NCBI GenBank assembly: GCA_017546665.1
Contig: JAFYSE010000030.1
Coordinates: forward strand, 1-60,768
Direction of reading: 5' to 3'
DNA: 60,768 nt
Origin: Clostridia bacterium
GTDB taxonomy: Bacteria > Bacillota > Clostridia > Oscillospirales > Acutalibacteraceae
A program made the translations under genes and the position numbers. Shown one piece after another: positions 1 to 60,768 of the stretch (positions are counted from its first letter, which is position 1; each line of letters begins with the position of its first letter). The notes under the pieces are model-generated. The model had not been told where the DNA came from and did not search any database. It was given only the letters and a program-made list of their open reading frames with translations.

Positions 1-249
1 ACAAAGGATGAAGGCGGCCGTCATACTCCTTTCTTCAACAACTACAGACCTCAGTTCTATTTCAGAACAACAGACGTTACAGGTACAATTTCTCTTCCAG
101 CAGGTACAGAAATGTGTATGCCTGGTGACAACGTTGTTATGGACGTTGAACTCATCACTCCTATCGCTATCGAAGAAGGTCTTCGTTTCGCTATCCGTGA
201 AGGCGGTAGAACAGTTGGTTCAGGTGTTGTTACAAAGATTAACGAATAA
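1..249 (+). CDS. tuf: Elongation factor Tu, C-terminal part (5' end outside window)
   Basis: The open frame from base 1 to the TAA at 247-249 encodes 82 residues of the EF-Tu C-terminal beta-barrel (domain 3). It contains the family signatures [25 protein letters not shown] and the closing stretch [14 protein letters not shown]-Tu is the GTPase that delivers aminoacyl-tRNA to the ribosome; the GTP-binding half lies upstream of the window. Codon use is strongly biased, as expected for a highly expressed gene. A clear intrinsic terminator follows 22 bases after the stop, so tuf ends its transcript here. Confidence 0.97.
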
Positions 250-269
250 TCTAATTATTCAATAATTCT

Positions 270-299
270 TGCCCCATCCTTTTGGATGGGGTTTTTTAT
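270..299 (+). terminator. Intrinsic terminator of tuf
   Basis: An 8-bp perfect GC-rich stem, CCCCATCC / GGATGGGG with a TTTT loop (272-291), is followed directly by TTTTTTATT. Confidence 0.93.
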
Positions 300-327
300 T
301 GACTTAATGGTTAAAATGTTCTATACT
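299..327 (+). promoter_or_regulatory. SigA-type promoter for the YnzC-like gene
   Basis: TTGACT (299-304) and TATACT (322-327) are separated by 17 bases, 32 bases upstream of the likely start codon at 360. Confidence 0.7.
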
Positions 328-359
328 ATATAAGCATTAAAAATAAAGGAATGTATGAA

Positions 360-572
360 ATGGAACAGAAAAAAATTGATAGAATAAATGAACTCGCAAG
401 AAAAATGAAAGCAGAAGGTCTTACTGAAGAAGAAAAGGCAGAACAAGCAGTTCTTCGTCGTGAATATATCGACAGTTTTAAGCGTAGCCTTACAGGTCAG
501 CTTGATAATATGTACATTGTTGATGAAAAAGGCAACAAAACAAAGGTTGAACGTAAGGGCAATAAGAAATAA
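360..572 (+). CDS. DUF896/YnzC family small protein
   Basis: A 70-residue helical, charged protein. The pattern INELARKMKAEGLTEEE followed by QAVLRREYIDSFK matches the YnzC/DUF896 family, small cytoplasmic proteins folding as a helical hairpin; in Bacillus subtilis one member lies in the SOS yneA operon, but the molecular role is not firmly known. I chose the ATG at 360 over the one at 351 because AAAGGA at 345-350 abuts 351 but is 9 bases from 360. The gene is alone, with its own promoter and a strong hairpin after it. Confidence 0.88.
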   Translation: MEQKKIDRINELARKMKAEGLTEEEKAEQAVLRREYIDSFKRSLTGQLDNMYIVDEKGNKTKVERKGNKK

Positions 573-612
573 AATTGAATATATTGGGGTATAAACAACT
601 CAATAACTTGAC

Positions 613-660
613 TAAACCGCTAAATGTAGTGTATAATATTTAGTGGTTTATTTTTATTTT
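613..660 (+). terminator. Intrinsic terminator after the YnzC-like gene
   Basis: Thirteen-base arms at 613-625 and 638-650 pair with one G-U, and TTTTTATTTT follows. Confidence 0.88.
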
Positions 661-664
661 AATT

Positions 665-691
665 GTAGGGGTCGGCGTCCCCGACGACCCG
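665..691. repeat. Palindrome of the GTAGGGG...CCCG type
   Basis: GTAGGGG opens the element and CCCG closes it; GGGTCG (669-674) pairs with CGACCC (685-690). It lies between the YnzC terminator and the ribosome site of the topoisomerase gene. The same flanks with different paired arms occur at 9074-9100, suggesting a dispersed palindromic repeat. Confidence 0.55.
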
Positions 692-747
692 TATGAAGAT
701 GGGTTAAAAACTCATCATATCAAAATCCTATTAAGGAGTAATTCTTC

Positions 748-2736
748 ATGGCAAAAAAGGCATCTTATGGTAACGAAAGCATTTCACAATTAAAAGGCGC
801 TGACCGAGTTCGTAAACGTCCTGCGGTTATTTTCGGTTCAGATGGTATTGAAGGTTGTGAACACGCAGTTTTTGAAATTCTTTCAAACTCTATCGACGAA
901 GCAAGAGAGGGCTATGGTGATAAAATCGTTGTAACCCGTTTTCTTGATGGTTCAATCGAGATTCAGGACTTTGGTCGTGGACTTCCCGTTGACTATAATA
1001 AGAAAGAAGACAGATATAACTGGGAACTTGTTTTCTGCGAACTTTATGCAGGTAGTAAGTATAATACAAATGATGCAAACGGAAGCTATGAATACTCTTT
1101 GGGACTTAATGGCTTGGGTCTTTGTGCTACTCAATACTCATCTGAATATATGGATGCTGAGGTTCATAAGGACGGATTTAAATATAATCTTCACTTTGAA
1201 AAAGGTGAAATTGCAGGTGAAATGCAAAAAGAGCCATATAACAAGAAGGACACAGGTACTCGTATTCGTTGGAAGCCCGACTTAAAGGTGTTTACTGACA
1301 TCAATATTCCACTTGAATATTATCAGGAGACAATCAAACGTCAGTCCGTTGTAAATCAGGGTATTAAATTTATACTTAAAAATCAGATTTCAGGCAGCAG
1401 CTTTGAAACCTTTGAATATTGCTATGACAATGGTATTACCGACTATGTAAAAGAGCTTGCAAATGGTACAGAAATGTCTTCTGTTCAGTTTTGGTCAAGT
1501 GAAAGAGTTGGTCGTGACCGTGAGGATATGAAGGATTATAAGGTTAAGCTTACTGCATCTGTTTGTTTCTCAAATAAGGTTCAGGCAAAGGAATATTATC
1601 ACAATTCAAGTTTCCTTGAACACGGTGGTGCACCTGAAAAGGCGTTCAGAAATGCCTTTGTTTATCAGATTGACAATTACCTTAAAACCAATGGTAAATA
1701 TGTTAAGAGTGATGCTAAAATCACTTATCAGGACGTTGAGGACTGTCTCATATTAGTTGTTTCATCATTCTCAACACAGACATCTTACGAAAATCAGACT
1801 AAAAAGGCTATTACAAATAAATTCATTCAAGAAGCTATGACAGATTTCTTCCGTCAACAGCTTGAAATTTACTTCCTTGAAAACAAGCTCGACGCAGATA
1901 AGATTACAAATCAGGTACTTATCAATATGCGTTCAAGAATTAAGGCAGAAAGCACAAGAATTAACATTAAAAAGACGTTACAGTCAAGTAACGATATGAC
2001 ATCACGTGTTGAAAAATTCGTTGACTGCCGTAGCCGTGATGTAAATGAACGAGAAATCTTCATAGTGGAAGGTGACTCTGCTCTTGGTGCTTGTAAACAG
2101 GCTCGTGACTCATCATTCCAGGCGATTATTCCGGTTAGAGGTAAAATTCTTAACTGCTTAAAGAGTGAATATGACAAGATTTTTAAGAGTGATATTATCG
2201 TTGATTTGATTAAAGTCCTTGGTTGCGGTGTTGAGGTTAATTCAAAGAAGAGTAAGGATGTTTCTTCTTTCAATATTGACGATTTAAGATGGAATAAAGT
2301 TATTATCTGTACAGACGCCGACGTTGACGGATTCCAAATCAGAACACTTATTCTCACAATGATTTACAGACTTATGCCAACTCTTATTAAAGAAGGCAAG
2401 GTGTATATTGCAGAATCACCGCTTTATGAGGTTCGTTATAAGGACGAAACTTGGTTCTGTTACACAGAAAAAGAAAAAGCCGACGTTTTGGCTGAATTAG
2501 GAAATGTTAAATATACAATTCAGCGTTCAAAGGGTCTTGGTGAAAACGATGCCGATATGATGTGGCTTACAACTATGAACCCAAAAACTCGTCGTTTGAT
2601 TAAAATTGAGCCTGATTATAACCCTGAAGCAGTAGCAGAAAAATTTGACTTGCTTTTAGGTGATAATCTTCAGGGAAGAAAAGACCATATTGCCGAGAAT
2701 GGCTATATGTATATTGATTTGGCTGATATTTCATAA
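748..2736 (+). CDS. parE: Type IIA DNA topoisomerase, B subunit (ParE/GyrB-like, divergent)
   Basis: This 662-residue protein is the ATPase subunit of a type II topoisomerase that changes DNA linking number with the A subunit encoded next. The GHKL ATPase region is at the N terminus (SNSIDEAREGYG, then FGRGLPV). The TOPRIM domain has EGDSALG where most GyrB/ParE have EGDSAGG, and TDADVDGFQIRT where DGAHIRT is usual; the acidic metal ligands (the E of EGD and the DxD) are kept. QRSKGLGEND is the conserved QKxKGLGE region. AAGGAG precedes the ATG. It ends 14 bases before the A-subunit gene. The divergence fits the second, topoisomerase IV-type pair common in Clostridia rather than housekeeping gyrase; the parE name rests on this. 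Confidence 0.9.
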   Translation: MAKKASYGNESISQLKGADRVRKRPAVIFGSDGIEGCEHAVFEILSNSIDEAREGYGDKIVVTRFLDGSIEIQDFGRGLPVDYNKKEDRYNWELVFCELYAGSKYNTNDANGSYEYSLGLNGLGLCATQYSSEYMDAEVHKDGFKYNLHFEKGEIAGEMQKEPYNKKDTGTRIRWKPDLKVFTDINIPLEYYQETIKRQSVVNQGIKFILKNQISGSSFETFEYCYDNGITDYVKELANGTEMSSVQFWSSERVGRDREDMKDYKVKLTASVCFSNKVQAKEYYHNSSFLEHGGAPEKAFRNAFVYQIDNYLKTNGKYVKSDAKITYQDVEDCLILVVSSFSTQTSYENQTKKAITNKFIQEAMTDFFRQQLEIYFLENKLDADKITNQVLINMRSRIKAESTRINIKKTLQSSNDMTSRVEKFVDCRSRDVNEREIFIVEGDSALGACKQARDSSFQAIIPVRGKILNCLKSEYDKIFKSDIIVDLIKVLGCGVEVNSKKSKDVSSFNIDDLRWNKVIICTDADVDGFQIRTLILTMIYRLMPTLIKEGKVYIAESPLYEVRYKDETWFCYTEKEKADVLAELGNVKYTIQRSKGLGENDADMMWLTTMNPKTRRLIKIEPDYNPEAVAEKFDLLLGDNLQGRKDHIAENGYMYIDLADIS

Positions 2737-2750
2737 GGGAGGGGGATACT

Positions 2751-4991
2751 ATGGCACGAAAAAAGAAAATTGATGTACCACAGGTTGAAGAAGAACATAT
2801 AAACGCCCATATCATCGGTGCGGGTGATGTGGTTGAACAGTTTATTACTGAAACTCTTGAAACTAACTATATGCCTTATGCGATGAGTGTTATCATGTCC
2901 CGTGCAATCCCTGAAATTGACGGTCTTAAACCATCTCACAGAAAGCTTCTTTATACAATGTATAAAATGGGACTTTTGAGTGGTGGCAGAGTGAAATCTG
3001 CAAATATCGTTGGTCGTACAATGCAGTTGAATCCTCACGGTGATGGTGCTATTTATGAAACAATGGTGCGTCTTGCTCGTGGTAATGAGAGTTTATTGCA
3101 TCCTTATGTTGACTCAAAGGGTAACTTTGGTAAGGCATATTCAAGAAATATGGCTTATGCTGCATCCCGTTATACTGAGGCAAAGCTTGAAGCAATCTCA
3201 GCAGAATTGTTCCGTGATATTGATAAAGACACAGTTGATTTTGTAGATAACTATGATGCTACAATGCAAGAGCCAACACTCTTGCCCGTAACATTCCCAT
3301 CAATCCTTGTAAACTCAAATACAGGTATTGCGGTTGGTATGGCATCCTCAATCTGCTCATTCAATCTTCGTGAAATCTGCGAAACTACAATCGGTCTTAT
3401 TAAAGATAAAGATTTTGATGTTATGGAAACTCTTAAAGCACCCGATTTTATTGGTGGCGGTAAGATTATTTATAACGAAGCACAGATGCGAGAAATTTAC
3501 CGCACAGGTCGTGGTGGCTTTAAGGTAAGAGCAAAATACGAGTATGATAAGGCAAATAACTGTATTGATATTACAGAAATTCCGCCAACCACAACTGCCG
3601 AAGCAATTATTGATAAGGTAATTGAAAAGGTTAAGGCAAATGCTATTCGTGAAATCAGCGACATCCGTGACGAAACGGATAAAAAGGGTCTTAAAATCAC
3701 TATCGACCTTAAACGTGGCACAGATGCTGATAAGCTTATGGCAAAGCTCTATAAAATGACTCCACTTGAAGATTCATTCTCTTGCAATTTCAACGTGCTT
3801 ATTGCAGGAGTGCCTCAGGTGTTGGGTGTTGCAGATTTGCTTACAGAGTGGATTGCATTCCGTACAGAATGTGTAAATCGCAGAGTTTATTTCGATTTAA
3901 CAAAGGCAAAAGATAAATTGCATCTCTTGTTAGGTCTTCAGAAAATTCTTCTTGATATTGACAAGGCAATTAAAATTGTACGTGAAACTGAAGAAGAAGC
4001 AGAGGTTGTGCCTAACTTGATGATTGGTTTCGGCATTGATAAAATTCAGGCAGAATATGTTGCCGAAATCAAACTCCGTCATCTCAACAGAGAGTATATT
4101 CTTAAACGACTTAAAGATATTGACGACCTTAAAAAGCAAATCGAAGATATGGAAGATATTCTTTCAAGCAAGGCTCGTGTTAAGAAGATTATCGTTGGTG
4201 AGCTTAATCAGGTTATCGACAAATATGGTAAGGATAGATGCACAGAAATCATCTACGCTCAGGAAATCGAAGAAAGTGAAGAAGAAATTGAGGCAGTACC
4301 TGATTATCCTGTTACAGTTTTCTTTACAAAAGAGGGTTATTTCAAGAAAATTACTCCATTGTCACTTCGTATGAGTGGTGAACACAAACTCAAAGAGAAC
4401 GACGAAATCACTATGAGTGTTGAAACAACTAATAGTGTTGAACTTCTTTTCTTCACAAATAAATGTCAGGTTTATAAATCCCGTGCTTGTGAATTTGATG
4501 ACACAAAGGCAAGTGTGCTTGGTGATTATGTAGCAACAAAACTTCAAATGGAACCTGATGAAAACGCAGTTTCAATGGTTGTCCTTAAAGAGTATAAGGG
4601 CTATATGCTCTTCTTCTTCCAAAATGGTAAGGTAGCGAAAATTGATATTTCTGCTTATGAAACAAAACAGAATCGTAAGAAGCTTATTAAGGCATATTCT
4701 GATAAGAGCCCACTTGTAAGTGCAGTTTATATTCCTGAAGACAAGGAACTTGTTATGAAATCAACTGCAGGAAGATATCTCTTGTTTAACTCAGGTGCAA
4801 TTTCTTCTAAGACTACAAAGGATAGTCAGGGCGTTGCTGTAATGAGCCTTAAAAAGGGTCATAGACTCGAGTCTGTTACTGATGTTAGAGAAGGTCAGTT
4901 TGTGAAAATGGGCAGATACAGAACAAAAACACTCCCATCAGCGGGTGCGATACTTAGTGCAGAGGACCAAGGCGAACAGCTTACTTTCTAA
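2751..4991 (+). CDS. parC: Type IIA DNA topoisomerase, A subunit (ParC/GyrA-like, divergent)
   Basis: A 746-residue breakage-reunion subunit, partner of the preceding gene. The catalytic tyrosine is Tyr141 in AASRYTEAKL. The region matching the quinolone-resistance-determining region reads HGDGAIYET: glycine replaces the usual serine and glutamate the aspartate. The winged-helix and tower regions run to about residue 480, followed by a beta-rich C-terminal domain. I see no GyrA box (QRRGGKG), which favours a topoisomerase IV-type A subunit over gyrase. A GGGAGG ribosome site lies just before the ATG. A structured palindromic repeat starts exactly at the stop codon. Confidence 0.9.
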   Translation: MARKKKIDVPQVEEEHINAHIIGAGDVVEQFITETLETNYMPYAMSVIMSRAIPEIDGLKPSHRKLLYTMYKMGLLSGGRVKSANIVGRTMQLNPHGDGAIYETMVRLARGNESLLHPYVDSKGNFGKAYSRNMAYAASRYTEAKLEAISAELFRDIDKDTVDFVDNYDATMQEPTLLPVTFPSILVNSNTGIAVGMASSICSFNLREICETTIGLIKDKDFDVMETLKAPDFIGGGKIIYNEAQMREIYRTGRGGFKVRAKYEYDKANNCIDITEIPPTTTAEAIIDKVIEKVKANAIREISDIRDETDKKGLKITIDLKRGTDADKLMAKLYKMTPLEDSFSCNFNVLIAGVPQVLGVADLLTEWIAFRTECVNRRVYFDLTKAKDKLHLLLGLQKILLDIDKAIKIVRETEEEAEVVPNLMIGFGIDKIQAEYVAEIKLRHLNREYILKRLKDIDDLKKQIEDMEDILSSKARVKKIIVGELNQVIDKYGKDRCTEIIYAQEIEESEEEIEAVPDYPVTVFFTKEGYFKKITPLSLRMSGEHKLKENDEITMSVETTNSVELLFFTNKCQVYKSRACEFDDTKASVLGDYVATKLQMEPDENAVSMVVLKEYKGYMLFFFQNGKVAKIDISAYETKQNRKKLIKAYSDKSPLVSAVYIPEDKELVMKSTAGRYLLFNSGAISSKTTKDSQGVAVMSLKKGHRLESVTDVREGQFVKMGRYRTKTLPSAGAILSAEDQGEQLTF

Positions 4992-5091
4992 ATTGATTCT
5001 TTTCCCGTTTGACTGCCTTGCCTTCGACTCGTAGTATCTATATACAACTTCGTCTTGGCAAGATTGTCAAAACAGAAAAATGATTCAATTT
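4990..5091. repeat. About 100-bp structured palindromic repeat, copy A
   Basis: Outer arms AAATTGATTC (4990-4999) and GATTCAATTT (5082-5091) pair with one mismatch. Inner arms are TTGCC/GGCAA (5018-5022, 5057-5061), then GAC/GTC (5026-5028, 5052-5054), then GTAT/ATAC at the tip. The element overlaps the parC stop codon. The same order of stems and identical loop residues recur in the tandem copies from 8813, with different stem bases. Confidence 0.75.
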
Positions 5092-5117
5092 AATTTTGGT
5101 ATCATTAATAAAGGTAG

Positions 5118-5141
5118 GGCGGGGTTTTGACCCCGCCTTTT
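5118..5141 (+). terminator. Intrinsic terminator downstream of parC
   Basis: GGCGGGG / CCCCGCC (5118-5124, 5131-5137) with a six-base loop and TTTT after it. The left flank GGTAGGG resembles the GTAGGGG palindromes at 665 and 9074. Confidence 0.8.
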
Positions 5142-5205
5142 CAATTGACAAATCATAGGATGAATGCTATATTTTATTTAGTATATTTAAATAGGAGATA
5201 CGCTT

Positions 5206-6540
5206 GTGAAAAAGTTTTTAATTTCAATAATACTAATAGGGTGTGTTGTTGCAGTAGCTTGTGTAGCATTTCCAAAATTGGAAGGTTTTTCAAGTGAGCA
5301 ATCAGGTGACATTCCAGCAAATTCAATATTCGATAAAATTTTCTCACAGATGAGTAGCGATTCAACCGAAGAGCCTATTGACATTTTTTCAGAGCCACAG
5401 ATTGTACTTGATAAATCATCTGAAGTATTGGAAAAATTGCGTGACGATGAAGGAAATCATATTGGCTATTACCGCATTACAGAAGGAACCAACTGTGGAG
5501 TTATGGGTACAATGCTGATTGAATTTCTTGATTTAGATAAGAATGTAATTGATTCTTATCAACCTAAATTGGCAGGTCAAGGTTTGGGATATAATTTAGG
5601 AGAGGGTTATATATTAGAAATTTGGGAAAGTGATGCAATATTTGGTCAAGAAAATCAAAATTATAACAGTAACTCTTATTATTTCAGAAGGGGTGGCAAT
5701 AGTACCCCTTATGCATACATTGAAGACAGAAATGGCGCAACTGTTCGTTTAGACCTTTACAACGAAAATGGTGACGTAGTAACAAGCCTCACTCCTAATG
5801 ACCCTAAGAATAGGTTATCTGTATGGGATTATACATTTACATATGGTAAAGGTTATAGTATTAAGGTGTACGAGTATGTAGATTACAAGTTTTATGGTGG
5901 CATAATGTGGGGAACTGAATCACGAGAAATGTACTATAACAGTAATGGTAAATTACTCTGTGAAATTGAGTATGATTACACAGAAAACAATGAAAAATCT
6001 AATTTGATAAAAACCCGTGCCAGAGTTAAAAACGCATCGGGCAAGTTATTGCGAACTTATGAACGTTCTAATTTAGATAAAGCGTTAGCTTCAAAATTAG
6101 GCGAAGCCCCAGATTTTTATATTTATTATGATTTAGAATTTGATTGCTTAAGTTTTTATGCTGATGATGGACTTGACTATATGAATTTAACATATTGCAT
6201 AAATCATGAATACATTGACTTAAGTGAGAATAAAGTTCTTTTAAAATTAGAAAAAACTTATCAAGATGGTAATAAGTTTATAACAGAATACACGCATCGT
6301 GGTGGCAAGCTGATAGCAACTGCAGGTGGAAAGAGCTCATATTATTCAAAAATTGAAATTTATGATAAGAAGGGCAATTTGAAAGAGATTGTTGAAGCAG
6401 CCAATGGAGAACTTTTAAAAGTTGAGTGGAGTGCTTTTGGAGATACGGGATACATAAGTTTTTATGATACAGAAGGTAACAGTATGGATTATTATGAGGT
6501 GAATGGAGAAACATATAGCAGAACAGTTTATTTTGGATAA
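5206..6540 (+). CDS. Secreted or membrane-anchored protein of unknown function
   Basis: A 444-residue protein I do not recognise. The N terminus is basic then strongly hydrophobic (KKFLISIILIG..VAVACVAF, residues 2-22), a signal peptide or single anchor; LIGC at 10-13 resembles a lipobox, but the hydrophobic run continues past it. The rest is tyrosine-, aspartate- and asparagine-rich, with recurring short units such as DLYNENGDVV, MYYNSNGKLL and IYDKKGNLKEI that recall YD/MORN-like antiparallel strands. The start is GTG at 5206, 7 bases after AGGAGA; no ATG is better placed. It stands alone between two repeat-bearing gaps. Expected location: outside the membrane. Confidence 0.75.
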   Translation: MKKFLISIILIGCVVAVACVAFPKLEGFSSEQSGDIPANSIFDKIFSQMSSDSTEEPIDIFSEPQIVLDKSSEVLEKLRDDEGNHIGYYRITEGTNCGVMGTMLIEFLDLDKNVIDSYQPKLAGQGLGYNLGEGYILEIWESDAIFGQENQNYNSNSYYFRRGGNSTPYAYIEDRNGATVRLDLYNENGDVVTSLTPNDPKNRLSVWDYTFTYGKGYSIKVYEYVDYKFYGGIMWGTESREMYYNSNGKLLCEIEYDYTENNEKSNLIKTRARVKNASGKLLRTYERSNLDKALASKLGEAPDFYIYYDLEFDCLSFYADDGLDYMNLTYCINHEYIDLSENKVLLKLEKTYQDGNKFITEYTHRGGKLIATAGGKSSYYSKIEIYDKKGNLKEIVEAANGELLKVEWSAFGDTGYISFYDTEGNSMDYYEVNGETYSRTVYFG

Positions 6541-6572
6541 GAAGGCGGCAAGGACGAAGATTTATATATACA
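6541..6572 (+). repeat. Possible half copy of the structured repeat, opposite orientation to copy A
   Basis: GGCAAGGACGAAG followed by TTATATATAC on the plus strand resembles the complementary strand of copy A (TTGCCAAGACGAAG, then TTGTATATAG). The second half cannot be found, so this would be a decayed or truncated copy just after a stop codon. Confidence 0.35.
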
Positions 6573-6613
6573 TTTAAATATTTATGGATGCTATGCATAA
6601 AACATAAATTAAA

Positions 6614-6679
6614 ACCGACCGTATAAAACGGTCGGTGCAGACAGCGAAAGCAAACGCAAATTAAACACTTGCTGTCTGC
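6614..6679. repeat. Two adjacent perfect hairpins upstream of secG
   Basis: ACCGACCGT/ACGGTCGGT (6614-6622, 6628-6636) is a perfect 9-bp hairpin, followed with no gap by GCAGACAGC/GCTGTCTGC (6637-6645, 6671-6679) with a 25-base loop. Only the minus strand has a T-rich tail, after the first stem, so it is not a standard terminator for the plus-strand gene. Confidence 0.6.
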
Positions 6680-6747
6680 AAAAGTATTATATGAAAACCA
6701 TATATGAAAATTCATTGAAAAAAATGCCACTTTTTTTAAAAAAACAC

Positions 6748-6776
6748 TTGCATTTTTAATATGTCTGTGATAGAAT
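6748..6776 (+). promoter_or_regulatory. SigA-type promoter of secG (and probably tRNA-Lys)
   Basis: TTGCAT (6748-6753) and TAGAAT (6771-6776) with a 17-base spacer. Confidence 0.75.
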
Positions 6777-6818
6777 ATCAAGGCTGTTAAAAATATATAG
6801 CTTGGAGGTGTACACGAT

Positions 6819-7073
6819 ATGGCATGGTATCATGTAGTTTTTGGTGTAGCACTTATTGTGTTATCAATCGTTATTGTGGTTCTTATCCTTTTACAGGAAA
6901 GTAATCAGCAAGGTCTTTCAGGTGCCATTTCCGGTGGCTCTTCAGACTCTTTCTTCGGTAAGAATAAGGGTAGAACAGATGAAGCAAAGAAAGCATTCCT
7001 TACAAAGATTCTTGTTGTTGTATTTGCAGTAATCGTTCTTGCTTCAGTTCTTGTAACAATTTTTGCAAAATAA
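6819..7073 (+). CDS. secG: Preprotein translocase subunit SecG
   Basis: An 84-residue membrane protein with two hydrophobic helices (about 5-27 and 62-82) joined by a glycine/serine-rich loop (LSGAISGGSSDSFFGKNKG), the pattern of SecG in the SecYEG export channel. LQESNQQGLSGAISGGS is the family's most conserved stretch. GGAGGTG lies 8 bases before the ATG. A short hairpin without a T-tract (CCCGAT GAAA ATCGGG, about 7076-7091) separates it from tRNA-Lys 26 bases downstream, so the two are probably one transcript. Confidence 0.96.
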   Translation: MAWYHVVFGVALIVLSIVIVVLILLQESNQQGLSGAISGGSSDSFFGKNKGRTDEAKKAFLTKILVVVFAVIVLASVLVTIFAK

Positions 7074-7099
7074 TGTCCCGATGAAAATCGGGAATATAT

Positions 7100-7175
7100 G
7101 ATCCACTAGCTCAGTTGGCAGAGCACTTGACTTTTAATCAAGGTGTCCGGAGTTCGAATCTCCGGTGGATCACCA
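7100..7175 (+). tRNA. tRNA-Lys (UUU)
   Basis: A complete 76-base cloverleaf: acceptor GATCCAC/GTGGATC, anticodon stem CTTGA/TCAAG with loop CTTTTAA giving anticodon UUU, T-arm CCGGA GTTCGAA TCTCCGG region, and encoded CCA at 7173-7175. No promoter is seen between secG and this gene. A repeat-terminator cassette starts right after CCA. Confidence 0.97.
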
Positions 7176-7176
7176 T

Positions 7177-7214
7177 AAAAAGAAAAGTCGCACGAATGTG
7201 TGGCTTTTCTTTTT
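7177..7214 (+). terminator. First terminator after tRNA-Lys
   Basis: AAAAAGAAAAG pairs with CTTTTCTTTTT (7177-7187, 7204-7214) around a GCAC/GTGT top stem with loop GAAT. The right arm doubles as the T-tract. Confidence 0.88.
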
Positions 7215-7434
7215 ATGCCCGAAGGGCGGAGATTCGAACTCGGAGAGTTTTTGCGTAAAGAAAACGATTCGGTGAATCGTTTTTAGCAAAAAGGCGTGAG
7301 ACATTTATGTCGAACGTGGAGTATGCAAGGCGAAGCCGAAGCAGACGGTCGTTCCGGTGGATCACCATAAAAAGAGAGTACACGAAAGTGTGCTCTTTCT
7401 TTTTATGCCCGAAGGGCGGAGATTCGAACTCGGA
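7206..7434 (+). repeat. tRNA-tail cassette after tRNA-Lys (T-arm inverse copy, structured core, tRNA 3'-end copy, second terminator, truncated next unit)
   Basis: A 39-base block at 7206-7244 recurs identically at 7396-7434; it holds the GCCC-GAA-GGGC hairpin and GGAGATTCGAACTC, the reverse complement of the tRNA-Lys T-arm. Between the blocks lie three hairpins: P1 TTTTTGC/GCAAAAA (7248-7254, 7286-7292) enclosing GTAAAG and AAAACGATT/AATCGTTTT; P2 CGT-GA-GACAT/ATGTC-GA-ACG (7295-7316); P3 TGC-AA-GGC-GAA-GCC-GAA-GCA (7324-7343). Then TCCGGTGGATCACCA (7353-7367), an exact copy of the last 15 bases of the tRNA, and a second terminator. No protein is encoded. The fold matches the cassette after tRNA-Arg. 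This accounts for the whole non-coding gap 7176-7517 except the last 80 bases. Confidence 0.85.
7369..7405 (+). terminator. Second terminator, end of the tRNA-Lys cassette
   Basis: AGAGTACAC-GAAA-GTGTGCTCT flanked by AAAAAG and TTCTTTTT. It differs in sequence from the first terminator while the sequences around it are duplicated. Confidence 0.88.
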
Positions 7435-7517
7435 ATTATAATTTGTTATACTAAATATAAATTTAACTTAAGAATGAATAACATATTTTTTACCAATACT
7501 ATATATAGGTGATTAAT

Positions 7518-8813
7518 ATGTTATCTGTATGGACTGCAAATTCCGAATTTAAAACATTTCCAAAACTTAATGAAGACATTAAAACTCAAGTTGCAATTAT
7601 CGGTGGTGGTATAACGGGGATTTTATCGGCATATATGCTAAAACAAAGGGGAGTAGATTGCGTTGTACTTGAAGCCGACAGAGTGTGTAAGGGTGTTACA
7701 CAGAATACAACTGCAAAAATAACTTCCCAGCACGGTTTGATTTATGACAAACTCATTAAGCATTTTGGCATAGAAAAAGCCCAGATGTATCTTCAAGCCA
7801 ATGAAAAGGCAGTGAAAAAATACGGTGAAATGTGCAAGGAGATTTCTTGTGATTTTGAAACAAAGCCTAATTTCGTTTATTCTATAAACAATCAAAGAAA
7901 AATTAACAAAGAGCTTCATGCACTTGTAAGGCTTGGGTTCAACCCTGATTTCTGTGGAGAAATTCCCGTACCGATTCAAATTGCAGGAGCAGTTGTTTTT
8001 CAAAATCAGGCACAATTTAATCCGTTAAAATTTTTATCCTTCATTTCAAAGGGTCTGACAATTTATGAAAATACAAAAGTTATTGAAATTAGGGGTAAAC
8101 ACGCTTTTACACAGGACGCCAAAATAACCGCGGACTATTTTATTGTGGCAACCCATTTTCCGTTCATAAATAAATACGGTGGATATTTTATGAAACTTTA
8201 TCAGGAAAGGTCATATGTTTTAGCCCTTGAAAACGGTCCAAAAATCAACGGAATGTATGTTGATGAGGCAAAGAAGGGGATGTCCTTCCGTAATTATGAA
8301 AACTACCTTTTAGTAGGTGGTGGCGACCATAGGACAGGAAAGGATGGTGGGAATTATCGCGAATTAAAGGCTTTTTCTGCCATTCATTATCCATCAAACC
8401 CAATTAAATACCAGTGGGCAACACAGGACTGTATGAGCCTTGACTCTGTACCCTATATCGGCAGATATTCCAAGCAAATTCCCAATGTGCTTGTGGCAAC
8501 GGGATTTAACAAATGGGGTATGTCATCTGCTATGGTATCGGCAGAGTTGCTTTGTGATATAATTCTTAACAAGAAAAATGATTATGAATCCCTTTTCAAC
8601 CCATCAAGAAGTGTGCTGACAACTCAACTACCAATTAACCTTGTTGAGTCAACAGTTGGACTTTTAACTCCGTCAAAGAAAAGATGCCCACACCTTGGCT
8701 GTGCATTGAAATGGAATTCAGCAGAGCATAGCTGGGACTGTCCCTGCCATGGTTCAAGATTTACGGAAAAGGGAGAATTAATCAACAATCCTGCAACGGA
8801 TGATTTAAAATAG
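7518..8813 (+). CDS. FAD-dependent oxidoreductase with C-terminal Rieske [2Fe-2S] domain
   Basis: A 431-residue fusion. Residues about 20-370 form a DAO-type FAD oxidoreductase with the dinucleotide-binding motif VAIIGGGITGILSAYML and the C-terminal FAD-contact region VATGFNKWGMSSAMVSAELL. The last 45 residues hold a Rieske centre, CPHLGC and CPCHGSRF, supplying the two Cys and two His ligands. B. subtilis YhfW has the same layout; the substrate is unknown. The Rieske domain ends soon after its second motif, somewhat shorter than usual. The start is the ATG at 7518, 6 bases after AGGTG; the GTG at 7509 would overlap that ribosome site. It stands alone, and a tandem structured repeat begins at its stop codon. 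Confidence 0.87.
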   Translation: MLSVWTANSEFKTFPKLNEDIKTQVAIIGGGITGILSAYMLKQRGVDCVVLEADRVCKGVTQNTTAKITSQHGLIYDKLIKHFGIEKAQMYLQANEKAVKKYGEMCKEISCDFETKPNFVYSINNQRKINKELHALVRLGFNPDFCGEIPVPIQIAGAVVFQNQAQFNPLKFLSFISKGLTIYENTKVIEIRGKHAFTQDAKITADYFIVATHFPFINKYGGYFMKLYQERSYVLALENGPKINGMYVDEAKKGMSFRNYENYLLVGGGDHRTGKDGGNYRELKAFSAIHYPSNPIKYQWATQDCMSLDSVPYIGRYSKQIPNVLVATGFNKWGMSSAMVSAELLCDIILNKKNDYESLFNPSRSVLTTQLPINLVESTVGLLTPSKKRCPHLGCALKWNSAEHSWDCPCHGSRFTEKGELINNPATDDLK

Positions 8814-8900
8814 TTTAATTTTCCGCAATACTTCGTGTCATTCGGTTCGCAGTATACCTGATACAGCTTCACCTTTGCCACATTGTCTTGCGAAAAATTA
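8813..8900. repeat. Structured palindromic repeat, copy B1
   Basis: Outer arms TTTAATTTTCCGCAA and TTGCGAAAAATTAAA pair with one mismatch. Inner stems are CGTGTCA/TGCCACA (8834-8840, 8876-8882), GGT/ACC (8844-8846, 8871-8873) and GTAT/ATAC at the tip. It starts on the last base of the preceding stop codon. The order of stems and loops equals copy A at 4990. Confidence 0.8.
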
Positions 8901-8919
8901 AATCTATTTTGTATGTTTT

Positions 8920-9007
8920 GTTTAATTTTCCGCAATACTTCGTGTCATTCGGTTCGCAGTATACCTGATACAGCTTCACCTTTGCCACATTGTCTTGCGA
9001 AAAATTA
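8920..9007. repeat. Structured palindromic repeat, copy B2 (tandem, 107-bp period)
   Basis: Identical to copy B1 over 88 bases, offset by 107. The 19 bases after each copy differ, so the duplication is recent or the core is being homogenised. Together with the palindrome at 9074 these repeats fill the convergent gap 8814-9114, which has no gene. Confidence 0.82.
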
Positions 9008-9073
9008 ATTCTATTTTATATTTATAGGTTTATTTTCAACGATACTTGGTACCATTTGTTCAAAAGCAAAAAA

Positions 9074-9110
9074 GTAGGGGACGATGCTAACATCGTCCCG
9101 CTTTATTTTT
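9074..9110. terminator. Bidirectional terminator built from a GTAGGGG...CCCG palindrome
   Basis: GGGACGATG-CTAA-CATCGTCCC (9078-9099). On the minus strand CTACTTTTTT follows, ending the SGNH hydrolase transcript; on the plus strand GCTTTATTTTT follows. Flanks match the palindrome at 665. Confidence 0.8.
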
Positions 9111-9114
9111 GAAA

Positions 9115-9771
9115 TTATTTCAATAATGGTATTACATTTTCAGCAATAATCTCATATGCTTCTGCATTTATATGCAATCCGTCGAATGTAAGTTCTTTTT
9201 TTAGATTACCGTCTTCGTCTTTGAGTTTATCGGTAAAATCAAGCCATACGCAATCGTGTTTTTCACAAAGTTTAATGAATTCATTGTTCATTTCATTGAT
9301 TTTCTTGTTGCTACGCTTTTCAAATCTGTCCCTCATATTTTCGTTTACAGGGTAAACTGCTTCAACAATAAAATTAACATCAGGACAGGTCTTTTTAGTT
9401 TCAACCATAATTTTTTCCATATTGGAAACGGACATTGAAAGGGGAAGACCACGGCCAATATCATTTGTACCGATTAGAAGAACAATATTTTTGGGTTCAA
9501 TAGAAAGCACATTGTCATAAAGTCTTTCAAGAAGTCTGTCCGTTGTGTCTCCGCTTATACCACGGTTATAAACTGCCTGACCACTTGATTTACAAAAGTC
9601 ATAAAACAACTCATAGTAATTGAAAAAATCAGTAATTGAGTCACCTAAAAGCACAGTTTGGTTTTTAAGGGAATATTTTTTGTTAAGCAGAGTATAGTTA
9701 TTCATTTTAGTAGTCATTTCACGGCAATATTTGGTGACTTTTGAGTAATCTGTTTTATTTTTGAACAACAT
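9115..9771 (-). CDS. SGNH/GDSL-family hydrolase (esterase/acylhydrolase)
   Basis: A 218-residue, probably cytoplasmic esterase. All SGNH blocks are present: block I LLGDSITD with nucleophile Ser45, block II NRGISGDTTDR, block III GTND, block V DGLH with the catalytic Asp and His. The natural ester is unknown; relatives deacetylate sugars or hydrolyse lipid esters. No signal peptide. I take the ATG at 9771; a GTG four codons upstream (9783) would touch AGAGG, whereas the ATG has a rather long 12-base spacing, so the start is not settled. It follows the alpha/beta hydrolase gene within about 15 bases: two esterase-type enzymes in one operon. Confidence 0.88.
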   Translation of the reverse strand: MLFKNKTDYSKVTKYCREMTTKMNNYTLLNKKYSLKNQTVLLGDSITDFFNYYELFYDFCKSSGQAVYNRGISGDTTDRLLERLYDNVLSIEPKNIVLLIGTNDIGRGLPLSMSVSNMEKIMVETKKTCPDVNFIVEAVYPVNENMRDRFEKRSNKKINEMNNEFIKLCEKHDCVWLDFTDKLKDEDGNLKKELTFDGLHINAEAYEIIAENVIPLLK

Positions 9772-9786
9772 AGAATCACACAACCT

Positions 9787-10833
9787 CTATTCTGTAAGGA
9801 AATCTCTTTTCATAGCACATTCTTCAAGGAATGTTGATACGGTTTCCATAACGGATAAATCCTCTTTTGTAATGAGAGTATAATCAATATTTTGGTAAAC
9901 CTCATACGCCTCAGGACTATTTTTCCCTAAGGATTCAATCTTTGCAAAAGTGTCGTTGAGATATTGCTCTGCATCCTTTGCAAGATAAACATTATGATAT
10001 TTATTTTCATAAAGGACTGTTCTCGCATTTGGATTATCCTTGACCTTGTGTTTTTTTCCAACAGGACTGTTTTTTATTGTAACCTGCATATCGTTTCCAC
10101 CGTGCAGCACAAGGGTTGGAATGGAATTAGAATTAATTGAGTCGCAAGAACGAAGAATACCTGCCTTGCCAAAACGGAGAAGGTTAATAATATCAAAAAA
10201 CGGACTTAAAATTGAAAGATTAATTTTTGTCTGTCTTTTTGCAATATCACGAATAAGCTTGTTCATTGAATTAAAAGGTGAAAAAGCAACAATACCCTTG
10301 ATATCAACATCCGGTTTAAGTGAGGAAACATTAGATACGCTGTAAGCACCCCATGAATGACCGACCAAAAGAATGGGCAAATCCTTTACTTCTTCACGAG
10401 TTTTTACGAATTTAAGAGCATATTTAAGGTCAATAATACCCTGTGCAAAGCCTTTGATTTTCTTTCCCTCAGAAGTGCAACAGCCGGTGTTGTCATATCC
10501 TAAAACCACATAGCCCTTTTGAGCAAAATAATTGATTTCAGTTGTATATGCCAAATGTCCCGCACCCATACCGTGAGAAAAAACAATAAGACCCTTATAA
10601 GTATCAACCTTCGCACTGCTGTATAAAAATCCGTTGAGAGTTTGTCCTTTGTCAGATTTAAAATTTATTGGTAATGCGTTAAGATTATCAAAATTTTTCG
10701 CTTTGAGATATTTAAGGTTTTCATCACCATCACAACGTTTGTTAACACCTGCAGAGTTGAGAATAACGATTGCAAAAGTAAATAATATAACGATAAATAA
10801 CAAAATAATTACGGCTGATATAATATATGGCAT
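9787..10833 (-). CDS. Membrane-anchored alpha/beta hydrolase
   Basis: A 348-residue protein with an N-terminal hydrophobic segment (residues 5-27) and then an alpha/beta hydrolase fold. The oxyanion region is FSHGMGAG, the nucleophile elbow GHSWG (Ser160), and the acid and histidine probably lie in LHGGNDMQV and YHNVYLAKD near 265 and 305. The cap sequence is not one I can assign to a substrate. AAAGGA precedes the ATG by 7 bases. It heads a two-gene operon with the SGNH hydrolase; likely acting at the outer face of the membrane. Confidence 0.85.
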   Translation of the reverse strand: MPYIISAVIILLFIVILFTFAIVILNSAGVNKRCDGDENLKYLKAKNFDNLNALPINFKSDKGQTLNGFLYSSAKVDTYKGLIVFSHGMGAGHLAYTTEINYFAQKGYVVLGYDNTGCCTSEGKKIKGFAQGIIDLKYALKFVKTREEVKDLPILLVGHSWGAYSVSNVSSLKPDVDIKGIVAFSPFNSMNKLIRDIAKRQTKINLSILSPFFDIINLLRFGKAGILRSCDSINSNSIPTLVLHGGNDMQVTIKNSPVGKKHKVKDNPNARTVLYENKYHNVYLAKDAEQYLNDTFAKIESLGKNSPEAYEVYQNIDYTLITKEDLSVMETVSTFLEECAMKRDFLTE

Positions 10834-10894
10834 AGTATCATCCTTTCAATTTAATGTTATTTTATCATATTCACACAAATATTGCAAATTTTTG

Positions 10895-10924
10895 TTGCAG
10901 AATGGGTTAACTCTATTGTATAAT
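10895..10924 (+). promoter_or_regulatory. SigA-type promoter of the XRE regulator gene
   Basis: TTGCAG (10895-10900), 18 bases, TATAAT (10919-10924). Confidence 0.75.
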
Positions 10925-10945
10925 GAAACAAAGGGAGTGATTGTC

Positions 10946-11311
10946 TTGAAATATTATCAGCAACTTAAAATGATAAGAATTCAAAACCAATTAACACAAC
11001 AACAGTTAGCCGATGTGTTAGGGATTACTCGTTCTGCGTATTGCAGTTATGAAATCGGCAGACGTTCACCTGATGTAGATACTCTTATTAAGTTATCCGA
11101 ATTCTATAAGCTTCCATTGGTTGCATTTATAGAAAAATTGGATAATAGTCTGGTAGGCGATTCATTTAAATTTGACGCTGATGAAGAAACATGGTATCTT
11201 TCAAGGCTTACAAAAGAAGAAAGAGCTTTAATTACGAAAGTTCGTTCAATGGATGATAAGAATAAAAAAGAAATTTACGATATGGCTGAAGGTATAACTG
11301 AGAGAAAATAA
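10946..11311 (+). CDS. XRE-family helix-turn-helix regulator
   Basis: A 121-residue regulator. The HTH_3 domain fills residues 5-58 (LTQQQLADVLGITRSAYCSYEIGRRSPDVDTLIKLSEFY). The charged C-terminal half, ending EERALITKVRSMDDKNKKEIYDM, is an alpha-helical tail typical of Clostridial Cro/CI-like regulators. The start is TTG at 10946, 8 bases after GGGAG; longer readings of this frame would run into the opposite-strand hydrolase gene. It has its own promoter and terminator, so it acts as a single-gene unit; targets unknown. Confidence 0.85.
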   Translation: MKYYQQLKMIRIQNQLTQQQLADVLGITRSAYCSYEIGRRSPDVDTLIKLSEFYKLPLVAFIEKLDNSLVGDSFKFDADEETWYLSRLTKEERALITKVRSMDDKNKKEIYDMAEGITERK

Positions 11312-11319
11312 TTGCAATG

Positions 11320-11356
11320 GAACTGTAAGAAAAAGGTTTCTTACAGTTCTTTTTTA
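11320..11356 (+). terminator. Intrinsic terminator of the XRE regulator
   Basis: GAACTGTAAGAAA pairs with TTTCTTACAGTTC (11320-11332, 11337-11349), followed by seven T. Confidence 0.93.
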
Positions 11357-11369
11357 CATTCCCATTTTG

Positions 11370-11408
11370 TTAGCCTTATTGACTATTTGGCTAATTTTGT
11401 GGTAAAAT
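11370..11408 (+). promoter_or_regulatory. Promoter with candidate DtxR-type operator
   Basis: TTGACT (11379-11384) and TAAAAT (11403-11408) are 18 bases apart. The -35 lies inside an inverted repeat TTAGCC-N13-GGCTAA (11370-11375, 11389-11394), whose TTAG...CTAA ends resemble DtxR/IdeR boxes. Autoregulation by the adjacent regulator is an inference. Confidence 0.55.
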
Positions 11409-11444
11409 ATCTTGATAAAATATGTTGCTAAGGAAAATAAAAAG

Positions 11445-11834
11445 ATGAGAAATGATAATTATAATATGACATCTTCTCTTGAAGACTATCTTGAAGCAGT
11501 TTTTGTTATCTCAAAACAGAAAAACAGCGTAAGACTTACAGATATTGCAGAGCATCTTGGTGTTTCTAAACCAAGCGTTAACCGTGCAATCAATACGCTT
11601 ACACAGAATGGATATCTTGAACACGTGACCTATGGTGATATTGTAATTACACCACAGGGAGAAACTTATGCTGCAAATGTGTTGAGAAGACATAAACTCA
11701 TTAAGCATTTCCTTATAGATACTTTAGGTGTTGACGATAAAACAGCCGAAAATGATGCGTGTCAGATGGAGCATGTTATGAGTGCAGACACTATTGAAAG
11801 ACTTTATGATTATCTTGAAAGGCAGGGTGAATGA
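11445..11834 (+). CDS. DtxR/MntR-family metal-dependent regulator
   Basis: A 129-residue repressor: an N-terminal winged helix (residues 12-75; RLTDIAEHLGVSKPSVNRAINTL is the recognition region) and the dimerisation/metal domain, without a third SH3-like domain. The metal site reads CQMEH (Cys106, Glu109, His110), matching the C-x2-EH of iron-type DtxR/IdeR rather than the Glu-x2-EH of MntR, so iron may be the effector. I chose the ATG at 11445, 9 bases after AAGGAA. Its stop overlaps the next start in ATGATGA form, so it is cotranscribed with two flavoproteins. Confidence 0.87.
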   Translation: MRNDNYNMTSSLEDYLEAVFVISKQKNSVRLTDIAEHLGVSKPSVNRAINTLTQNGYLEHVTYGDIVITPQGETYAANVLRRHKLIKHFLIDTLGVDDKTAENDACQMEHVMSADTIERLYDYLERQGE

Positions 11835-13081
11835 TGCAAAAGGTTGCTATAATTGGCGGTGGTGCATCGGGACTTGCCTGTGCCATTGAAATTTTGAAAA
11901 CAGTTAAAAACAGAGATGACGTAAAGGTTACCGTAATTGAGAAATTGCCACGTGTGGGTAAGAAGATTTTGGTAACGGGTAACGGAAGATGTAACCTTAC
12001 AAATATGGATTCTGCAACATCAGGGTTTAGGGGTGACACAGAATTCGCATATGTTTCTCTTAAAAAATACACCCCTGAAAGCAATATCGGATTTTTTAAT
12101 GAAATTGGACTTTATACCCGTGAAGAAGATGAAGGTAGGGTTTATCCGCTTTCTAATCAGGCATCCTCCGTACTTGATGCACTTAGATTTGAATGTGACA
12201 GATTAGGTGTGGAAATAATCTGTGATTACAAGGTAGTACACATAAAATCCGTTTTTAACGGTGCTGTACAGAAGATTGTTATTAATAATAAAGACAGATT
12301 TGACTATGTTGTTGTGGCATCGGGCGGAAAGGCTGCAAAGGTTCACGGAACTGATGGGGATTCTTATGACTTACTTAAAATGACAGGACATAAGATTACT
12401 CCAATTGCTCCTGCACTTGTTTCACTTAATTGCGACGAATTTACAAAGGCTCTTAAAGGTGTTCGTTCAATCTGCAAAATGGATTTGATTATTGATGGTG
12501 AAAAAGCACTCGAAAACTATGGCGAAGTGCAGTTTACTGACTACGGACTTTCAGGAATACCTATTATGCAGTTGTCACGCTTTGTGTCAATGTCACCATC
12601 CAACGATATTTATGTAAATCTTGATACTACACCTGATTTCACTTTGGATAAAATAGAGAATTATCTCTTTGACCGTCGTGAATTCGGTACAGGTATCTGC
12701 GAAAATCTTCTTATTGGTGTTATGAACAAACAACTTTGCATAACATTATTAAAAGAATGTGGAATTGCACCTAACAGTAAAATCAGTGATTTAAGTGATA
12801 ATGAAATAATGAAACTTGCAAAGCTTTGTAAGTGTTGGAAAATAAAAATAAAAACTGCCCGTGGCTTTGACTTTGCTCAGGTTACTGCAGGTGGTGCAGA
12901 CTGCTCACAGTTCAACCCTGAAACAATGGAATCAAAATTGGTTGAAAATTTATTCTGTTGTGGTGAAGCGTTGGATGTTGACGGTGACTGTGGTGGATAC
13001 AATTTACAATGGGCTTGGAGTTCAGGCAGAACAGCAGGACACACAATAGGCGAGAGGATAAACAATGCTCAGAATCAGTGA
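11831..13081 (+). CDS. HI0933/BaiN-family flavoprotein
   Basis: A 416-residue NAD(P)/FAD-dependent oxidoreductase of the HI0933-like family (Pfam HI0933_like; relatives YhiN and BaiN). The FAD motif is VAIIGGGASGLACAIEIL at the N terminus, then GKKILVTGNGRCNLTN, a family signature, and C-terminal FFCGEALDVDGDCGGYNLQWAWSSG-type contacts near residue 375-400. The physiological reaction is unsettled; BaiN has been linked to bile-acid dehydroxylation, but most members are uncharacterised. Overlaps the regulator upstream and the next flavoprotein by 17 bases, indicating translational coupling. Confidence 0.88.
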   Translation: MMQKVAIIGGGASGLACAIEILKTVKNRDDVKVTVIEKLPRVGKKILVTGNGRCNLTNMDSATSGFRGDTEFAYVSLKKYTPESNIGFFNEIGLYTREEDEGRVYPLSNQASSVLDALRFECDRLGVEIICDYKVVHIKSVFNGAVQKIVINNKDRFDYVVVASGGKAAKVHGTDGDSYDLLKMTGHKITPIAPALVSLNCDEFTKALKGVRSICKMDLIIDGEKALENYGEVQFTDYGLSGIPIMQLSRFVSMSPSNDIYVNLDTTPDFTLDKIENYLFDRREFGTGICENLLIGVMNKQLCITLLKECGIAPNSKISDLSDNEIMKLAKLCKCWKIKIKTARGFDFAQVTAGGADCSQFNPETMESKLVENLFCCGEALDVDGDCGGYNLQWAWSSGRTAGHTIGERINNAQNQ

Positions 13082-14660
13082 AATAAAACTTGACCTTGAC
13101 TGCGATTTTCATGATATCAAAGACGCAGTTGTCAAGACCTTGAAAATAAGCAAAAACAGAATATTAAAAACAGAGATTTTTAAGCAGAGTGTGGATTGCC
13201 GTAAGGGTGAAGTGCGTTTTGTTTTTACTGCAGATGTTACTGTTGACGGTGATGAAGATAAGATTATAGAAAGTCTTAATAATAATCGAGTAACAAAATG
13301 TCAGAAATATGAGTACAAAATGCCTCAATCCAACCGAAAAAGCACTTTGCCACCTGTTGTTGCAGGATTTGGACCTGCAGGTATGTTCGCAGGACTTATT
13401 CTTGCCCGTAGTGGACATTGTCCAATAGTTATTGAACGAGGTAGGGATATTGACGCAAGAACGGAAGATGTAAATAATTTCTGGACTAACCGTATTCTTG
13501 ACGAAAACTCAAATATTCAGTATGGTGAAGGTGGTGCAGGTACATTCTCTGACGGAAAGCTCACAACGGGTATAAAAGATAGTCGTTGTCGTTTTGTTTT
13601 TGAGGAATTTGTTGCCCATGGTGCACCCGAAGATATTCTTACAAATGCAAAACCCCATATAGGTACTGATAAACTTAAAGAAACAGTAAAGGCAATCCGT
13701 GAGGAGATTATTTCCCTTGGTGGTACTGTACTTTTTGAAACTCAACTTGTAAATATTATCGTTGCCAACAGTTTTATCCACGGTGTAACTGTAAGGGATA
13801 AATATGGTAAGGAAAAGGATATTGAAACAGATGCCCTTATTCTTTCAATCGGCCATTCTGCAAGGGATACTATTGAGATGCTTTATGGCAGGGGTATCAA
13901 TATGATACAAAAACCATTTTCCGTTGGGGCAAGAATTGAGCATCCACAGGAATATATCAATTCTGTTCAGTACGGTGAATATAAGAATCATCCAAAGTTA
14001 AAGGCTGCGGACTATAAACTCGCTTGTCATCCGCCACATGGTAGGGGGGCTTACACCTTCTGTATGTGTCCCGGTGGTACTGTTGTCTGTGCTTCCTCAC
14101 AAAAGGGTGGGGTTGTAACCAATGGTATGAGTGAATATGCCCGTGACAAGGAAAACGCAAACTCTGCAATTTTAGTCGGTGTTGAACCTGCCGATTTTCC
14201 AAGTGAGCATCCACTTTCAGGATTTCAGTTGCAAAAGGAAATCGAAGAAAAGGCGTTTAGCCTTGGTGGTAATGATTATTCTGCACCTGCAACACTTGTG
14301 GGAGATTTCCTCAAAGGACAGAAATCTACAAAGTTAGGTGCAGTTAAACCATCATTTCCAACGGGTGTAACAGTGGGTGACATCAGTGAAGTTTTACCAC
14401 AAAAGGTTGTTAATACAATGCGTGATGCATTAGTGCAGATGGATAAAAAACTTAAAGGCTTTGCTATGGCAGACGCAGTGCTTACTGCACCTGAAACCCG
14501 AAGCTCATCACCTGTTCGAATTCCACGAGATGAGTTCTATCAGACCAATATCCGTGGGCTTTATCCCTGTGGCGAAGGTGCAGGATATGCAGGTGGAATA
14601 GTTTCTGCTGCTGTTGATGGTGTAAAATGTGCAGAGGCAGTTTTATCCGATGAAACTTAA
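13065..14660 (+). CDS. FAD-dependent dehydrogenase of the COG2509 family
   Basis: A 531-residue flavoprotein. Residues 1-90 form a small ferredoxin-like alpha/beta domain, followed by a Rossmann FAD domain (VVAGFGPAGMFAGLILA) and QYGEGGAGTFSDGKLTTG, a stretch typical of this family. The C-terminal GEGAGYAGGIVSAAVDG closes the FAD site. The function of the family is not established. It ends the dtxR-flavoprotein operon; pairing two orphan flavoproteins with a metal-sensing regulator suggests a redox role under metal control. Confidence 0.85.
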   Translation: MLRISEIKLDLDCDFHDIKDAVVKTLKISKNRILKTEIFKQSVDCRKGEVRFVFTADVTVDGDEDKIIESLNNNRVTKCQKYEYKMPQSNRKSTLPPVVAGFGPAGMFAGLILARSGHCPIVIERGRDIDARTEDVNNFWTNRILDENSNIQYGEGGAGTFSDGKLTTGIKDSRCRFVFEEFVAHGAPEDILTNAKPHIGTDKLKETVKAIREEIISLGGTVLFETQLVNIIVANSFIHGVTVRDKYGKEKDIETDALILSIGHSARDTIEMLYGRGINMIQKPFSVGARIEHPQEYINSVQYGEYKNHPKLKAADYKLACHPPHGRGAYTFCMCPGGTVVCASSQKGGVVTNGMSEYARDKENANSAILVGVEPADFPSEHPLSGFQLQKEIEEKAFSLGGNDYSAPATLVGDFLKGQKSTKLGAVKPSFPTGVTVGDISEVLPQKVVNTMRDALVQMDKKLKGFAMADAVLTAPETRSSSPVRIPRDEFYQTNIRGLYPCGEGAGYAGGIVSAAVDGVKCAEAVLSDET

Positions 14661-14742
14661 ATGTAATAAAACTGTCATTTGAACTTTATGGTAATATGTG
14701 GTATATTATCCTTAATAAATCTAAAAAAGGAGGAAGAACAGT

Positions 14743-16404
14743 ATGAATATCGATAATTTATGTATGAATTGTATGAGTGACCTGAATGGTGAAATGCAAT
14801 GCTCTAACTGTGGTTACAATGTTGATTCACCTCAGTTTTCACCTAATTTGCCATTAAAAACAGTTATTGGTAATAAATATATTATCGGATGTGTGATTTC
14901 CTCAAATAGCGAAGGTTCTTTATATATGTCCTATGATATGGAAAGAGAAATCGCAGTGTTGATAAGAGAGTTCTATCCTGAAAGATTTTGTGAACGACAA
15001 GAGGACGGAGTTCAGGTTCTTGTTGCTGATGAGAATAAGGACGAATATTATGATTATCTCAGTCAGTTTAAGGCATTGTGGACAAATCTTGCTATGATGC
15101 GTGGGTATTCTGCTCATATTCCCGTTCTTGATATATTGGAAGAGAATAATACGGTTTATGCAATTAGCGAGTATGTTGAAAGCATATCTTTAAGAGAATT
15201 TCTTTTAAGAAGTAAGACGGGATATCTTAATTGGGAAAAAGCAAATCAGTTGTTTATGCCTGTTCTTACATTCCTTTCAGCCTTACACAAAAAAGGAATA
15301 ATACATTGTGGTATCAGTCCTGAAACCTTGATGATTGGTCGAGACGGTAAACTTCGTCTTGGTGGATTTTCAATTTCTCAATGCAGGTTGGCAGGTACTG
15401 TTTATAACCCTGAATTTTTTGACGGATATACACCTATTGAACAATATGGACAGGAACTTGATGTAGGATGTAGGTCGGATGTCTATGCATTCTGTGCTGT
15501 TTTATATAGAGCATTGGTGGGTAGTGTTCCTCAGGATGCTATTGCACGTTCCAAGAATGACCAGTTAATTATTCCTGCAAGATATGCTGAAATGATTCCG
15601 GCATACGTAATAAATGCCTTGATGAATGGTTTGCAGATAGACCCGGCAGAGCGTACAAATGATATTGAAACCTTGCGTGATGAACTTTCAGCAACTCCAT
15701 CAAGTGTTATTTCCGGAATTTCAGGTGTTAATATCCATTCCGAAGAAAGCAAAAAACCCGAAGTGGTTTATGTAGAGGAAGACACACCGGGCAGTACAGC
15801 ATTAAAGACATTTATTATAATTTTAATTGTAGGACTTCTAGCCTTTGGTGGATGGATGGCTTACGAATATATTTCTGAGCGTAAAGCCGAAACGCCGGTA
15901 GAAGAATCCACAACACTTTCAAATCCTGTTGAAGTTCCTGATTTTACCAACTGGCCTTATAAAGAAATCGTTTCAAATCCGGTACAGAACAAACGATTTA
16001 CAATTAAGGTGAAATACGATTATAGCAGTACTATCGAAAAGGACCGTATTATATCTCAAAGCCTAACTCCGGGTAAAACGGTAGAACAAGGAACGGAGCT
16101 TACATTGGTTGTAAGTAAGGGCCCTGAATATGTTGTAGTTCCAAGCGTTATTGGATTGACGGAAGAAATAGCTAAGACACAACTTGAATCTGCAGGATTT
16201 GTGGTTGTAGTTGAAAAGAAGCCAAACCTTGGAAACAACGAAGCAGGAACAGTTGCCGAGATTTCACCGGAAGAAGGAACATCTCACATAAAGGGAACAA
16301 CAGTTACTCTTTATATTTGGGACGAAATAGATTTTGATTTCCCAACGGATAATCTTCTTGGTGGAGGATTTTTCGAGGAATTGTTCGGTAATTATTTTAG
16401 ATAA
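14743..16404 (+). CDS. Membrane-anchored PASTA protein with degenerate Ser/Thr kinase domain (pseudokinase)
   Basis: A 553-residue protein. Order: zinc ribbon (CxxC at Cys7/Cys10 and Cys20/Cys23); protein-kinase fold about 40-315; transmembrane helix 356-375; two PASTA domains about 396-458 and 462-526, facing outward. The fold follows PrkC/PknB-like kinases, but the active site is lost: the VAIK lysine is Arg75 (VLIREFYP), HRDxxxxN reads HCGISPET at 188-195, and DFG reads GFS at 208-210. The glycine-rich loop is also degenerate. It probably binds muropeptides or cell-wall ligands and signals by binding rather than catalysis. AAAGGAGG precedes the ATG. A single gene with its own strong terminator. 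Confidence 0.88.
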   Translation: MNIDNLCMNCMSDLNGEMQCSNCGYNVDSPQFSPNLPLKTVIGNKYIIGCVISSNSEGSLYMSYDMEREIAVLIREFYPERFCERQEDGVQVLVADENKDEYYDYLSQFKALWTNLAMMRGYSAHIPVLDILEENNTVYAISEYVESISLREFLLRSKTGYLNWEKANQLFMPVLTFLSALHKKGIIHCGISPETLMIGRDGKLRLGGFSISQCRLAGTVYNPEFFDGYTPIEQYGQELDVGCRSDVYAFCAVLYRALVGSVPQDAIARSKNDQLIIPARYAEMIPAYVINALMNGLQIDPAERTNDIETLRDELSATPSSVISGISGVNIHSEESKKPEVVYVEEDTPGSTALKTFIIILIVGLLAFGGWMAYEYISERKAETPVEESTTLSNPVEVPDFTNWPYKEIVSNPVQNKRFTIKVKYDYSSTIEKDRIISQSLTPGKTVEQGTELTLVVSKGPEYVVVPSVIGLTEEIAKTQLESAGFVVVVEKKPNLGNNEAGTVAEISPEEGTSHIKGTTVTLYIWDEIDFDFPTDNLLGGGFFEELFGNYFR

Positions 16405-16410
16405 AGAATA

Positions 16411-16442
16411 AAAAAAGGCGAGGTGAAAACCTCGCTTTTTTT
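16411..16442. terminator. Bidirectional intrinsic terminator
   Basis: GCGAGGT-GAAA-ACCTCGC with an A-run on the left and a T-run on the right, serving the PASTA protein gene and the convergent DUF5696 gene. Confidence 0.93.
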
Positions 16443-16454
16443 ACATCCCCTTTT

Positions 16455-18656
16455 TTATGAGATTGTAACACAATCCTTTGCACCAACAACAACACCGTGA
16501 ACCGTTACTTCGATGCTAGTGTAATTAACATAAACCTTTATACTGTTATCATATTCCGTGCAGTAAACACCGTCTTGAACTTGTTGGTGTGATGTCATTC
16601 TTGAATCACGCAAGTCGGAAAGTGCTTGGTGAGCACGAGTATAATAACCTACCATATCATTTATGTTGTTATTATAAAAGTATGTTCTGTCTTGCTTCTC
16701 ATCAAAAGCCGTACAATACCAATATGCACTTGGAAGACATCCGTACTCAACGGATTTTAAGAACAATGTTTGCATATCATCGGTTGCATTTAACGGAGAT
16801 ACGCTATACTCCAAAGCTCCGTGAATAAGCATTTGAATAAACGGAATTCCAACGTAGGCAAAGCTTTCCTTATATGCAAGTGGTGATGTTGGAATATTAA
16901 GAACCATATCAGCACCCTTAAGAGAATAAAGGTTACCATGTTCAACCATCAACATTTTATCAGTAGCAAGAACGGGAATTTGTGAAGAAAATTCAGTTTT
17001 CGATTGATTTTTTGAATATGCATTACTTGAATAATCTGAATAAAGGTATTTTCCCATATCGTTTAAGCAATATCCGTCAAACAACACATTTTCTGAAGTG
17101 GTAAGAATACTATTAACCCTATCTTCAAAGTCACTCACCTGTAAAAGCTTTTGTGTTACAGAAACCTTTGAAAATATATTATCTGCATTGGTGTTAATCA
17201 CCTTATTATCAATGGCTCTAGCTGTTGATGATTTGCCTCCACAAGAGATAATACTTGTATCAATAAATAGTGAGAATTTTTGACTATTCAGGTAATTATA
17301 TAAGGTATTGTAATCCTCTGCGTTTCCAAGAGATGAATTGAATTTACTAAAATCAGTATTTTTATTACTCTTATCATCTTCATAAAGACCCTTATATTGC
17401 AAATAAATATTATTTACACCCTTTGCCTTTAAAAGTGTCATAAGTGTAAGAGCTTGTTCAAAATCGGATAAAACCTTGTATTTGCCCTTTTCATTCAGAT
17501 ATCCTGCTTGTAGAGAAACAATCATTGGTAGTGGGTCACTATTAGTGTTAAGCATTTCGGCAGGAAGTACTGAATTTCTGATTAGATTTTCACGACAGGT
17601 GGTTGCCATACCTGAATATGTTGCAGATTTTCCGGAAAGGAAACGATAGCATAATTGAATTTCACTATTATATTTGTGCCCGTAATAGCGAGTTGTTTTA
17701 TCATTCTCCGTGTTTGTGAGAATATCGGTTGTGAGGAAACTTGCATATACACTATTGAGAGAATTTTCATTGTTTCTGTAAGCATTAATCTGAGCAATAT
17801 CATCGCCTTTTTCAATGATGCAGAGATATGCATTATCTTCGTTCTTTAATCCGAAGGCACCTAAAAGACACTGTGAATTTGATACAGTTTTTGATGTGGC
17901 AAGATTTTCACCATATACGGATAATGAAATAGGTGAAAATTCATAATCCGGTTGCCCTGTCATAATAAGAGCACCACTACCGTCCGGTACAAAAATATAA
18001 TCATCTATACCACTTGTTTCATAGGCACCAAAGTTATTAAGAACTGTAATCTTTTCAAGGTAAATATCTTTTGGAAGGGCAAGACTGTTCATATTTATAT
18101 TGACTATAAGAGAACCATCTTTAAGTCGGTATGTAACCGTCATATCTGCACGAATTTCATCATCTTCCACGTTTGAAAAATCTTTTGCACCTGTTTCCTT
18201 TGTAAGACTGAATGCATATTTAACAGAAACCTCATCAACACCGATTGTGTATGAAAAATTACCGAAATTCACGGAATTATCCTGAGAATTAAGAGTGTAT
18301 ATTTTATTGTTACCATCGGATAAAGTGATTTCAACAGCAGAAGAAGAAACTTTTTTTGAAATATCCGTTGATGGCAGAGTGTTCCAGATTTTCTTTGTGT
18401 TATTATCACGAATTGCGATGGTGGCAGTTGTTTCATCAAAAAGAAGCTCAACTAATCCGGATGAACAAACCGAAATATAGTTATCTTCACTGTTTTTATG
18501 CAAGTCATCACCACAATAATCTGCATTGATATACTCAAGCGAGCCGGATTTAACCTTGTCAACATTAAATGGTGCGACACAGGAAGTGAGCAATACTGAA
18601 ACAAGACTAATTAAGGCAAATAGTTTAATTGTTGTGTTGTAGCGAGATTTGTTCAT
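16455..18656 (-). CDS. DUF5696 lipoprotein
   Basis: A 733-residue lipoprotein with the signal peptide and lipobox LLTSC (Cys26). The body matches DUF5696, a large extracellular Firmicutes family: YIFVPDGSGALI followed by SLSVYGENLA is its clearest stretch. The second half reads like a TIM-barrel (sequences such as GVNNIYLQYKGLYEDD and LFDGYCLNDMGKYLYSDYSS) with retained acidic residues, so a glycan-active role is possible but unproved. I chose the ATG at 18656, 7 bases after GGGAGA; a longer reading from 18704 adds a second hydrophobic stretch without a ribosome site. It stands alone downstream of the spoIIA operon. Confidence 0.85.
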   Translation of the reverse strand: MNKSRYNTTIKLFALISLVSVLLTSCVAPFNVDKVKSGSLEYINADYCGDDLHKNSEDNYISVCSSGLVELLFDETTATIAIRDNNTKKIWNTLPSTDISKKVSSSAVEITLSDGNNKIYTLNSQDNSVNFGNFSYTIGVDEVSVKYAFSLTKETGAKDFSNVEDDEIRADMTVTYRLKDGSLIVNINMNSLALPKDIYLEKITVLNNFGAYETSGIDDYIFVPDGSGALIMTGQPDYEFSPISLSVYGENLATSKTVSNSQCLLGAFGLKNEDNAYLCIIEKGDDIAQINAYRNNENSLNSVYASFLTTDILTNTENDKTTRYYGHKYNSEIQLCYRFLSGKSATYSGMATTCRENLIRNSVLPAEMLNTNSDPLPMIVSLQAGYLNEKGKYKVLSDFEQALTLMTLLKAKGVNNIYLQYKGLYEDDKSNKNTDFSKFNSSLGNAEDYNTLYNYLNSQKFSLFIDTSIISCGGKSSTARAIDNKVINTNADNIFSKVSVTQKLLQVSDFEDRVNSILTTSENVLFDGYCLNDMGKYLYSDYSSNAYSKNQSKTEFSSQIPVLATDKMLMVEHGNLYSLKGADMVLNIPTSPLAYKESFAYVGIPFIQMLIHGALEYSVSPLNATDDMQTLFLKSVEYGCLPSAYWYCTAFDEKQDRTYFYNNNINDMVGYYTRAHQALSDLRDSRMTSHQQVQDGVYCTEYDNSIKVYVNYTSIEVTVHGVVVGAKDCVTIS

Positions 18657-18736
18657 GATTTTTCTCCCTAAAAACAAAATTATGATAGAAAGTATTTTTA
18701 ACATTCTACCATAATTTTAAAAAAATATCAAATTTT

Positions 18737-19387
18737 TTAGCCTGTTAGCTTTTTTCTCATTTCTGTAAGTATGATTTTTTCCTTTCGTGACACCTGAACT
18801 TGGGAAATTCCAAGTATATCTGCAGTTTTTGTCTGTGTAAGTCCCCTGAAAAATCTTAATGATATGAGTTCCCTGTCCTTTTCGGATAATTGACTTAATA
18901 CCTGTTGTACGGATAATCTGTTGTCAATGGGTGTATATTCGTCTTTGGCAGGAATATCAATCTGGTTTTCGTCGTCGTTGTCAGCGGTAAGAGATTTTAC
19001 AGGCTGCAAAACACAAATAAGCTGTGCAGTTTCGGGAATGGATTTACCAATTATTTCTGCTAATTCGGAAACAGTAGGTTCAATTCCGTTTTCCTTTTCG
19101 TATTTTTCCTTGATTATGGCAAGGTGCCTTGCTTCTTCCTTTAATGAACGACTGATTTTAACAGTACCTTCATCACGAAAAATTCGCTTGATTTCGCCTA
19201 AAATTGATGGCACGGCATAGGTGGAAAAAGCAAAACCCAAATCCTCACAAAATCCGTCGGCAGCCTTAATTAATCCTATACAACCTGCAGAATATAAATC
19301 CTCGTAGTCAACACCCTTCCCGATAAATCTTGAAGCACATTTTCCCACAAGACCTAAATTGTTGAGTATAAGTTCATCCCTTGTCAT
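18737..19387 (-). CDS. sigF: Sporulation sigma factor F
   Basis: A 216-residue sigma-70-family factor, the first forespore-specific sigma. Region 2 is at residues 10-75 (NLGLVGKCASRF, DLYSAGCIGLIKAADGF, FSTYAVPSILGEIKR), region 3 at 80-140, region 4 at 160-215 (QTKTADILGISQVQVSRKEK). Its ATG overlaps the spoIIAB stop by four bases, so translation is coupled to its anti-sigma factor. SigG has a similar sequence, but the spoIIAA-spoIIAB neighbours identify this as SigF. The third gene of the operon. Confidence 0.96.
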   Translation of the reverse strand: MTRDELILNNLGLVGKCASRFIGKGVDYEDLYSAGCIGLIKAADGFCEDLGFAFSTYAVPSILGEIKRIFRDEGTVKISRSLKEEARHLAIIKEKYEKENGIEPTVSELAEIIGKSIPETAQLICVLQPVKSLTADNDDENQIDIPAKDEYTPIDNRLSVQQVLSQLSEKDRELISLRFFRGLTQTKTADILGISQVQVSRKEKIILTEMRKKLTG

Positions 19388-19815
19388 TTTCTGCGACCAC
19401 AGATTTTTTTATAAAGGGTAACGGTTGTGCCTTTGTTGGGAGTGGAACGTACAGAAATTTTATCCATAAAGCTTTCCATAACGGAAAAACCAAGCCCTGC
19501 ACGGTCACCACCGAGAGTTGTAAAAAGTGGTTCACGTGCTTTTTTTATATCTGCAATTCCACATCCTCGGTCACGAATGCTTACAACAATTAGTCCCTCC
19601 TTGTGAATCTTTACGCTTATGTAGATTCTTCCCACTTCGTTTTTGTATCCGTGAACAATGGAGTTTGTAACAGCTTCACTTACAGCAGTTTTAATATCGT
19701 TTATTTCTTCAACTGTGGGGTCAAGCTGGGATGCAAATGCCGAAACTGTGGCACGGGTAAAGCTTTCGTTAATTGAACGACTGTCAACTGTCATTTTAAA
19801 TTCGTTAATTACCAT
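19384..19815 (-). CDS. spoIIAB: Anti-sigma F factor SpoIIAB
   Basis: A 143-residue GHKL-fold kinase that holds SigF inactive and phosphorylates SpoIIAA. The N box is AVSEAVTNSIVHGY, followed by the G1 box RDRGCGIADI and the G2 region LGGDRAGLGFSVMESFMD. The start is the ATG at 19815, preceded by a strong AAAGGAGG; it overlaps the end of spoIIAA by 11 bases and the start of sigF by four, the arrangement known from Bacillus and Clostridium. Confidence 0.96.
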   Translation of the reverse strand: MVINEFKMTVDSRSINESFTRATVSAFASQLDPTVEEINDIKTAVSEAVTNSIVHGYKNEVGRIYISVKIHKEGLIVVSIRDRGCGIADIKKAREPLFTTLGGDRAGLGFSVMESFMDKISVRSTPNKGTTVTLYKKICGRRK

Positions 19816-20134
19816 TTTTCTTTCCTCCTTTTTTGATATTTGCAATTCTGTCAAGCCCTGCAAGTCGCATAACCTTATAAGAATTGTCTGAAAGTCCCGT
19901 AACCTCAAGCTTTCCACCGAGTTCATTGAGAATTTTGTATCTGCCCATTACAAGCCCGATGCCTGAACTATCCATAAAGGTTACATCAGTAAAATCTAAT
20001 ACTACATTCTGTGGTCGGCAGTTTTCAATTCTTTCATCAATGTCAAGACGAATGGGCAAAGTGGTGTGGTGGTCAATTTCACCCTTCAATTTACAAAACA
20101 GAGTCTCATCTTGAAAATCAATTTTTACACTCAT
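19805..20134 (-). CDS. spoIIAA: Anti-anti-sigma factor SpoIIAA
   Basis: A 109-residue STAS-domain protein that frees SigF by binding SpoIIAB. The phosphorylation motif FMDSSGIG is present; Ser57 aligns with the phosphorylated serine of B. subtilis SpoIIAA. The start is the ATG at 20134, 6 bases after AAAGGAGGT. It heads the three-gene operon. SpoIIE phosphatase would reactivate the phosphorylated form. I did not find a convincing SigH promoter in the 118-base divergent gap upstream. Confidence 0.95.
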   Translation of the reverse strand: MSVKIDFQDETLFCKLKGEIDHHTTLPIRLDIDERIENCRPQNVVLDFTDVTFMDSSGIGLVMGRYKILNELGGKLEVTGLSDNSYKVMRLAGLDRIANIKKGGKKNGN

Positions 20135-20198
20135 TTTTAAACCTCCTTTTTTGTTAATTGTAATATCTGTTTGTTGAAAAAAATGTCGTATTAAGGAA

Positions 20199-20227
20199 TT
20201 GAAATAAAAGAATATAAATTGTATAAT
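20199..20227 (+). promoter_or_regulatory. SigA-type promoter of the asparaginase gene
   Basis: TTGAAA (20199-20204), 17 bases, TATAAT (20222-20227). Confidence 0.8.
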
Positions 20228-20252
20228 ATATAAGTGATTAGAGGTGTAAAAA

Positions 20253-21173
20253 ATGAAAATTCTTGCTGTTTTAACCGGTGGCACAATCGGTAGCGTAATT
20301 CGTGACGGATATATTTATACAGATGAAGAAGCAAAAAGATTAGTTGTTGATAATTATCTTAAAGAAAATAATAATGATGTTGATTTTGACGTTGTTGAGC
20401 CTTTTACCATCCATAGCGAAAATGTTTCAAGCAACGAAATCAATAAGCTGGTAGAGGTTGTTTGCGATAATCTTGCAAAGGGCTATGACGGAATTATTGT
20501 AACTCACGGTACGGATTCTCTCCAATTTTCTGCATCTGCATTGGCTTTTGCACTAGGGAATAGCAACACACCTGTTTTGCTGGTTTCTGCTCAGTATCCC
20601 TTATGTGATTCTCGCTCAAACGGACAAATCAATTTTAATGGTGCAGTTGATTTTATTAAGAATAAACAGGGTAACGGAGTTTATGTTGCATACTCAAATG
20701 ATAATCAAACAGTTGAATTTCACCAAGGCAATAGAATTATTATGTTTAAAGAAGCAGGGGATAGTGTTTATAGTCTGCCACCCGTAAGTGTAAATTCTGC
20801 TCTTGGAAAATTTGAATTGACAGAAAAATCAAATACATTGGTTATAACAATTACACCGGGTGCAATTTATAACTACGATTTGAGCGATATAAAAGCAGTA
20901 ATTTTAAGACCATATCATTCAGGTACAGTAAATATCAAGAGTCAAGAATTTTTAGATTTAGTGAATGAGGCAAAAGAAAAAAATATCCCCGTTTATCTTG
21001 TGAATCTTAAACGAGGAATTAATTATGAAGGTGTAATGGAGTATGAAAAGGCAGGAATTGAGATTTTACCTTTCTGCTCATTCCCAAGTATTTATATGAA
21101 AGCTTGGATTGGAAACAGTATAAACTGTGATTTTAACGAGTTTATGAAAACATCAATAGCGGGGGAGTTTTGA
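20253..21173 (+). CDS. L-asparaginase
   Basis: A 306-residue enzyme hydrolysing asparagine to aspartate and ammonia. The first catalytic motif is LTGGTIGS (nucleophile Thr11), the second IIVTHGTDSL (Thr87, Asp88). It is slightly shorter than the usual 320-350 residues and has no signal peptide, so it is probably the cytoplasmic type. GAGGTG lies 9 bases before the ATG. It is transcribed divergently from the spoIIA operon and followed after 89 bases by tRNA-Arg, which has its own promoter. Confidence 0.92.
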   Translation: MKILAVLTGGTIGSVIRDGYIYTDEEAKRLVVDNYLKENNNDVDFDVVEPFTIHSENVSSNEINKLVEVVCDNLAKGYDGIIVTHGTDSLQFSASALAFALGNSNTPVLLVSAQYPLCDSRSNGQINFNGAVDFIKNKQGNGVYVAYSNDNQTVEFHQGNRIIMFKEAGDSVYSLPPVSVNSALGKFELTEKSNTLVITITPGAIYNYDLSDIKAVILRPYHSGTVNIKSQEFLDLVNEAKEKNIPVYLVNLKRGINYEGVMEYEKAGIEILPFCSFPSIYMKAWIGNSINCDFNEFMKTSIAGEF

Positions 21174-21210
21174 GTTAATAAGATTTATTAACGAAATAAT
21201 AAAAAAACTG

Positions 21211-21239
21211 TTGACTTTTTCATTTGGTAATGGTATTAT
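21211..21239 (+). promoter_or_regulatory. Promoter of tRNA-Arg
   Basis: TTGACT (21211-21216), 17 bases, TATTAT (21234-21239); the tRNA starts 24 bases further on. Confidence 0.78.
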
Positions 21240-21262
21240 ATTCGGGCAGTAAAAACTGTTAT

Positions 21263-21339
21263 GCGCCGGTAGCTCAGCTGGATAGAGTGTTTGGCTACGA
21301 ACCAAAAGGTCGGGGGTTCGAATCCCTTCCGGCGTGCCA
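21263..21339 (+). tRNA. tRNA-Arg (ACG)
   Basis: A complete 77-base cloverleaf: acceptor GCGCCGG/CCGGCGT (G1-U72 wobble), anticodon stem TTTGG/CCAAA with loop CTACGAA giving ACG (wobble A read as inosine), T-loop GGTTCGAATCC, encoded CCA at 21337-21339. A cassette like that after tRNA-Lys follows. Confidence 0.96.
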
Positions 21340-21384
21340 TTAAAGACGAAATGACCCTTGTGGTTGTTTCGTCTTTAATTTTTA
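21340..21384 (+). terminator. First terminator after tRNA-Arg
   Basis: TTAAAGACGAAA pairs with TTTCGTCTTTAA (21340-21351, 21367-21378), extended by GACC/TGGT-type pairs, then TTTTTAT. Confidence 0.9.
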
Positions 21385-21645
21385 TGTTTAGGGTAAGGGA
21401 TTCGAACCCTGAGAGGGTGAGCACCGTAAAGAAAACATTTCGGGGAAATGTTTTTAGGTGCGAAGTCCGAGGTGGCTATGCCACGAGGACAGTAGATTGC
21501 GAAGCAAGATACATCCCTTCCGGCGTGCCATTAAAAGAGAGTTTGCTTTTTGCAGACTCTCTTTTAATTTTATGTTCTGTAATTTGGGATTCGAACAAGG
21601 AAGGAGCAAATCTATGATTTGCGGAAGAAAACAGTCCGGCGTTTA
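21385..21645 (+). repeat. tRNA-tail cassette after tRNA-Arg, with truncated next unit
   Basis: Begins with GGGATTCGAACCC (reverse complement of the tRNA-Arg T-arm, near 21398). P1 is GCACC/GGTGC (21421-21425, 21457-21461) enclosing GTAAAG and AAAACATTT/AAATGTTTT. P2 is GTCC-GAG-GTGGC-TAT-GCCAC-GA-GGAC (21465-21490). P3 is GTA-GA-TTGC-GAA-GCAA-GA-TAC (21492-21512). The tRNA 3' end plus the next bases (23 bases from 21322) recur exactly at 21513-21535, then a second terminator. A truncated third unit holds GGGATTCGAAC (21586), GCAAATC-TAT-GATTTGC (21606-21622) and TCCGGCGT from the acceptor (about 21635). The whole gap 21340-21772 is otherwise non-coding. Confidence 0.85.
21531..21572 (+). terminator. 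Second terminator in the tRNA-Arg cassette
   Basis: TTAAAAGAGAGT pairs with ACTCTCTTTTAA around a TTGC/GCAG top, then TTTTAT. Stem sequence differs from the first terminator. Confidence 0.88.
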
Positions 21646-21654
21646 GCATTCAAA

Positions 21655-21732
21655 ACCACAACTTGTATTTAACAGGAAAAATTTACAAATTAACCACAAC
21701 TTGTTGATTTTTGTAAATTAAGGTTATATAAT
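21655..21732 (+). promoter_or_regulatory. Promoter with 12-base direct repeat upstream of the leucine-rich-repeat/dockerin gene
   Basis: TTGATT (21704-21709), 17 bases, TATAAT (21727-21732). ACCACAACTTGT occurs at 21655-21666 and at 21693-21704, the second copy touching the -35; a regulator site is possible. Confidence 0.6.
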
Positions 21733-21772
21733 GTTATTACTCCATAAGACAAAAGTTAGGAGATGTGGAAAA

Positions 21773-23173
21773 ATGAAGAAATTATTATCAATTACATTAG
21801 CTATTATTATGATTTTCTCAATGCTTGTATGTGGTGGAATAACATCCTCTGCATCAAACCCAAGTGGTAGTTGTGGTGAAGGTGTAATGTGGGAATATTC
21901 CCAAGAGGACAAGACCCTAACTATTTCGGGCAGAGGATATATGACTGATTATGCCTATGACAGCGGAAGTTTTAATCGTCCGTGGGAAGAATTTAAAGAT
22001 GAAATTGAAGAATTAGTCATTGAAGATGGACTTGCTTCTATTGGTAATTATGCTTTTGTTGATTGTAAAAATCTTACAAAATTTACTTCTCGTTGCTGGA
22101 CCTTAATTGTTATAGGGCAGGGAGCTTTTCAATCTTGTATCAATTTGAAGATGTTTTTTGTTCCATCAACAGTTATCGCTATCGGACCGGCTGCATTTAA
22201 GGGATGCGCAAAATTAGATATTTTTAGGTTATGCAAAGATGTAGTATATATAGGAAATGATGCCTTTGACGGTTGCCCCATAGATTGTACTTTATATACA
22301 GGAACTGCTGACCAGGCTGACTTTATATATTTTGAGGACGAGACGGAGGGCCTTGTAAATCCTGTTTACGCTGATACGAATTATGATGTTTCGGTTAATA
22401 TAGGCACTTATCAGGTTTTAGACGCTGTAAGTCTTGAACCATTTGTTTTTGTGATAAAAGACGGAGATATTGCACGAGATTTTAGAAGTTCATATAAAAC
22501 TATAACAGAAAATGGTGTAGAGTACTACTACGGTGAAATGGCGGTTATGGGAGACAGTATCGGTGAGACATCAGTTTTAGCTGTTGGAGAAAATAATGAG
22601 GTGTTGGGAGTATTTAGCGTCCTTGTAAGCGAATGCTCCGGTCGTCATAATTACACAAGGGAGTATGAAGCTAAAGCACCTACTTGTTATCACAATGGTG
22701 TTACTATAAGTGAGTGTGAAAATTGTACTTACAAAAAGTCCACGCTGACAATCGCTCCTCACTCGTTTGTTTATGAAACTGTGACCGAGGCAACTTGTGT
22801 AATAAATAAAGTTGAGATAGGTATATGCTCTGTTTGTAATAAAGAAACAAAAAGAGTAGAATACTCAAAAGGTCACAATTGGACTGATTGGGAAGTTGTT
22901 GTTGCCCCAACCGAAGAGGCAACAGGTGAAAAACAGCGTAAATGTACCGGGTGCGAAGAGATAGAAAAAGAAACTATACCTGCTCTTTCAACCGTTATTG
23001 GTGACGCAAATGGTGATGGTAAGGTTTCTGCTATTGATGCTCGTTGGGTATTGCAATATGCTGCGGGAATGAGAGAATTGGATGAGCATTACCTTAAATT
23101 AACGGACGTAAATAACGATGGAAAGGTTACAGCCTTTGACGCACGTAAAATCTTGCAGATGGCAGCAAGCTAA
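21773..23173 (+). CDS. Secreted leucine-rich-repeat (BspA-like) protein with C-terminal type I dockerin
   Basis: A 466-residue exported protein. Signal peptide at residues 1-27 (KKLLSITLAIIMIFSMLVCGG). LRR_5/BspA-type repeats cover about 60-185 (LVIEDGLASIGNYAFVDC and two or three degenerate units). A middle region carries two cysteine-paired units (CxxC in ECENCTYKK, ICSVCNKE, CTGCEE). The last 65 residues form a type I dockerin: two calcium-binding repeats, GDANGDGKVSAIDAR and DVNNDGKVTAFDARK, each a complete EF-hand-like loop with its helix. It would bind a cohesin. The start is the ATG at 21773, 9 bases after AGGAGA. The protein probably sits on a surface scaffold as an adhesin or glycan-binding part. 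Confidence 0.88.
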   Translation: MKKLLSITLAIIMIFSMLVCGGITSSASNPSGSCGEGVMWEYSQEDKTLTISGRGYMTDYAYDSGSFNRPWEEFKDEIEELVIEDGLASIGNYAFVDCKNLTKFTSRCWTLIVIGQGAFQSCINLKMFFVPSTVIAIGPAAFKGCAKLDIFRLCKDVVYIGNDAFDGCPIDCTLYTGTADQADFIYFEDETEGLVNPVYADTNYDVSVNIGTYQVLDAVSLEPFVFVIKDGDIARDFRSSYKTITENGVEYYYGEMAVMGDSIGETSVLAVGENNEVLGVFSVLVSECSGRHNYTREYEAKAPTCYHNGVTISECENCTYKKSTLTIAPHSFVYETVTEATCVINKVEIGICSVCNKETKRVEYSKGHNWTDWEVVVAPTEEATGEKQRKCTGCEEIEKETIPALSTVIGDANGDGKVSAIDARWVLQYAAGMRELDEHYLKLTDVNNDGKVTAFDARKILQMAAS

Positions 23174-23185
23174 ACATAAAACAAA

Positions 23186-23220
23186 GGACCACTATGGGAA
23201 CCCCAAGTGGTCTTATTTTA
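23186..23220. terminator. Bidirectional intrinsic terminator
   Basis: GGACCACT pairs with AGTGGTC(C) (23186-23193, 23206-23212) with inner GGG/CCC pairs; TTATTTTA on the plus side, TTTGTTTTATG on the minus side. Confidence 0.88.
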
Positions 23221-24541
23221 TTACATCTATCTGATTAATATTATATTTTTTAAACATCTCAATATGTTTTTCGGTGATTTTCTCGCCACTTACTGCAATC
23301 GGTATAGCAGGGGGGCAGGAAACCGTAGGACTTGCACAGACTCTGCCTAATGCATCTTCAACATTGATTTCTTCACTTTCGCTAAAAATTGCCTGACGGA
23401 TTGAAATAACCCTTTCAGCCTTCTCAAATTCGATACCTTCAATGCTTTTGTTCTTTTTAATATTGAGATTTTCAAAAGATTTTTTTAATTTATTAAAAGC
23501 TTCATCGCTATTTTGTGGAGAAACCATAAACACAACAAAATCGTTGTCAGCATATTCAAATTCAATGCCAAAGCTACGGAAATGTGTCTTAAAGTCAAGG
23601 TCAAATTCACTAAAATCGGCAGTAATTTTCAAAGGCTCTCTTGAAACACAAGGTACACCTTTTTCTGCCATAATATTTTTGATTTCGTTACATTTTTCGG
23701 TGCAGATTTTTATATCTTCACGGATTCTTTCATCAATATATTTGTTGCACAAGTCAAGGGACTGTAAAATAAGATATGACGGACTTGTTGAGCCAAAAAT
23801 CGCCATAGCATTAACTGCATTTTGTGAAAATCCATACTTGTCGTCCTTTGCAATATGCAAATATCCACCACCTGTAAGGACGGGGAGTGTCTTGTGTGCC
23901 GAGTCGCAACACATATCTGCACCAAGGCTTATTGGGTGAAAATCTTCTTTACAGAATTTTAAGTAGCTTCCGTGAGCATTGTCAACAAGCAGGGGAATGT
24001 TATGCTTTTTACAAACCTTGGAAATGCTTTCAACATCACTCATTCTGCCAAGATAATCGGGACTTGTGATATATATTGCAAAAGGCTTATTTTCCAACTT
24101 TTCAAGTGCCTTTTCCACCATTCCACCATTGACAACACAGGAGCAGATACTATCCCCATTTTCAGGGTAAAGCCATTTTGCGTCTGCATCGATTTTAGCA
24201 AGAGCATAGACAAATGACTTGTGTACATTTCGACATGCAAGTACAAAAGGTCTGTTTGTTTTATCTGCCTTTAGAAAGCTAAGATAAAGCATAGCATTTA
24301 TACTCTGACTTGACCCTCCTGCAGAATACACGGTTTTTGATGTATCAAAAAGACGGGTGGCATTTTCTTCACTCTTTTTGATTATTCCCTCGGGTGCATA
24401 AAGCTCATCTGCACCACGAATTTCAGTAATATCAAGGGCTTCACAGCCTAAAAAAGACACACCCTTATGACCCGGCATGTGAAGTCGGGCAGTATTACTT
24501 TTAATGTAATTCTGCACAAAGTCAAAAATTGGTGTGTCCAT
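23213..24541 (-). CDS. Orn/Lys/Arg decarboxylase-family PLP enzyme
   Basis: A 442-residue fold-type I PLP enzyme of the Orn/Lys/Arg decarboxylase family, short Gram-positive type (like B. subtilis SpeA/YaaO). The N-terminal HMPGHKG is a family signature; the PLP lysine is Lys217 in DSAHKTLPVLTGGG, with Asp187 (VDNAHG) contacting the ring nitrogen. The C-terminal domain carries PPAIPIAVSGE. Arginine or lysine is the likely substrate, yielding agmatine or cadaverine for polyamine synthesis; the specificity cannot be read from the sequence. It follows scfB by 13 bases on the same strand, so they may share a transcript. Confidence 0.88.
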   Translation of the reverse strand: MDTPIFDFVQNYIKSNTARLHMPGHKGVSFLGCEALDITEIRGADELYAPEGIIKKSEENATRLFDTSKTVYSAGGSSQSINAMLYLSFLKADKTNRPFVLACRNVHKSFVYALAKIDADAKWLYPENGDSICSCVVNGGMVEKALEKLENKPFAIYITSPDYLGRMSDVESISKVCKKHNIPLLVDNAHGSYLKFCKEDFHPISLGADMCCDSAHKTLPVLTGGGYLHIAKDDKYGFSQNAVNAMAIFGSTSPSYLILQSLDLCNKYIDERIREDIKICTEKCNEIKNIMAEKGVPCVSREPLKITADFSEFDLDFKTHFRSFGIEFEYADNDFVVFMVSPQNSDEAFNKLKKSFENLNIKKNKSIEGIEFEKAERVISIRQAIFSESEEINVEDALGRVCASPTVSCPPAIPIAVSGEKITEKHIEMFKKYNINQIDVIK

Positions 24542-24554
24542 TTTGTTTTATCCT

Positions 24555-25928
24555 TTATTTGTCATAATTCTCTGCGACTTGAATCATAACTGCACATTCA
24601 ATTCTCTTTTTAAAGAGTTCGCATCCGTATTCATAAATGCCTGTGATTTTACCCGATGCGTGATAAGAGTTTGCCGCACAACCACCTGAACAATAAAGCT
24701 TTGCCCAACAGTCATTACATTCGGGTCTTGCATAAGCGTTACAGAGCTTAAATTCATTCTGAATTTCCTTGTTTGTAACACCGTCCCAGATGTTGCCGAG
24801 AAGATATTTTGTATCACCAACAAACTGATGGCAAGGGTAAAGCTCACCACTTGGTGTTACTGCCATATATTCAGTACCTGAACCACAGCCTGAAATTCTC
24901 TTGTAAATACAAGGCCCGTGTGTAAGGTCGAGCATATAGTGATAGAAAGTGAATGGTCTGCCTTCTTTTTTGCGTTTAATCATTTCTTTTGCAAGAATTT
25001 CATATTGGTCAAAAAGAATTGGCAAATCTTCCTGTGTCAATGCAGATGCATCTTCAGGTGAGCATACAACAGGCTCCATACTAAGTTCTGTAAAGCCTAA
25101 ATCAGCCATGTGAAAAATATCATTTGTGAAATCTACATTTTTATGTGTGAATGTGCCACGCATATAGTAGTTTTTGTCCCCACGACGTTTAACGAATTCC
25201 TGAAATTTAGGAACAATAGTGTCGTAACTGCCTCTGCCCATATAGTCAACACGAAGTCTGTCGTGAACGTCTTTTCGTCCGTCAAGGCTTAATACTACAT
25301 TACTCATTTCCTTATTTGAAAACTCAATAACATCGTCATCAATGAGCATACCGTTTGTTGTAAGTGTAAAACGAAAATTCTTGTTGTGAATTTTCTCTTG
25401 AACTCGTGCGTAAGAAACAAGCTCTTTCACAACGTTCCAGTTCATAAGTGGCTCTCCACCGAAGAAGTCAACTTCAAGATTTTTTCTTGTGCCTGAATTC
25501 TCAATAAGGAAATCAAGGGCACGTTTACCAACCTCAAAACTCATTAATGCTCTTTCACCGTGATATTTACCCTGACTTGCAAAGCAATATTCACAATTAA
25601 GGTTGCAAGTGTGTGCAACATGAAGACAAAGAGCCTTGATTACGGTATTTCTGTTTTTGAAATCAAATGCCATACCTTCGTAAGTATCGGGAGTATAGAG
25701 TTTTCCTGCATTTTCAAGTGCTTTTACATCTTCAATGCAGTCAAGAACATCTTTTTCTGTAATTTCTTCGTCCTTATATGTATCAAGAATGTACTTTACA
25801 ATCTCGTCAGTGGTTTTGTCCTTGTACATAGCGATAATGTCATAAGCTACCTCATCAACTACGTGTACAGAGCCACTGCAAGTGTCAAGCACAATATTAT
25901 ATCCGTTTAATTTATATTGATGTACCAT
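24555..25928 (-). CDS. scfB: SCIFF peptide radical SAM maturase
   Basis: A 457-residue radical SAM/SPASM enzyme that forms thioether crosslinks in the SCIFF peptide encoded just upstream. The RiPP-recognition region is in the first 80 residues. The radical SAM cluster motif is CNLNCEYC (Cys108, Cys112, Cys115), followed by FGGEPLMNW. The C-terminal SPASM domain has the many cysteines of auxiliary 4Fe-4S clusters (CGSGTEY, PCHQF, CNDCWAKLYCSGGCAANS). The ATG at 25928 is 8 bases after AAGGAT; a longer reading adds seven residues without support. A hairpin terminator lies between it and scfA. Confidence 0.95.
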   Translation of the reverse strand: MVHQYKLNGYNIVLDTCSGSVHVVDEVAYDIIAMYKDKTTDEIVKYILDTYKDEEITEKDVLDCIEDVKALENAGKLYTPDTYEGMAFDFKNRNTVIKALCLHVAHTCNLNCEYCFASQGKYHGERALMSFEVGKRALDFLIENSGTRKNLEVDFFGGEPLMNWNVVKELVSYARVQEKIHNKNFRFTLTTNGMLIDDDVIEFSNKEMSNVVLSLDGRKDVHDRLRVDYMGRGSYDTIVPKFQEFVKRRGDKNYYMRGTFTHKNVDFTNDIFHMADLGFTELSMEPVVCSPEDASALTQEDLPILFDQYEILAKEMIKRKKEGRPFTFYHYMLDLTHGPCIYKRISGCGSGTEYMAVTPSGELYPCHQFVGDTKYLLGNIWDGVTNKEIQNEFKLCNAYARPECNDCWAKLYCSGGCAANSYHASGKITGIYEYGCELFKKRIECAVMIQVAENYDK

Positions 25929-25946
25929 AAAATTTATCCTTCTCAA

Positions 25947-25977
25947 CAAAAAACAGGTAATACAAACGCATTACCTG
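25947..25977 (-). terminator. Partial terminator between scfA and scfB
   Basis: On the minus strand CAGGTAAT pairs with ATTACCTG (25970-25977, 25954-25961), followed by a T-run. It lies between the SCIFF precursor and its maturase, so read-through would set a high peptide-to-enzyme ratio. Confidence 0.85.
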
Positions 25978-26000
25978 CTTTCAGCAATAGATTTTAAAAA

Positions 26001-26150
26001 TTATTTGCTTTCAACGTTTTCACACTGCTGATTAGCAACACCACAAGATGTCTTGCAAGCTGACTGGCAAGATGTCTGGCATTCGCCACAACCACCCTTA
26101 ACTGCGCTTTCTTTAAGGTCTCTTGTTTCGATTGTCTTAATTCTTTCCAT
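26001..26150 (-). CDS. scfA: SCIFF ribosomally synthesised peptide precursor
   Basis: A 49-residue peptide starting MERIKTIETRDLKESAVKGG and carrying six cysteines at 21, 24, 28, 32, 36 and 43, the six-cysteines-in-forty-five-residues pattern found in nearly all Clostridia. ScfB links a cysteine to a threonine in the TSC segments. The ATG at 26150 follows AGGAGA, with a TATAAT (minus strand, 26175-26170) 20 bases further up. It is transcribed divergently from the next gene. The biological role of SCIFF is still unknown. Confidence 0.96.
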   Translation of the reverse strand: MERIKTIETRDLKESAVKGGCGECQTSCQSACKTSCGVANQQCENVESK

Positions 26151-26211
26151 AGTAATATCTCCTATCTGAATTATATCAAATATTTACAAAAAAAGTATAA
26201 CACAAGGCATA

Positions 26212-26240
26212 TTGACTGTCAAGTGAATAATTATTATAAT
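26212..26240 (+). promoter_or_regulatory. SigA-type promoter
   Basis: TTGACT (26212-26217), 17 bases, TATAAT (26235-26240), serving the gene starting at 26296. Confidence 0.82.
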
Positions 26241-26295
26241 CTGTTTGAAACAAAACCCATTTGAAAATACTCTTATATACGAAAGGGGAGTTATT

Positions 26296-27054
26296 ATGAA
26301 AAAACGCAATAAAATAATCACTATATTTATAAGCGTATCATTGGTATTTGTACTTCTTTTCGTTGCTTGGTTTAATTATAAGCCAACAAAAATTACATAT
26401 TTAAGAGGTTGCATTGAATATTCAATCAATATGACTGACCTTAGAGAAGTTGTGGGTGCAAACGACTATGTATTTGTGGGATATGTTGAAGAGGTTTATG
26501 ATTACAATCACGATAGATTTTTTCATAAGTTCCCCGAAATCATTGATTACTATGGTGAACCCTTTACTGAATGTAAGGTAAATGTAATAAAAAGCATTAA
26601 AGGAAATATTGAATCCGGAACAACACTTTCATACTATAAGGTCGGTGGCGTAACCGGGCTTAGAACGAGCATCTATTTAGATGTAGAAGAAGGGGAAATC
26701 GATTATTACCCACAAGTGGGCAAATATTATATTTTCCGAGGTATTGCTCATCCTGACGGCACATTAACAGGTGGTGGAATCAACAGCACAGAACCGTTGG
26801 AAGAAAACTATGATTTGAATAATTATAAACAATCCGTAGTTTATCAAAAATGGGTTGATGCTTATGAAAATCAAATTATCAGTAAATATGACGATGATTA
26901 TGAATATCTTTGTTCTGCAGATGATGATTATGGTGACGGAACCTATAATGCTGAAATTTTTGCAGAATACTTGAAATGGAAAGAAGAAATTGAAAGCCCA
27001 ATTGACGAAAAATATTACAAGGCAGTCAAAGATGGTAATTCTAAAATTAAATAA
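26296..27054 (+). CDS. Membrane-anchored extracellular protein of unknown function
   Basis: A 252-residue protein I cannot place in a named family. One N-terminal hydrophobic helix (residues 7-24, IITIFISVSLVFVLLFVAWF) after a lysine/arginine-rich start makes it a signal anchor. The outer part contains VVGANDYVFVGYVEEVYDY, then VNVIKSIKGNIESGTTLSYYKVGG, and a PQVGKYYIFRG strand, an arrangement seen in small beta-barrel extracytoplasmic proteins. The C-terminal 60 residues are acidic and helical. The ATG at 26296 lies 7 bases after AAAGGGGAG. A single-gene unit with its own promoter and terminator. Confidence 0.75.
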   Translation: MKKRNKIITIFISVSLVFVLLFVAWFNYKPTKITYLRGCIEYSINMTDLREVVGANDYVFVGYVEEVYDYNHDRFFHKFPEIIDYYGEPFTECKVNVIKSIKGNIESGTTLSYYKVGGVTGLRTSIYLDVEEGEIDYYPQVGKYYIFRGIAHPDGTLTGGGINSTEPLEENYDLNNYKQSVVYQKWVDAYENQIISKYDDDYEYLCSADDDYGDGTYNAEIFAEYLKWKEEIESPIDEKYYKAVKDGNSKIK

Positions 27055-27071
27055 ACACATTAAAAATCGTT

Positions 27072-27106
27072 AAACCTTGACACTAATTCGTCGGGGTTTT
27101 TCTTTA
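27072..27106 (+). terminator. Intrinsic terminator
   Basis: AAACCTTGAC pairs with GTCGGGGTTT with two G-U pairs (27072-27100), then TTTCTTTATTTTT. Confidence 0.8.
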
Positions 27107-27226
27107 TTTTTCTTAGACAAAATATGAAAAACATCTATTATTTTTCCAAAATCTGTGATATGATAATATCTGTATAATTATATTTATTTTAAAATCTTTT
27201 CATTGTTGAAAGAAGATGAAGTTAAA

Positions 27227-28687
27227 ATGAGTAAAAAATGTGATGTACTTATAGTTGGTTGTGGTGTTGCAGGTCTTAATACTGCACTTTCATTACCCGA
27301 AAACTTGGATATTGTAATCCTTGCAAAAAAGAGCAATACGGATTCAAACTCATCCCTTGCACAGGGTGGTGTTGCTGCTGTTCTTGACTTGGAAAATGAT
27401 AGCTATGATTTGCACATCAACGACACTATGATTGCAGGTAAACATGCAAACGATATTGATGCAGTTACAACTCTTGTAAAAGAAGGTCCTGCGGAAATTT
27501 ACAAAATTATTGAGTATGGTGTGGAGTTTGACAGACGAGAAGATGGCGAACTCAATATGACTCTTGAAGGTGGACACAGTCGTAGAAGAATTGTTCACCA
27601 TAAGGATACAACAGGTGCTGAAATGGTTCGTGCTATGGTAGCCGAAGCACAGACAAGAAAGAATATTACAATTCTTGAAAATTCACCTGTGTTTAAGCTT
27701 ACAAGAGTTAAAAGTGGTATATGTGCACACTATCTTACAGGTGACGGACAGGACGAGATTTTTGCAAGTTATTGTGTTCTTGCAACAGGTGGTATCGGTC
27801 GTGTTTATAAATACACAACTAATCCAAAGGTTGCAACAGGTGACGGAGTTCGTCTTGCCTTTGAATTAGGTGCAAGAATAAAGAATTTAAGTTATGTTCA
27901 GTTCCACCCAACAGCATTTAACTCTGAGGATAACGAACAGTTCTTAATCAGTGAAGCTGTCCGTGGTGAAGGTGCATATCTTCTTAATTGTAATAAGGAA
28001 AGATTTATGCATCGTTATGATGAAAGACTTGAACTTGCTCCTCGTGATGTTGTTTCAAAGTCAATTATCCTTGAATCTCGTCGAACAGGTAGTAACGAAT
28101 TCTATCTTGATATTACCCATCGTGACAGAGAATATCTTCTTAATCGTTTCCCCGGAATTTATCAAGGATGCCTTAAATACAATGTTGATATTACAAAGGA
28201 TTTAATTCCGATTTTCCCTTGTCAGCATTACCTTATGGGTGGTATTGAGGTCGATTTGAATGCTCGTACAACAATCTCCCGACTTTATGCAGTTGGTGAA
28301 TGTTCAAACACAGGTGTTCACGGTAGAAACCGATTGGCAAGTAACTCACTTTTAGAGGCTCTTGTTTTCGGTAAACGTTGTGCTGATGACATTATCCGTT
28401 GTATAGATATGAAATATCCTGAGGTTCAGGTTACTGAAATTTCAAAACAAGACCTTAATGGTGCACCGCTTATGAAGGGTGTTTGTGATGAAATCAGAAA
28501 TATATTACAGCGTTCATATTTTGTAATGCCTGCTAATGAAGATGCAGTACGAAACGGTTACAAGAGAGTGCGTGAAATTCTTACACGACTAAAAAACGGT
28601 AAATTTAAAATTACTCCCGACTATTGCGAGGCTTTAAGTATTGCAACAGTCGCATATATAATTCTCAAGGAGGTCAATGAACAATGA
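27227..28687 (+). CDS. nadB: L-aspartate oxidase
   Basis: A 486-residue FAD enzyme oxidising L-aspartate to iminoaspartate in de novo NAD synthesis. The N-terminal FAD motif is VLIVGCGVAGLNTALSL; SSLAQGGVAAVLD and VQFHPTAF are family signatures; HGRNRLASNSLLEALVFG is the C-terminal FAD contact. Residues HRDREYLLNRFPGI and the HYLMGGIEVD stretch fit NadB rather than succinate dehydrogenase. The ATG at 27227 has a weak GA-rich ribosome site; an upstream TTG at 27203 is possible. The last four bases overlap nadC. No nadA is present beside it. Confidence 0.94.
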   Translation: MSKKCDVLIVGCGVAGLNTALSLPENLDIVILAKKSNTDSNSSLAQGGVAAVLDLENDSYDLHINDTMIAGKHANDIDAVTTLVKEGPAEIYKIIEYGVEFDRREDGELNMTLEGGHSRRRIVHHKDTTGAEMVRAMVAEAQTRKNITILENSPVFKLTRVKSGICAHYLTGDGQDEIFASYCVLATGGIGRVYKYTTNPKVATGDGVRLAFELGARIKNLSYVQFHPTAFNSEDNEQFLISEAVRGEGAYLLNCNKERFMHRYDERLELAPRDVVSKSIILESRRTGSNEFYLDITHRDREYLLNRFPGIYQGCLKYNVDITKDLIPIFPCQHYLMGGIEVDLNARTTISRLYAVGECSNTGVHGRNRLASNSLLEALVFGKRCADDIIRCIDMKYPEVQVTEISKQDLNGAPLMKGVCDEIRNILQRSYFVMPANEDAVRNGYKRVREILTRLKNGKFKITPDYCEALSIATVAYIILKEVNEQ

Positions 28688-29520
28688 AATTAAATCAGTT
28701 TTATGTAGATAATCTTATTAAGGAAGCAATTAGTGAAGATATTAACTATATCGACGTTTCTGCTGACTATTTAATTCCTGAAAATCAGAGAAATGATTCA
28801 TATTTTGTAGCAAAGGCAGACGGTGTGCTTTGTGGTCTTGATATTGCCATGAGAGTGTTTACACTCCTTGACGATACATTCACATATACAGTTTATAAAA
28901 ACGATGGTGAAGAAGTTAAAGCAGGGGATTTAATCGTTGAATTCAACGGTAAAACTGCTTGTCTTTTAAAGGGTGAAAGAACAGCTCTTAACATCATTCA
29001 GCATATGTCAGGTATCGCAACTGCAACAAATAAAGCAGTAAAGCTTTGCGAAGGCACAAATGCATCTGTTACAGACACAAGAAAAACATTACCCGGACTT
29101 CGTGCATTACAGAAATATGCAGTTGTTTGTGGTGGTGGTAAAAACCATAGATACAATCTTTCTGATGGTGCTATGCTTAAAGATAACCACATTGACGCAG
29201 GTGGCGGAATTACAAATGCTGTTGCAATTCTTCGCTCAAAGCTCGGTCACATGGTTAAAATCGAGGTTGAAACAAGAAACTTTGATGAAGTTAAAGAAGC
29301 AGTAGCAGCAGGTGCAGATATCATTATGCTTGACAATATGACAAAAGCACAGATGGAAGAATGTGTAAAATACATTGATGGGAGAGCAAAAACAGAAGCA
29401 TCAGGTAATATTACACTTGATAATATCGCAGATGTTGCAAAAACAGGTGTTGATATTATTTCTCTTGGTGCGTTGACACACTCTGTAAAAGCATTTGATA
29501 TTTCAATGAAAATGAGATAA
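28684..29520 (+). CDS. nadC: Nicotinate-nucleotide pyrophosphorylase (quinolinate phosphoribosyltransferase)
   Basis: A 278-residue enzyme converting quinolinate and PRPP to nicotinate mononucleotide. It shows the family stretches GERTALNIIQHMSGIAT, DTRKTLPGLRALQKYAV, GGGKNHRYNLSDGAMLKDNHI and VEVETRNFDEV-type PRPP/quinolinate contacts, then ASGNITLDNI and ISLGALTHS. Translation is coupled to nadB through ATGA overlap. It is followed two bases later by folC. Confidence 0.96.
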   Translation: MKLNQFYVDNLIKEAISEDINYIDVSADYLIPENQRNDSYFVAKADGVLCGLDIAMRVFTLLDDTFTYTVYKNDGEEVKAGDLIVEFNGKTACLLKGERTALNIIQHMSGIATATNKAVKLCEGTNASVTDTRKTLPGLRALQKYAVVCGGGKNHRYNLSDGAMLKDNHIDAGGGITNAVAILRSKLGHMVKIEVETRNFDEVKEAVAAGADIIMLDNMTKAQMEECVKYIDGRAKTEASGNITLDNIADVAKTGVDIISLGALTHSVKAFDISMKMR

Positions 29521-29522
29521 AT

Positions 29523-30770
29523 ATGAATTTTAACCAATCAGTAGAATATATCCATTCACTTTTAGCATTTGGAATTAAACCTGGGTTAGAGAGAATAAGT
29601 ATGTTGTTGGATTTACTCGGTAATCCACAAGATAAACTTAAAATTGTACATATTGCAGGTACAAACGGAAAAGGCTCAACATCCTCAATGATTTCCAATA
29701 TGCTTATTGCGGACGGACACAAAACAGGACTTTTCACATCACCCTATGTTATTGATTTCTGTGAAAGAATTCAGATTAACGGTGAAAATGTTGATAAAAA
29801 CATCTTTGCAGAATGTGTTACAGAAGTCCGTGAGAAAATTGAAGAATTAAATAAGCAAGATGTTATCATTACTGAGTTTGAGGCAATTACAGTTTCGGCA
29901 TTTCTTTGCTTTTTAAAGGCAGAATGTGAATACGTTGTTTTAGAGGTTGGCCTTGGTGGAAGATTTGATGCAACCAATGTTGTGAAAAGTCCCCAAGCAG
30001 TTGTAATTACATCAATTTCCCTTGACCATGTTGCAATTTTAGGAGACACAATCAGTAAAATCGCCTTTGAAAAATGTGGAATAATCAAAGAAAATGTTCC
30101 TGTAATTACATCTTCAAATCAAAATGATGATGCTCTCAAAGTTATAAAGGAAACTTGCGAAAATAAAAACTGCAATTTGATTGTTACCAATCCAAAGGAA
30201 ACTGAAATTTTTGATGATTCTATCTTTGGTACAGTTTTTGCATATAACGATAATGTTTATAAAACAAAACTTACCGGTAATCATCAGATTGAGAATACAG
30301 TAAATGCCATCCATTGTGCAAGGGTGCTTGGAATTAGTGAAAATGCAATTACTCAAGGCATTGAAAACACAAGAATGATTGCAAGAATGGAAATTATCGG
30401 TGAAAAACCACTTGTAATCCGTGACGGTGGGCATAACGAGGGTTGTGCAAATGCACTTTATAACTTCCTTAATAAGTATAATGTAAAGAATATCAATATG
30501 CTTGTTGGTCTTATGGCTGATAAGGATGTGGAAGGTTATGTTAAGAAAATTGCACCGCTTTGCAAGTCGGTGGTAACGGTAACACCAAGTAATCCAAGAG
30601 CATTGAATGGCGACAAACTCAAGGAAATCGCAGAAAAACACTGCGAAAACACAAAGTGCATTGATAATCCCAAAGAGGGTTACAAATATATTCTTTCAAA
30701 TACCAAAGAAGACGAAACAGTTTTAATCTGTGGCTCATTTTATTTGATGAGTGATATTTTTGCAGATTAA
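29523..30770 (+). CDS. folC: Bifunctional folylpolyglutamate synthase/dihydrofolate synthase
   Basis: A 415-residue Mur-ligase-type enzyme adding glutamate to folates. The ATP loop is HIAGTNGKGSTSSM near residue 40, the folate-contact region GLFTSPYVIDFCERIQING near 65, and LEVGLGGRFDATN near 140 is the family signature. The C-terminal ligase domain begins near 285 (RDGGHNEGCANAL). The ATG lies two bases after the nadC stop with no clear ribosome site, so it probably depends on coupled translation. Confidence 0.94.
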   Translation: MNFNQSVEYIHSLLAFGIKPGLERISMLLDLLGNPQDKLKIVHIAGTNGKGSTSSMISNMLIADGHKTGLFTSPYVIDFCERIQINGENVDKNIFAECVTEVREKIEELNKQDVIITEFEAITVSAFLCFLKAECEYVVLEVGLGGRFDATNVVKSPQAVVITSISLDHVAILGDTISKIAFEKCGIIKENVPVITSSNQNDDALKVIKETCENKNCNLIVTNPKETEIFDDSIFGTVFAYNDNVYKTKLTGNHQIENTVNAIHCARVLGISENAITQGIENTRMIARMEIIGEKPLVIRDGGHNEGCANALYNFLNKYNVKNINMLVGLMADKDVEGYVKKIAPLCKSVVTVTPSNPRALNGDKLKEIAEKHCENTKCIDNPKEGYKYILSNTKEDETVLICGSFYLMSDIFAD

Positions 30771-30793
30771 ATAACAGAAAGGCGGAATACCTT

Positions 30794-33700
30794 ATGTACA
30801 AAGATTTTATTGAAGATAGAATAAACGTGTTTCTTGAAGAATTTGAGAAACTTGTTATAAAAGAAAATATTCCCGTAACAGATCTTCTTTATAAAGAGTG
30901 TGATTACAAACTTGATAACACATTACCTCAAATTGACGATAGTTTTACACTTTTCACACCATATTTAAATCGTTGGGGTGGAAAAAAGGATAAACACGCT
31001 TGGTTTTATAACGAAATTCAAGTGCCTGAAAATTGGGACGGTGAAATCCAACTTGCAGTAGCAAGCGATGCTCGTCTTGGTTGGTGCGACATTAACCCTC
31101 AGTTTATTGCCTATGTTGACGGAAAATTACAGCAGGGTATTGATAAAAACCACCGTGAAGTATTTTTAACAAAGGGTACACATAAGGTGTATCTCTATGC
31201 TTATTCAGGTAGTGTTCACGATGAGTATGTTGATTTTGTTACAAATCTTCAACTTATTGATGCAAAGACAAAGCAACTTTATTATGATATAAAAGTTCCT
31301 TTTGAAATTCTCGCATACGAGGATGAAAACTCAAGAAATTACTTTGAAATCAAAAAGCATCTTAATAATGCTCTCAATTTCATTGATATGAGAAGCCCAT
31401 ATTCAGAAGAATATTATGCCTCTCTTGATAAGGCTATTGACTATCTGAAAACAGAATTTTATGGTAAATACTGCCGTAAGGGTGATGTTTTCGCATTCTG
31501 TATCGGTCACACTCATATTGACGTGGCTTGGGAATGGACACTTGCACAGACAAGAGAAAAAATTCTTCGTTCATTCTCAACTGTGCTTGCACTTATGAAG
31601 AAATATCCTGAATATAAGTTTATGTCAAGCCAGCCACAACTTTATAAATATCTCAAAATGGATGCACCTGAGCTTTATGAAGAAGTTAAAGAAATGGTTC
31701 GTCTTGGCCGTTGGGAAGTTGAAGGCGGTATGTGGGTTGAAGCCGACTGTAACCTTTGCTCAGGTGAGAGCTTAGTTCGTCAGTTCGTTTATGGTAAACG
31801 TTTTATGAAGGACGAATTTGGCGTTGATAGTAAAATTCTTTGGTTACCTGACGTTTTCGGCTATTCTGCAGCACTTCCACAGATTTTGGGAAAATGTGGT
31901 ATTGATAAGTTCGTGACATCAAAAATCGGTTGGAACGAAATGAATAAAATGCCTTATGATACATTCATTTGGCACGGTATTGATAACACTCCTATTTTCA
32001 CTCACTTTATGACTGCACAGGATAAAGTTAAGGGAAGAGAACCTGCAACTAATGTTACATATAACGGAAAACTCAATGCAAGTCAGCTTCGTGGTGCTTA
32101 TGACCGTTATCAGCAAAAAGACCTTTACGACAATGTTCTTATGACATTCGGTTTCGGTGATGGTGGTGGAGGACCATACGCAAAAGATTTAGAATATTTC
32201 CGTCGCTTAAAGAATGGTATTCCGGGTACAAGTACACCAATCATGGCGTTTTCAGGTGAATTCTTTGATGATATTAAATCAAAGACAGAGAATAATCCTA
32301 AAATCCCACATTGGAATGGGGAACTTTATCTTGAATTCCACCGTGGAACATATACATCTCAGGCAAAGAACAAGAGATATAACAGAAAGAGCGAATTTAT
32401 GTTCCAAAGAGCAGAAACTCTTTCACTTATTGACGAGCATCTTAACGGATACAAATATCGCAAGGAAGATATGATGAACGCTTGGGAAATCATTCTTCTC
32501 AACCAATTCCACGATATTATTCCGGGTTCATCAATCAATGAAGTTTATGTTGACTCTGTTCAGCAGTACGAAGAAATCGCTGCAACAGGTAACGAAATTA
32601 TTGAATGTACAACAACTGATATTGCAAACAATGTTGAAGCAACTGAGGGTTATGTTGTATTTAACCCACATTCATTTGTGAATAGTGGTGCAGTAGAAGT
32701 TGACGGCAAGTGGGTATATGCAGAAAATGTTCCTGCAAAGGGTTATAAAGTAATTAATCCAACAGTTGCTGATAGTAAAGTTGTAGTTACAGAAAACTCA
32801 ATGGAAAATGATTTCTTCAGTCTTACTCTTGACGAAAAAGGAACATTCACAAGTATCTTTGATAAGAGAAATAACCGTGAGGTTCTCAAAAATGGTCAGC
32901 GTGGTAATGTTCTTACTGCTTATGAGGACTACCCAAGAGAATATGATAACTGGGAAATGAGTAGTTATTATACTGAAAAGCATTGGGAAGCAGATAACGT
33001 AGAGTCTGTTGAAATTCTTAATGAGGGTGAAAGAGCAGGCCTTAAGATTACAAAGAAATTTAAGAACAGCACAATCGTTCAAAGCATCTACCTTTACAAC
33101 AATGTTGATAAGATTGACTTTGAAACATATATGGATTGGAAGGAATCACACCTTATCCTTAAAACTGCATTCCCTGTGGATGTCAATACAAACAAAGCAA
33201 CTTATGACATTCAGTTTGGCTCAGTTGAAAGACCAACTCATAAGAATACAAGCTGGGATGCTGCAAGATTTGAAGTTTGTGCTCATAAGTATTGTGACTT
33301 GTCAGAATATGGCTATGGTGTAAGTTTGATGAATGACTGTAAGTATGGTCACGCGATTCACGACGGTGTAATGAGCCTTACACTCGTTAAATGTGGTACA
33401 TTCCCTGACCCTGAAGCAGATAAGTGCGAACATGTGTTTACATATTCACTTTATCCACACGCAGGGGATTACAGAGAAGCAGGTACAATTAAAAAGGCTT
33501 ATGACCTTAATATTCCGATGATTTGCAAAAAAGTTGGGGAAAACAAAGGTGTTCTTGCAAATGAATTCTCGCTCTTTACAGTAGATTGTGATAATGTAGT
33601 TTTCGAAACTGCAAAGAAAGCAGAAACAGAGGATGCAATTATCCTTCGTGGATGTGAATACTTCAATAAACGAACAACTGCAAATGTAGAATTCGGATTT

Positions 33701-33826
33701 AATGTTAAGAAGGCATACCTTTGCGATATGCTTGAAAACAATATTGAAGAATTAGATGTTGTTGACAATAAAATATCAGTTAACTTTAAACCATTTGAAA
33801 TCAACACAATTAAAATCGAAAAATAA
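30794..33826 (+). CDS. GH38 alpha-mannosidase
   Basis: A 1010-residue intracellular-type alpha-mannosidase. The zinc-site motif GHTHIDVAWEW is at 238-248 (His241, Asp243 as ligands), and the nucleophile is Asp353 in WLPDVFGYSAALPQI. The helical middle domain (GELYLEFHRGTYTSQA, LNQFHDIIPGSSI) and the C-terminal beta-sandwich domains follow the bacterial GH38 order. There is no signal peptide, so it would trim mannose from imported oligosaccharides such as N-glycan fragments. AAAGGCGG precedes the ATG. It starts 23 bases after folC and ends 21 bases before a secreted leucine-rich-repeat protein, with no terminators seen, so all may be one transcript. Confidence 0.93.
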   Translation: MYKDFIEDRINVFLEEFEKLVIKENIPVTDLLYKECDYKLDNTLPQIDDSFTLFTPYLNRWGGKKDKHAWFYNEIQVPENWDGEIQLAVASDARLGWCDINPQFIAYVDGKLQQGIDKNHREVFLTKGTHKVYLYAYSGSVHDEYVDFVTNLQLIDAKTKQLYYDIKVPFEILAYEDENSRNYFEIKKHLNNALNFIDMRSPYSEEYYASLDKAIDYLKTEFYGKYCRKGDVFAFCIGHTHIDVAWEWTLAQTREKILRSFSTVLALMKKYPEYKFMSSQPQLYKYLKMDAPELYEEVKEMVRLGRWEVEGGMWVEADCNLCSGESLVRQFVYGKRFMKDEFGVDSKILWLPDVFGYSAALPQILGKCGIDKFVTSKIGWNEMNKMPYDTFIWHGIDNTPIFTHFMTAQDKVKGREPATNVTYNGKLNASQLRGAYDRYQQKDLYDNVLMTFGFGDGGGGPYAKDLEYFRRLKNGIPGTSTPIMAFSGEFFDDIKSKTENNPKIPHWNGELYLEFHRGTYTSQAKNKRYNRKSEFMFQRAETLSLIDEHLNGYKYRKEDMMNAWEIILLNQFHDIIPGSSINEVYVDSVQQYEEIAATGNEIIECTTTDIANNVEATEGYVVFNPHSFVNSGAVEVDGKWVYAENVPAKGYKVINPTVADSKVVVTENSMENDFFSLTLDEKGTFTSIFDKRNNREVLKNGQRGNVLTAYEDYPREYDNWEMSSYYTEKHWEADNVESVEILNEGERAGLKITKKFKNSTIVQSIYLYNNVDKIDFETYMDWKESHLILKTAFPVDVNTNKATYDIQFGSVERPTHKNTSWDAARFEVCAHKYCDLSEYGYGVSLMNDCKYGHAIHDGVMSLTLVKCGTFPDPEADKCEHVFTYSLYPHAGDYREAGTIKKAYDLNIPMICKKVGENKGVLANEFSLFTVDCDNVVFETAKKAETEDAIILRGCEYFNKRTTANVEFGFNVKKAYLCDMLENNIEELDVVDNKISVNFKPFEINTIKIEK

Positions 33827-33847
33827 AAACCAAAGGGGATTGGTAAT

Positions 33848-35518
33848 ATGAAAAAGATTTTATCTGTTTGTTTAGTTCTTTTGATGGCTTTATCCGTATT
33901 CAGCATAACTGTATCAGCAGAAGGGGTTGTAAGCATTGGGTACTATGATGCTAAAATTGGTGATTTGTACTATTGCTTTTATGAGGATGAAGCAGACACG
34001 GTGGCTTATGTTGTAGGCTATGAAATAGATGCTGATAATATTGCACCTGCGGGGGCAATAACAGTTCCGAAAACCGTTACATACAAGGGTGAAGAATATA
34101 CGGTTGTAGGTATTGAGGACGAGGCATTTTGTATGTCCTTGTTTACATCTGTTACATTGCCGTCAACAATTACTTACATTGGTGACTACGCTTTTTCAAC
34201 CTGTGATTACCTTGAAGATGTAGTTATTCCTGATGATTGCAAATTTAATTATTTTGGCTTGAATGTTTTTACGACAACTCCTTTTGAAGCGAAAATTTAC
34301 TCAAAGGATGAAACAATTTTCGGTCAAAATGTGCTTTACTCATATATAGGTAGTGGGAATGAATATGTCGTTCCTGCGAATATTGAAATAATTGCAAATC
34401 ATTGTTTCTTTATGTCGGGTATAAAAAATGTTATTTTGAATGATAAGATAGAAGAAATTCCGGCATACGCCTTTGCGTCCTGTCGAAATCTTAAGAGCAT
34501 CCAAATTCCAGATAATGTTACAATAATTTCTACCGGAGCTTTCAAGGATTGTTCAAATCTTGAAAGTGTAACTCTCGGTAAAGGCGTTAGCAGAATAGGT
34601 GTTGAGGCATTCTCCAACACAAAACTCAAAACAATCCATTTAGGTGCAAATGTATATGATATAACAGGGGCATTCAAGGATTGCAAAACAATGGAAAGCA
34701 TTACTGTTGATGTAGCAAATACAGCTTTAATTACTGACGGAAGTGCAATTTACCTTAAATCAAGCTTCCTGATTGGTGGTTTGGCGGGTGAAGATGGGTT
34801 AATCTTGGAATACTATCTTCCTAATAAGGCACAGGGCAAAATTACAATTAAATCAGCAGTTAAGGCTATCGGAGCATACGCTTTTTATAACTGCAAGGAT
34901 TTGAAAGAGGTTTCAGCTAACAAGATTTTGTATGTTGATTCCAATGCTTTTGCAGGTAGTGGAATTGAAAAATTTAGCGGTAATTCAGCACTTATTATAT
35001 TTAATAATGCCTTCAGAAATTGCAATAATCTTGCAGATGTCAGTATGGATAGTGCATATTACATTGGCGATGGTGCATTTAAATATTGTACGGCACTTAA
35101 AAATGTACAGTTTGCAGACGACATTTACTACATTGGCGGAGAGTCCTTTGCTAATACAGGTGTCACCTCAATCACAGTTAGTGGTGATGAATGTGAGATA
35201 GGTGAGGGAGCATTTAAGGATTGTCAAGAGCTTAAGTCGGTAAGACTTGAAGATGGTGTTGAAACGGTTGGCAAGAATGCATTTCTTGGCTGTCCCGAGC
35301 TTGAAACAATATACATATCAAAAACTGTGAAGGGATTTGATGAAAATGCTTTCAATGGTTGTGAAAATGTTCTCTTCCAGATTATTGACGGCTCAAGAGG
35401 ACACAAATTTATTAAAAACTTGGGATATGATTTTGAAACCGTAGGCAGATTGTCATTCTTAGAGAGAATTTCAGCTTTCTTTGAAAATCTTTTCAGTAGT
35501 TTATTCGGTTGGATTTAA
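33848..35518 (+). CDS. Secreted BspA-like leucine-rich-repeat protein
   Basis: A 556-residue exported protein: signal peptide 1-22 (KKILSVCLVLLMALSVFSITVSA), then LRR_5 (BspA/Treponema pallidum type) repeats in two blocks, about 75-280 and 330-520, with the recurrent unit built on AFxxCxxLxxVxxxxxVxxIGxxAF. The gap between the blocks carries VDVANTALITDGSAIYLKSS, a non-repeat strand region. The C terminus ends in an amphipathic helix (FLERISAFFENLFSSLFGW) seen in other Clostridial BspA proteins. It lacks dockerin and LPXTG signals. Such proteins act in adhesion or glycan contact. Confidence 0.9.
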   Translation: MKKILSVCLVLLMALSVFSITVSAEGVVSIGYYDAKIGDLYYCFYEDEADTVAYVVGYEIDADNIAPAGAITVPKTVTYKGEEYTVVGIEDEAFCMSLFTSVTLPSTITYIGDYAFSTCDYLEDVVIPDDCKFNYFGLNVFTTTPFEAKIYSKDETIFGQNVLYSYIGSGNEYVVPANIEIIANHCFFMSGIKNVILNDKIEEIPAYAFASCRNLKSIQIPDNVTIISTGAFKDCSNLESVTLGKGVSRIGVEAFSNTKLKTIHLGANVYDITGAFKDCKTMESITVDVANTALITDGSAIYLKSSFLIGGLAGEDGLILEYYLPNKAQGKITIKSAVKAIGAYAFYNCKDLKEVSANKILYVDSNAFAGSGIEKFSGNSALIIFNNAFRNCNNLADVSMDSAYYIGDGAFKYCTALKNVQFADDIYYIGGESFANTGVTSITVSGDECEIGEGAFKDCQELKSVRLEDGVETVGKNAFLGCPELETIYISKTVKGFDENAFNGCENVLFQIIDGSRGHKFIKNLGYDFETVGRLSFLERISAFFENLFSSLFGWI

Positions 35519-35533
35519 TGTTAAAAATAAATG

Positions 35534-35570
35534 AATGCCTTGGTGGTGTAATACCATCAAGGCATTTTTT
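35534..35570. terminator. Intrinsic terminator between convergent genes
   Basis: AATGCCTTGGTGGT pairs with ACCATCAAGGCATT (35534-35547, 35553-35566), then TTTT. The stem also precedes T-rich sequence on the minus strand, after spoIID. Confidence 0.92.
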
Positions 35571-36549
35571 ATATCTCTTTGATTTCAATTTCATTGTAAT
35601 AATGTTTAAGAATCTGTTCATAATTGAATCCTTGACTTGCCATGTGGTTTGCACCATATTGGCTCATTCCTACTCCGTGACCATACCCCTTAACTGTAAA
35701 AACAAATTTTTCATCCTTGTATTCAAGGGTAAATGTACTGCTTTTAAGTTGAAACAGGGTGCGTATGTCCGTTCCTTTTAACTCTTTATCACCAATTTTT
35801 ATGGTTTTTACCATTCCGGTATCGGTATGTGTAATTTCTTTTATCCACTTTTCAGGCTTGTCATCAGTTTTTATGCCCTGAGTCTTGATTTTATCTTCAA
35901 AATCTTTAACACTGACAGAAACTGTTGATATATGTGCAGGGGATAGGGTGTCACCAACACTTGGCACGGACTGTAAATATGGATAATCGCCACCCCATAC
36001 ATCCTTTGCGTTTTCAGTTCTGCCGTTGCTCATTGAGTGAAAGACAGAATTTATATATTCGCCGTTATATAGCAAGACAAGATTGATTACTTCGTCAATA
36101 CATTTTGATATTTTAGAAACATAGAGGTCATAGTTTTCGCCCCACTTTTCCTTTTGCTGTTCAACAGTCAAAAATGCCTGATGTTGAGTACTGTCATCAG
36201 TTATATCTGCATTTTGTAATGCTTCATTCTTATGATTCTTTACATATAAAAGTAAGGTGTGGGATGCAATAGTCTGTGCTTTAATGGTTTCTTCGTGATA
36301 GGTGGGATTAATTTCGGCTGCAACAACTCCTAACAGATAGTCATTAAGAGTCATTTCAGTAATATTCTTACTGCTTACGGACATAACTTTAACAGTAGAA
36401 ACATCAACGGTTTCAACAACCTCAACCGTTTCGGAATCTTCCGTATTTCCATTAGAAAAAACATTGTTTACATTCTCTACTGCACACAAAGGACAAAGAA
36501 TCATAGCAAGTGACAGAAAAAAACAAATCATACTATAACTTTTCAGCAT
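35569..36549 (-). CDS. spoIID: Stage II sporulation protein D
   Basis: A 326-residue lytic transglycosylase that, with SpoIIM and SpoIIP, degrades peptidoglycan during engulfment of the forespore. Signal anchor at residues 5-23. The SpoIID domain begins near 60 with LNDYLLGVVAAEINPTYHEETIKAQTIASHTLLLY; the Glu in VVAAEI is the catalytic acid. The conserved WGGDYPYLQSVPSVGD and the C-terminal GYGHGVGMSQYGANHMA are both present. AGGGAGCG precedes the ATG. It is separate from the spoIIA operon, as in other Clostridia. Confidence 0.95.
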   Translation of the reverse strand: MLKSYSMICFFLSLAMILCPLCAVENVNNVFSNGNTEDSETVEVVETVDVSTVKVMSVSSKNITEMTLNDYLLGVVAAEINPTYHEETIKAQTIASHTLLLYVKNHKNEALQNADITDDSTQHQAFLTVEQQKEKWGENYDLYVSKISKCIDEVINLVLLYNGEYINSVFHSMSNGRTENAKDVWGGDYPYLQSVPSVGDTLSPAHISTVSVSVKDFEDKIKTQGIKTDDKPEKWIKEITHTDTGMVKTIKIGDKELKGTDIRTLFQLKSSTFTLEYKDEKFVFTVKGYGHGVGMSQYGANHMASQGFNYEQILKHYYNEIEIKEI

Positions 36550-36567
36550 TTTATCGCTCCCTTTTTG

Positions 36568-36596
36568 TTGACTTTAAATCTTCTTTGTATTAAAAT
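36568..36596 (+). promoter_or_regulatory. SigA-type promoter of citrate synthase
   Basis: TTGACT (36568-36573), 17 bases, TAAAAT (36591-36596); divergent from spoIID. Confidence 0.75.
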
Positions 36597-36659
36597 ATAC
36601 GATGTATAATTGTTTATATTGGAAAACTATCGTAATTTTTTATTAAGGAGGTAATAGTT

Positions 36660-38075
36660 TTGTCTGAATATATTTCAAATATCTCCAAAGATGCTCTTTC
36701 AACCTTATGCGAAGAGTTATCAAAAAATACCTGCATTAATCCCGAATATTACCAGAGATTTGATGTTAAGAGAGGACTTCGTAATGCAGACGCAACAGGT
36801 GTCCTCGCAGGTCTTACTCGTGTTTGTTCAGTTGAAGGTTATTATATTGATGACGGTGAAAAGGTGCCAAAGCAAGGTCGTCTTGTTTACCGAGGAATCA
36901 GTATGAGTGATATTGTTGAAAACTGTGAAAAAGAAAATCGTTTCGGTTATGAAGAGGTTGTATGGCTCCTTATTTTTGGTTCTCTTCCAACACAGGAGCA
37001 GTTAAAATGGTTCCGTGATTTGTTAGCAGAATGTCGTGAACTTCCTGAAGATTTTGTTGAAGATATGATTATGAAGGCACCTTCTCAGGATGTTATGAAT
37101 AAATGTGCCCGTAGCGTGTTGGCTCTTTATTCATACGACCCTAATCCAGATGATATTTCACCTGAAAATGTATTAAGACAGTCAATTCAACTTATTGCAC
37201 AGTTGCCAACAATTATGACGGCTGCTTATCAGGTTAAGCGTCGTGCTTATGATAAGAAAAGTATGTTCTTCCATCAAAATAAGAAAGAATTAAGTACGGC
37301 TGAAAATATTCTTCGTTCAATTCGTCCTAATAAAACCTTTACGGATGAAGAAGCAAAATTGTTGGATATTTGTATGATTATCCACGCTGAACACGGTGGT
37401 GGTAATAACTCTACCTTTGCAACTCGTTGTGTTACATCAAGTGGAACAGATACTTATTCTTCAATCGCAGCAAGTATTGGTGCTTTAAAGGGACCACGTC
37501 ACGGTGGTGCAAACATAAAAGTATATAAGATGATTGAAGATATTAAAAATAATGTTTCTGATATTACTGATGAAGGTAAGGTTGCAGATTATCTTACAAA
37601 AATTATGAATAAAGAAGCCGGAGACGGTTCAGGTCTTATTTATGGTATGGGTCATGCAGTTTATACTCTTTCAGACCCAAGAGCAGTTATTCTTCGCAGA
37701 TACGCAGAAAAGTTCTCTAAAAATCTTGGTTGTGAAGAAGAATATATCCTTCTTCATCTTATTGAGACTCTCACACCTGAGCTTTTTGCAAAAAATAGAG
37801 GCAGCAAAAAGAAAATCTGTGCTAATGTGGACCTTTATTCAGGACTTGTTTACAATATGTTGGGCATTCCGCAGGATTTGTTCACACCTTTATTTATGGC
37901 AGCTCGTTCAGCTGGTTGGGCTGCACACAGACTTGAAGAATTAACAACAGGTGGAAGAATTATCCGTCCTGCATACAAAAACGTTACAATTCCACGTGCG
38001 TATGTACCGATTTCTGAAAGAATTATCCGTACAGAGGCAGTGCAGAAAGAATATATTCCTATTGAGGAAAGGTAA
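36660..38075 (+). CDS. Citrate/2-methylcitrate synthase
   Basis: A 471-residue enzyme condensing oxaloacetate with acetyl-CoA. The catalytic region contains HAEHGGGNNSTFATRCVTSS, then ALKGPRHGGANIKV and GMGHAVYTLSDPRA with the catalytic histidines and aspartate region; the C-terminal AARSAGWAAHRLEE has the substrate-binding arginine region. It has an N-terminal extension of about 60 residues compared with Gram-negative enzymes, typical for Clostridia. The start is TTG at 36660, 8 bases after a perfect AAGGAGGT. An oxidative half-TCA branch toward 2-oxoglutarate is likely; no aconitase or isocitrate dehydrogenase is nearby. Confidence 0.93.
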   Translation: MSEYISNISKDALSTLCEELSKNTCINPEYYQRFDVKRGLRNADATGVLAGLTRVCSVEGYYIDDGEKVPKQGRLVYRGISMSDIVENCEKENRFGYEEVVWLLIFGSLPTQEQLKWFRDLLAECRELPEDFVEDMIMKAPSQDVMNKCARSVLALYSYDPNPDDISPENVLRQSIQLIAQLPTIMTAAYQVKRRAYDKKSMFFHQNKKELSTAENILRSIRPNKTFTDEEAKLLDICMIIHAEHGGGNNSTFATRCVTSSGTDTYSSIAASIGALKGPRHGGANIKVYKMIEDIKNNVSDITDEGKVADYLTKIMNKEAGDGSGLIYGMGHAVYTLSDPRAVILRRYAEKFSKNLGCEEEYILLHLIETLTPELFAKNRGSKKKICANVDLYSGLVYNMLGIPQDLFTPLFMAARSAGWAAHRLEELTTGGRIIRPAYKNVTIPRAYVPISERIIRTEAVQKEYIPIEER

Positions 38076-38083
38076 TTATTGCT

Positions 38084-38980
38084 ATGAAGATAAGAGGCAA
38101 ATTTCAAAAGGTAAATCCTATTGTTCCACTCTATGTGTTAGTTGGATTTTTAGCATTGGCAATACCATTGAGAACCTATCAACTTCTTTTTATTACAGAA
38201 AGTGATACAGGTTTTTATAAGTCCGTGAACTGGACAGTTTATGCGTTACATTTAATAGCTATACTTGCTGTTGCAGTTTCCTATGTTATGGTTAACCTTG
38301 CAAAGAGCGTTCCGTCCTCTAAAAATCCACCAAGCAGAAAAAATAAATTTTTGTCAGTTTCATCCATATGCTTTGGATTTGGAATCGTTCTTGATGCTAT
38401 TTCAATTTTTTCAAAATTATTTTTGGATAAGAGTGGAGTTGCACTTGCAGAACGTGGAAATCTTGTTCCTTTATTAATAGAGGGAATCTTTGGTGTGTTT
38501 GCTGCAATTTATATTTTGATTTTCGGAATTTCGTTCTTTGACGGAAAAACAACATATTCTCAATATAAGTTTTTAGCCTTGACACCACTTGCGTGGTCAG
38601 TCGGCAGAGTAATCATAAGATTTTTAACAAGAATTTCTTATGTAAATATTGCCGATTTGCTTTTCGAACTTGTGGCAGTTTCCTTTATGATGATTTTCTT
38701 CCTTGCTTTGGCAAGAATTTCATCAGGACTTGCAAATGAAACATCAATGCGAAGCCTTTTTGCATCAGGCTTTGCAAGTGCTTTCTTCTGCTTGTTAACC
38801 AATGTACCACGAGTTATTGTTACAATCACAGGCAGTGGGGCTATTATACCGAATGCATATCCAATTTCTGTTTGTGATTTATTCTTTGCGTTTTTTGCAG
38901 TAACATATATTATAAATGCTATGGTTTATGCAAAAGAAAACGATTATAAAGAGCTTCAAATGGAAAATAATAAAGAATAA
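38084..38980 (+). CDS. Multi-pass membrane protein of unknown function
   Basis: A 298-residue membrane protein with about eight hydrophobic segments (near 13-33, 52-72, 92-112, 128-150, 165-182, 193-215, 227-248, 262-285). It has no catalytic motif that I recognise; charged loops are short (SSKNPPSRKNK at about 80). The ATG lies 8 bases after the citrate synthase stop, with GAGGAAAGG inside the end of that gene as ribosome site, so it is probably cotranscribed with it. It may be a sensor or transporter component. Confidence 0.72.
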   Translation: MKIRGKFQKVNPIVPLYVLVGFLALAIPLRTYQLLFITESDTGFYKSVNWTVYALHLIAILAVAVSYVMVNLAKSVPSSKNPPSRKNKFLSVSSICFGFGIVLDAISIFSKLFLDKSGVALAERGNLVPLLIEGIFGVFAAIYILIFGISFFDGKTTYSQYKFLALTPLAWSVGRVIIRFLTRISYVNIADLLFELVAVSFMMIFFLALARISSGLANETSMRSLFASGFASAFFCLLTNVPRVIVTITGSGAIIPNAYPISVCDLFFAFFAVTYIINAMVYAKENDYKELQMENNKE

Positions 38981-39010
38981 TATTCTTTTATAAAACAAAG
39001 GGAAATTTTA

Positions 39011-39955
39011 ATGGCAGTATTTTTTACTAATGTTTATACAGCTTTTACTCAGGTTGTAATTCTTTTTCTTGTGGCAGCAGTTGGTTTTATTTGTCACAAA
39101 ACAGGAATTTATACTGAAAAAGCTTCTCGTTTAACAACAAACTTGCTTTTTTACATGGTTGCACCTGCTATTATTATCCGTTCTTTTTACGGAATGGAAT
39201 ATAACAGAGCTGCTCTTAAAGGATTGTTGTTAGCACTTTTAGGCGGTATTCTTTTTCACGTTGTTGGAATGGTGTTTTCTTCCGTTCTTTTTAATAAAGG
39301 AGAAAAAGAAAACGCAAGTATTTTCAAATATGCTTGTTGTTACGGAAATGTAGGATATATGGCGTTACCCTTGGCTCAGGCTATTTTAGGTGATGAAGGA
39401 GTATTCTACTGTTCGGTTATTTTAGTACCATTCAACATTCTTTCCTTTACCCATGGCGTTGGGATAATGCAGAAAAAAGACGAGAAAGATAAAATCAATA
39501 TAAAAAAATTGCTTGTAAATCCGGGCGTAATTGGTGTTGCAATCGGTTTGCCGATTTTCTTATTGCAAGTTGAATTACCACAGATAATTTATTCGCCTGT
39601 TTCATATATTGCAGACCTTAACACACCACTTGCAATGGTTATGTTTGGTACCTATCTTGCGTCGGCAGATTGGAAAACACTTTTTTCCGATAAAAGAATT
39701 TTTGGTTCAGCAGTTGTGAAATTGATTTTAGTCCCGCTTATTACCATCGGGTGTTTAAGACTGTTTGGTTATAGTGGAGTTCTTATTGCAGCATGTGCTT
39801 TGAGTGCATCTGCACCAACAGCAAGCAATACTGTAATGTTTGCGGCAAAATATGACCGTGATACTGCAGTTGCTTCAAAGGTAACGGCATTTGTAAGTGT
39901 TTTGTCCATTGTTACAATGCCTGTTATGATTGCTATTGCACAAATGTTAGGATAA
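39011..39955 (+). CDS. AEC-family auxin efflux carrier-like transporter
   Basis: A 314-residue transporter with ten hydrophobic helices in two five-helix halves. The stretches KASRLTTNLLFYMVAPAIIIRS, YGNVGYMALPLAQAILGDEG and LNTPLAMVMFGTYLA are typical of bacterial AEC proteins that export or import malate and other small organic acids. Its place next to citrate synthase fits organic-acid transport, which is an inference. AAAGGGA precedes the ATG. Confidence 0.87.
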   Translation: MAVFFTNVYTAFTQVVILFLVAAVGFICHKTGIYTEKASRLTTNLLFYMVAPAIIIRSFYGMEYNRAALKGLLLALLGGILFHVVGMVFSSVLFNKGEKENASIFKYACCYGNVGYMALPLAQAILGDEGVFYCSVILVPFNILSFTHGVGIMQKKDEKDKINIKKLLVNPGVIGVAIGLPIFLLQVELPQIIYSPVSYIADLNTPLAMVMFGTYLASADWKTLFSDKRIFGSAVVKLILVPLITIGCLRLFGYSGVLIAACALSASAPTASNTVMFAAKYDRDTAVASKVTAFVSVLSIVTMPVMIAIAQMLG

Positions 39956-39978
39956 GATTTTAACAAGGAGTGAGTTTT

Positions 39979-40305
39979 ATGAAGTTGATTGTTGCAATTA
40001 TTAACAACGATGATGCTAATGCAGTTATGTCAAACCTTACAAAAGAGGGCTATACTGCAACAAAGCTTAATACATCAGGTGGATTTCTTCGTTCAGGTAA
40101 TATCACACTCTTAATCGGTGTGGAGGATAAAAAAGTGGATGAAGTTGTTAACATAATTGGTGAATACAGTAGTCAACGCAAGAAAATCACACCTGTTAAT
40201 GCTACATATATCGGGGAGACAATGCTTACATCAATGCCCGTTGAGGTTACAGTGGGCGGCGCAACTATTTTTGTTCTTGATGTTGAGCAGTTTTATAAGA
40301 TATGA
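39979..40305 (+). CDS. darA: Cyclic-di-AMP receptor DarA/PstA
   Basis: A 108-residue PII-like protein that binds cyclic-di-AMP. Family signatures are MKLIVAIINNDDANAVMSNL, TKLNTSGGFLRSGN and LLIGVEDKKVDEVVNII. I chose the ATG at 39979 with AAGGAG 8 bases upstream; a GTG three codons earlier overlaps that site. The last four bases overlap holB. The order darA-holB-ricT parallels B. subtilis yaaQ-yaaR-holB-yaaT, with yaaR absent. Confidence 0.94.
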   Translation: MKLIVAIINNDDANAVMSNLTKEGYTATKLNTSGGFLRSGNITLLIGVEDKKVDEVVNIIGEYSSQRKKITPVNATYIGETMLTSMPVEVTVGGATIFVLDVEQFYKI

Positions 40306-41171
40306 TAAACGACGTACAGACAAAAATTGAACAGCTTTACAGTCGGGTAAGCTCAACAGTGGAGCAGGGTGCTTTCCCCCATGGTGTTCTGGTTGAATGT
40401 CAGAATGAGCATGAGGGCGAACTCTTTGCACGCTTTATTGCAAATTGCCTTGTTTGTCGTGGACAGAATAAGCCCTGTGGTGTGTGTCAGGATTGTATAA
40501 AGGCACAGGGTAAGGGACACCCCGACATTTACGAAACAGATGGCAAAAGGAAAAAGAGTAATACCTTTTCGGTAGATGAAGTTCGTGATATTCGCGAAAA
40601 TGCATTTATTGTGCCTAACGAAAGCGATAAGAAAATTTATATTCTGAAAAATGGTCAGAATATGAACGAACAAGCACAAAATGCTATTTTAAAGATTCTT
40701 GAAGAACCACCCTCATACGTGTTCTTCATTATAGTTACAACATCAAAAAGTACAATGCTGGAAACAGTTTTGTCCCGTGTTCAGGTGTTTTCCTTTTTAA
40801 GTGAAGAGGAACAGGTTACGGATAAGGAAATGGCAATCGTAAAGAATATGGTTTCAGCCATTTTGAGTGTAAATGAAATTGAATTGATGGAACAAACTGC
40901 AGTATTTTTGAAAAACAATCAACTTGCAAAGACAATACTTGAACTGCTCACAGAGGTTTTCAGGGATGCACTTGTAAAGAAAAGTGGATTTGTAAGGAAG
41001 TTCCGTTTTATGGAAGAAACGGAGAAATTAAGCAATAAATTGACTGCAAAATCCTTGATGCAGTTAATAACAGTTTGTGACGATTTAATAAATTCCATTG
41101 AACGGAATTGTAATAATAATTTGCTTGTTGTTCGTATGTGCTACGAAATTAAGAGAGCAATGGGAAGATAA
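40302..41171 (+). CDS. holB: DNA polymerase III, delta' subunit
   Basis: A 289-residue clamp-loader subunit. The zinc-binding cysteines CLVCRGQNKPCGVCQDC are at about 48-64; KKIYILKNGQNMNEQAQNAILKILEEPP carries the delta' equivalent of the Walker B region, and TVLSRVQVFSF the SRC-like region (here SRV). The P-loop is degenerate, as expected for delta'. Coupled to darA by ATGA overlap; ricT follows 14 bases later. Confidence 0.92.
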   Translation: MINDVQTKIEQLYSRVSSTVEQGAFPHGVLVECQNEHEGELFARFIANCLVCRGQNKPCGVCQDCIKAQGKGHPDIYETDGKRKKSNTFSVDEVRDIRENAFIVPNESDKKIYILKNGQNMNEQAQNAILKILEEPPSYVFFIIVTTSKSTMLETVLSRVQVFSFLSEEEQVTDKEMAIVKNMVSAILSVNEIELMEQTAVFLKNNQLAKTILELLTEVFRDALVKKSGFVRKFRFMEETEKLSNKLTAKSLMQLITVCDDLINSIERNCNNNLLVVRMCYEIKRAMGR

Positions 41172-41185
41172 TAAAGGTGACATAG

Positions 41186-42049
41186 ATGATAGAAACAGTT
41201 GGAATCAGATTTAAAGAAGGCGGAAAAATTTACGATTTTGATGCTGATGGTAAAAAATTCGATAAGGGCGATTACGCTATTGTAGAAACTGTTCGTGGTA
41301 TGGAATGTGGTATGGTTGCAAAACCGAATCACGGTACAAATGAGGATGATATCAATAAGCCCTTGAAAAAAGTAATCCGTGTAGCCACAGAGGAAGATGT
41401 TAAGACATTAAACGAAAATAAGGAAAAAGAAAAAGAGGCATTTAAAATCTGTGAAGGTAAGATTGAGGCACACGGGCTTGAAATGAGCCTTGTTGATGTT
41501 GAATATACCTTTGACCGTAGTAAACTTCTTTTCTATTTTACTGCTGATGGTCGAGTTGATTTCCGTGAATTAGTTAAGGATTTGGCATCATCCTTCAGAA
41601 CAAGAATTGAGCTTCGTCAGATTGGTGTTCGTGACGAATCCCGTATGGTTGGTGGATTCGGTATTTGTGGCAGACCTTTCTGTTGTAATACATTCTTAAA
41701 CGATTTCCAACCGGTTTCAATTAAGATGGCGAAGGAACAAGGACTTTCTCTTAATCCTACAAAAATCAGTGGCACTTGTGGAAGACTTATGTGTTGTCTT
41801 AAATATGAGCAGGATACCTATGAGCATCTTTTGAGAGTAACTCCAAAGGTTGGTGCTATTGTTGACACACCTGACGGAAAGGGTAGAGTAATTGAAAATA
41901 ACCTTATAACAGGAATGCTTAAAATCACCCTTGACCGTCGTCCCGATGCAGCGCCTGCTGTATTCCATCGTCACTCTGTAAAGATTTTGAAGGATGCAAA
42001 AATTAAGGTTGAAAAAGAAGAATTAGAGGCATTAAAAGGAATTGAATAA
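41186..42049 (+). CDS. ricT: PSP1-domain protein RicT (YaaT)
   Basis: A 287-residue PSP1 protein. It has the RicT cysteine pattern GGFGICGRPFCCNTFL and GTCGRLMCCLKYEQD, which in B. subtilis binds 4Fe-4S clusters together with RicA and RicF; that complex helps RNase Y process mRNA and promotes sporulation and competence. RMVGGFGICGRPFCC is the family's best-conserved part. AAAGGTGA lies 5 bases before the ATG. Confidence 0.93.
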   Translation: MIETVGIRFKEGGKIYDFDADGKKFDKGDYAIVETVRGMECGMVAKPNHGTNEDDINKPLKKVIRVATEEDVKTLNENKEKEKEAFKICEGKIEAHGLEMSLVDVEYTFDRSKLLFYFTADGRVDFRELVKDLASSFRTRIELRQIGVRDESRMVGGFGICGRPFCCNTFLNDFQPVSIKMAKEQGLSLNPTKISGTCGRLMCCLKYEQDTYEHLLRVTPKVGAIVDTPDGKGRVIENNLITGMLKITLDRRPDAAPAVFHRHSVKILKDAKIKVEKEELEALKGIE

Positions 42050-42057
42050 ATTAGTAC

Positions 42058-42085
42058 TTGATTTTTCATTTTTATATGCTAAAAT
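42058..42085 (+). promoter_or_regulatory. Probable promoter of the ferredoxin gene
   Basis: TTGATT (42058-42063), 16 bases, TAAAAT (42080-42085). Confidence 0.6.
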
Positions 42086-42117
42086 GATAATATACCAATA
42101 AAGGGAGGGTACATAAC

Positions 42118-42288
42118 ATGGCATACAAAATTACTGAAGACTGCATCTCATGTGGCGCTTGCGCAGCAGATTGTCCAGTTGAAGCTATTTCTGAAGGCGA
42201 CGGCATTTATGTAATCGACGCTGATACATGCATCGATTGTGGTGCTTGTGCTGATAGCTGCCCTGTTTCAGCACCTCAGGCTGAATAA
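42118..42288 (+). CDS. 2[4Fe-4S] ferredoxin
   Basis: A 56-residue Clostridial-type ferredoxin with two C-x2-C-x2-C-x3-C-P motifs: Cys9, 12, 15, 19 and Cys38, 41, 44, 48. Each four-cysteine group contributes three ligands to one cluster and the last to the other. It would carry low-potential electrons for pyruvate:ferredoxin oxidoreductase or hydrogenase. AAGGGAGGG lies 8 bases before the ATG. A single gene between its own promoter and a strong terminator. Confidence 0.97.
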   Translation: MAYKITEDCISCGACAADCPVEAISEGDGIYVIDADTCIDCGACADSCPVSAPQAE

Positions 42289-42303
42289 TTAAAATAAAAA
42301 AGA

Positions 42304-42336
42304 ACCGCCAAGGATTTTTCCTTGGCGATTTTTTTT
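42304..42336. terminator. Bidirectional intrinsic terminator
   Basis: CGCCAAGGA-TTTT-TCCTTGGCG (42306-42327) with ATTTTTTTT on the plus side and GTTCTTTTTTATTTT on the minus side, between ferredoxin and the GH35 gene. Confidence 0.93.
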
Positions 42337-44143
42337 ATCCCAAATTATGTTTATCAGTAATTGTGATTTCAGGTTTTTTCATACCCATTGTTTCAAGAAC
42401 AACGATTTCGTTTTCTTCTTTGAGAAGACAACCCGGGAGATAGAGTGATTTCTGTGGACCAACCTTCCAATATCGACCAAGGTTAAATCCGTTAACCCAC
42501 ACATAACCCTTGTCAAATCCGTCAAGGTGAACAAAGCAGTCAGCCTGTGAGTCAGCCTTGAATGTTCCTTTGTAGAACATAGCACCATTGTCCTTGTTGA
42601 AATCTTCAACAGGTTTGTATGTAAGCTTTTCGATATTATCGAGTGGTAATGTCCAAACGTTATAACCCATTTGACGCTGGTTAGCGATGTAAATATCAGA
42701 AAAGCCTTTTCTGTCCATCATCTTTTCACCATAGTTAACACGTCCCATAGTGTCAACAAGAAGACCAATCTTCTTTTCACCATCAACAGAGCCGATATAT
42801 ACCGTTGATGTATCCTGTCCATCCTTTGCAATTTTGTTATAAAGAGAGCCAAGTGAGAACTTGAAAGGCTTGGTGTATTCAGTACGGTCAATGAATTTTT
42901 TGTATTTGTCGTCAACATAAACGAAGCCAAAATCGTGCACATTTCTAATCATCAATGGAATTGGGTCATAATGTCCACGAATAACTGTTTCATAGTAAAT
43001 CATACCGAAATTCTGTCCGAAATATTCCATACTTTCAGGCACGGGAACACGATGTTTTTCACCGATTATATCGAGATTTTCAAAAAGACTTGCAGATTCG
43101 GTAAGTTTGATTGTACCGATTGACTGAAGCTGTGGTGAAGGTGGTAATTCCTTCATTTCAAGGCCCTGATGTTTATGTAACAGTTTGCGAACGGCGTGGT
43201 AAGCAGGTGTGTAATCACCATATTCGTTAAGCAAAGCACAATAGTCATAACTTGTGATTGTTGGTTCATAAGCACTTGCTGGATTGTGGTTAGCACCTGC
43301 ATTAAAACCAAAGTTTGTGCCACCGTGGAACATATAGAAATTAAAACTTGCACCGCAATCTAAAAATTCCTGAACTTCTTTAACAACGGATTCAGGCTTT
43401 CTTGTGTGATGTTTATCCCTCCAATGGTCAAACCAACCACACCAGAATTCACCGCACATATTTGGTCCGTCATTTTCAAAATCTTTCAAGCAGTTAAATG
43501 CAGTTTTTGCACGAGAACCAAAGTTAAGAACCTTGTAAATATGTGGTAAAGAGCCACCAGAAAGCATATTCTTCCAGTTTCCGTCGGATGTGAAAAGGGG
43601 GCAGTCAATGCCACAATTTCTTGTCAAATCTTCAACGAATTTAAGATAATCCTTATCGTTACCATAAGAACCATATTCGTTTTCAACCTGCATCATAATA
43701 ATATTGCCACCATTTGTTTCTAAAAGTGGCTTTAATCTGCCAAGCAATTCTTTATAATAACGCTCAATGCAAGTAAGAAAATCAGGGTACATACAACGAA
43801 TCTGCATATTTTTATCTTTTAAAAGCCAAGCGGGGAGTCCACCGAAGTCCCATTCAGCACAAATGTATGGACCAGGACGAACAATACAGTAAAGGCCAAC
43901 CTTTTGAGCAGTTTTTACGAATTTTTCAATATCAAGAATTCCGTCAAAGTGGAATTCGCCGGGTTTTGGCTCGTGAAGATTCCAACAAGTGTATGTTTCA
44001 ACTGTGTTGAACCCTGCAAGTTTTAATTTTGTAAGTCGGTCTTCCCAGTATTCAGGCATAGTACGGAAATAGTGCATAGCACCTGAATAAATCTTTATGG
44101 GCTTACCGTCCATATAAAATTCCTTGTTTTTAATTTCAAACAT
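42335..44143 (-). CDS. GH35 beta-galactosidase
   Basis: A 602-residue enzyme releasing terminal beta-galactose. The TIM barrel is at about 1-330; the acid/base is Glu156 in QVENEYGSYG and the nucleophile Glu232 in GEFWCGWFDHW, both GH35 signatures. Jelly-roll domains follow (GFDKGYVWVNGFNLGRYW near 555). There is no signal peptide, so it acts inside the cell on imported galactosides such as galacto-N-biose-type or mucin core glycans. It is the last gene of a minus-strand group; the unknown 132-residue gene upstream ends one base before its start. Confidence 0.94.
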   Translation of the reverse strand: MFEIKNKEFYMDGKPIKIYSGAMHYFRTMPEYWEDRLTKLKLAGFNTVETYTCWNLHEPKPGEFHFDGILDIEKFVKTAQKVGLYCIVRPGPYICAEWDFGGLPAWLLKDKNMQIRCMYPDFLTCIERYYKELLGRLKPLLETNGGNIIMMQVENEYGSYGNDKDYLKFVEDLTRNCGIDCPLFTSDGNWKNMLSGGSLPHIYKVLNFGSRAKTAFNCLKDFENDGPNMCGEFWCGWFDHWRDKHHTRKPESVVKEVQEFLDCGASFNFYMFHGGTNFGFNAGANHNPASAYEPTITSYDYCALLNEYGDYTPAYHAVRKLLHKHQGLEMKELPPSPQLQSIGTIKLTESASLFENLDIIGEKHRVPVPESMEYFGQNFGMIYYETVIRGHYDPIPLMIRNVHDFGFVYVDDKYKKFIDRTEYTKPFKFSLGSLYNKIAKDGQDTSTVYIGSVDGEKKIGLLVDTMGRVNYGEKMMDRKGFSDIYIANQRQMGYNVWTLPLDNIEKLTYKPVEDFNKDNGAMFYKGTFKADSQADCFVHLDGFDKGYVWVNGFNLGRYWKVGPQKSLYLPGCLLKEENEIVVLETMGMKKPEITITDKHNLG

Positions 44144-44144
44144 A

Positions 44145-44543
44145 TCAATACACCTCTAAAGTATTGGCATAGCCTTGAATAATGTCAACAAGCAACTTTT
44201 CGTTTTCGTCAAAAACTGTGTCGCATTCTTCAATTTTCTTTTCTGTTTCTTCGTTTTCTTCATTAACGAGAATAACATAGTGGGAGTAAGCAGTTTTTAA
44301 ATTCTCACGAAGAACATCGGGTAATTCATTACCGATTTTCTCAACTGCCTTTTCAACCTCACCACAGAATGCGATGTTAATAAAAAATCTTGTGTGACCT
44401 TCTTTTTTGATTTCTTTGTAATAGGTCATAAGGATATTGTATGGTGCAGGCACTTCTTCAAGTCGCCACATTTCCCAAGCAAAATCCCACTTTTTCTGTT
44501 CTTCTGAAACAGGTTCTTTTTTCTTAAAACTAAATAATCCCAT
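44145..44543 (-). CDS. Small cytoplasmic protein, possibly DMP19-like
   Basis: A 132-residue acidic helical protein. The middle, NILMTYYKEIKKEGHTRFFINIAFCGEVEKAVEKIG, resembles the core of DMP19-type/DUF4375 proteins, where a GG(F/H)xxFF motif and following helices are conserved; the match is weak and the function unknown. It begins MGLFSFKKKEP, a start common in Clostridial proteins of unknown role. AAGGAT precedes the ATG. It lies between an HNH protein and GH35. Confidence 0.6.
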   Translation of the reverse strand: MGLFSFKKKEPVSEEQKKWDFAWEMWRLEEVPAPYNILMTYYKEIKKEGHTRFFINIAFCGEVEKAVEKIGNELPDVLRENLKTAYSHYVILVNEENEETEKKIEECDTVFDENEKLLVDIIQGYANTLEVY

Positions 44544-44597
44544 ATGTACTTATCCTTTTATAAAATACTCCATTAATTTAATTACGTGTTGGCTCTT

Positions 44598-45209
44598 TTA
44601 CCGTAAAATTTTCTTTAAATCCTCTTTTTTAGATAACCATGGCTTGTGTCTATGAATCATACTATGACAGTTTGAACATACCATTACTAAATCTGAGATT
44701 TTAGTCTTTTCATCTTCCTCCATTTGTGAAACGGGTTTGATGTGGTGAGCTTCAATGAATCCATCACCAAGAGAGGCATATTTTTCGTTAAAATTAAATC
44801 CACATATCTCGCAATAAAGTTGATTGTTATGTTTTTCTGCAAAAATTTTCTTTGCCCTACTAATTAATTTTGGGTTACGTTCCTTTGTAAGATGCTTTTT
44901 TAATTGGAGTTTTCCCTCGGAAAATTCGTCATCTTCTTGTGTGAGTTCATACTTATATTCATCGTCAATTGTTCGTAAGCCCCAATGTCCATTACCGATA
45001 CCATCAACGGAATAAAACAAGTCTTCCTTACCGTTGAAAACAAAAGAATCTGAACTGTTGTGTTCTAATGTTGCTCTAATAATTGCTTTGTAACTTTTAG
45101 GTAATATTTCATTATCGTTAAGATTCTCGAATGCTTCATAGATGTCACTTAAATATGCGTGACCTCCTAATTGTTTTAGTGCTTCAATGGTTTTTTCTTT
45201 ATAAGTCAT
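44598..45209 (-). CDS. HNH endonuclease-domain protein with N-terminal winged helix
   Basis: A 203-residue protein. Residues 1-65 (EKTIEALKQLGGHAYLSDIYEAFENL, then YKAIIRATLEHNSSDSFVF) look like a HARE/HB1-type winged helix found at the N terminus of restriction-like HNH proteins. The HNH nuclease motif lies at 130-190: CEICGFNF, then FIEAHHIKPVSQ and VMVCSNCHSMIHRH, keeping the zinc cysteines and both catalytic-region histidines. I use the ATG at 45209; an upstream ATG at 45227 overlaps the AAAGGA ribosome site. It lies four bases past the rlmD stop. It might be a lone restriction endonuclease; no methylase of the DNA type is nearby. Confidence 0.82.
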   Translation of the reverse strand: MTYKEKTIEALKQLGGHAYLSDIYEAFENLNDNEILPKSYKAIIRATLEHNSSDSFVFNGKEDLFYSVDGIGNGHWGLRTIDDEYKYELTQEDDEFSEGKLQLKKHLTKERNPKLISRAKKIFAEKHNNQLYCEICGFNFNEKYASLGDGFIEAHHIKPVSQMEEDEKTKISDLVMVCSNCHSMIHRHKPWLSKKEDLKKILR

Positions 45210-45213
45210 ATTT

Positions 45214-46365
45214 TTATTTCCTTTCAATTAAACACACACATTCTATATGGTCGGTGTGTGGGAACATATCCACAGGCTGAATTTTACGGACTTTGTATCC
45301 GTTTTTGCTTAAATACATCAAATCTCTCGCAAGAGTTTCGGGGTTGCAACTCACATAAACAACTTTTTCAGGGTTGAGTTTTACAAGTGAAGATAAAAAC
45401 GGAATATCACTACCGGCCCTTGCAGGGTCCATGATTACGGCATCAACTTTTTCGTTGTTGTTTGCCAAATCAACCATGAATTTTCCTGCATCTGCTGCGA
45501 AAAACTTAATATTTTCAATGCCGTTGAGTTTTGCGTTTTCCTTTGCATCCTTGACGGCATCTTTATTGATTTCAACACCTAAAACACTTTTTACATTCTT
45601 ACTTGCGATAAGTCCGATTGTACCCGTGCCACAATAAGCATCAATAATTCGTTCCGTGCCTTTGAAATCAGCATATTCAAGTGCTTTATTGTAAAGAATC
45701 TCTGTCTGCACAGGGTTAATCTGATAAAATGCCTTTGGCGAAATACGAAATTTAAGTCCACAGAGTTCTTCTGTAATTTTTCCGTCACCAAAAAGCACTT
45801 CGCTTTTATCACCCAATACCATACTTGTAAATTTATTATTCACATTTTGCACTATTGTTGTTATTTCAGGATGACGCCCAACAAGTGCATTGATAAATGA
45901 ACGCTTTGATGGGAATTGTGGTGTTGCAGTAACTAGTACTACCATAACCTCGCCGCTTTTAAATGCAGTTTTTACAAGCACGTGTCGTAAAAAGCCTTGA
46001 CGAGTATTTTCGTCATAGGGTTTCATCTTGAAGCTTTTTAAAAGTTTTTTTACTGTATTTGCAATTTCATCAGCCTTAGGGTCAGTAAGCATACATTTTT
46101 CAATATCTACAATTCTGTGTGTAGAGGACTGATAAACACCTGCAACAATCTGATTATTCCTACCTCGACCAAAGGCATATTGTGCCTTGTTGCGATAGTT
46201 ATACGGATTTTCCATTCCTATGATTTCTTCAATGTGACAAAATCTACCGAGAAGGCGAATTGCCTTGACTTGCTTATGCTTTAATTGTTCTTCATAAGAA
46301 AGATTCAGTAATTGACATCCACCACATTTTTTAGCGTGGGGACAAATTTGTTTTGCAGTATTCAT
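45214..46365 (-). CDS. 23S rRNA (uracil-C5)-methyltransferase, RlmD/RumA family
   Basis: A 383-residue SAM-dependent enzyme that makes m5U in 23S rRNA (U747/U1939 type). The 4Fe-4S ligands are Cys8, Cys14, Cys17 and the Cys in DIEKCMLTD. The SAM motif is IDAYCGTGTIGLIA, and the catalytic cysteine is in YVSCNPETLARDL. The N-terminal TRAM domain of most members is missing, so this is a short form. Which uridine is modified cannot be told from sequence. Preceded three bases away by a 104-residue gene. Confidence 0.92.
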   Translation of the reverse strand: MNTAKQICPHAKKCGGCQLLNLSYEEQLKHKQVKAIRLLGRFCHIEEIIGMENPYNYRNKAQYAFGRGRNNQIVAGVYQSSTHRIVDIEKCMLTDPKADEIANTVKKLLKSFKMKPYDENTRQGFLRHVLVKTAFKSGEVMVVLVTATPQFPSKRSFINALVGRHPEITTIVQNVNNKFTSMVLGDKSEVLFGDGKITEELCGLKFRISPKAFYQINPVQTEILYNKALEYADFKGTERIIDAYCGTGTIGLIASKNVKSVLGVEINKDAVKDAKENAKLNGIENIKFFAADAGKFMVDLANNNEKVDAVIMDPARAGSDIPFLSSLVKLNPEKVVYVSCNPETLARDLMYLSKNGYKVRKIQPVDMFPHTDHIECVCLIERK

Positions 46366-46368
46366 AAA

Positions 46369-46683
46369 TTATCCTATTTTCCTACCATTTTTAATTTCAA
46401 TTTTACCAAGGAAAGGTACTTTGAAATACCCTGTGAATGTGTCGTCATTAATCTCAACACAAACATCAACAATCATTTTGCCCATAAGGTCAATTTCAGC
46501 TTTTCCTGAAAGTTGGTTGCCTTCTTCTTTAATGTCAAAAACCCTGAAGTTAGGCAACTTTTTAAGTGAAGGTACAGTTATGGAGAAGTCGTATTCACCA
46601 TTATTGTCACGAATTTCAACGGTTGCACTGCCACTAAGCAGGGAAGTATCGATTTCACCCGTCCATTTTCCAAGACCTATCAT
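46369..46683 (-). CDS. Small beta-rich protein of unknown function
   Basis: A 104-residue protein starting GLGKWTGEIDTSLLSGSATVEI, with repeated alternating-hydrophobic strands and no signal peptide or catalytic motif. It resembles a small lipocalin-like or SRPBCC-like barrel in its strand pattern only. TAAGGAG lies 9 bases before the ATG, and it is the first gene of the rlmD group, transcribed from a promoter near 46749. Confidence 0.7.
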   Translation of the reverse strand: MIGLGKWTGEIDTSLLSGSATVEIRDNNGEYDFSITVPSLKKLPNFRVFDIKEEGNQLSGKAEIDLMGKMIVDVCVEINDDTFTGYFKVPFLGKIEIKNGRKIG

Positions 46684-46720
46684 TTTTCACTACTCCTTAA
46701 AAGAACACATTAACATTATA

Positions 46721-46749
46721 ATTTTACCATTTATTGTGAATGATGTAAA
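46721..46749 (-). promoter_or_regulatory. Promoter of the 104-residue gene/rlmD group
   Basis: Minus strand TTTACA (46749-46744), 17 bases, TAAAAT (46726-46721). Confidence 0.6.
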
Positions 46750-46792
46750 GTAAAAAAATAACGTTGTTTTTTAGGATTTTCAACACTTTTCA

Positions 46793-46821
46793 TTGACATT
46801 GATGATAAAAGAGAGTACAAT
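46793..46821 (+). promoter_or_regulatory. SigA-type promoter of the CapD-like gene
   Basis: TTGACA (46793-46798), 17 bases, TACAAT (46816-46821). Confidence 0.82.
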
Positions 46822-46859
46822 AATAGACTGAAAAATAATAATTATATGAGGTGTTTTCA

Positions 46860-48740
46860 TTGAAGAAATTATATGAGATTATAAAGCCACATCAAGTCCT
46901 ATTATTGTTGTTGGATTTTGTAGTTGTAAACGGTTCATATTATCTTTCTATGTTCTTACATAGACAGTTTTCTTTTGACTGGGATATCTTCGTGTTCCTT
47001 TCAAGAAGAATCGTTTTTGTTACAGTTATTTACATTGCATTGTTTATGATTCGTAAACTGTACAGTAATATGTGGAAGTACATGGGCTTCTACGAACTTA
47101 TAAACTCAGTTATCTGTGCAGCTTTCGGTACAGCTCTTTGCTGGATTTGTGACTATGTCGGAATGAAGATATGCGTTGCATCAAACATGGAAAAACTTTT
47201 CCAGACAATGCCAATTGCAGTTTATGTTGATGCATTTATGTTTATCTGCTTCTTCTCAGTTGGCGCAAGAACATTGTATAAAGCGTATAACGCTTTGAAA
47301 GCTGATTCAAGACGCAGAAGAAAAGACTCTAATAAACGCATTATGATTATCGGTGCGGGTGATATGGGTAACTCTGTTCTTTTTGAAATGAGCCTTAGCG
47401 GTTATAAATCAGGCACACCTGTTGTTATCGTTGACGATGATGTGGCAAAGAAGAATATGAGAGTCCGTGGTATTCGTGTTGGTGGTAAGATTGCCGACAT
47501 TCCTGCTCTTGTTAAGAAATATGATGTAAACGAAATTATTTACTGTATTCCTACTGCAACACCTGAAAGAAGAAAAGAAATCTTTGAAATTGCAATGTCA
47601 ACAGGTTGTACACTTAAACGTGCTCCTAATATTGAAGAGCTTGGTGCAGAGGGCAAGATTGAAGTTGATAAAATTAAAAAGGTTGATGTTCTTGACCTTC
47701 TTTCACGTCCAGAGGTTAAGCTTGACCCGGATGTATGTAAATATGTTACAGGTGAAACAGTTCTTGTAACAGGTGGTGGCGGTTCAATCGGTAGTGAGCT
47801 TTGCCGTCAGATTGCTCGTTACAACCCTGAAAAAATTGTTATTTTCGATATTTACGAAAACAATGCTTTCACACTTAAAAACTCACTTGACAGACAGTAT
47901 CACGGTGCTCCTCAGATTGAAATCCGTATTGGTTCTGTTCGTGAACTCAGAAGATTAAAGGAAATTTTTGAAGAGTTCCGTCCATCATCAGTATTCCACG
48001 CAGCAGCTCATAAGCACGTTCCATTGATGGAAGACAGCCCTTATGAAGCAGTTAAGAATAATATTCTTGGTACATATAACACAGCATTCTGTGCTAACGA
48101 ATATGGTGTTAAGAACTTTGTTCTTCTTTCAACAGATAAGGCAGTTAACCCAACAAACGTTATGGGCGCAACAAAGCGTGTTTGTGAAATTGTAATTCAG
48201 CATTTCAGCAAAATTTCAAAGGGTACAAAGTTTGCTGCAGTTCGTTTTGGTAATGTTCTTGGTTCAAACGGTAGCGTTATTCCAATTTTCAAAGAACAAC
48301 TTGAACAGGGTGGACCAATCACAGTTACTCACCCTGACATTACAAGATACTTTATGACAATTCCTGAAGCAAGCCAGCTCGTTGTTCAGGCAGGTGGTCT
48401 TGCAAAAGGTGGCGAAATCTTCGTTCTCGATATGGGTGAACCTGTTAAGATTGTTTCTCTTGCAGAAAATCTTATCAGACTTTCAGGATTTGAACCATAT
48501 AAGGATATTGAAATTCAGTTCACAGGTCTTCGTCCTGGTGAAAAACTTTATGAAGAACTTTCACTTGAAGAAGAACTTGACGAGAGAAAGAAAACAGGTA
48601 ACGATAAGATTTTCGTTACAAAGCCTCTTGAAATTGACGACGAACAGCTTGAAAGAGATATTAAGGCTATTGGAGACTTACAGCCTGAAGAAGTTCGCAC
48701 ATACTTAAAACGCCTCGTTCCAAACTATCGTGGTAAATAA
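46860..48740 (+). CDS. Membrane-bound UDP-sugar 4,6-dehydratase, CapD/PglF/WbpM type
   Basis: A 626-residue enzyme. Four transmembrane helices (residues about 10-130) are followed by a CoA-binding-like Rossmann domain (IMIIGAGDMGNSVLFEM near 160) and a catalytic SDR domain from about 290 (VLVTGGGGSIGSELCRQIA). The active-site region includes LLSTDKAVNPTNVMGATKR, where Met takes the tyrosine position of classic SDRs (MxxxK), typical of this inverting-dehydratase family. It would convert UDP-GlcNAc to a 4-keto-6-deoxy sugar for capsule or glycoprotein glycans. The start is TTG at 46860, 6 bases after GAGGTG; a GTG at 46851 overlaps that site. Confidence 0.9.
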   Translation: MKKLYEIIKPHQVLLLLLDFVVVNGSYYLSMFLHRQFSFDWDIFVFLSRRIVFVTVIYIALFMIRKLYSNMWKYMGFYELINSVICAAFGTALCWICDYVGMKICVASNMEKLFQTMPIAVYVDAFMFICFFSVGARTLYKAYNALKADSRRRRKDSNKRIMIIGAGDMGNSVLFEMSLSGYKSGTPVVIVDDDVAKKNMRVRGIRVGGKIADIPALVKKYDVNEIIYCIPTATPERRKEIFEIAMSTGCTLKRAPNIEELGAEGKIEVDKIKKVDVLDLLSRPEVKLDPDVCKYVTGETVLVTGGGGSIGSELCRQIARYNPEKIVIFDIYENNAFTLKNSLDRQYHGAPQIEIRIGSVRELRRLKEIFEEFRPSSVFHAAAHKHVPLMEDSPYEAVKNNILGTYNTAFCANEYGVKNFVLLSTDKAVNPTNVMGATKRVCEIVIQHFSKISKGTKFAAVRFGNVLGSNGSVIPIFKEQLEQGGPITVTHPDITRYFMTIPEASQLVVQAGGLAKGGEIFVLDMGEPVKIVSLAENLIRLSGFEPYKDIEIQFTGLRPGEKLYEELSLEEELDERKKTGNDKIFVTKPLEIDDEQLERDIKAIGDLQPEEVRTYLKRLVPNYRGK

Positions 48741-48771
48741 TTTTTAGCAAATACATTGGAGATGTTCACAA

Positions 48772-49836
48772 ATGCAAATCAGAATTGAAAAAACAACAAC
48801 ACCTAAGGCAAAGCCTGATTGGAAAAATTTAGGATTCGGTCATATCTTCACAGACCATATGTTTATTATGGACTATGATGAGGGACAGGGTTGGCATGAT
48901 GCAAGAGTTGTGCCATATCAGCCGGTAGTTCTTGACCCATCAGCACTTGTTTTCCACTATGCTCAGGAGTGCTTTGAAGGACTTAAGGCATACAGAATGG
49001 CAGATGGTAATGTTCAGCTTTTCCGTCCTGACAAGAATGCTGAAAGAATGCAGTCAACACACGACAGACTTTGCATTCCACAGATTCCTGTTGCTGATTT
49101 CGTAGATGCTGTTAAAGCACTCGTTTCAGTTGATAAGGATTGGGTTCCATCAGAGCCTGATACAAGTCTTTATATTAGACCATTCACAATTGCAACTGAA
49201 CCAATTCTTGGTGTTAAAGCATCAGCAAAATATCAGTTCATCATTATCTGTTCACCATCAGGTGCTTACTATGCAGAAGGCCTTAACCCTGTTAAGATTT
49301 ATGTTGAGGAAGAATTTGTTCGTGCTTGCCCAGGTGGTACAGGTGCTATCAAATGTGGCGGTAACTATGCAGCATCAATGGCAGCAGGTGAAAAGGCACA
49401 TAAACTCGGCTATTCACAGGTTCTTTGGCTTGACGGTGTTGAAAGAAAGTATGTTGAAGAAGTTGGTGCTATGAACATTATGTTCAAGCTCGACGGTGAA
49501 ATCTATACTGCAGCAACATCAGGTACAGTTCTCCCAGGTATTACAAGAATGAGCTGCATTGAAGTTCTTAAGAGTTGGGGCTACAAAGTAAATGAAGGAA
49601 AACTTGCTATTGATACAGTAATGGAAGCAGGTAAAAATGGTACTCTTGAAGAAGTATTCGGTACAGGTACGGCAGCAGTTATTTCTCCTGTTGGCTCACT
49701 CAGATACAAGGATGATGTTGTTGAAATCAACAATTTTGAAATCGGTGAACTTACTCAGAAACTTTACGATACTCTTACAGGTATTCAGTATGGTAAACTT
49801 GAAGATACATACGGTTGGACAGTAAAAGTTGACTAA
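48772..49836 (+). CDS. ilvE: Branched-chain amino acid aminotransferase
   Basis: A 354-residue fold-type IV PLP aminotransferase for valine, leucine and isoleucine. The PLP lysine is Lys194 in GAIKCGGNYAAS; FEGLKAYR and the 2-oxo-acid region EVGAMNIMF are conserved. The length fits the longer, class-II BCAT type. TTGGAGATG precedes the ATG. It starts 31 bases after the CapD-like gene without an apparent terminator and ends at a strong one. Confidence 0.95.
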   Translation: MQIRIEKTTTPKAKPDWKNLGFGHIFTDHMFIMDYDEGQGWHDARVVPYQPVVLDPSALVFHYAQECFEGLKAYRMADGNVQLFRPDKNAERMQSTHDRLCIPQIPVADFVDAVKALVSVDKDWVPSEPDTSLYIRPFTIATEPILGVKASAKYQFIIICSPSGAYYAEGLNPVKIYVEEEFVRACPGGTGAIKCGGNYAASMAAGEKAHKLGYSQVLWLDGVERKYVEEVGAMNIMFKLDGEIYTAATSGTVLPGITRMSCIEVLKSWGYKVNEGKLAIDTVMEAGKNGTLEEVFGTGTAAVISPVGSLRYKDDVVEINNFEIGELTQKLYDTLTGIQYGKLEDTYGWTVKVD

Positions 49837-49852
49837 TTAAAACAACAAAAAA

Positions 49853-49888
49853 TAAGGACAGGTTTTAAACGACCTGTCCTTTTTATTT
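49853..49888. terminator. Bidirectional intrinsic terminator
   Basis: AAGGACAGGT pairs with ACCTGTCCTT around an eight-base loop; TTTTTATTTTA on the plus side and TTATTTTTTG on the minus side. Confidence 0.92.
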
Positions 49889-49896
49889 TACATATT

Positions 49897-50778
49897 TTAT
49901 TTACTTGCTTCTTTTAAAAGCTTTAGTATTTCTTCCTTTGGGAAGATGTATTTTTTATTGCAGAAATGACAACAAACTTCTGTCTTTTCATCCTCTGCCA
50001 TTTCACGAAGTCCGTCTTCACCTGCACCAATAAGAGCCTTTGTAACTCTTTCTGTACTGCAATCACATCTATACTCAACCTCTTGAGTGTCAAGGAGTTG
50101 CATTGTGAATTCAGAAAGTACGGTTTTACAAATATCTTCGGGAGTAAGTCCTTCTGCAAGCATTGTTGTAACTGGTTTAATTCCTTCAAGGCTTTTTTCA
50201 ACAAGAGAGATTGTATCTTCGCCTGCAGTTGGAAGTAATTGAATTAAAAATCCACCTGCTAAAAGCACTTCTTCACTTTGTGGGTCAACAAGCACGCCGA
50301 GAGCACAAACCGTTGGTGTCTGTTCACTTGTAGCGTAATATGTTGTAATATCTTCTGCGATTTCACCTGAAACAATAGGTGTCTGTGCACAGTATGGTTC
50401 TTTCATTCCAAGATCCTTGATAACTGTCAAGAAACCGTTCTTACCAACTGCACCTGAAACATCAAGTTTACCTTTTCCGTTAAGTGGAAGATTAACTCTT
50501 GAGTCTCCGATATAGCCCTTAACCTGTCCTTTTGAATTTGCAACTGCAACAACGGGAGCAGCAGGTCCGCCACCACTGATTTTGAGTGTAAGAGTATCTT
50601 TTTCTCCCTTTAAAAGTACACCCATCATTGCAGCACCCGTAATAAGTCTGCCAAGGGCTGCGGAGCATACTTTCGATGTGTTGTGAATGTTTTGCATTTC
50701 TCTTACCATCTCTGTTGAGTTGAGAGCAAGACAGTAGAGTGTACCGTCTTCGGAAATCATTCTAACAAGCTTGTTCAT
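49897..50778 (-). CDS. hslO: Redox-regulated chaperone Hsp33
   Basis: A 293-residue holdase chaperone activated by disulfide formation. The C-terminal zinc switch shows CDC (YRCDCSTER) and CHFC (VCCHFCNKKY), the four Cys ligands of the Hsp33 zinc site. The N-terminal domain contains RLITGAAMMGVLLK and SGGGPAAPVVAVAN. It overlaps the preceding methyltransferase gene by four bases and is the last gene of a three-gene operon. Confidence 0.95.
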   Translation of the reverse strand: MNKLVRMISEDGTLYCLALNSTEMVREMQNIHNTSKVCSAALGRLITGAAMMGVLLKGEKDTLTLKISGGGPAAPVVAVANSKGQVKGYIGDSRVNLPLNGKGKLDVSGAVGKNGFLTVIKDLGMKEPYCAQTPIVSGEIAEDITTYYATSEQTPTVCALGVLVDPQSEEVLLAGGFLIQLLPTAGEDTISLVEKSLEGIKPVTTMLAEGLTPEDICKTVLSEFTMQLLDTQEVEYRCDCSTERVTKALIGAGEDGLREMAEDEKTEVCCHFCNKKYIFPKEEILKLLKEASK

Positions 50779-51548
50779 TTTAATTCATCCTTAAAAATAG
50801 TTTCTGTTTTTTTACATACAAAGGTAATTCTTTCGGTTGTAGATGTTATATCTTTATCGCTATAATCATCGCACATTTCCAAAAGAGTAAAACCTGTTTT
50901 ATTTATAATTTTTAAAATATCGTCAACGGAATATGAATACTCGCAAAAACTCTCGCTATATTTTTCATAGCAGTTATCATCATCATTTTTAATGAAAAAG
51001 TCAAGGTCGATTTGTGTTTTGCCTGATTCCTTGTCAAAGGAATTTTGCCAAGCACAGTAAACTTCATCCATATCATAGATAAAAGTATTATTCCCAAGAA
51101 TATTCTCATGCTTGTATGGTGTGTTCATATCAAAAACAAAAATTCCACCCATTTCCATAAAAAGTGAAACACGAGAGAATGTTTTCTCAACATTTTCAAG
51201 TTTTTCAATATGATTTATAGTATCAAGGATTGAAACAGCACAGTTAATAGTACCATAAAGGTCAAGCTCTTCACCCTTCTGACAAAGAAACATAGCAGAA
51301 GAATTTTCTTCGTACTTTTTCTCATTTGCCACCATGAGCATATCTTCACTTGCGTCAACACCGATTACATCATAACCATTTTTCTCCAAGAGAAAAGAGA
51401 GAGTCCCCGTACCACAACCAAGGTCAAGCAAAAGCCCTCCGTCAACACCATTTTTGTGTAACAGAGAGCAGATACTATCGGCGATTTTTTCATATTCAAC
51501 ATTTTCAGTTAAGATATCATATACTGATGAAAAAATTCCGTAACTCAT
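50775..51548 (-). CDS. Class I SAM-dependent methyltransferase
   Basis: A 257-residue methyltransferase of the Methyltransf_25 type. SAM motif I is LLDLGCGTGTLSFLLEK near residue 40, motif II DVIGVDASEDML. The substrate is not known. It overlaps yerC upstream and hslO downstream by four bases each, a tightly coupled operon often seen in Clostridia, where it is annotated only as a small-molecule methyltransferase. Confidence 0.85.
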   Translation of the reverse strand: MSYGIFSSVYDILTENVEYEKIADSICSLLHKNGVDGGLLLDLGCGTGTLSFLLEKNGYDVIGVDASEDMLMVANEKKYEENSSAMFLCQKGEELDLYGTINCAVSILDTINHIEKLENVEKTFSRVSLFMEMGGIFVFDMNTPYKHENILGNNTFIYDMDEVYCAWQNSFDKESGKTQIDLDFFIKNDDDNCYEKYSESFCEYSYSVDDILKIINKTGFTLLEMCDDYSDKDITSTTERITFVCKKTETIFKDELK

Positions 51549-51832
51549 TCTTCGACTCTTTCAAAAATCTTTTCGTAACCATCTGCACCATATTGAAGTG
51601 AACGGTTTACACGGCTGATTGTTGCTGTTGAAGCACCAGTTGCTTTAACAATATCGTTATACACCTTTTTCTCGGAGAGCATCTTTGCAACCACGCAACG
51701 CTGTGCCATAGAGTGAAACTCATTTATAGTACAAAGGTCCTGGAAAAAGTCATAACATTCTTCTTCGCTTTTTAATTGCATAATGCACTTAACAAGAAAA
51801 TCTGTATTTTCGTTTTTAAAATCGATTCCCAT
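51545..51832 (-). CDS. yerC: YerC/YecD-family TrpR-related protein
   Basis: A 95-residue DNA-binding protein with the TrpR-like helix-turn-helix, ECYDFFQDLCTINEFHSMAQRC followed by VYNDIVKATGASTATISRVNRSLQYGADGY. The YerC/YecD family is widespread in Firmicutes; its regulon is not known. The start is the ATG at 51832, 7 bases after TTTGGAGG; an upstream in-frame ATG at 51865 would put that ribosome site inside the gene. Confidence 0.92.
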   Translation of the reverse strand: MGIDFKNENTDFLVKCIMQLKSEEECYDFFQDLCTINEFHSMAQRCVVAKMLSEKKVYNDIVKATGASTATISRVNRSLQYGADGYEKIFERVEE

Positions 51833-51902
51833 TTTTACAAACCTCCAAAAGTTTTTCCCTTTCATATTTTAGCACATTAAAACTTGAAAGTAAAGAAGAA
51901 TT

Positions 51903-52802
51903 TTAAAAACAAAGGTGTAAAATTATACCTGGGATAACTGAACAAAGATACATAATTCCTAAAATCTTGAGATTTTCTTTAAGCTTTGATTTATCACGGA
52001 ATAAAATAAGCATTCCTGCACCTGCGTTTGTGCAAAGCCCTGCAATCAAAGCGCCGAAGCTCAATGTGCCTTCAATATAGAGTTGGGTTAATAGTACGGA
52101 AGATGCACAGTTTGGAATGAATCCTATTAAAGCAGAGAGCAAGGGCTGAAAAGCAGATTCTGAAAGTAATAAATGTGAAAGTCTTTCGGTGCCTATAAAA
52201 CTTACTGCAAGGTCAATGACCATAGTGAATAAAAGTAAAAATCCGAAAACTTTTACTGTGTGAATAAGCGCAGGACGTAAAACTCCACTATTTTCGTCAC
52301 AACCACAGTGGTCATGTTCACATAAATCGTGGGAATGATGGTGATGTGCCTTGTGAAGTTTCCTTTCTATAAGGTAAATTCCGTAGCCGAACACAAGGGC
52401 AATAATCACCTTTGCTACAATAAGTCGTAAAATCTCAAAAGCACCGTTTGATGAAGTAGCAAGAAGAATAATCGCCTCATCAGAGGTTGCAAGAAAAACG
52501 GCAACAAGAGTACCAAGACTTATTATTCCGCTTGAATAAAGATTTGCACTCATAACGGAAAAACCGCATTGTGGAATACATCCTGCAATAGTGCCTATAA
52601 GTGGACCGGCAGTACCTGAGCGGGTGAACAGGTGTTTTACTTTATCTTGTGCCTTGTGTTCAAGAAATTCAATAATAAGGAATGCGATAAACAAAAAGGG
52701 GAGTGCCTTAAGTGTATCCAATACGGAATGTAAAAGAATATCAAAAATTCCATTTAATGAAAAAACGGAAGCCTCCGTATGTGCGTGGAAAAGTGGTGTC
52801 AT
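51903..52802 (-). CDS. ArsP_2-type putative metal export permease
   Basis: A 299-residue permease of the putative manganese/heavy-metal exporter family (PF11449 type). Eight to ten hydrophobic helices are arranged as an internal duplication; the repeated motif is GCIPQCGFSV in the first half (about 75) and GFIPNCASSV in the second (about 235). The cytoplasmic or outer loop between the halves is rich in metal ligands: KAHHHHSHD, then CEHDHCGCD. Its start overlaps the fur stop by four bases (ATGA), so a Fur-family repressor and an exporter form one operon. The transported ion is uncertain: Mn, Zn or Fe. Confidence 0.85.
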   Translation of the reverse strand: MTPLFHAHTEASVFSLNGIFDILLHSVLDTLKALPFLFIAFLIIEFLEHKAQDKVKHLFTRSGTAGPLIGTIAGCIPQCGFSVMSANLYSSGIISLGTLVAVFLATSDEAIILLATSSNGAFEILRLIVAKVIIALVFGYGIYLIERKLHKAHHHHSHDLCEHDHCGCDENSGVLRPALIHTVKVFGFLLLFTMVIDLAVSFIGTERLSHLLLSESAFQPLLSALIGFIPNCASSVLLTQLYIEGTLSFGALIAGLCTNAGAGMLILFRDKSKLKENLKILGIMYLCSVIPGIILHLCF

Positions 52803-53203
52803 ATTGCTCTCTCCTTTCCACAATGCTCACAAATCCCATAGAGTACAGTTCTTGAACCATCAATTTTAAACTGATGGTCATTGAAAATGTGGCTTGAAAG
52901 CTTGTCAAGAAAATCACATTCTGTGTGGATAAGTGTACCACAGGAAGAACATTTTAAATGGTAGTGATTATGACAGCGTTCACTTTCTAATTGATAACAA
53001 CAAGCATTATTATCCCCGTGAAAGAATTTTCTTGCTTTTCTTTCATCACAGAGTTTGTCTAATTGACGATAAACCGTAGTTCTACCAATATTGTCCCCAT
53101 TCGAAATTAATGCAAAATAAACTTCTTCAGCAGAAAAATGCTGGTCGGGATTGCTTTTTAAAAAATCATAAACTAATAAGCTTTGTTTTGTAATATAACT
53201 CAT
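52799..53203 (-). CDS. Fur-family metal-responsive regulator
   Basis: A 134-residue Fur-family repressor. Winged helix in residues 1-75 (FSAEEVYFALISNGDNIGRTTVYRQLDKL), then metal sites CHNHYHLKCSSCG and the C-terminal CEHCGK, giving the two CxxC structural zinc pairs, and the histidine-rich regulatory site. Zur-like features (compact hinge) suggest zinc, but Fur, PerR and Mur cannot be excluded. It precedes the metal permease with overlap, and its promoter carries a Fur-box-like palindrome. Confidence 0.88.
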   Translation of the reverse strand: MSYITKQSLLVYDFLKSNPDQHFSAEEVYFALISNGDNIGRTTVYRQLDKLCDERKARKFFHGDNNACCYQLESERCHNHYHLKCSSCGTLIHTECDFLDKLSSHIFNDHQFKIDGSRTVLYGICEHCGKERAI

Positions 53204-53224
53204 AATTGGACCTTTCGCAAATTG

Positions 53225-53274
53225 AATTTGAAATTCAGTTTCAAATTATATATAAAAATCAATGAAAAGTCAAC
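53225..53274 (-). promoter_or_regulatory. Promoter with overlapping Fur-box palindrome
   Basis: Minus strand TTGACT (53274-53269), 18 bases, TATAAT (53250-53245). The -10 runs into AATTTGAAA-N5-TTTCAAATT (53225-53247), whose core TGAAATTCAGTTTCA fits the 7-1-7 Fur-box pattern. Binding there would block the polymerase, so the fur-permease operon is probably autorepressed. Confidence 0.75.
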
Positions 53275-53302
53275 AAAAAAGAGCAGGTAATTAAACCTGC
53301 TC
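53275..53302 (-). terminator. Intrinsic terminator of the GH-A-like gene
   Basis: GAGCAGGT pairs with ACCTGCTC (53281-53288, 53295-53302); on the minus strand a TTTTTT run follows. Confidence 0.88.
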
Positions 53303-53316
53303 AAAATAATTTAAGG

Positions 53317-54621
53317 TTATTTGTTCGCAAAGGCATCTTTAACTGCATAATATGCAGGCTTTGGATTACCATTCAAATCAACAAGACCCCAACCTGTTTC
53401 AACGGGACAATCCGGCTGACCACAGATGTAGCAAGCATCACTGTCGGAATAACAGTAAACGATTGCACCACAGAGGAAATCAAGGTTATAAAGACGCTTG
53501 AACAAATCTGTAAAGAATTTTCCTTGGTCTTCGGGTGTGTGGCGATAATCAGTTAATTGGTATCCACCCTGCAATTCACGATAAAGATGGTTGGCAAGTT
53601 CTGTGTCAAAAAGTTTGTTTGCAAGTTCTTTCTCGTTTGCATATTCAAGAGAAAGCATATGTTCTTTAAAATCTTTGGGAAGATTATTGATAAGCCCCAT
53701 AATGTCTTTTCTTGCTGCTTCTTCGTTCTCGTAACCATAGGTCTTAAGAATATCATTTTTCTGTTCTTCTGTTTTTACGTCACCATAACCCATATATCCA
53801 AATTCATTAAGGATAACAGGCTTACCACTATAACTCCAAACATATCGAAGAAGTGCATCAAATACCCAAATATCTTTAAAGACATTTTCAAAGCAACCAA
53901 GGTATAAATCAAGGGCAACATAATCACAATAATCGTGATATGGCTTCATAAGTCGGCAAGTTTCATAAAGTGTAGTACCTGCAAGGTTATAACCTACAAT
54001 AATTTCTTCCTTTACATCCTGCATAGCTTCACATTGAATTCCCATAAAGTAAGCAGCTTCTTCAAGTGTTAAAGGAAGTGTAAAATGCTCAATTCCCATT
54101 TCATTGGTAATTTGGAAAGCGGAAACAATTCCCTGAAGGTCAGTTGCATAAAATTTTGCTATTTTTTGAATTTCTTCCTTGTTAGCTTCGTCTCTTGGGT
54201 CAAGTCCTGCTTCAATGTAGTCATCAGGATATGGTGTTATTGCCATAACCTTAAATCCATTGTCTGCATAGCCTTTTGCTCTTTCTTTAAAACTAAGATA
54301 ACCTTCGGTCAGTTCACCATTTTCGTCGTATGGTAAATGGCTGATATCAAATCTTACCCATTCAATATTTGCTTCACCAATTTGCTGATAGTTTTCGTTA
54401 GGATGACAAACCCCCTTAATAAAGCCATCGGTCTTTTTAAGTAAAGCATCAACCTCATCACTGGTTTGAGCCTTCAAAAAAGAAGTTCCTGCATTGACTG
54501 CAACGTAACGAAAGCCCAATGTATCAACCTTAGGCAATATAAAGTTCCAAGCAATAAAAATTAAAGCAAGCAAAACAGCAATAACAGAAATTAAAATCTT
54601 CAATCCCTTTTTCTTTTTCAT
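53317..54621 (-). CDS. Membrane-anchored clan GH-A-like glycoside hydrolase (family not assigned)
   Basis: A 434-residue protein. Signal anchor at residues 7-27. The rest is a TIM-barrel with the clan GH-A pattern: acid/base candidate Glu in FQITNEMGIEHF near 168, nucleophile candidate Glu in VILNEFGYMG near 272, and TPYPDDY as an earlier barrel strand. It is related to small cellulase-like GH5/GH39-type proteins, but I cannot assign a family or substrate. AAGGGG precedes the ATG, which has a rather long 11-base spacing. It is transcribed divergently from the GH51 gene from a mirrored promoter. Confidence 0.78.
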   Translation of the reverse strand: MKKKKGLKILISVIAVLLALIFIAWNFILPKVDTLGFRYVAVNAGTSFLKAQTSDEVDALLKKTDGFIKGVCHPNENYQQIGEANIEWVRFDISHLPYDENGELTEGYLSFKERAKGYADNGFKVMAITPYPDDYIEAGLDPRDEANKEEIQKIAKFYATDLQGIVSAFQITNEMGIEHFTLPLTLEEAAYFMGIQCEAMQDVKEEIIVGYNLAGTTLYETCRLMKPYHDYCDYVALDLYLGCFENVFKDIWVFDALLRYVWSYSGKPVILNEFGYMGYGDVKTEEQKNDILKTYGYENEEAARKDIMGLINNLPKDFKEHMLSLEYANEKELANKLFDTELANHLYRELQGGYQLTDYRHTPEDQGKFFTDLFKRLYNLDFLCGAIVYCYSDSDACYICGQPDCPVETGWGLVDLNGNPKPAYYAVKDAFANK

Positions 54622-54643
54622 TATTATATACCCCTTTTTCTAG

Positions 54644-54673
54644 ATTGTACCATAGGGCTGTTGTTGTAGTCAA
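54644..54673 (-). promoter_or_regulatory. Promoter of the GH-A-like gene
   Basis: Minus strand TTGACT (54673-54668), 18 bases, TACAAT (54649-54644). The -35 with its flank reads TTGACTACA, identical to that of the divergent GH51 promoter. Confidence 0.72.
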
Positions 54674-54695
54674 TGAGAGATTTTGTTCACAGTTG

Positions 54696-54724
54696 TTGAC
54701 TACATAGTTGAATTACTATATAAT
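54696..54724 (+). promoter_or_regulatory. Promoter of the GH51 gene
   Basis: TTGACT (54696-54701), 17 bases, TATAAT (54719-54724). TTGACTACA (54696-54704) and TGTAGTCAA (54665-54673) form a 9-bp inverted repeat shared with the divergent promoter. Confidence 0.8.
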
Positions 54725-54759
54725 TATTGTAATCACTATTGAGTAAAAGGGGAAACAAT

Positions 54760-57489
54760 ATGAAAAGTTTAATTTCAACGATTCTTGCCGCTTTAATGGC
54801 AATACTCAGTATTTTTCCTGGATTTAAGGAAGATACTCCACCAGAAGAAATTGTTGTAGATAACACAGGTGCAAATCAGGTTACGACCTACAACACAGGC
54901 GATGCAAAATATTCCTTGAATATTGATGCAGGGGATGAAATTCACGATATCAGCGACTTGCTTTTTGGAGCATTCTTTGAGGATATCAACTTTGCAGCCG
55001 ATGGCGGACTTTATGCAGAAATGGTTGTAAATCGTTCATTTGAATACACAGAGTATGCAGAAAAAGATGAGCTTTATCGTTGGGATGTTGTAAACGGTGC
55101 TGAAATTTCCGTTGAGAAAAATACTGTAAATTCACTTAATGAAAATAACCCTAACTACCTTGTTTTACAAGGCAATCCTAACGGTAAATCAGGTGTTGAA
55201 AATCGTGGTTTCCTTGACGGAATGAGTATTGAGGCAGGTAAGACATATAACGCATCTTTCTACGCAAAGAGTAGCTCATATACAGGTAGGATTTATGTAA
55301 ACCTTGCAGTTAACGGTACTGTTGTAGGCTCTGCAACTGTTGAAAACATCACTTCTCAATGGGCAAAATATGAATTGACTCTCACATCAAACACAACTGC
55401 ACATCAGGGCGTTACACTTCAGGTGTTAACAGATGGTGGAGAAGTGTATTTCGATATGATTTCCCTTTTCCCTGAAGATACATATAAAAACCGTGAAAAT
55501 GGTTTAAGAGCAGATATGTGTAAGCTTCTTGAAGAAATGCAACCAAAATTCTTGCGTTTCCCAGGTGGTTGTATTATTGAAGGCTATGATGAAAATAGTG
55601 CATATAACTGGAAAAATTCAATCGGTACAGGTAGCAACGGATTACCACTTGAATTCAATGGCAAATATGGTGATGTTGCTGCAAGAAAACAGGGAGTAAA
55701 CCTTTGGACAAATATTGATTTGACTGAAGACCCATTACCTTGCTATATGTCCTACGGTCTTGGTTTCTTTGAGTATTTCCAACTTGCTGAGGATTTAGGT
55801 GCCATCGGTGTGCCTGTGCTTAACTGTGGACTTTATTGTCAGGGTAGGGGTAGAGGACCACTTGATACAGATAGTGACGAGTTTAAACAGTATGTTCAGG
55901 ATATGCACGACCTTGTTGAGTTCTGTCGTGGTGACGAGAACACAACATGGGGTAAGGTTCGTATTGATTTGGGTCGAGAAGAACCATTTAACCTTAAATA
56001 TATTTGTATCGGTAATGAAAACTGGGGTCAGGATTATTATGAGCATTACTCAATTTTCCTTGAATCATTTAATGAAGCAAAGGCAAACAATCCTGGACTT
56101 TATGAAGGTCTTGAACTCATTTATTCCTCAGGTATCGACGATGGTATAAGTGGTGCAGATTATCTTGCATCTTATGAATATGCAAAGAATGAACTTGATA
56201 AAATGGGCTCAACAAATGCATCTGATTTTGCAGCAGCAACTGACCACCACTATTACAACGACCCTGAATGGTTCCTTGAATATGCTGACTATTATGACCC
56301 ATACAACTACAAGAGAAATGTAGAAAATATGACTGACACAATCTACGGTGGCGGTATTAAAGTCTTTGTTGGTGAATATGCTTCTTGGAGTAATACTCTC
56401 AGGTCAGCACTTTACGAAGCAGCATATATGACAGGTCTTGAAAGAAATGGTGACATTGTTGAAATGGCTGCTTATGCACCATTGTTCGGTAATACAACTG
56501 CAACACATTGGGCACCTGACCTTATCTGGTTCAACAATCATCAGGTAACACCATCAATTAACTATCATGTTCAGAAACTTTTCTCTGTAAATCAGGGTTC
56601 AGCGGTGCTTAATCATACATTGACAGATGCAAAATTACCGGAGGTTAATCTTGTTGGTAAGGTTGGTGTTGGTACTTGGTACACATCAGCAAAATTTGAT
56701 AATGTTAAAATTACAAGCCTTGAAAACGGTAAAACACTTGGTAGTACAAAATTCACAACAGCCCTTGCAAAGTCAAGATGGGAGTTTCCAACAGATGGTG
56801 AGTGGAAAGTACAAAAGGGTGCTCTTGTAAACACAACAACATATATGCAATATGGCAATAATGGTAGCGTTGCATATTTTGGTGATACAGACTGGTCAAA
56901 TTACTGCTACACAGTTGAGGCAACAAAGCTTGAGGGTGGAGAAGGTTTCATCATTCCATTTGCAGTTCAGGATATAGATAATTGCTACTTCTGGAATATT
57001 GGTGGCTGGGAAAATACAGTTTCAGCACTTCAGAAGATTGAAAATGGTATTAAAACAGATAAGCTTCATGGCACAGTGAAACCATTCACAGTTGAAACAG
57101 GCAAGACCTATGAAATCAAGCTTGAGGTTTCAGGCTCACATGTAAAGGGCTACATTGACGGCGAACTTTATATCGACTACACATTCACTAATGGTGCAAA
57201 AGCTTATGCTTATACAGTTGTAAGTACTGACGACAATGGCGATGTGATTATCAAGCTTGTTAATGTTACAGAAAATGCAAGTACAGTTGCAGTGAATATT
57301 GATAACGCAAGCATCAACGGTACAGCAATTATCAATCAAGTTGCAGGAGATTCACTTAAAAATGACAACATTCTCGGACAACCTGAAACTTGTACATTTG
57401 ATGAATTCTCCCTTGACGGCTTCTCAAATCAGTTCAACTATACAATGCCGGCTTATTCAGTAACGAGCATCAGACTTAAAACAAAATAA
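54760..57489 (+). CDS. Secreted GH51 alpha-L-arabinofuranosidase with accessory domains
   Basis: A 909-residue exported enzyme. Signal peptide 1-22 (KSLISTILAALMAILSIFPG). A CBM4_9-like beta-sandwich is inserted at about 105-240. The GH51 core has KFLRFPGGCIIEGYD (264-276), the acid/base Glu420 in CIGNENWGQDYY and the nucleophile Glu539 in FVGEYASW; the C-terminal GH51 beta-domain follows to about 680. A further jelly-roll domain at about 660-870 resembles the LamG/DUF1080-type sugar-binding fold. It would remove arabinose from arabinoxylan, arabinan or arabinogalactan. AAGGGGAA precedes the ATG at 54760; no dockerin or sortase signal is seen. Confidence 0.92.
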   Translation: MKSLISTILAALMAILSIFPGFKEDTPPEEIVVDNTGANQVTTYNTGDAKYSLNIDAGDEIHDISDLLFGAFFEDINFAADGGLYAEMVVNRSFEYTEYAEKDELYRWDVVNGAEISVEKNTVNSLNENNPNYLVLQGNPNGKSGVENRGFLDGMSIEAGKTYNASFYAKSSSYTGRIYVNLAVNGTVVGSATVENITSQWAKYELTLTSNTTAHQGVTLQVLTDGGEVYFDMISLFPEDTYKNRENGLRADMCKLLEEMQPKFLRFPGGCIIEGYDENSAYNWKNSIGTGSNGLPLEFNGKYGDVAARKQGVNLWTNIDLTEDPLPCYMSYGLGFFEYFQLAEDLGAIGVPVLNCGLYCQGRGRGPLDTDSDEFKQYVQDMHDLVEFCRGDENTTWGKVRIDLGREEPFNLKYICIGNENWGQDYYEHYSIFLESFNEAKANNPGLYEGLELIYSSGIDDGISGADYLASYEYAKNELDKMGSTNASDFAAATDHHYYNDPEWFLEYADYYDPYNYKRNVENMTDTIYGGGIKVFVGEYASWSNTLRSALYEAAYMTGLERNGDIVEMAAYAPLFGNTTATHWAPDLIWFNNHQVTPSINYHVQKLFSVNQGSAVLNHTLTDAKLPEVNLVGKVGVGTWYTSAKFDNVKITSLENGKTLGSTKFTTALAKSRWEFPTDGEWKVQKGALVNTTTYMQYGNNGSVAYFGDTDWSNYCYTVEATKLEGGEGFIIPFAVQDIDNCYFWNIGGWENTVSALQKIENGIKTDKLHGTVKPFTVETGKTYEIKLEVSGSHVKGYIDGELYIDYTFTNGAKAYAYTVVSTDDNGDVIIKLVNVTENASTVAVNIDNASINGTAIINQVAGDSLKNDNILGQPETCTFDEFSLDGFSNQFNYTMPAYSVTSIRLKTK

Positions 57490-57495
57490 AAAAAC

Positions 57496-57528
57496 AAAAA
57501 GAGTACGGAAATTCCGTACTCTTTTTTT
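57496..57528. terminator. Bidirectional intrinsic terminator
   Basis: AAAAAGAGTACGGAA pairs with TTCCGTACTCTTTTT; T-runs on both strands, between the convergent GH51 and GH89 genes. Confidence 0.94.
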
Positions 57529-60022
57529 AATCCAATATTTGTTTACCTATGGCTTTCAAACTATCCTCACGAACTTTTTTGGTGTATTTTGTGTTACCAA
57601 GTACCCAATCCCATTCAACCTTAAACCAGTCAATTTCTTGTGGCTTTCCACCGTCCATCTCTATTTTAACCTGTTCCATAAACTTTTCCCAACGCATTTT
57701 GTGGAATGAGTTTACAAGGTCACCTAACTGACGATGTGCATAGTCGTGAAGATTTCCATCATCCGATAAAAGTTTGCAATACCATGTGGTAATTAATGCT
57801 TTCGCATTAATCATATATAACTCTTTTGTAAAGTCGTCGAGTTTGTCGGTATATTCTTCGACTAGTGTAATATATGTTGCAAAAGTAAAGTCCTTGCTGT
57901 TGAGTAATACTCTGTCAAGTGTATCCAAAAGTGATAATAACTTATCACCATATTCAACACAAACAAGATAATCCTTACTCTTATATGCTGAAACCGTCTT
58001 TTTAACAAGGGATGTGAGCTTGTTTGAGATGGATTGTCTTAACAGGTCAACTGCATCGTAAACATAACATTCGTTATCCTTGAATTTGTCAAAATCCTTT
58101 AAGAAAAGCTTTACTGCTTCGTCAAAATCATCCTTTGAATAAGGAACTCTGACTGAACCACGGGCTGTAAACATCTTGGTTTCAGGGTCAAGGGGACGAC
58201 GACAACCCATAGTTTCGGTTGCACCAAAGCTTAATGGTCCGTTGTCACAGTTGTAAGCAGTTTTTAAAAGAATTTCCATACTTTCGTTAATATGCTCGTT
58301 TTCTTTGCCATATCTTCTCTTGGCATATTTCTTTGCCCATTCATTGATGTTGTCAATTTCTTCCCATATAGTTGAGAAGAAAATATCAGTAACAATAGGA
58401 TTGACATTCGTGCTTTCGGATGTCAGGGCAATTCCCTTAAAATTAGGTCTTTCGGATGCAGTTTTCACCATTTTCGGAATTTCATTAATGTTTCCGTAAA
58501 TACCGTGTCTTCCACCAAAATTATTAAGTAATCCGCAAAGTACATTTCCGTATTTTGCAAGACGACTGAATTTGTTTGCGTTGTGATTAACCTTTTCTGT
58601 GTTAAGGTCAAGCATAAGAATATGATTATCACGATAAGGCTTTACGGATTTTGTGAAAACCTTATTTGGATTGAGTGCCCAGCACTGAACAATCCAAATA
58701 GCATCCTTGTCAAAGGAAAGCATACTTTCCATAACATTTTTATAACTGTCTTTTGCAGTGTTTTTATTGAGCTTTCCACCTTCGTGACAAACATCACCTG
58801 CAAAGAAATGAGTTATATCACCAAAAACTTCTTTTTGACATTCGTAGAAAAGTTGAGCGTACTTAACATATTTCACGCTGTCGGGACAAATGATTAAAGG
58901 TCTTTCAATTCCTTTCCATTTACCTTGCTCAATAACTTCTACATCCTTGTCCTTTTTCTTGATATCACGTGGCACCATACCTGTATATGCCTGTAATACA
59001 ACATTCATTCCAAGTACTTGCATTCTTCTGTGGTTTCTTCGTGCCATATAGCATTTCTCAAAAAAGAAATCGTCGTGAATAGGTCCACCTATGTTGCAGA
59101 TGTTACTCATATAAAACCACGCGTAATAAGCAGGGCCAACAAGGAAATTCTTGATTTCGCGATGACGATATCCAAGTTTTGTAAGGAAACGACGATAAAC
59201 TTCTTCCATTCCAAGAATATCAAGTACAAGGTTAACACCATTCATAGCAAGAAAGTCAATTTCCTTTTGCCATTGTTCTTCTGTCCAGAATGCCATAGAG
59301 TAGGAATGAGTGCAATAGTTGTATGCGTATCTGTATTTAAACGTGGTTGTACGGTTGATTTTTCCGCTAACAGGGGGGAGTGTTTTCGGTAATTTAACCT
59401 GATTACCGAATCTTGAAATATGACAGTTACATACTTCTTTTAAATAGCAGTTGAAGGCTGATGCAAGTCCTACACCACTATTTGATGTAAGCACAATTTT
59501 CCCACGAAGACTTGCGATTGAAAAATAGTCCTCTTTAAGTCGTCTGTCAAGGCGTAATTCAAACTGCTCAACATAGGCTTCGCCAACTGTTCTGCTGATA
59601 ATTCCGTTGACATCTTCAAGAATTTCATCGTCAGTGATTTCTTTGGCAAATTCTGTTTTCTCAAATGTTTCAGGTTCGTGAAAAACAACCTTTTTAGATG
59701 GGAATTTACAATCCTCACCCAAAATCTCAACATTATTAATTGTTACTTTTTCACCATTGTAATACTTCACGAAAATACGAATGTACCTTGCAATTTTCGG
59801 GCTTTTACCTTTTTTATAGAAGTTTACACCGTCAAGGCTTGAAAAAACTGTATAGTTAACGTCAACACCATCGGGAAAAACTACAACAACATCGTGGACA
59901 CTCATGCTTTTAGGAAATGCTAAATCTATAAAGCAGGGGTAAGTGTCATAAACAAACATTGGCATAGTGTTTTTGTTAGCTTCACCACTGGCGTTGAGTA
60001 TTTCATAATTTAAAAGTTCCAA
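57527..60022 (-). CDS. GH89 alpha-N-acetylglucosaminidase
   Basis: An 831-residue enzyme releasing terminal alpha-GlcNAc, as found on gastric-type mucins. Order: CBM32/F5-8-like domain at about 10-100, a small alpha/beta domain to 220, then the GH89 barrel from YRYAYNYCTHSYSMAFW. The two catalytic glutamates are Glu414 in FAGDVCHEGG and Glu536 in ALTSESTNVNP, matching family positions. The C-terminal helical domain is complete. No signal peptide is seen, so it is cytoplasmic, unlike secreted Clostridium perfringens AgnC. I take TTG at 60022, 5 bases after AGGTGA; the GTG at 60031 overlaps that site. Confidence 0.9.
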   Translation of the reverse strand: MELLNYEILNASGEANKNTMPMFVYDTYPCFIDLAFPKSMSVHDVVVVFPDGVDVNYTVFSSLDGVNFYKKGKSPKIARYIRIFVKYYNGEKVTINNVEILGEDCKFPSKKVVFHEPETFEKTEFAKEITDDEILEDVNGIISRTVGEAYVEQFELRLDRRLKEDYFSIASLRGKIVLTSNSGVGLASAFNCYLKEVCNCHISRFGNQVKLPKTLPPVSGKINRTTTFKYRYAYNYCTHSYSMAFWTEEQWQKEIDFLAMNGVNLVLDILGMEEVYRRFLTKLGYRHREIKNFLVGPAYYAWFYMSNICNIGGPIHDDFFFEKCYMARRNHRRMQVLGMNVVLQAYTGMVPRDIKKKDKDVEVIEQGKWKGIERPLIICPDSVKYVKYAQLFYECQKEVFGDITHFFAGDVCHEGGKLNKNTAKDSYKNVMESMLSFDKDAIWIVQCWALNPNKVFTKSVKPYRDNHILMLDLNTEKVNHNANKFSRLAKYGNVLCGLLNNFGGRHGIYGNINEIPKMVKTASERPNFKGIALTSESTNVNPIVTDIFFSTIWEEIDNINEWAKKYAKRRYGKENEHINESMEILLKTAYNCDNGPLSFGATETMGCRRPLDPETKMFTARGSVRVPYSKDDFDEAVKLFLKDFDKFKDNECYVYDAVDLLRQSISNKLTSLVKKTVSAYKSKDYLVCVEYGDKLLSLLDTLDRVLLNSKDFTFATYITLVEEYTDKLDDFTKELYMINAKALITTWYCKLLSDDGNLHDYAHRQLGDLVNSFHKMRWEKFMEQVKIEMDGGKPQEIDWFKVEWDWVLGNTKYTKKVREDSLKAIGKQILD

Positions 60023-60152
60023 AGTAATCACCTAAAATCTAATATCTACTAAAATATATCACAAAAAACACCAAAAGTCTATTACGAAAAACGACTATTT
60101 TTGTTGATAAACAAACATTTTGTAATAAGTGTAAAAAAATGGTGTAAAACTA

Positions 60153-60181
60153 TTGAAAAATAAAATGTTTTTTGTTACAAT
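60153..60181 (+). promoter_or_regulatory. Promoter of ppdK
   Basis: TTGAAA (60153-60158), 17 bases, TACAAT (60176-60181). The rest of 60032-60255 shows no gene. Confidence 0.78.
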
Positions 60182-60255
60182 TTATAAGGTTAAATGTATT
60201 AGTGTGTACTGATGCGTTTAAGTGAAATTGTTAATAATTTTTTGGAGGTATAAAA

Positions 60256-60768
60256 ATGAGCAAAAAGTTTGTTTACCTTTTCAAAGAGGGTAACGCAACA
60301 ATGCGTGAACTCCTTGGTGGTAAGGGTGCTAACCTTGCTGAGATGACAAGTCTCGGTCTTCCAGTTCCTCAGGGCTTCACAGTTACAACAGAAGCTTGTA
60401 CACAGTACTATGAGGATGGCAGAAAAATCAATGATGACATTCAGGCAGAAATCATGGAGTACATCGACAAGATGGAAGAAATCACTGGCAAAAAATTCGG
60501 TGATAAAGAAAACCCACTCCTTGTTTCAGTTCGTTCAGGTGCTCGTGCATCAATGCCAGGTATGATGGATACAATCCTTAACCTTGGTCTTAACGAAGAA
60601 GTTGTTGAAGTTATGGCTGCAAAGTCAGGCAACGCTCGTTGGGCTTATGACTGCTACAGAAGATTTATCCAGATGTATTCTGACGTTGTTATGGAAGTTG
60701 GTAAGAAATACTTTGAAGAACTTATCGACGAAATGAAAGAGGACAGAGGCGTAACTCAGGACGTTGAG
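60256..60768 (+). CDS. ppdK: Pyruvate, phosphate dikinase, N-terminal part (3' end outside window)
   Basis: The first 171 residues of PPDK, which interconverts pyruvate, ATP and phosphate with PEP, AMP and pyrophosphate. The ATP-grasp N terminus is clear: YLFKEGNATMRELLGGKGANLAEMT, LPVPQGFTVTTEACTQYY and LVSVRSGARASMPGMMDTILNLGLN. TTGGAGGT lies 7 bases before the ATG. In Clostridia PPDK often replaces pyruvate kinase in glycolysis or runs in gluconeogenesis. The gene is cut by the window edge, not broken. Confidence 0.96.
   Translation, partial: MSKKFVYLFKEGNATMRELLGGKGANLAEMTSLGLPVPQGFTVTTEACTQYYEDGRKINDDIQAEIMEYIDKMEEITGKKFGDKENPLLVSVRSGARASMPGMMDTILNLGLNEEVVEVMAAKSGNARWAYDCYRRFIQMYSDVVMEVGKKYFEELIDEMKEDRGVTQDVE

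Follow-up and report, generated by a model that had tools for sequence, protein, structure and literature searches.

Introduction

Bacterial mobile DNA often inserts at the 3' ends of tRNA genes, and it is assumed to do so by means of recombinases, with the elements bringing a matching tRNA tail. Such tRNA-integrating elements duplicate the tRNA tail, have their junction in the T-arm and can accrete in tandem. An arrangement more like the one reported here is present in Escherichia coli K-12, where 178-bp units behind tRNA-Tyr, each with a copy of the tRNA tail including CCA, make up the tyrT/tyrV repeats (RtT/RttR, RF00391). These repeats have gone unexplained for decades. Copies of the final 19 nt of tRNA-Tyr are found at distances of 159, 337, and 515 nt downstream of tyrV, and one more is located in the tyrT-tyrV spacer. 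In the first unit a 10-nt stretch, GGGGAAGGAT, that is antisense to the copied tail lies 59 nt behind the tRNA, and by eye the later units contain it too. The annotated end of the RttR RNA (1287066-1287236) coincides with the CCA in the first of these copies.

Two further systems bear some resemblance to the units reported here. REP and BIME palindromes are short, intergenic, and multicopy, and the 3' external transcribed spacer (3'ETS) RNAs of tRNA operons, such as the leuZ 3'ETS, are RNAs from behind a tRNA. To our knowledge, 3'ETS RNAs do not contain a copied tRNA tail. A table in PMC12306157 lists both rttR and 3'ETS leuZ as containing a REP, and Bosl and Kersten 1991 is named in the reference list of PMC11623569.

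Here we describe units of this general plan behind the tRNA genes of Clostridia. They are genuine and structured, occur widely in a single order, and are tailored to the host gene. The units provide many natural replicates for the old puzzle of the E. coli tyrT repeats, and the choice between a regulatory trailer RNA and a selfish element becomes testable across many genomes. No paper about these units was among the matches listed in a search of titles and abstract starts in the open-licence literature.

Results and discussion

Units behind tRNA-Lys and tRNA-Arg

The window, meaning the whole stretch of DNA that was analysed, comprises 60,768 nt of a contig from a Clostridia bacterium of the Acutalibacteraceae, and all features described here are on its + strand. 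The gene for tRNA-Lys(ttt) at 7100..7175 (ARAGORN; Rfam RF00005) is the source of the copied tail. It is followed by a terminator-like hairpin, T1 (7174..7217), an inverted repeat with 90% complementarity that was absent from the consensus terminator scan, and then by A (7227..7241), an inverted repeat that is antisense to the T-arm of tRNA-Lys (7150-7164) at 15 of 15 positions. P2 (7237..7249) is an AACTC/GAGTT hairpin, evident in the sequence and the consensus structure, whose 3' strand repeats the 5' strand of the tRNA T-stem. P3 (7248..7292), a conserved bulged hairpin identified by covariance model and covariation, is the heart of what we call the type-1 core, and two more core hairpins, P4 (7293..7317) and P5 (7321..7346), were assigned from sequence and fold. 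The unit closes with E (7353..7367), a direct repeat of the tRNA-Lys 3' end (its final 15 nt, CCA included) that lies within a 23-nt exact match (7353-7375 and 7161-7183), and with a second terminator-like hairpin, T2 (7366..7407), which is an inverted repeat and the only one of the two tRNA-Lys terminators given by the consensus scan on the + strand. A second antisense T-arm (7417..7431, inverted repeat) opens a truncated second unit, downstream of which the sequence is unrelated.

Most of this anatomy had been recognised in the preliminary description, and its inverse T-arm copy, exact 15-base copy of the tRNA 3' end with CCA, terminators after both tRNA and copy, and second unit that begins and then stops were all recovered, the first with the same complementarity again at 7417-7431. 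The unit is also gene-less as described, since no open reading frame of at least 60 aa in the list overlaps 7176-7434, and hence no recombinase is encoded there. A repeat reported as a 39-base block at 190-base spacing kept its spacing but not its length: 54 nt are repeated at 93% identity (7191-7244 and 7381-7434), and together with the 23-nt match they form an imperfect direct repeat of ~84 nt (7161-7244 and 7353-7434). This repeat flanks a core of ~108 nt (about 7245-7351). The tRNA-Lys copy in the window is partly decayed. Its E does not have the letters needed to close the stem P1, in which A pairs with E, and folded alone the copy was not significantly better than shuffles (z -1.52).

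A second unit in the same window lies behind tRNA-Arg(acg) (21263..21339, ARAGORN), and gene and unit together span 21263-21530. Its A (AAGGGATTCGAACCC, 21395..21409) is antisense to the tRNA-Arg T-arm, its type-1 core was matched at 21397..21464, and its E (21513..21530) copies the last 18 nt of tRNA-Arg. Past the second terminator there is another, partial A at 21586..21596. The general plan is gene tail E, terminator T, A, core, E, and T, and units of this plan form tandem arrays. Because the plan recurs behind other tRNAs, chance origin of the tRNA-Lys unit is excluded.

Comparison with known systems

Similarity to the E. coli repeats lies in the tandem units behind a tRNA, each closing with a copy of the tRNA 3' end. 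The E. coli repeats were examined at one locus, whereas the units described here involve many isotypes, many families, two cores, and a site behind rpsI. For searching we built R1, a covariance model of 66 positions that covers the left part of the type-1 core and was derived from an alignment of 21 units; it matches the tRNA-Lys unit at 7229-7293. R1 had no match in the E. coli tyrT locus at E≤0.1. The Rfam RtT model (RF00391) matched four times in the E. coli locus and, at gathering score, had no match in the window or in the loci of nine relatives. Judged by sequence and covariance matching, the E. coli tyrT/RtT repeats share the plan and are not of the same family. We group the units with the E. 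coli tyrT kind of tRNA-tail repeat, and they would become a kind of their own if re-templating of their ends were demonstrated.

In a search with the curated families of Rfam 15 over the unit, in the window and the tested loci, none but tRNA reached the gathering score, and identity with a known Rfam RNA family was rejected. The best sub-threshold match in a permissive search was Leu_leader, with 26.5 of 50 bits and an E-value of 0.0028, over the tRNA plus T1. A phage or plasmid origin was also set aside, on weak negatives: a 131-nt query was compared with 50,697 records of phages and 72,556 of plasmids without a match, and a search of IMG/VR contigs for three exact core patterns was likewise negative.

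Unlike tRNA-integrating elements, the units have no recombinase gene, are only ~190 bp long, contain both an inverted and a direct copy of the tail, and have ends that follow the local tRNA. Plain site-specific integration fits less well because integrating elements bring their own tRNA tail. When the expectation of one attachment sequence per element was tested, exchange at the same locus was possible and like cores were found with different tails. Units also differ from REP/BIME palindromes in being long and ordered, with five stems, ends specific to a gene tail, and a wobble asymmetry. The order of the units is array-like, which brings integron cassette arrays to mind.

Distribution of the type-1 core

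At E≤0.1, DNA similarity to the unit was found in 31 of the 39 genus genomes, counting the window's own; in some it was limited to the terminator hairpin. R1 matched 38 of these 39 genomes at E≤0.01 and 34 at E≤1e-5. Beyond the genus, there were matches in 97 of 250 genomes of the family, representing 64 of 135 genera (E≤0.001), in 65 of 245 genomes of the order (E≤1e-4), and in 4 of 299 in a phylum-wide sample that includes the window's own genome. The family, order, and phylum counts are probably lower bounds because R1 was trained on sequences of the genus and stricter filters were applied in the larger scans. Among the three outside matches of the phylum sample, A and E by eye fit the preceding tRNA in two (L220 and L222), and in the third (L221) E fits another tail. 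The preliminary description had staked its reading on similar units lying behind the tRNA genes of relatives and on no known Rfam family fitting, and neither condition refuted it: the covariance-model search that it proposed found the core widespread in genus, family, and order, with similar units common downstream of relatives' tRNAs, and Rfam gave no family but tRNA.

We examined 137 core matches, made up of 85 of the 104 in a first set (19 below 36 bits were dropped) and 52 of the 65 in a second set (the other 13 either duplicated places of the first set or scored under 36 bits). Eighty of them start no more than 75 nt downstream of a tRNA of the same strand, and these first units follow 12 tRNA isotypes. 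Another 23 lie further behind a tRNA and, judged by distance, are probably mostly later units of arrays; 11 are behind a truncated tRNA 3' end, and two are at contig edges or Ns. The remaining 21 were unclassed, without a T-arm of at least 11 nt upstream, and include later array members, partial tails, and copies behind rpsI. Within 200 nt of a tRNA, none of the 137 matches runs in the reverse direction. Outside this set, units with an inverted P3 core were found behind tRNA-Leu(gag) in one genome (L260, G470).

In the near-complete genome G006, with 43 tRNA matches and 42 tRNA genes examined, a copy of at least 13 nt of the gene's own tail is downstream of 10 of the 42, and by eye four more genes (Pro cgg, Val gac, Lys ttt, and Leu caa) have partial or antisense-only units. 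Where a tRNA gene does not encode CCA, the copies inspected by eye are also without it. The genome G034 alone gave 49 weak matches to R1, the best with E 0.0037, and at L205 the palindrome AAAACAGTCCGGTGGACTGTTTT was seen away from a unit; from these two cases, a REP-like palindrome resembling P3 may circulate alone.

The core varies as an RNA would

Of the 21 pairs, 14 have two-sided changes in the alignment of 21 units, in which 96.8% of cells pair. In a larger alignment of 127 matches (115 distinct), two-sided changes are present in 18 of 21 pairs, none of 500 shuffles reached these values, and slid controls had about half the pairing. Read on the tRNA-sense strand, departures from standard pairs were G-U in 111 cells versus A-C in 11 in the large alignment, which was fitted to R1 and may thereby favour G-U; without the most wobble-rich pair the counts were 41 versus 11 (binomial p 3.6e-5). 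The independent small alignment gave 23 versus 2, and 8 versus 2 without the wobble-rich pair (p 0.11). Many full units folded singly give P1 (A with E), P2, P3, P4, and P5, others partly so, and the order A-P2-P3-P4-P5-E recurs among the units folded and aligned. Because of the compensatory changes and the excess of G-U over A-C on the tRNA strand, the core looks to be selected as RNA. The preliminary description had considered a small RNA processed with the tRNA, and the RNA part of that suggestion agrees with this covariation.

A neutral origin is hard to reconcile with such a structure. In that scheme, slippage would duplicate the tRNA tail and terminator, and a REP-like palindrome inserting behind terminators would decorate the result, in keeping with the P3-like palindromes found away from tRNAs (L018 and some of the 21 matches without a T-arm). 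Yet it explains neither the antisense A nor the fixed place of A before the core, it has the recurring order of the stems against it, and it is strained by both the covariation and the tailoring of the ends described below. We regard it as very improbable.

Ends follow the local tRNA while cores are shared

To measure how closely the ends follow the host gene, we used 80 of the 103 tRNA-linked rows, namely the first units, which start no more than 75 nt behind the tRNA. Antisense matches to the unit's own tRNA had a mean maximum length of 13.2 nt versus 7.3 nt for other isotypes, and sense copies one of 18.3 nt versus 6.0 nt. An A of at least 12 antisense nt was present in 65 of the 80 and an E of at least 13 nt in 73. 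Fewer than 5% of other-isotype tails do equally well as sense copies in 77 of the 80 units, and as antisense matches in only 50 of the 80, the weaker discrimination being due to the resemblance of T-arms to one another. In the 73 units with a copy of at least 13 nt, which also served for the terminator-repeat comparison below, A-E pairing averaged 7.8 bp within units versus 4.9 bp with units at other isotypes.

For the 47 of these 80 units whose genome has at least one other, we asked where the most similar core lies. In 16 cases it follows a different tRNA within the same genome, in 19 it follows the same tRNA in another genome, and 12 belong to neither class, so that vertical inheritance is at least as common as movement. 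For example, the cores of the tRNA-Lys and tRNA-Ser(tga) units in G004 are 90% identical, the maximum found between different tRNAs of one genome. Their identity runs from GAACCC to GTCGAATCCC, the T-loop letters of E, and outside these shared letters each flank is that of its own tRNA. The same behaviour was seen in G032 Ser(tga)/Ala, G006 Leu/Val, and G006 Pro/Gln, and in the G006 Pro unit the left end is Pro-specific and the right end is not. We read these patterns as vertical retention combined with transfer to new tRNAs, where new ends would be acquired; at 90% identity, slow co-evolution may account for them as well. Similar cores behind different tRNA genes of one genome also support the guess, made in the preliminary description, of a minimal mobile cassette.

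Slow co-evolution would be the history of an old RtT-like 3'-trailer RNA that is inherited with each tRNA and does not move between tRNAs, its A and E kept matched by selection for pairing and by gene conversion with the adjacent tail. Such an RNA agrees with the 19 of 47 units whose most similar core follows the same tRNA in another genome, with the covariation of the core and the stronger A-E pairing within units, and with E. coli RttR, which stops exactly at a copied CCA. It does not agree with the 16 of 47 units whose most similar core follows a different tRNA in their own genome, or with the stop of core identity in the T-loop letters. Furthermore, the acceptor part of E appears to be copied though it is mostly without a partner in the unit, some type-2 units (below) seem to keep antisense letters that have no obvious partner, and both a unit-free site in G014 and copies behind rpsI exist. 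On balance we consider a co-evolving trailer RNA unlikely.

A second core, a protein-coding host, and the anatomy of a proposed insertion

At orthologous loci between SecG and tRNA-Lys, some species have a different core (GTCC..GGACATAAAATAGGA) in the same frame of A and E. This type-2 core is unrelated to type-1 and shares its plan. Its covariance model, R2, matched 34 of 39 genus genomes at E≤1e-4. Across the order R2 matched none of 197 genomes at E≤1e-4, in a scan that had no positive control; among the genomes listed there, the genus was represented only by the window's own, R2-free genome. We collected 76 type-2 matches (30 of 31 in one set and 46 of 47 in another, the weakest of each being omitted). 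A tRNA precedes 60 of these, with 30 being first units and 30 later ones, and the remaining 16 lack an intact upstream tRNA. Some type-2 units appear to retain antisense letters without an obvious partner inside the unit.

In four genomes (L102, L118, L145, and L142), a core with the type-1 P3 is located behind rpsI, a gene read from its sequence as encoding ribosomal protein S9, and there the core is inverted. The end of rpsI (CAGTTCTCAAAGAGATAA or a variant) is duplicated behind the inverted core, in some cases together with the terminator. What the targets appear to share is a GTTC hairpin in the gene tail, together with a terminator. A role of the core as sense RNA is weakened at these four loci and at L260 by its inverted orientation. 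The preliminary description had also considered an array of attachment sites; the duplicated tail is as expected of one, but both ends follow the local tRNA, and because a related plan occurs behind rpsI the site is not strictly a tRNA attachment site.

Comparing the sequence behind the tRNA with that behind E shows where the duplication ends. In some single units the direct repeat ends near the start of A, as in L065 (52 of 53 identical, at -3), L088 (43 of 43, at +1), L096 (47 of 48, at +1), and L055 (49 of 56, at 0). Elsewhere among the 73 units it stops earlier, in arrays it extends across A, and many of the 73 have two terminators that have ceased to resemble each other. The simplest reading of these sequences is that A plus core was inserted, that the gene tail and terminator were duplicated in the process, and that A is a short back-copy of the tail.

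Sites without a complete unit were also found. The close relative G014 has tRNA-Lys and its terminator and no unit. A relative without the tRNA-Lys unit whose SecG is 95% identical has a different downstream gene, and it was rejected as a clean empty site for that reason, leaving it an imperfect one. By eye, a remnant behind tRNA-Arg in G014 consists of A fused to E without a core, and one in G009 of A alone. Like terminators occur in different order at the tRNA-Arg loci of different species, which speaks against any one simple scheme, and at the Arg and rpsI loci the terminators vary between species in order or kind. This variation fits the insertion of a ready-made [E-T-A-core] at the same locus equally well as it fits re-templating.

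A ready-made insert of this sort would be a mini integrative element, a gene-less [E-T-A-core] circle that is specific to one tRNA, carries its own tail and terminator, and is inserted in the T-loop by a recombinase that acts in trans and is of a type found in integrative elements. Duplicated tails and tandem arrays are what such an element would produce, as are arrays in which terminators differ and like ones are found elsewhere in other species, and the 11 of 137 core matches behind truncated tRNA tails resemble what integrated elements leave. Genes that by eye are tyrosine-recombinase-like are located within a few hundred bases of the same tRNAs at L191, L207, and L273. However, insertion at a different tRNA would leave a hybrid tRNA, yet A and E follow the local tRNA; the phage, plasmid, and IMG/VR searches with the 131-nt query and the three core patterns had no match, and a related plan is present behind rpsI. 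We therefore hold a mini integrative element to be improbable. All three of these loci with recombinase-like genes are orthologues of the tRNA-Lys or tRNA-Arg locus, whose tRNA gene is followed by units in other species.

A proposed cassette that spreads among gene tails

The explanation that we favour, and think probable as a whole, is that the units are RNA-structured cassettes, non-autonomous, which move from one gene tail to another and have their ends re-templated there. That they are spreading elements is supported by the observations above; re-templating we infer. The proposed cassette has no gene and consists of an RNA-structured core that would spread among the 3' ends of tRNA genes and apparently rpsI, with both ends adopting the sequence of whichever gene it comes to lie behind. 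The unit would be transcribed by read-through from the tRNA, A would pair with E to close the core by P1, and the 3' end would be trimmed at the copied CCA as in a tRNA, a step in keeping with the annotated end of E. coli RttR at its copied CCA. Spread could proceed through a single-stranded intermediate, either RNA/cDNA or ssDNA, whose ends would prime on the conserved GTTC of the T-loop. From there, the right end would copy the gene tail and terminator, producing the direct repeat, and the left end would copy a short stretch back, producing the antisense A. Ends re-templated from each new tRNA would represent a different route to gene targeting.

A broader proposal, which we advance only tentatively, is that the units belong to a class of selfish RNAs. 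Members would be gene-less cassettes of ~130-200 nt behind a T-arm-like GTTC hairpin and terminator, with the left end rewritten as antisense and the right end as sense copy of the local tail, which would leave them at every site with a functional tRNA-like 3' end and a fold that closes. The class would include several unrelated cores, and the E. coli tyrT repeats might be a stranded member.

Other sequence features near tRNA genes and units

Several additional features were noted at the loci examined. Type-1 units at L100 and L116 (G000:C50 and G012:C1) are behind sequences not recognised as tRNAs, and at L100 a Gut-1 RNA (RF01706) is located close downstream. Behind tRNA-Met in G006 (L235, C1:451556-451628) there is a longer stretch with a 16-nt copy of the tRNA tail at its end and an antisense match of only 8 nt, which is possibly a third kind of unit. 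A recurring GCGGCA..TGCCGC stretch was seen just behind the tRNA CCA or E at L184, L044, and L135, and is perhaps another conserved feature of tRNA tails; at L184 and L044 a ATCTTTTTCGTACC stretch is near it. Finally, a recurring TCGTCGTC(A/G)CAAGCT or (A/G)TAAGCT stretch is joined to the end of E at L281, L284, and L301.
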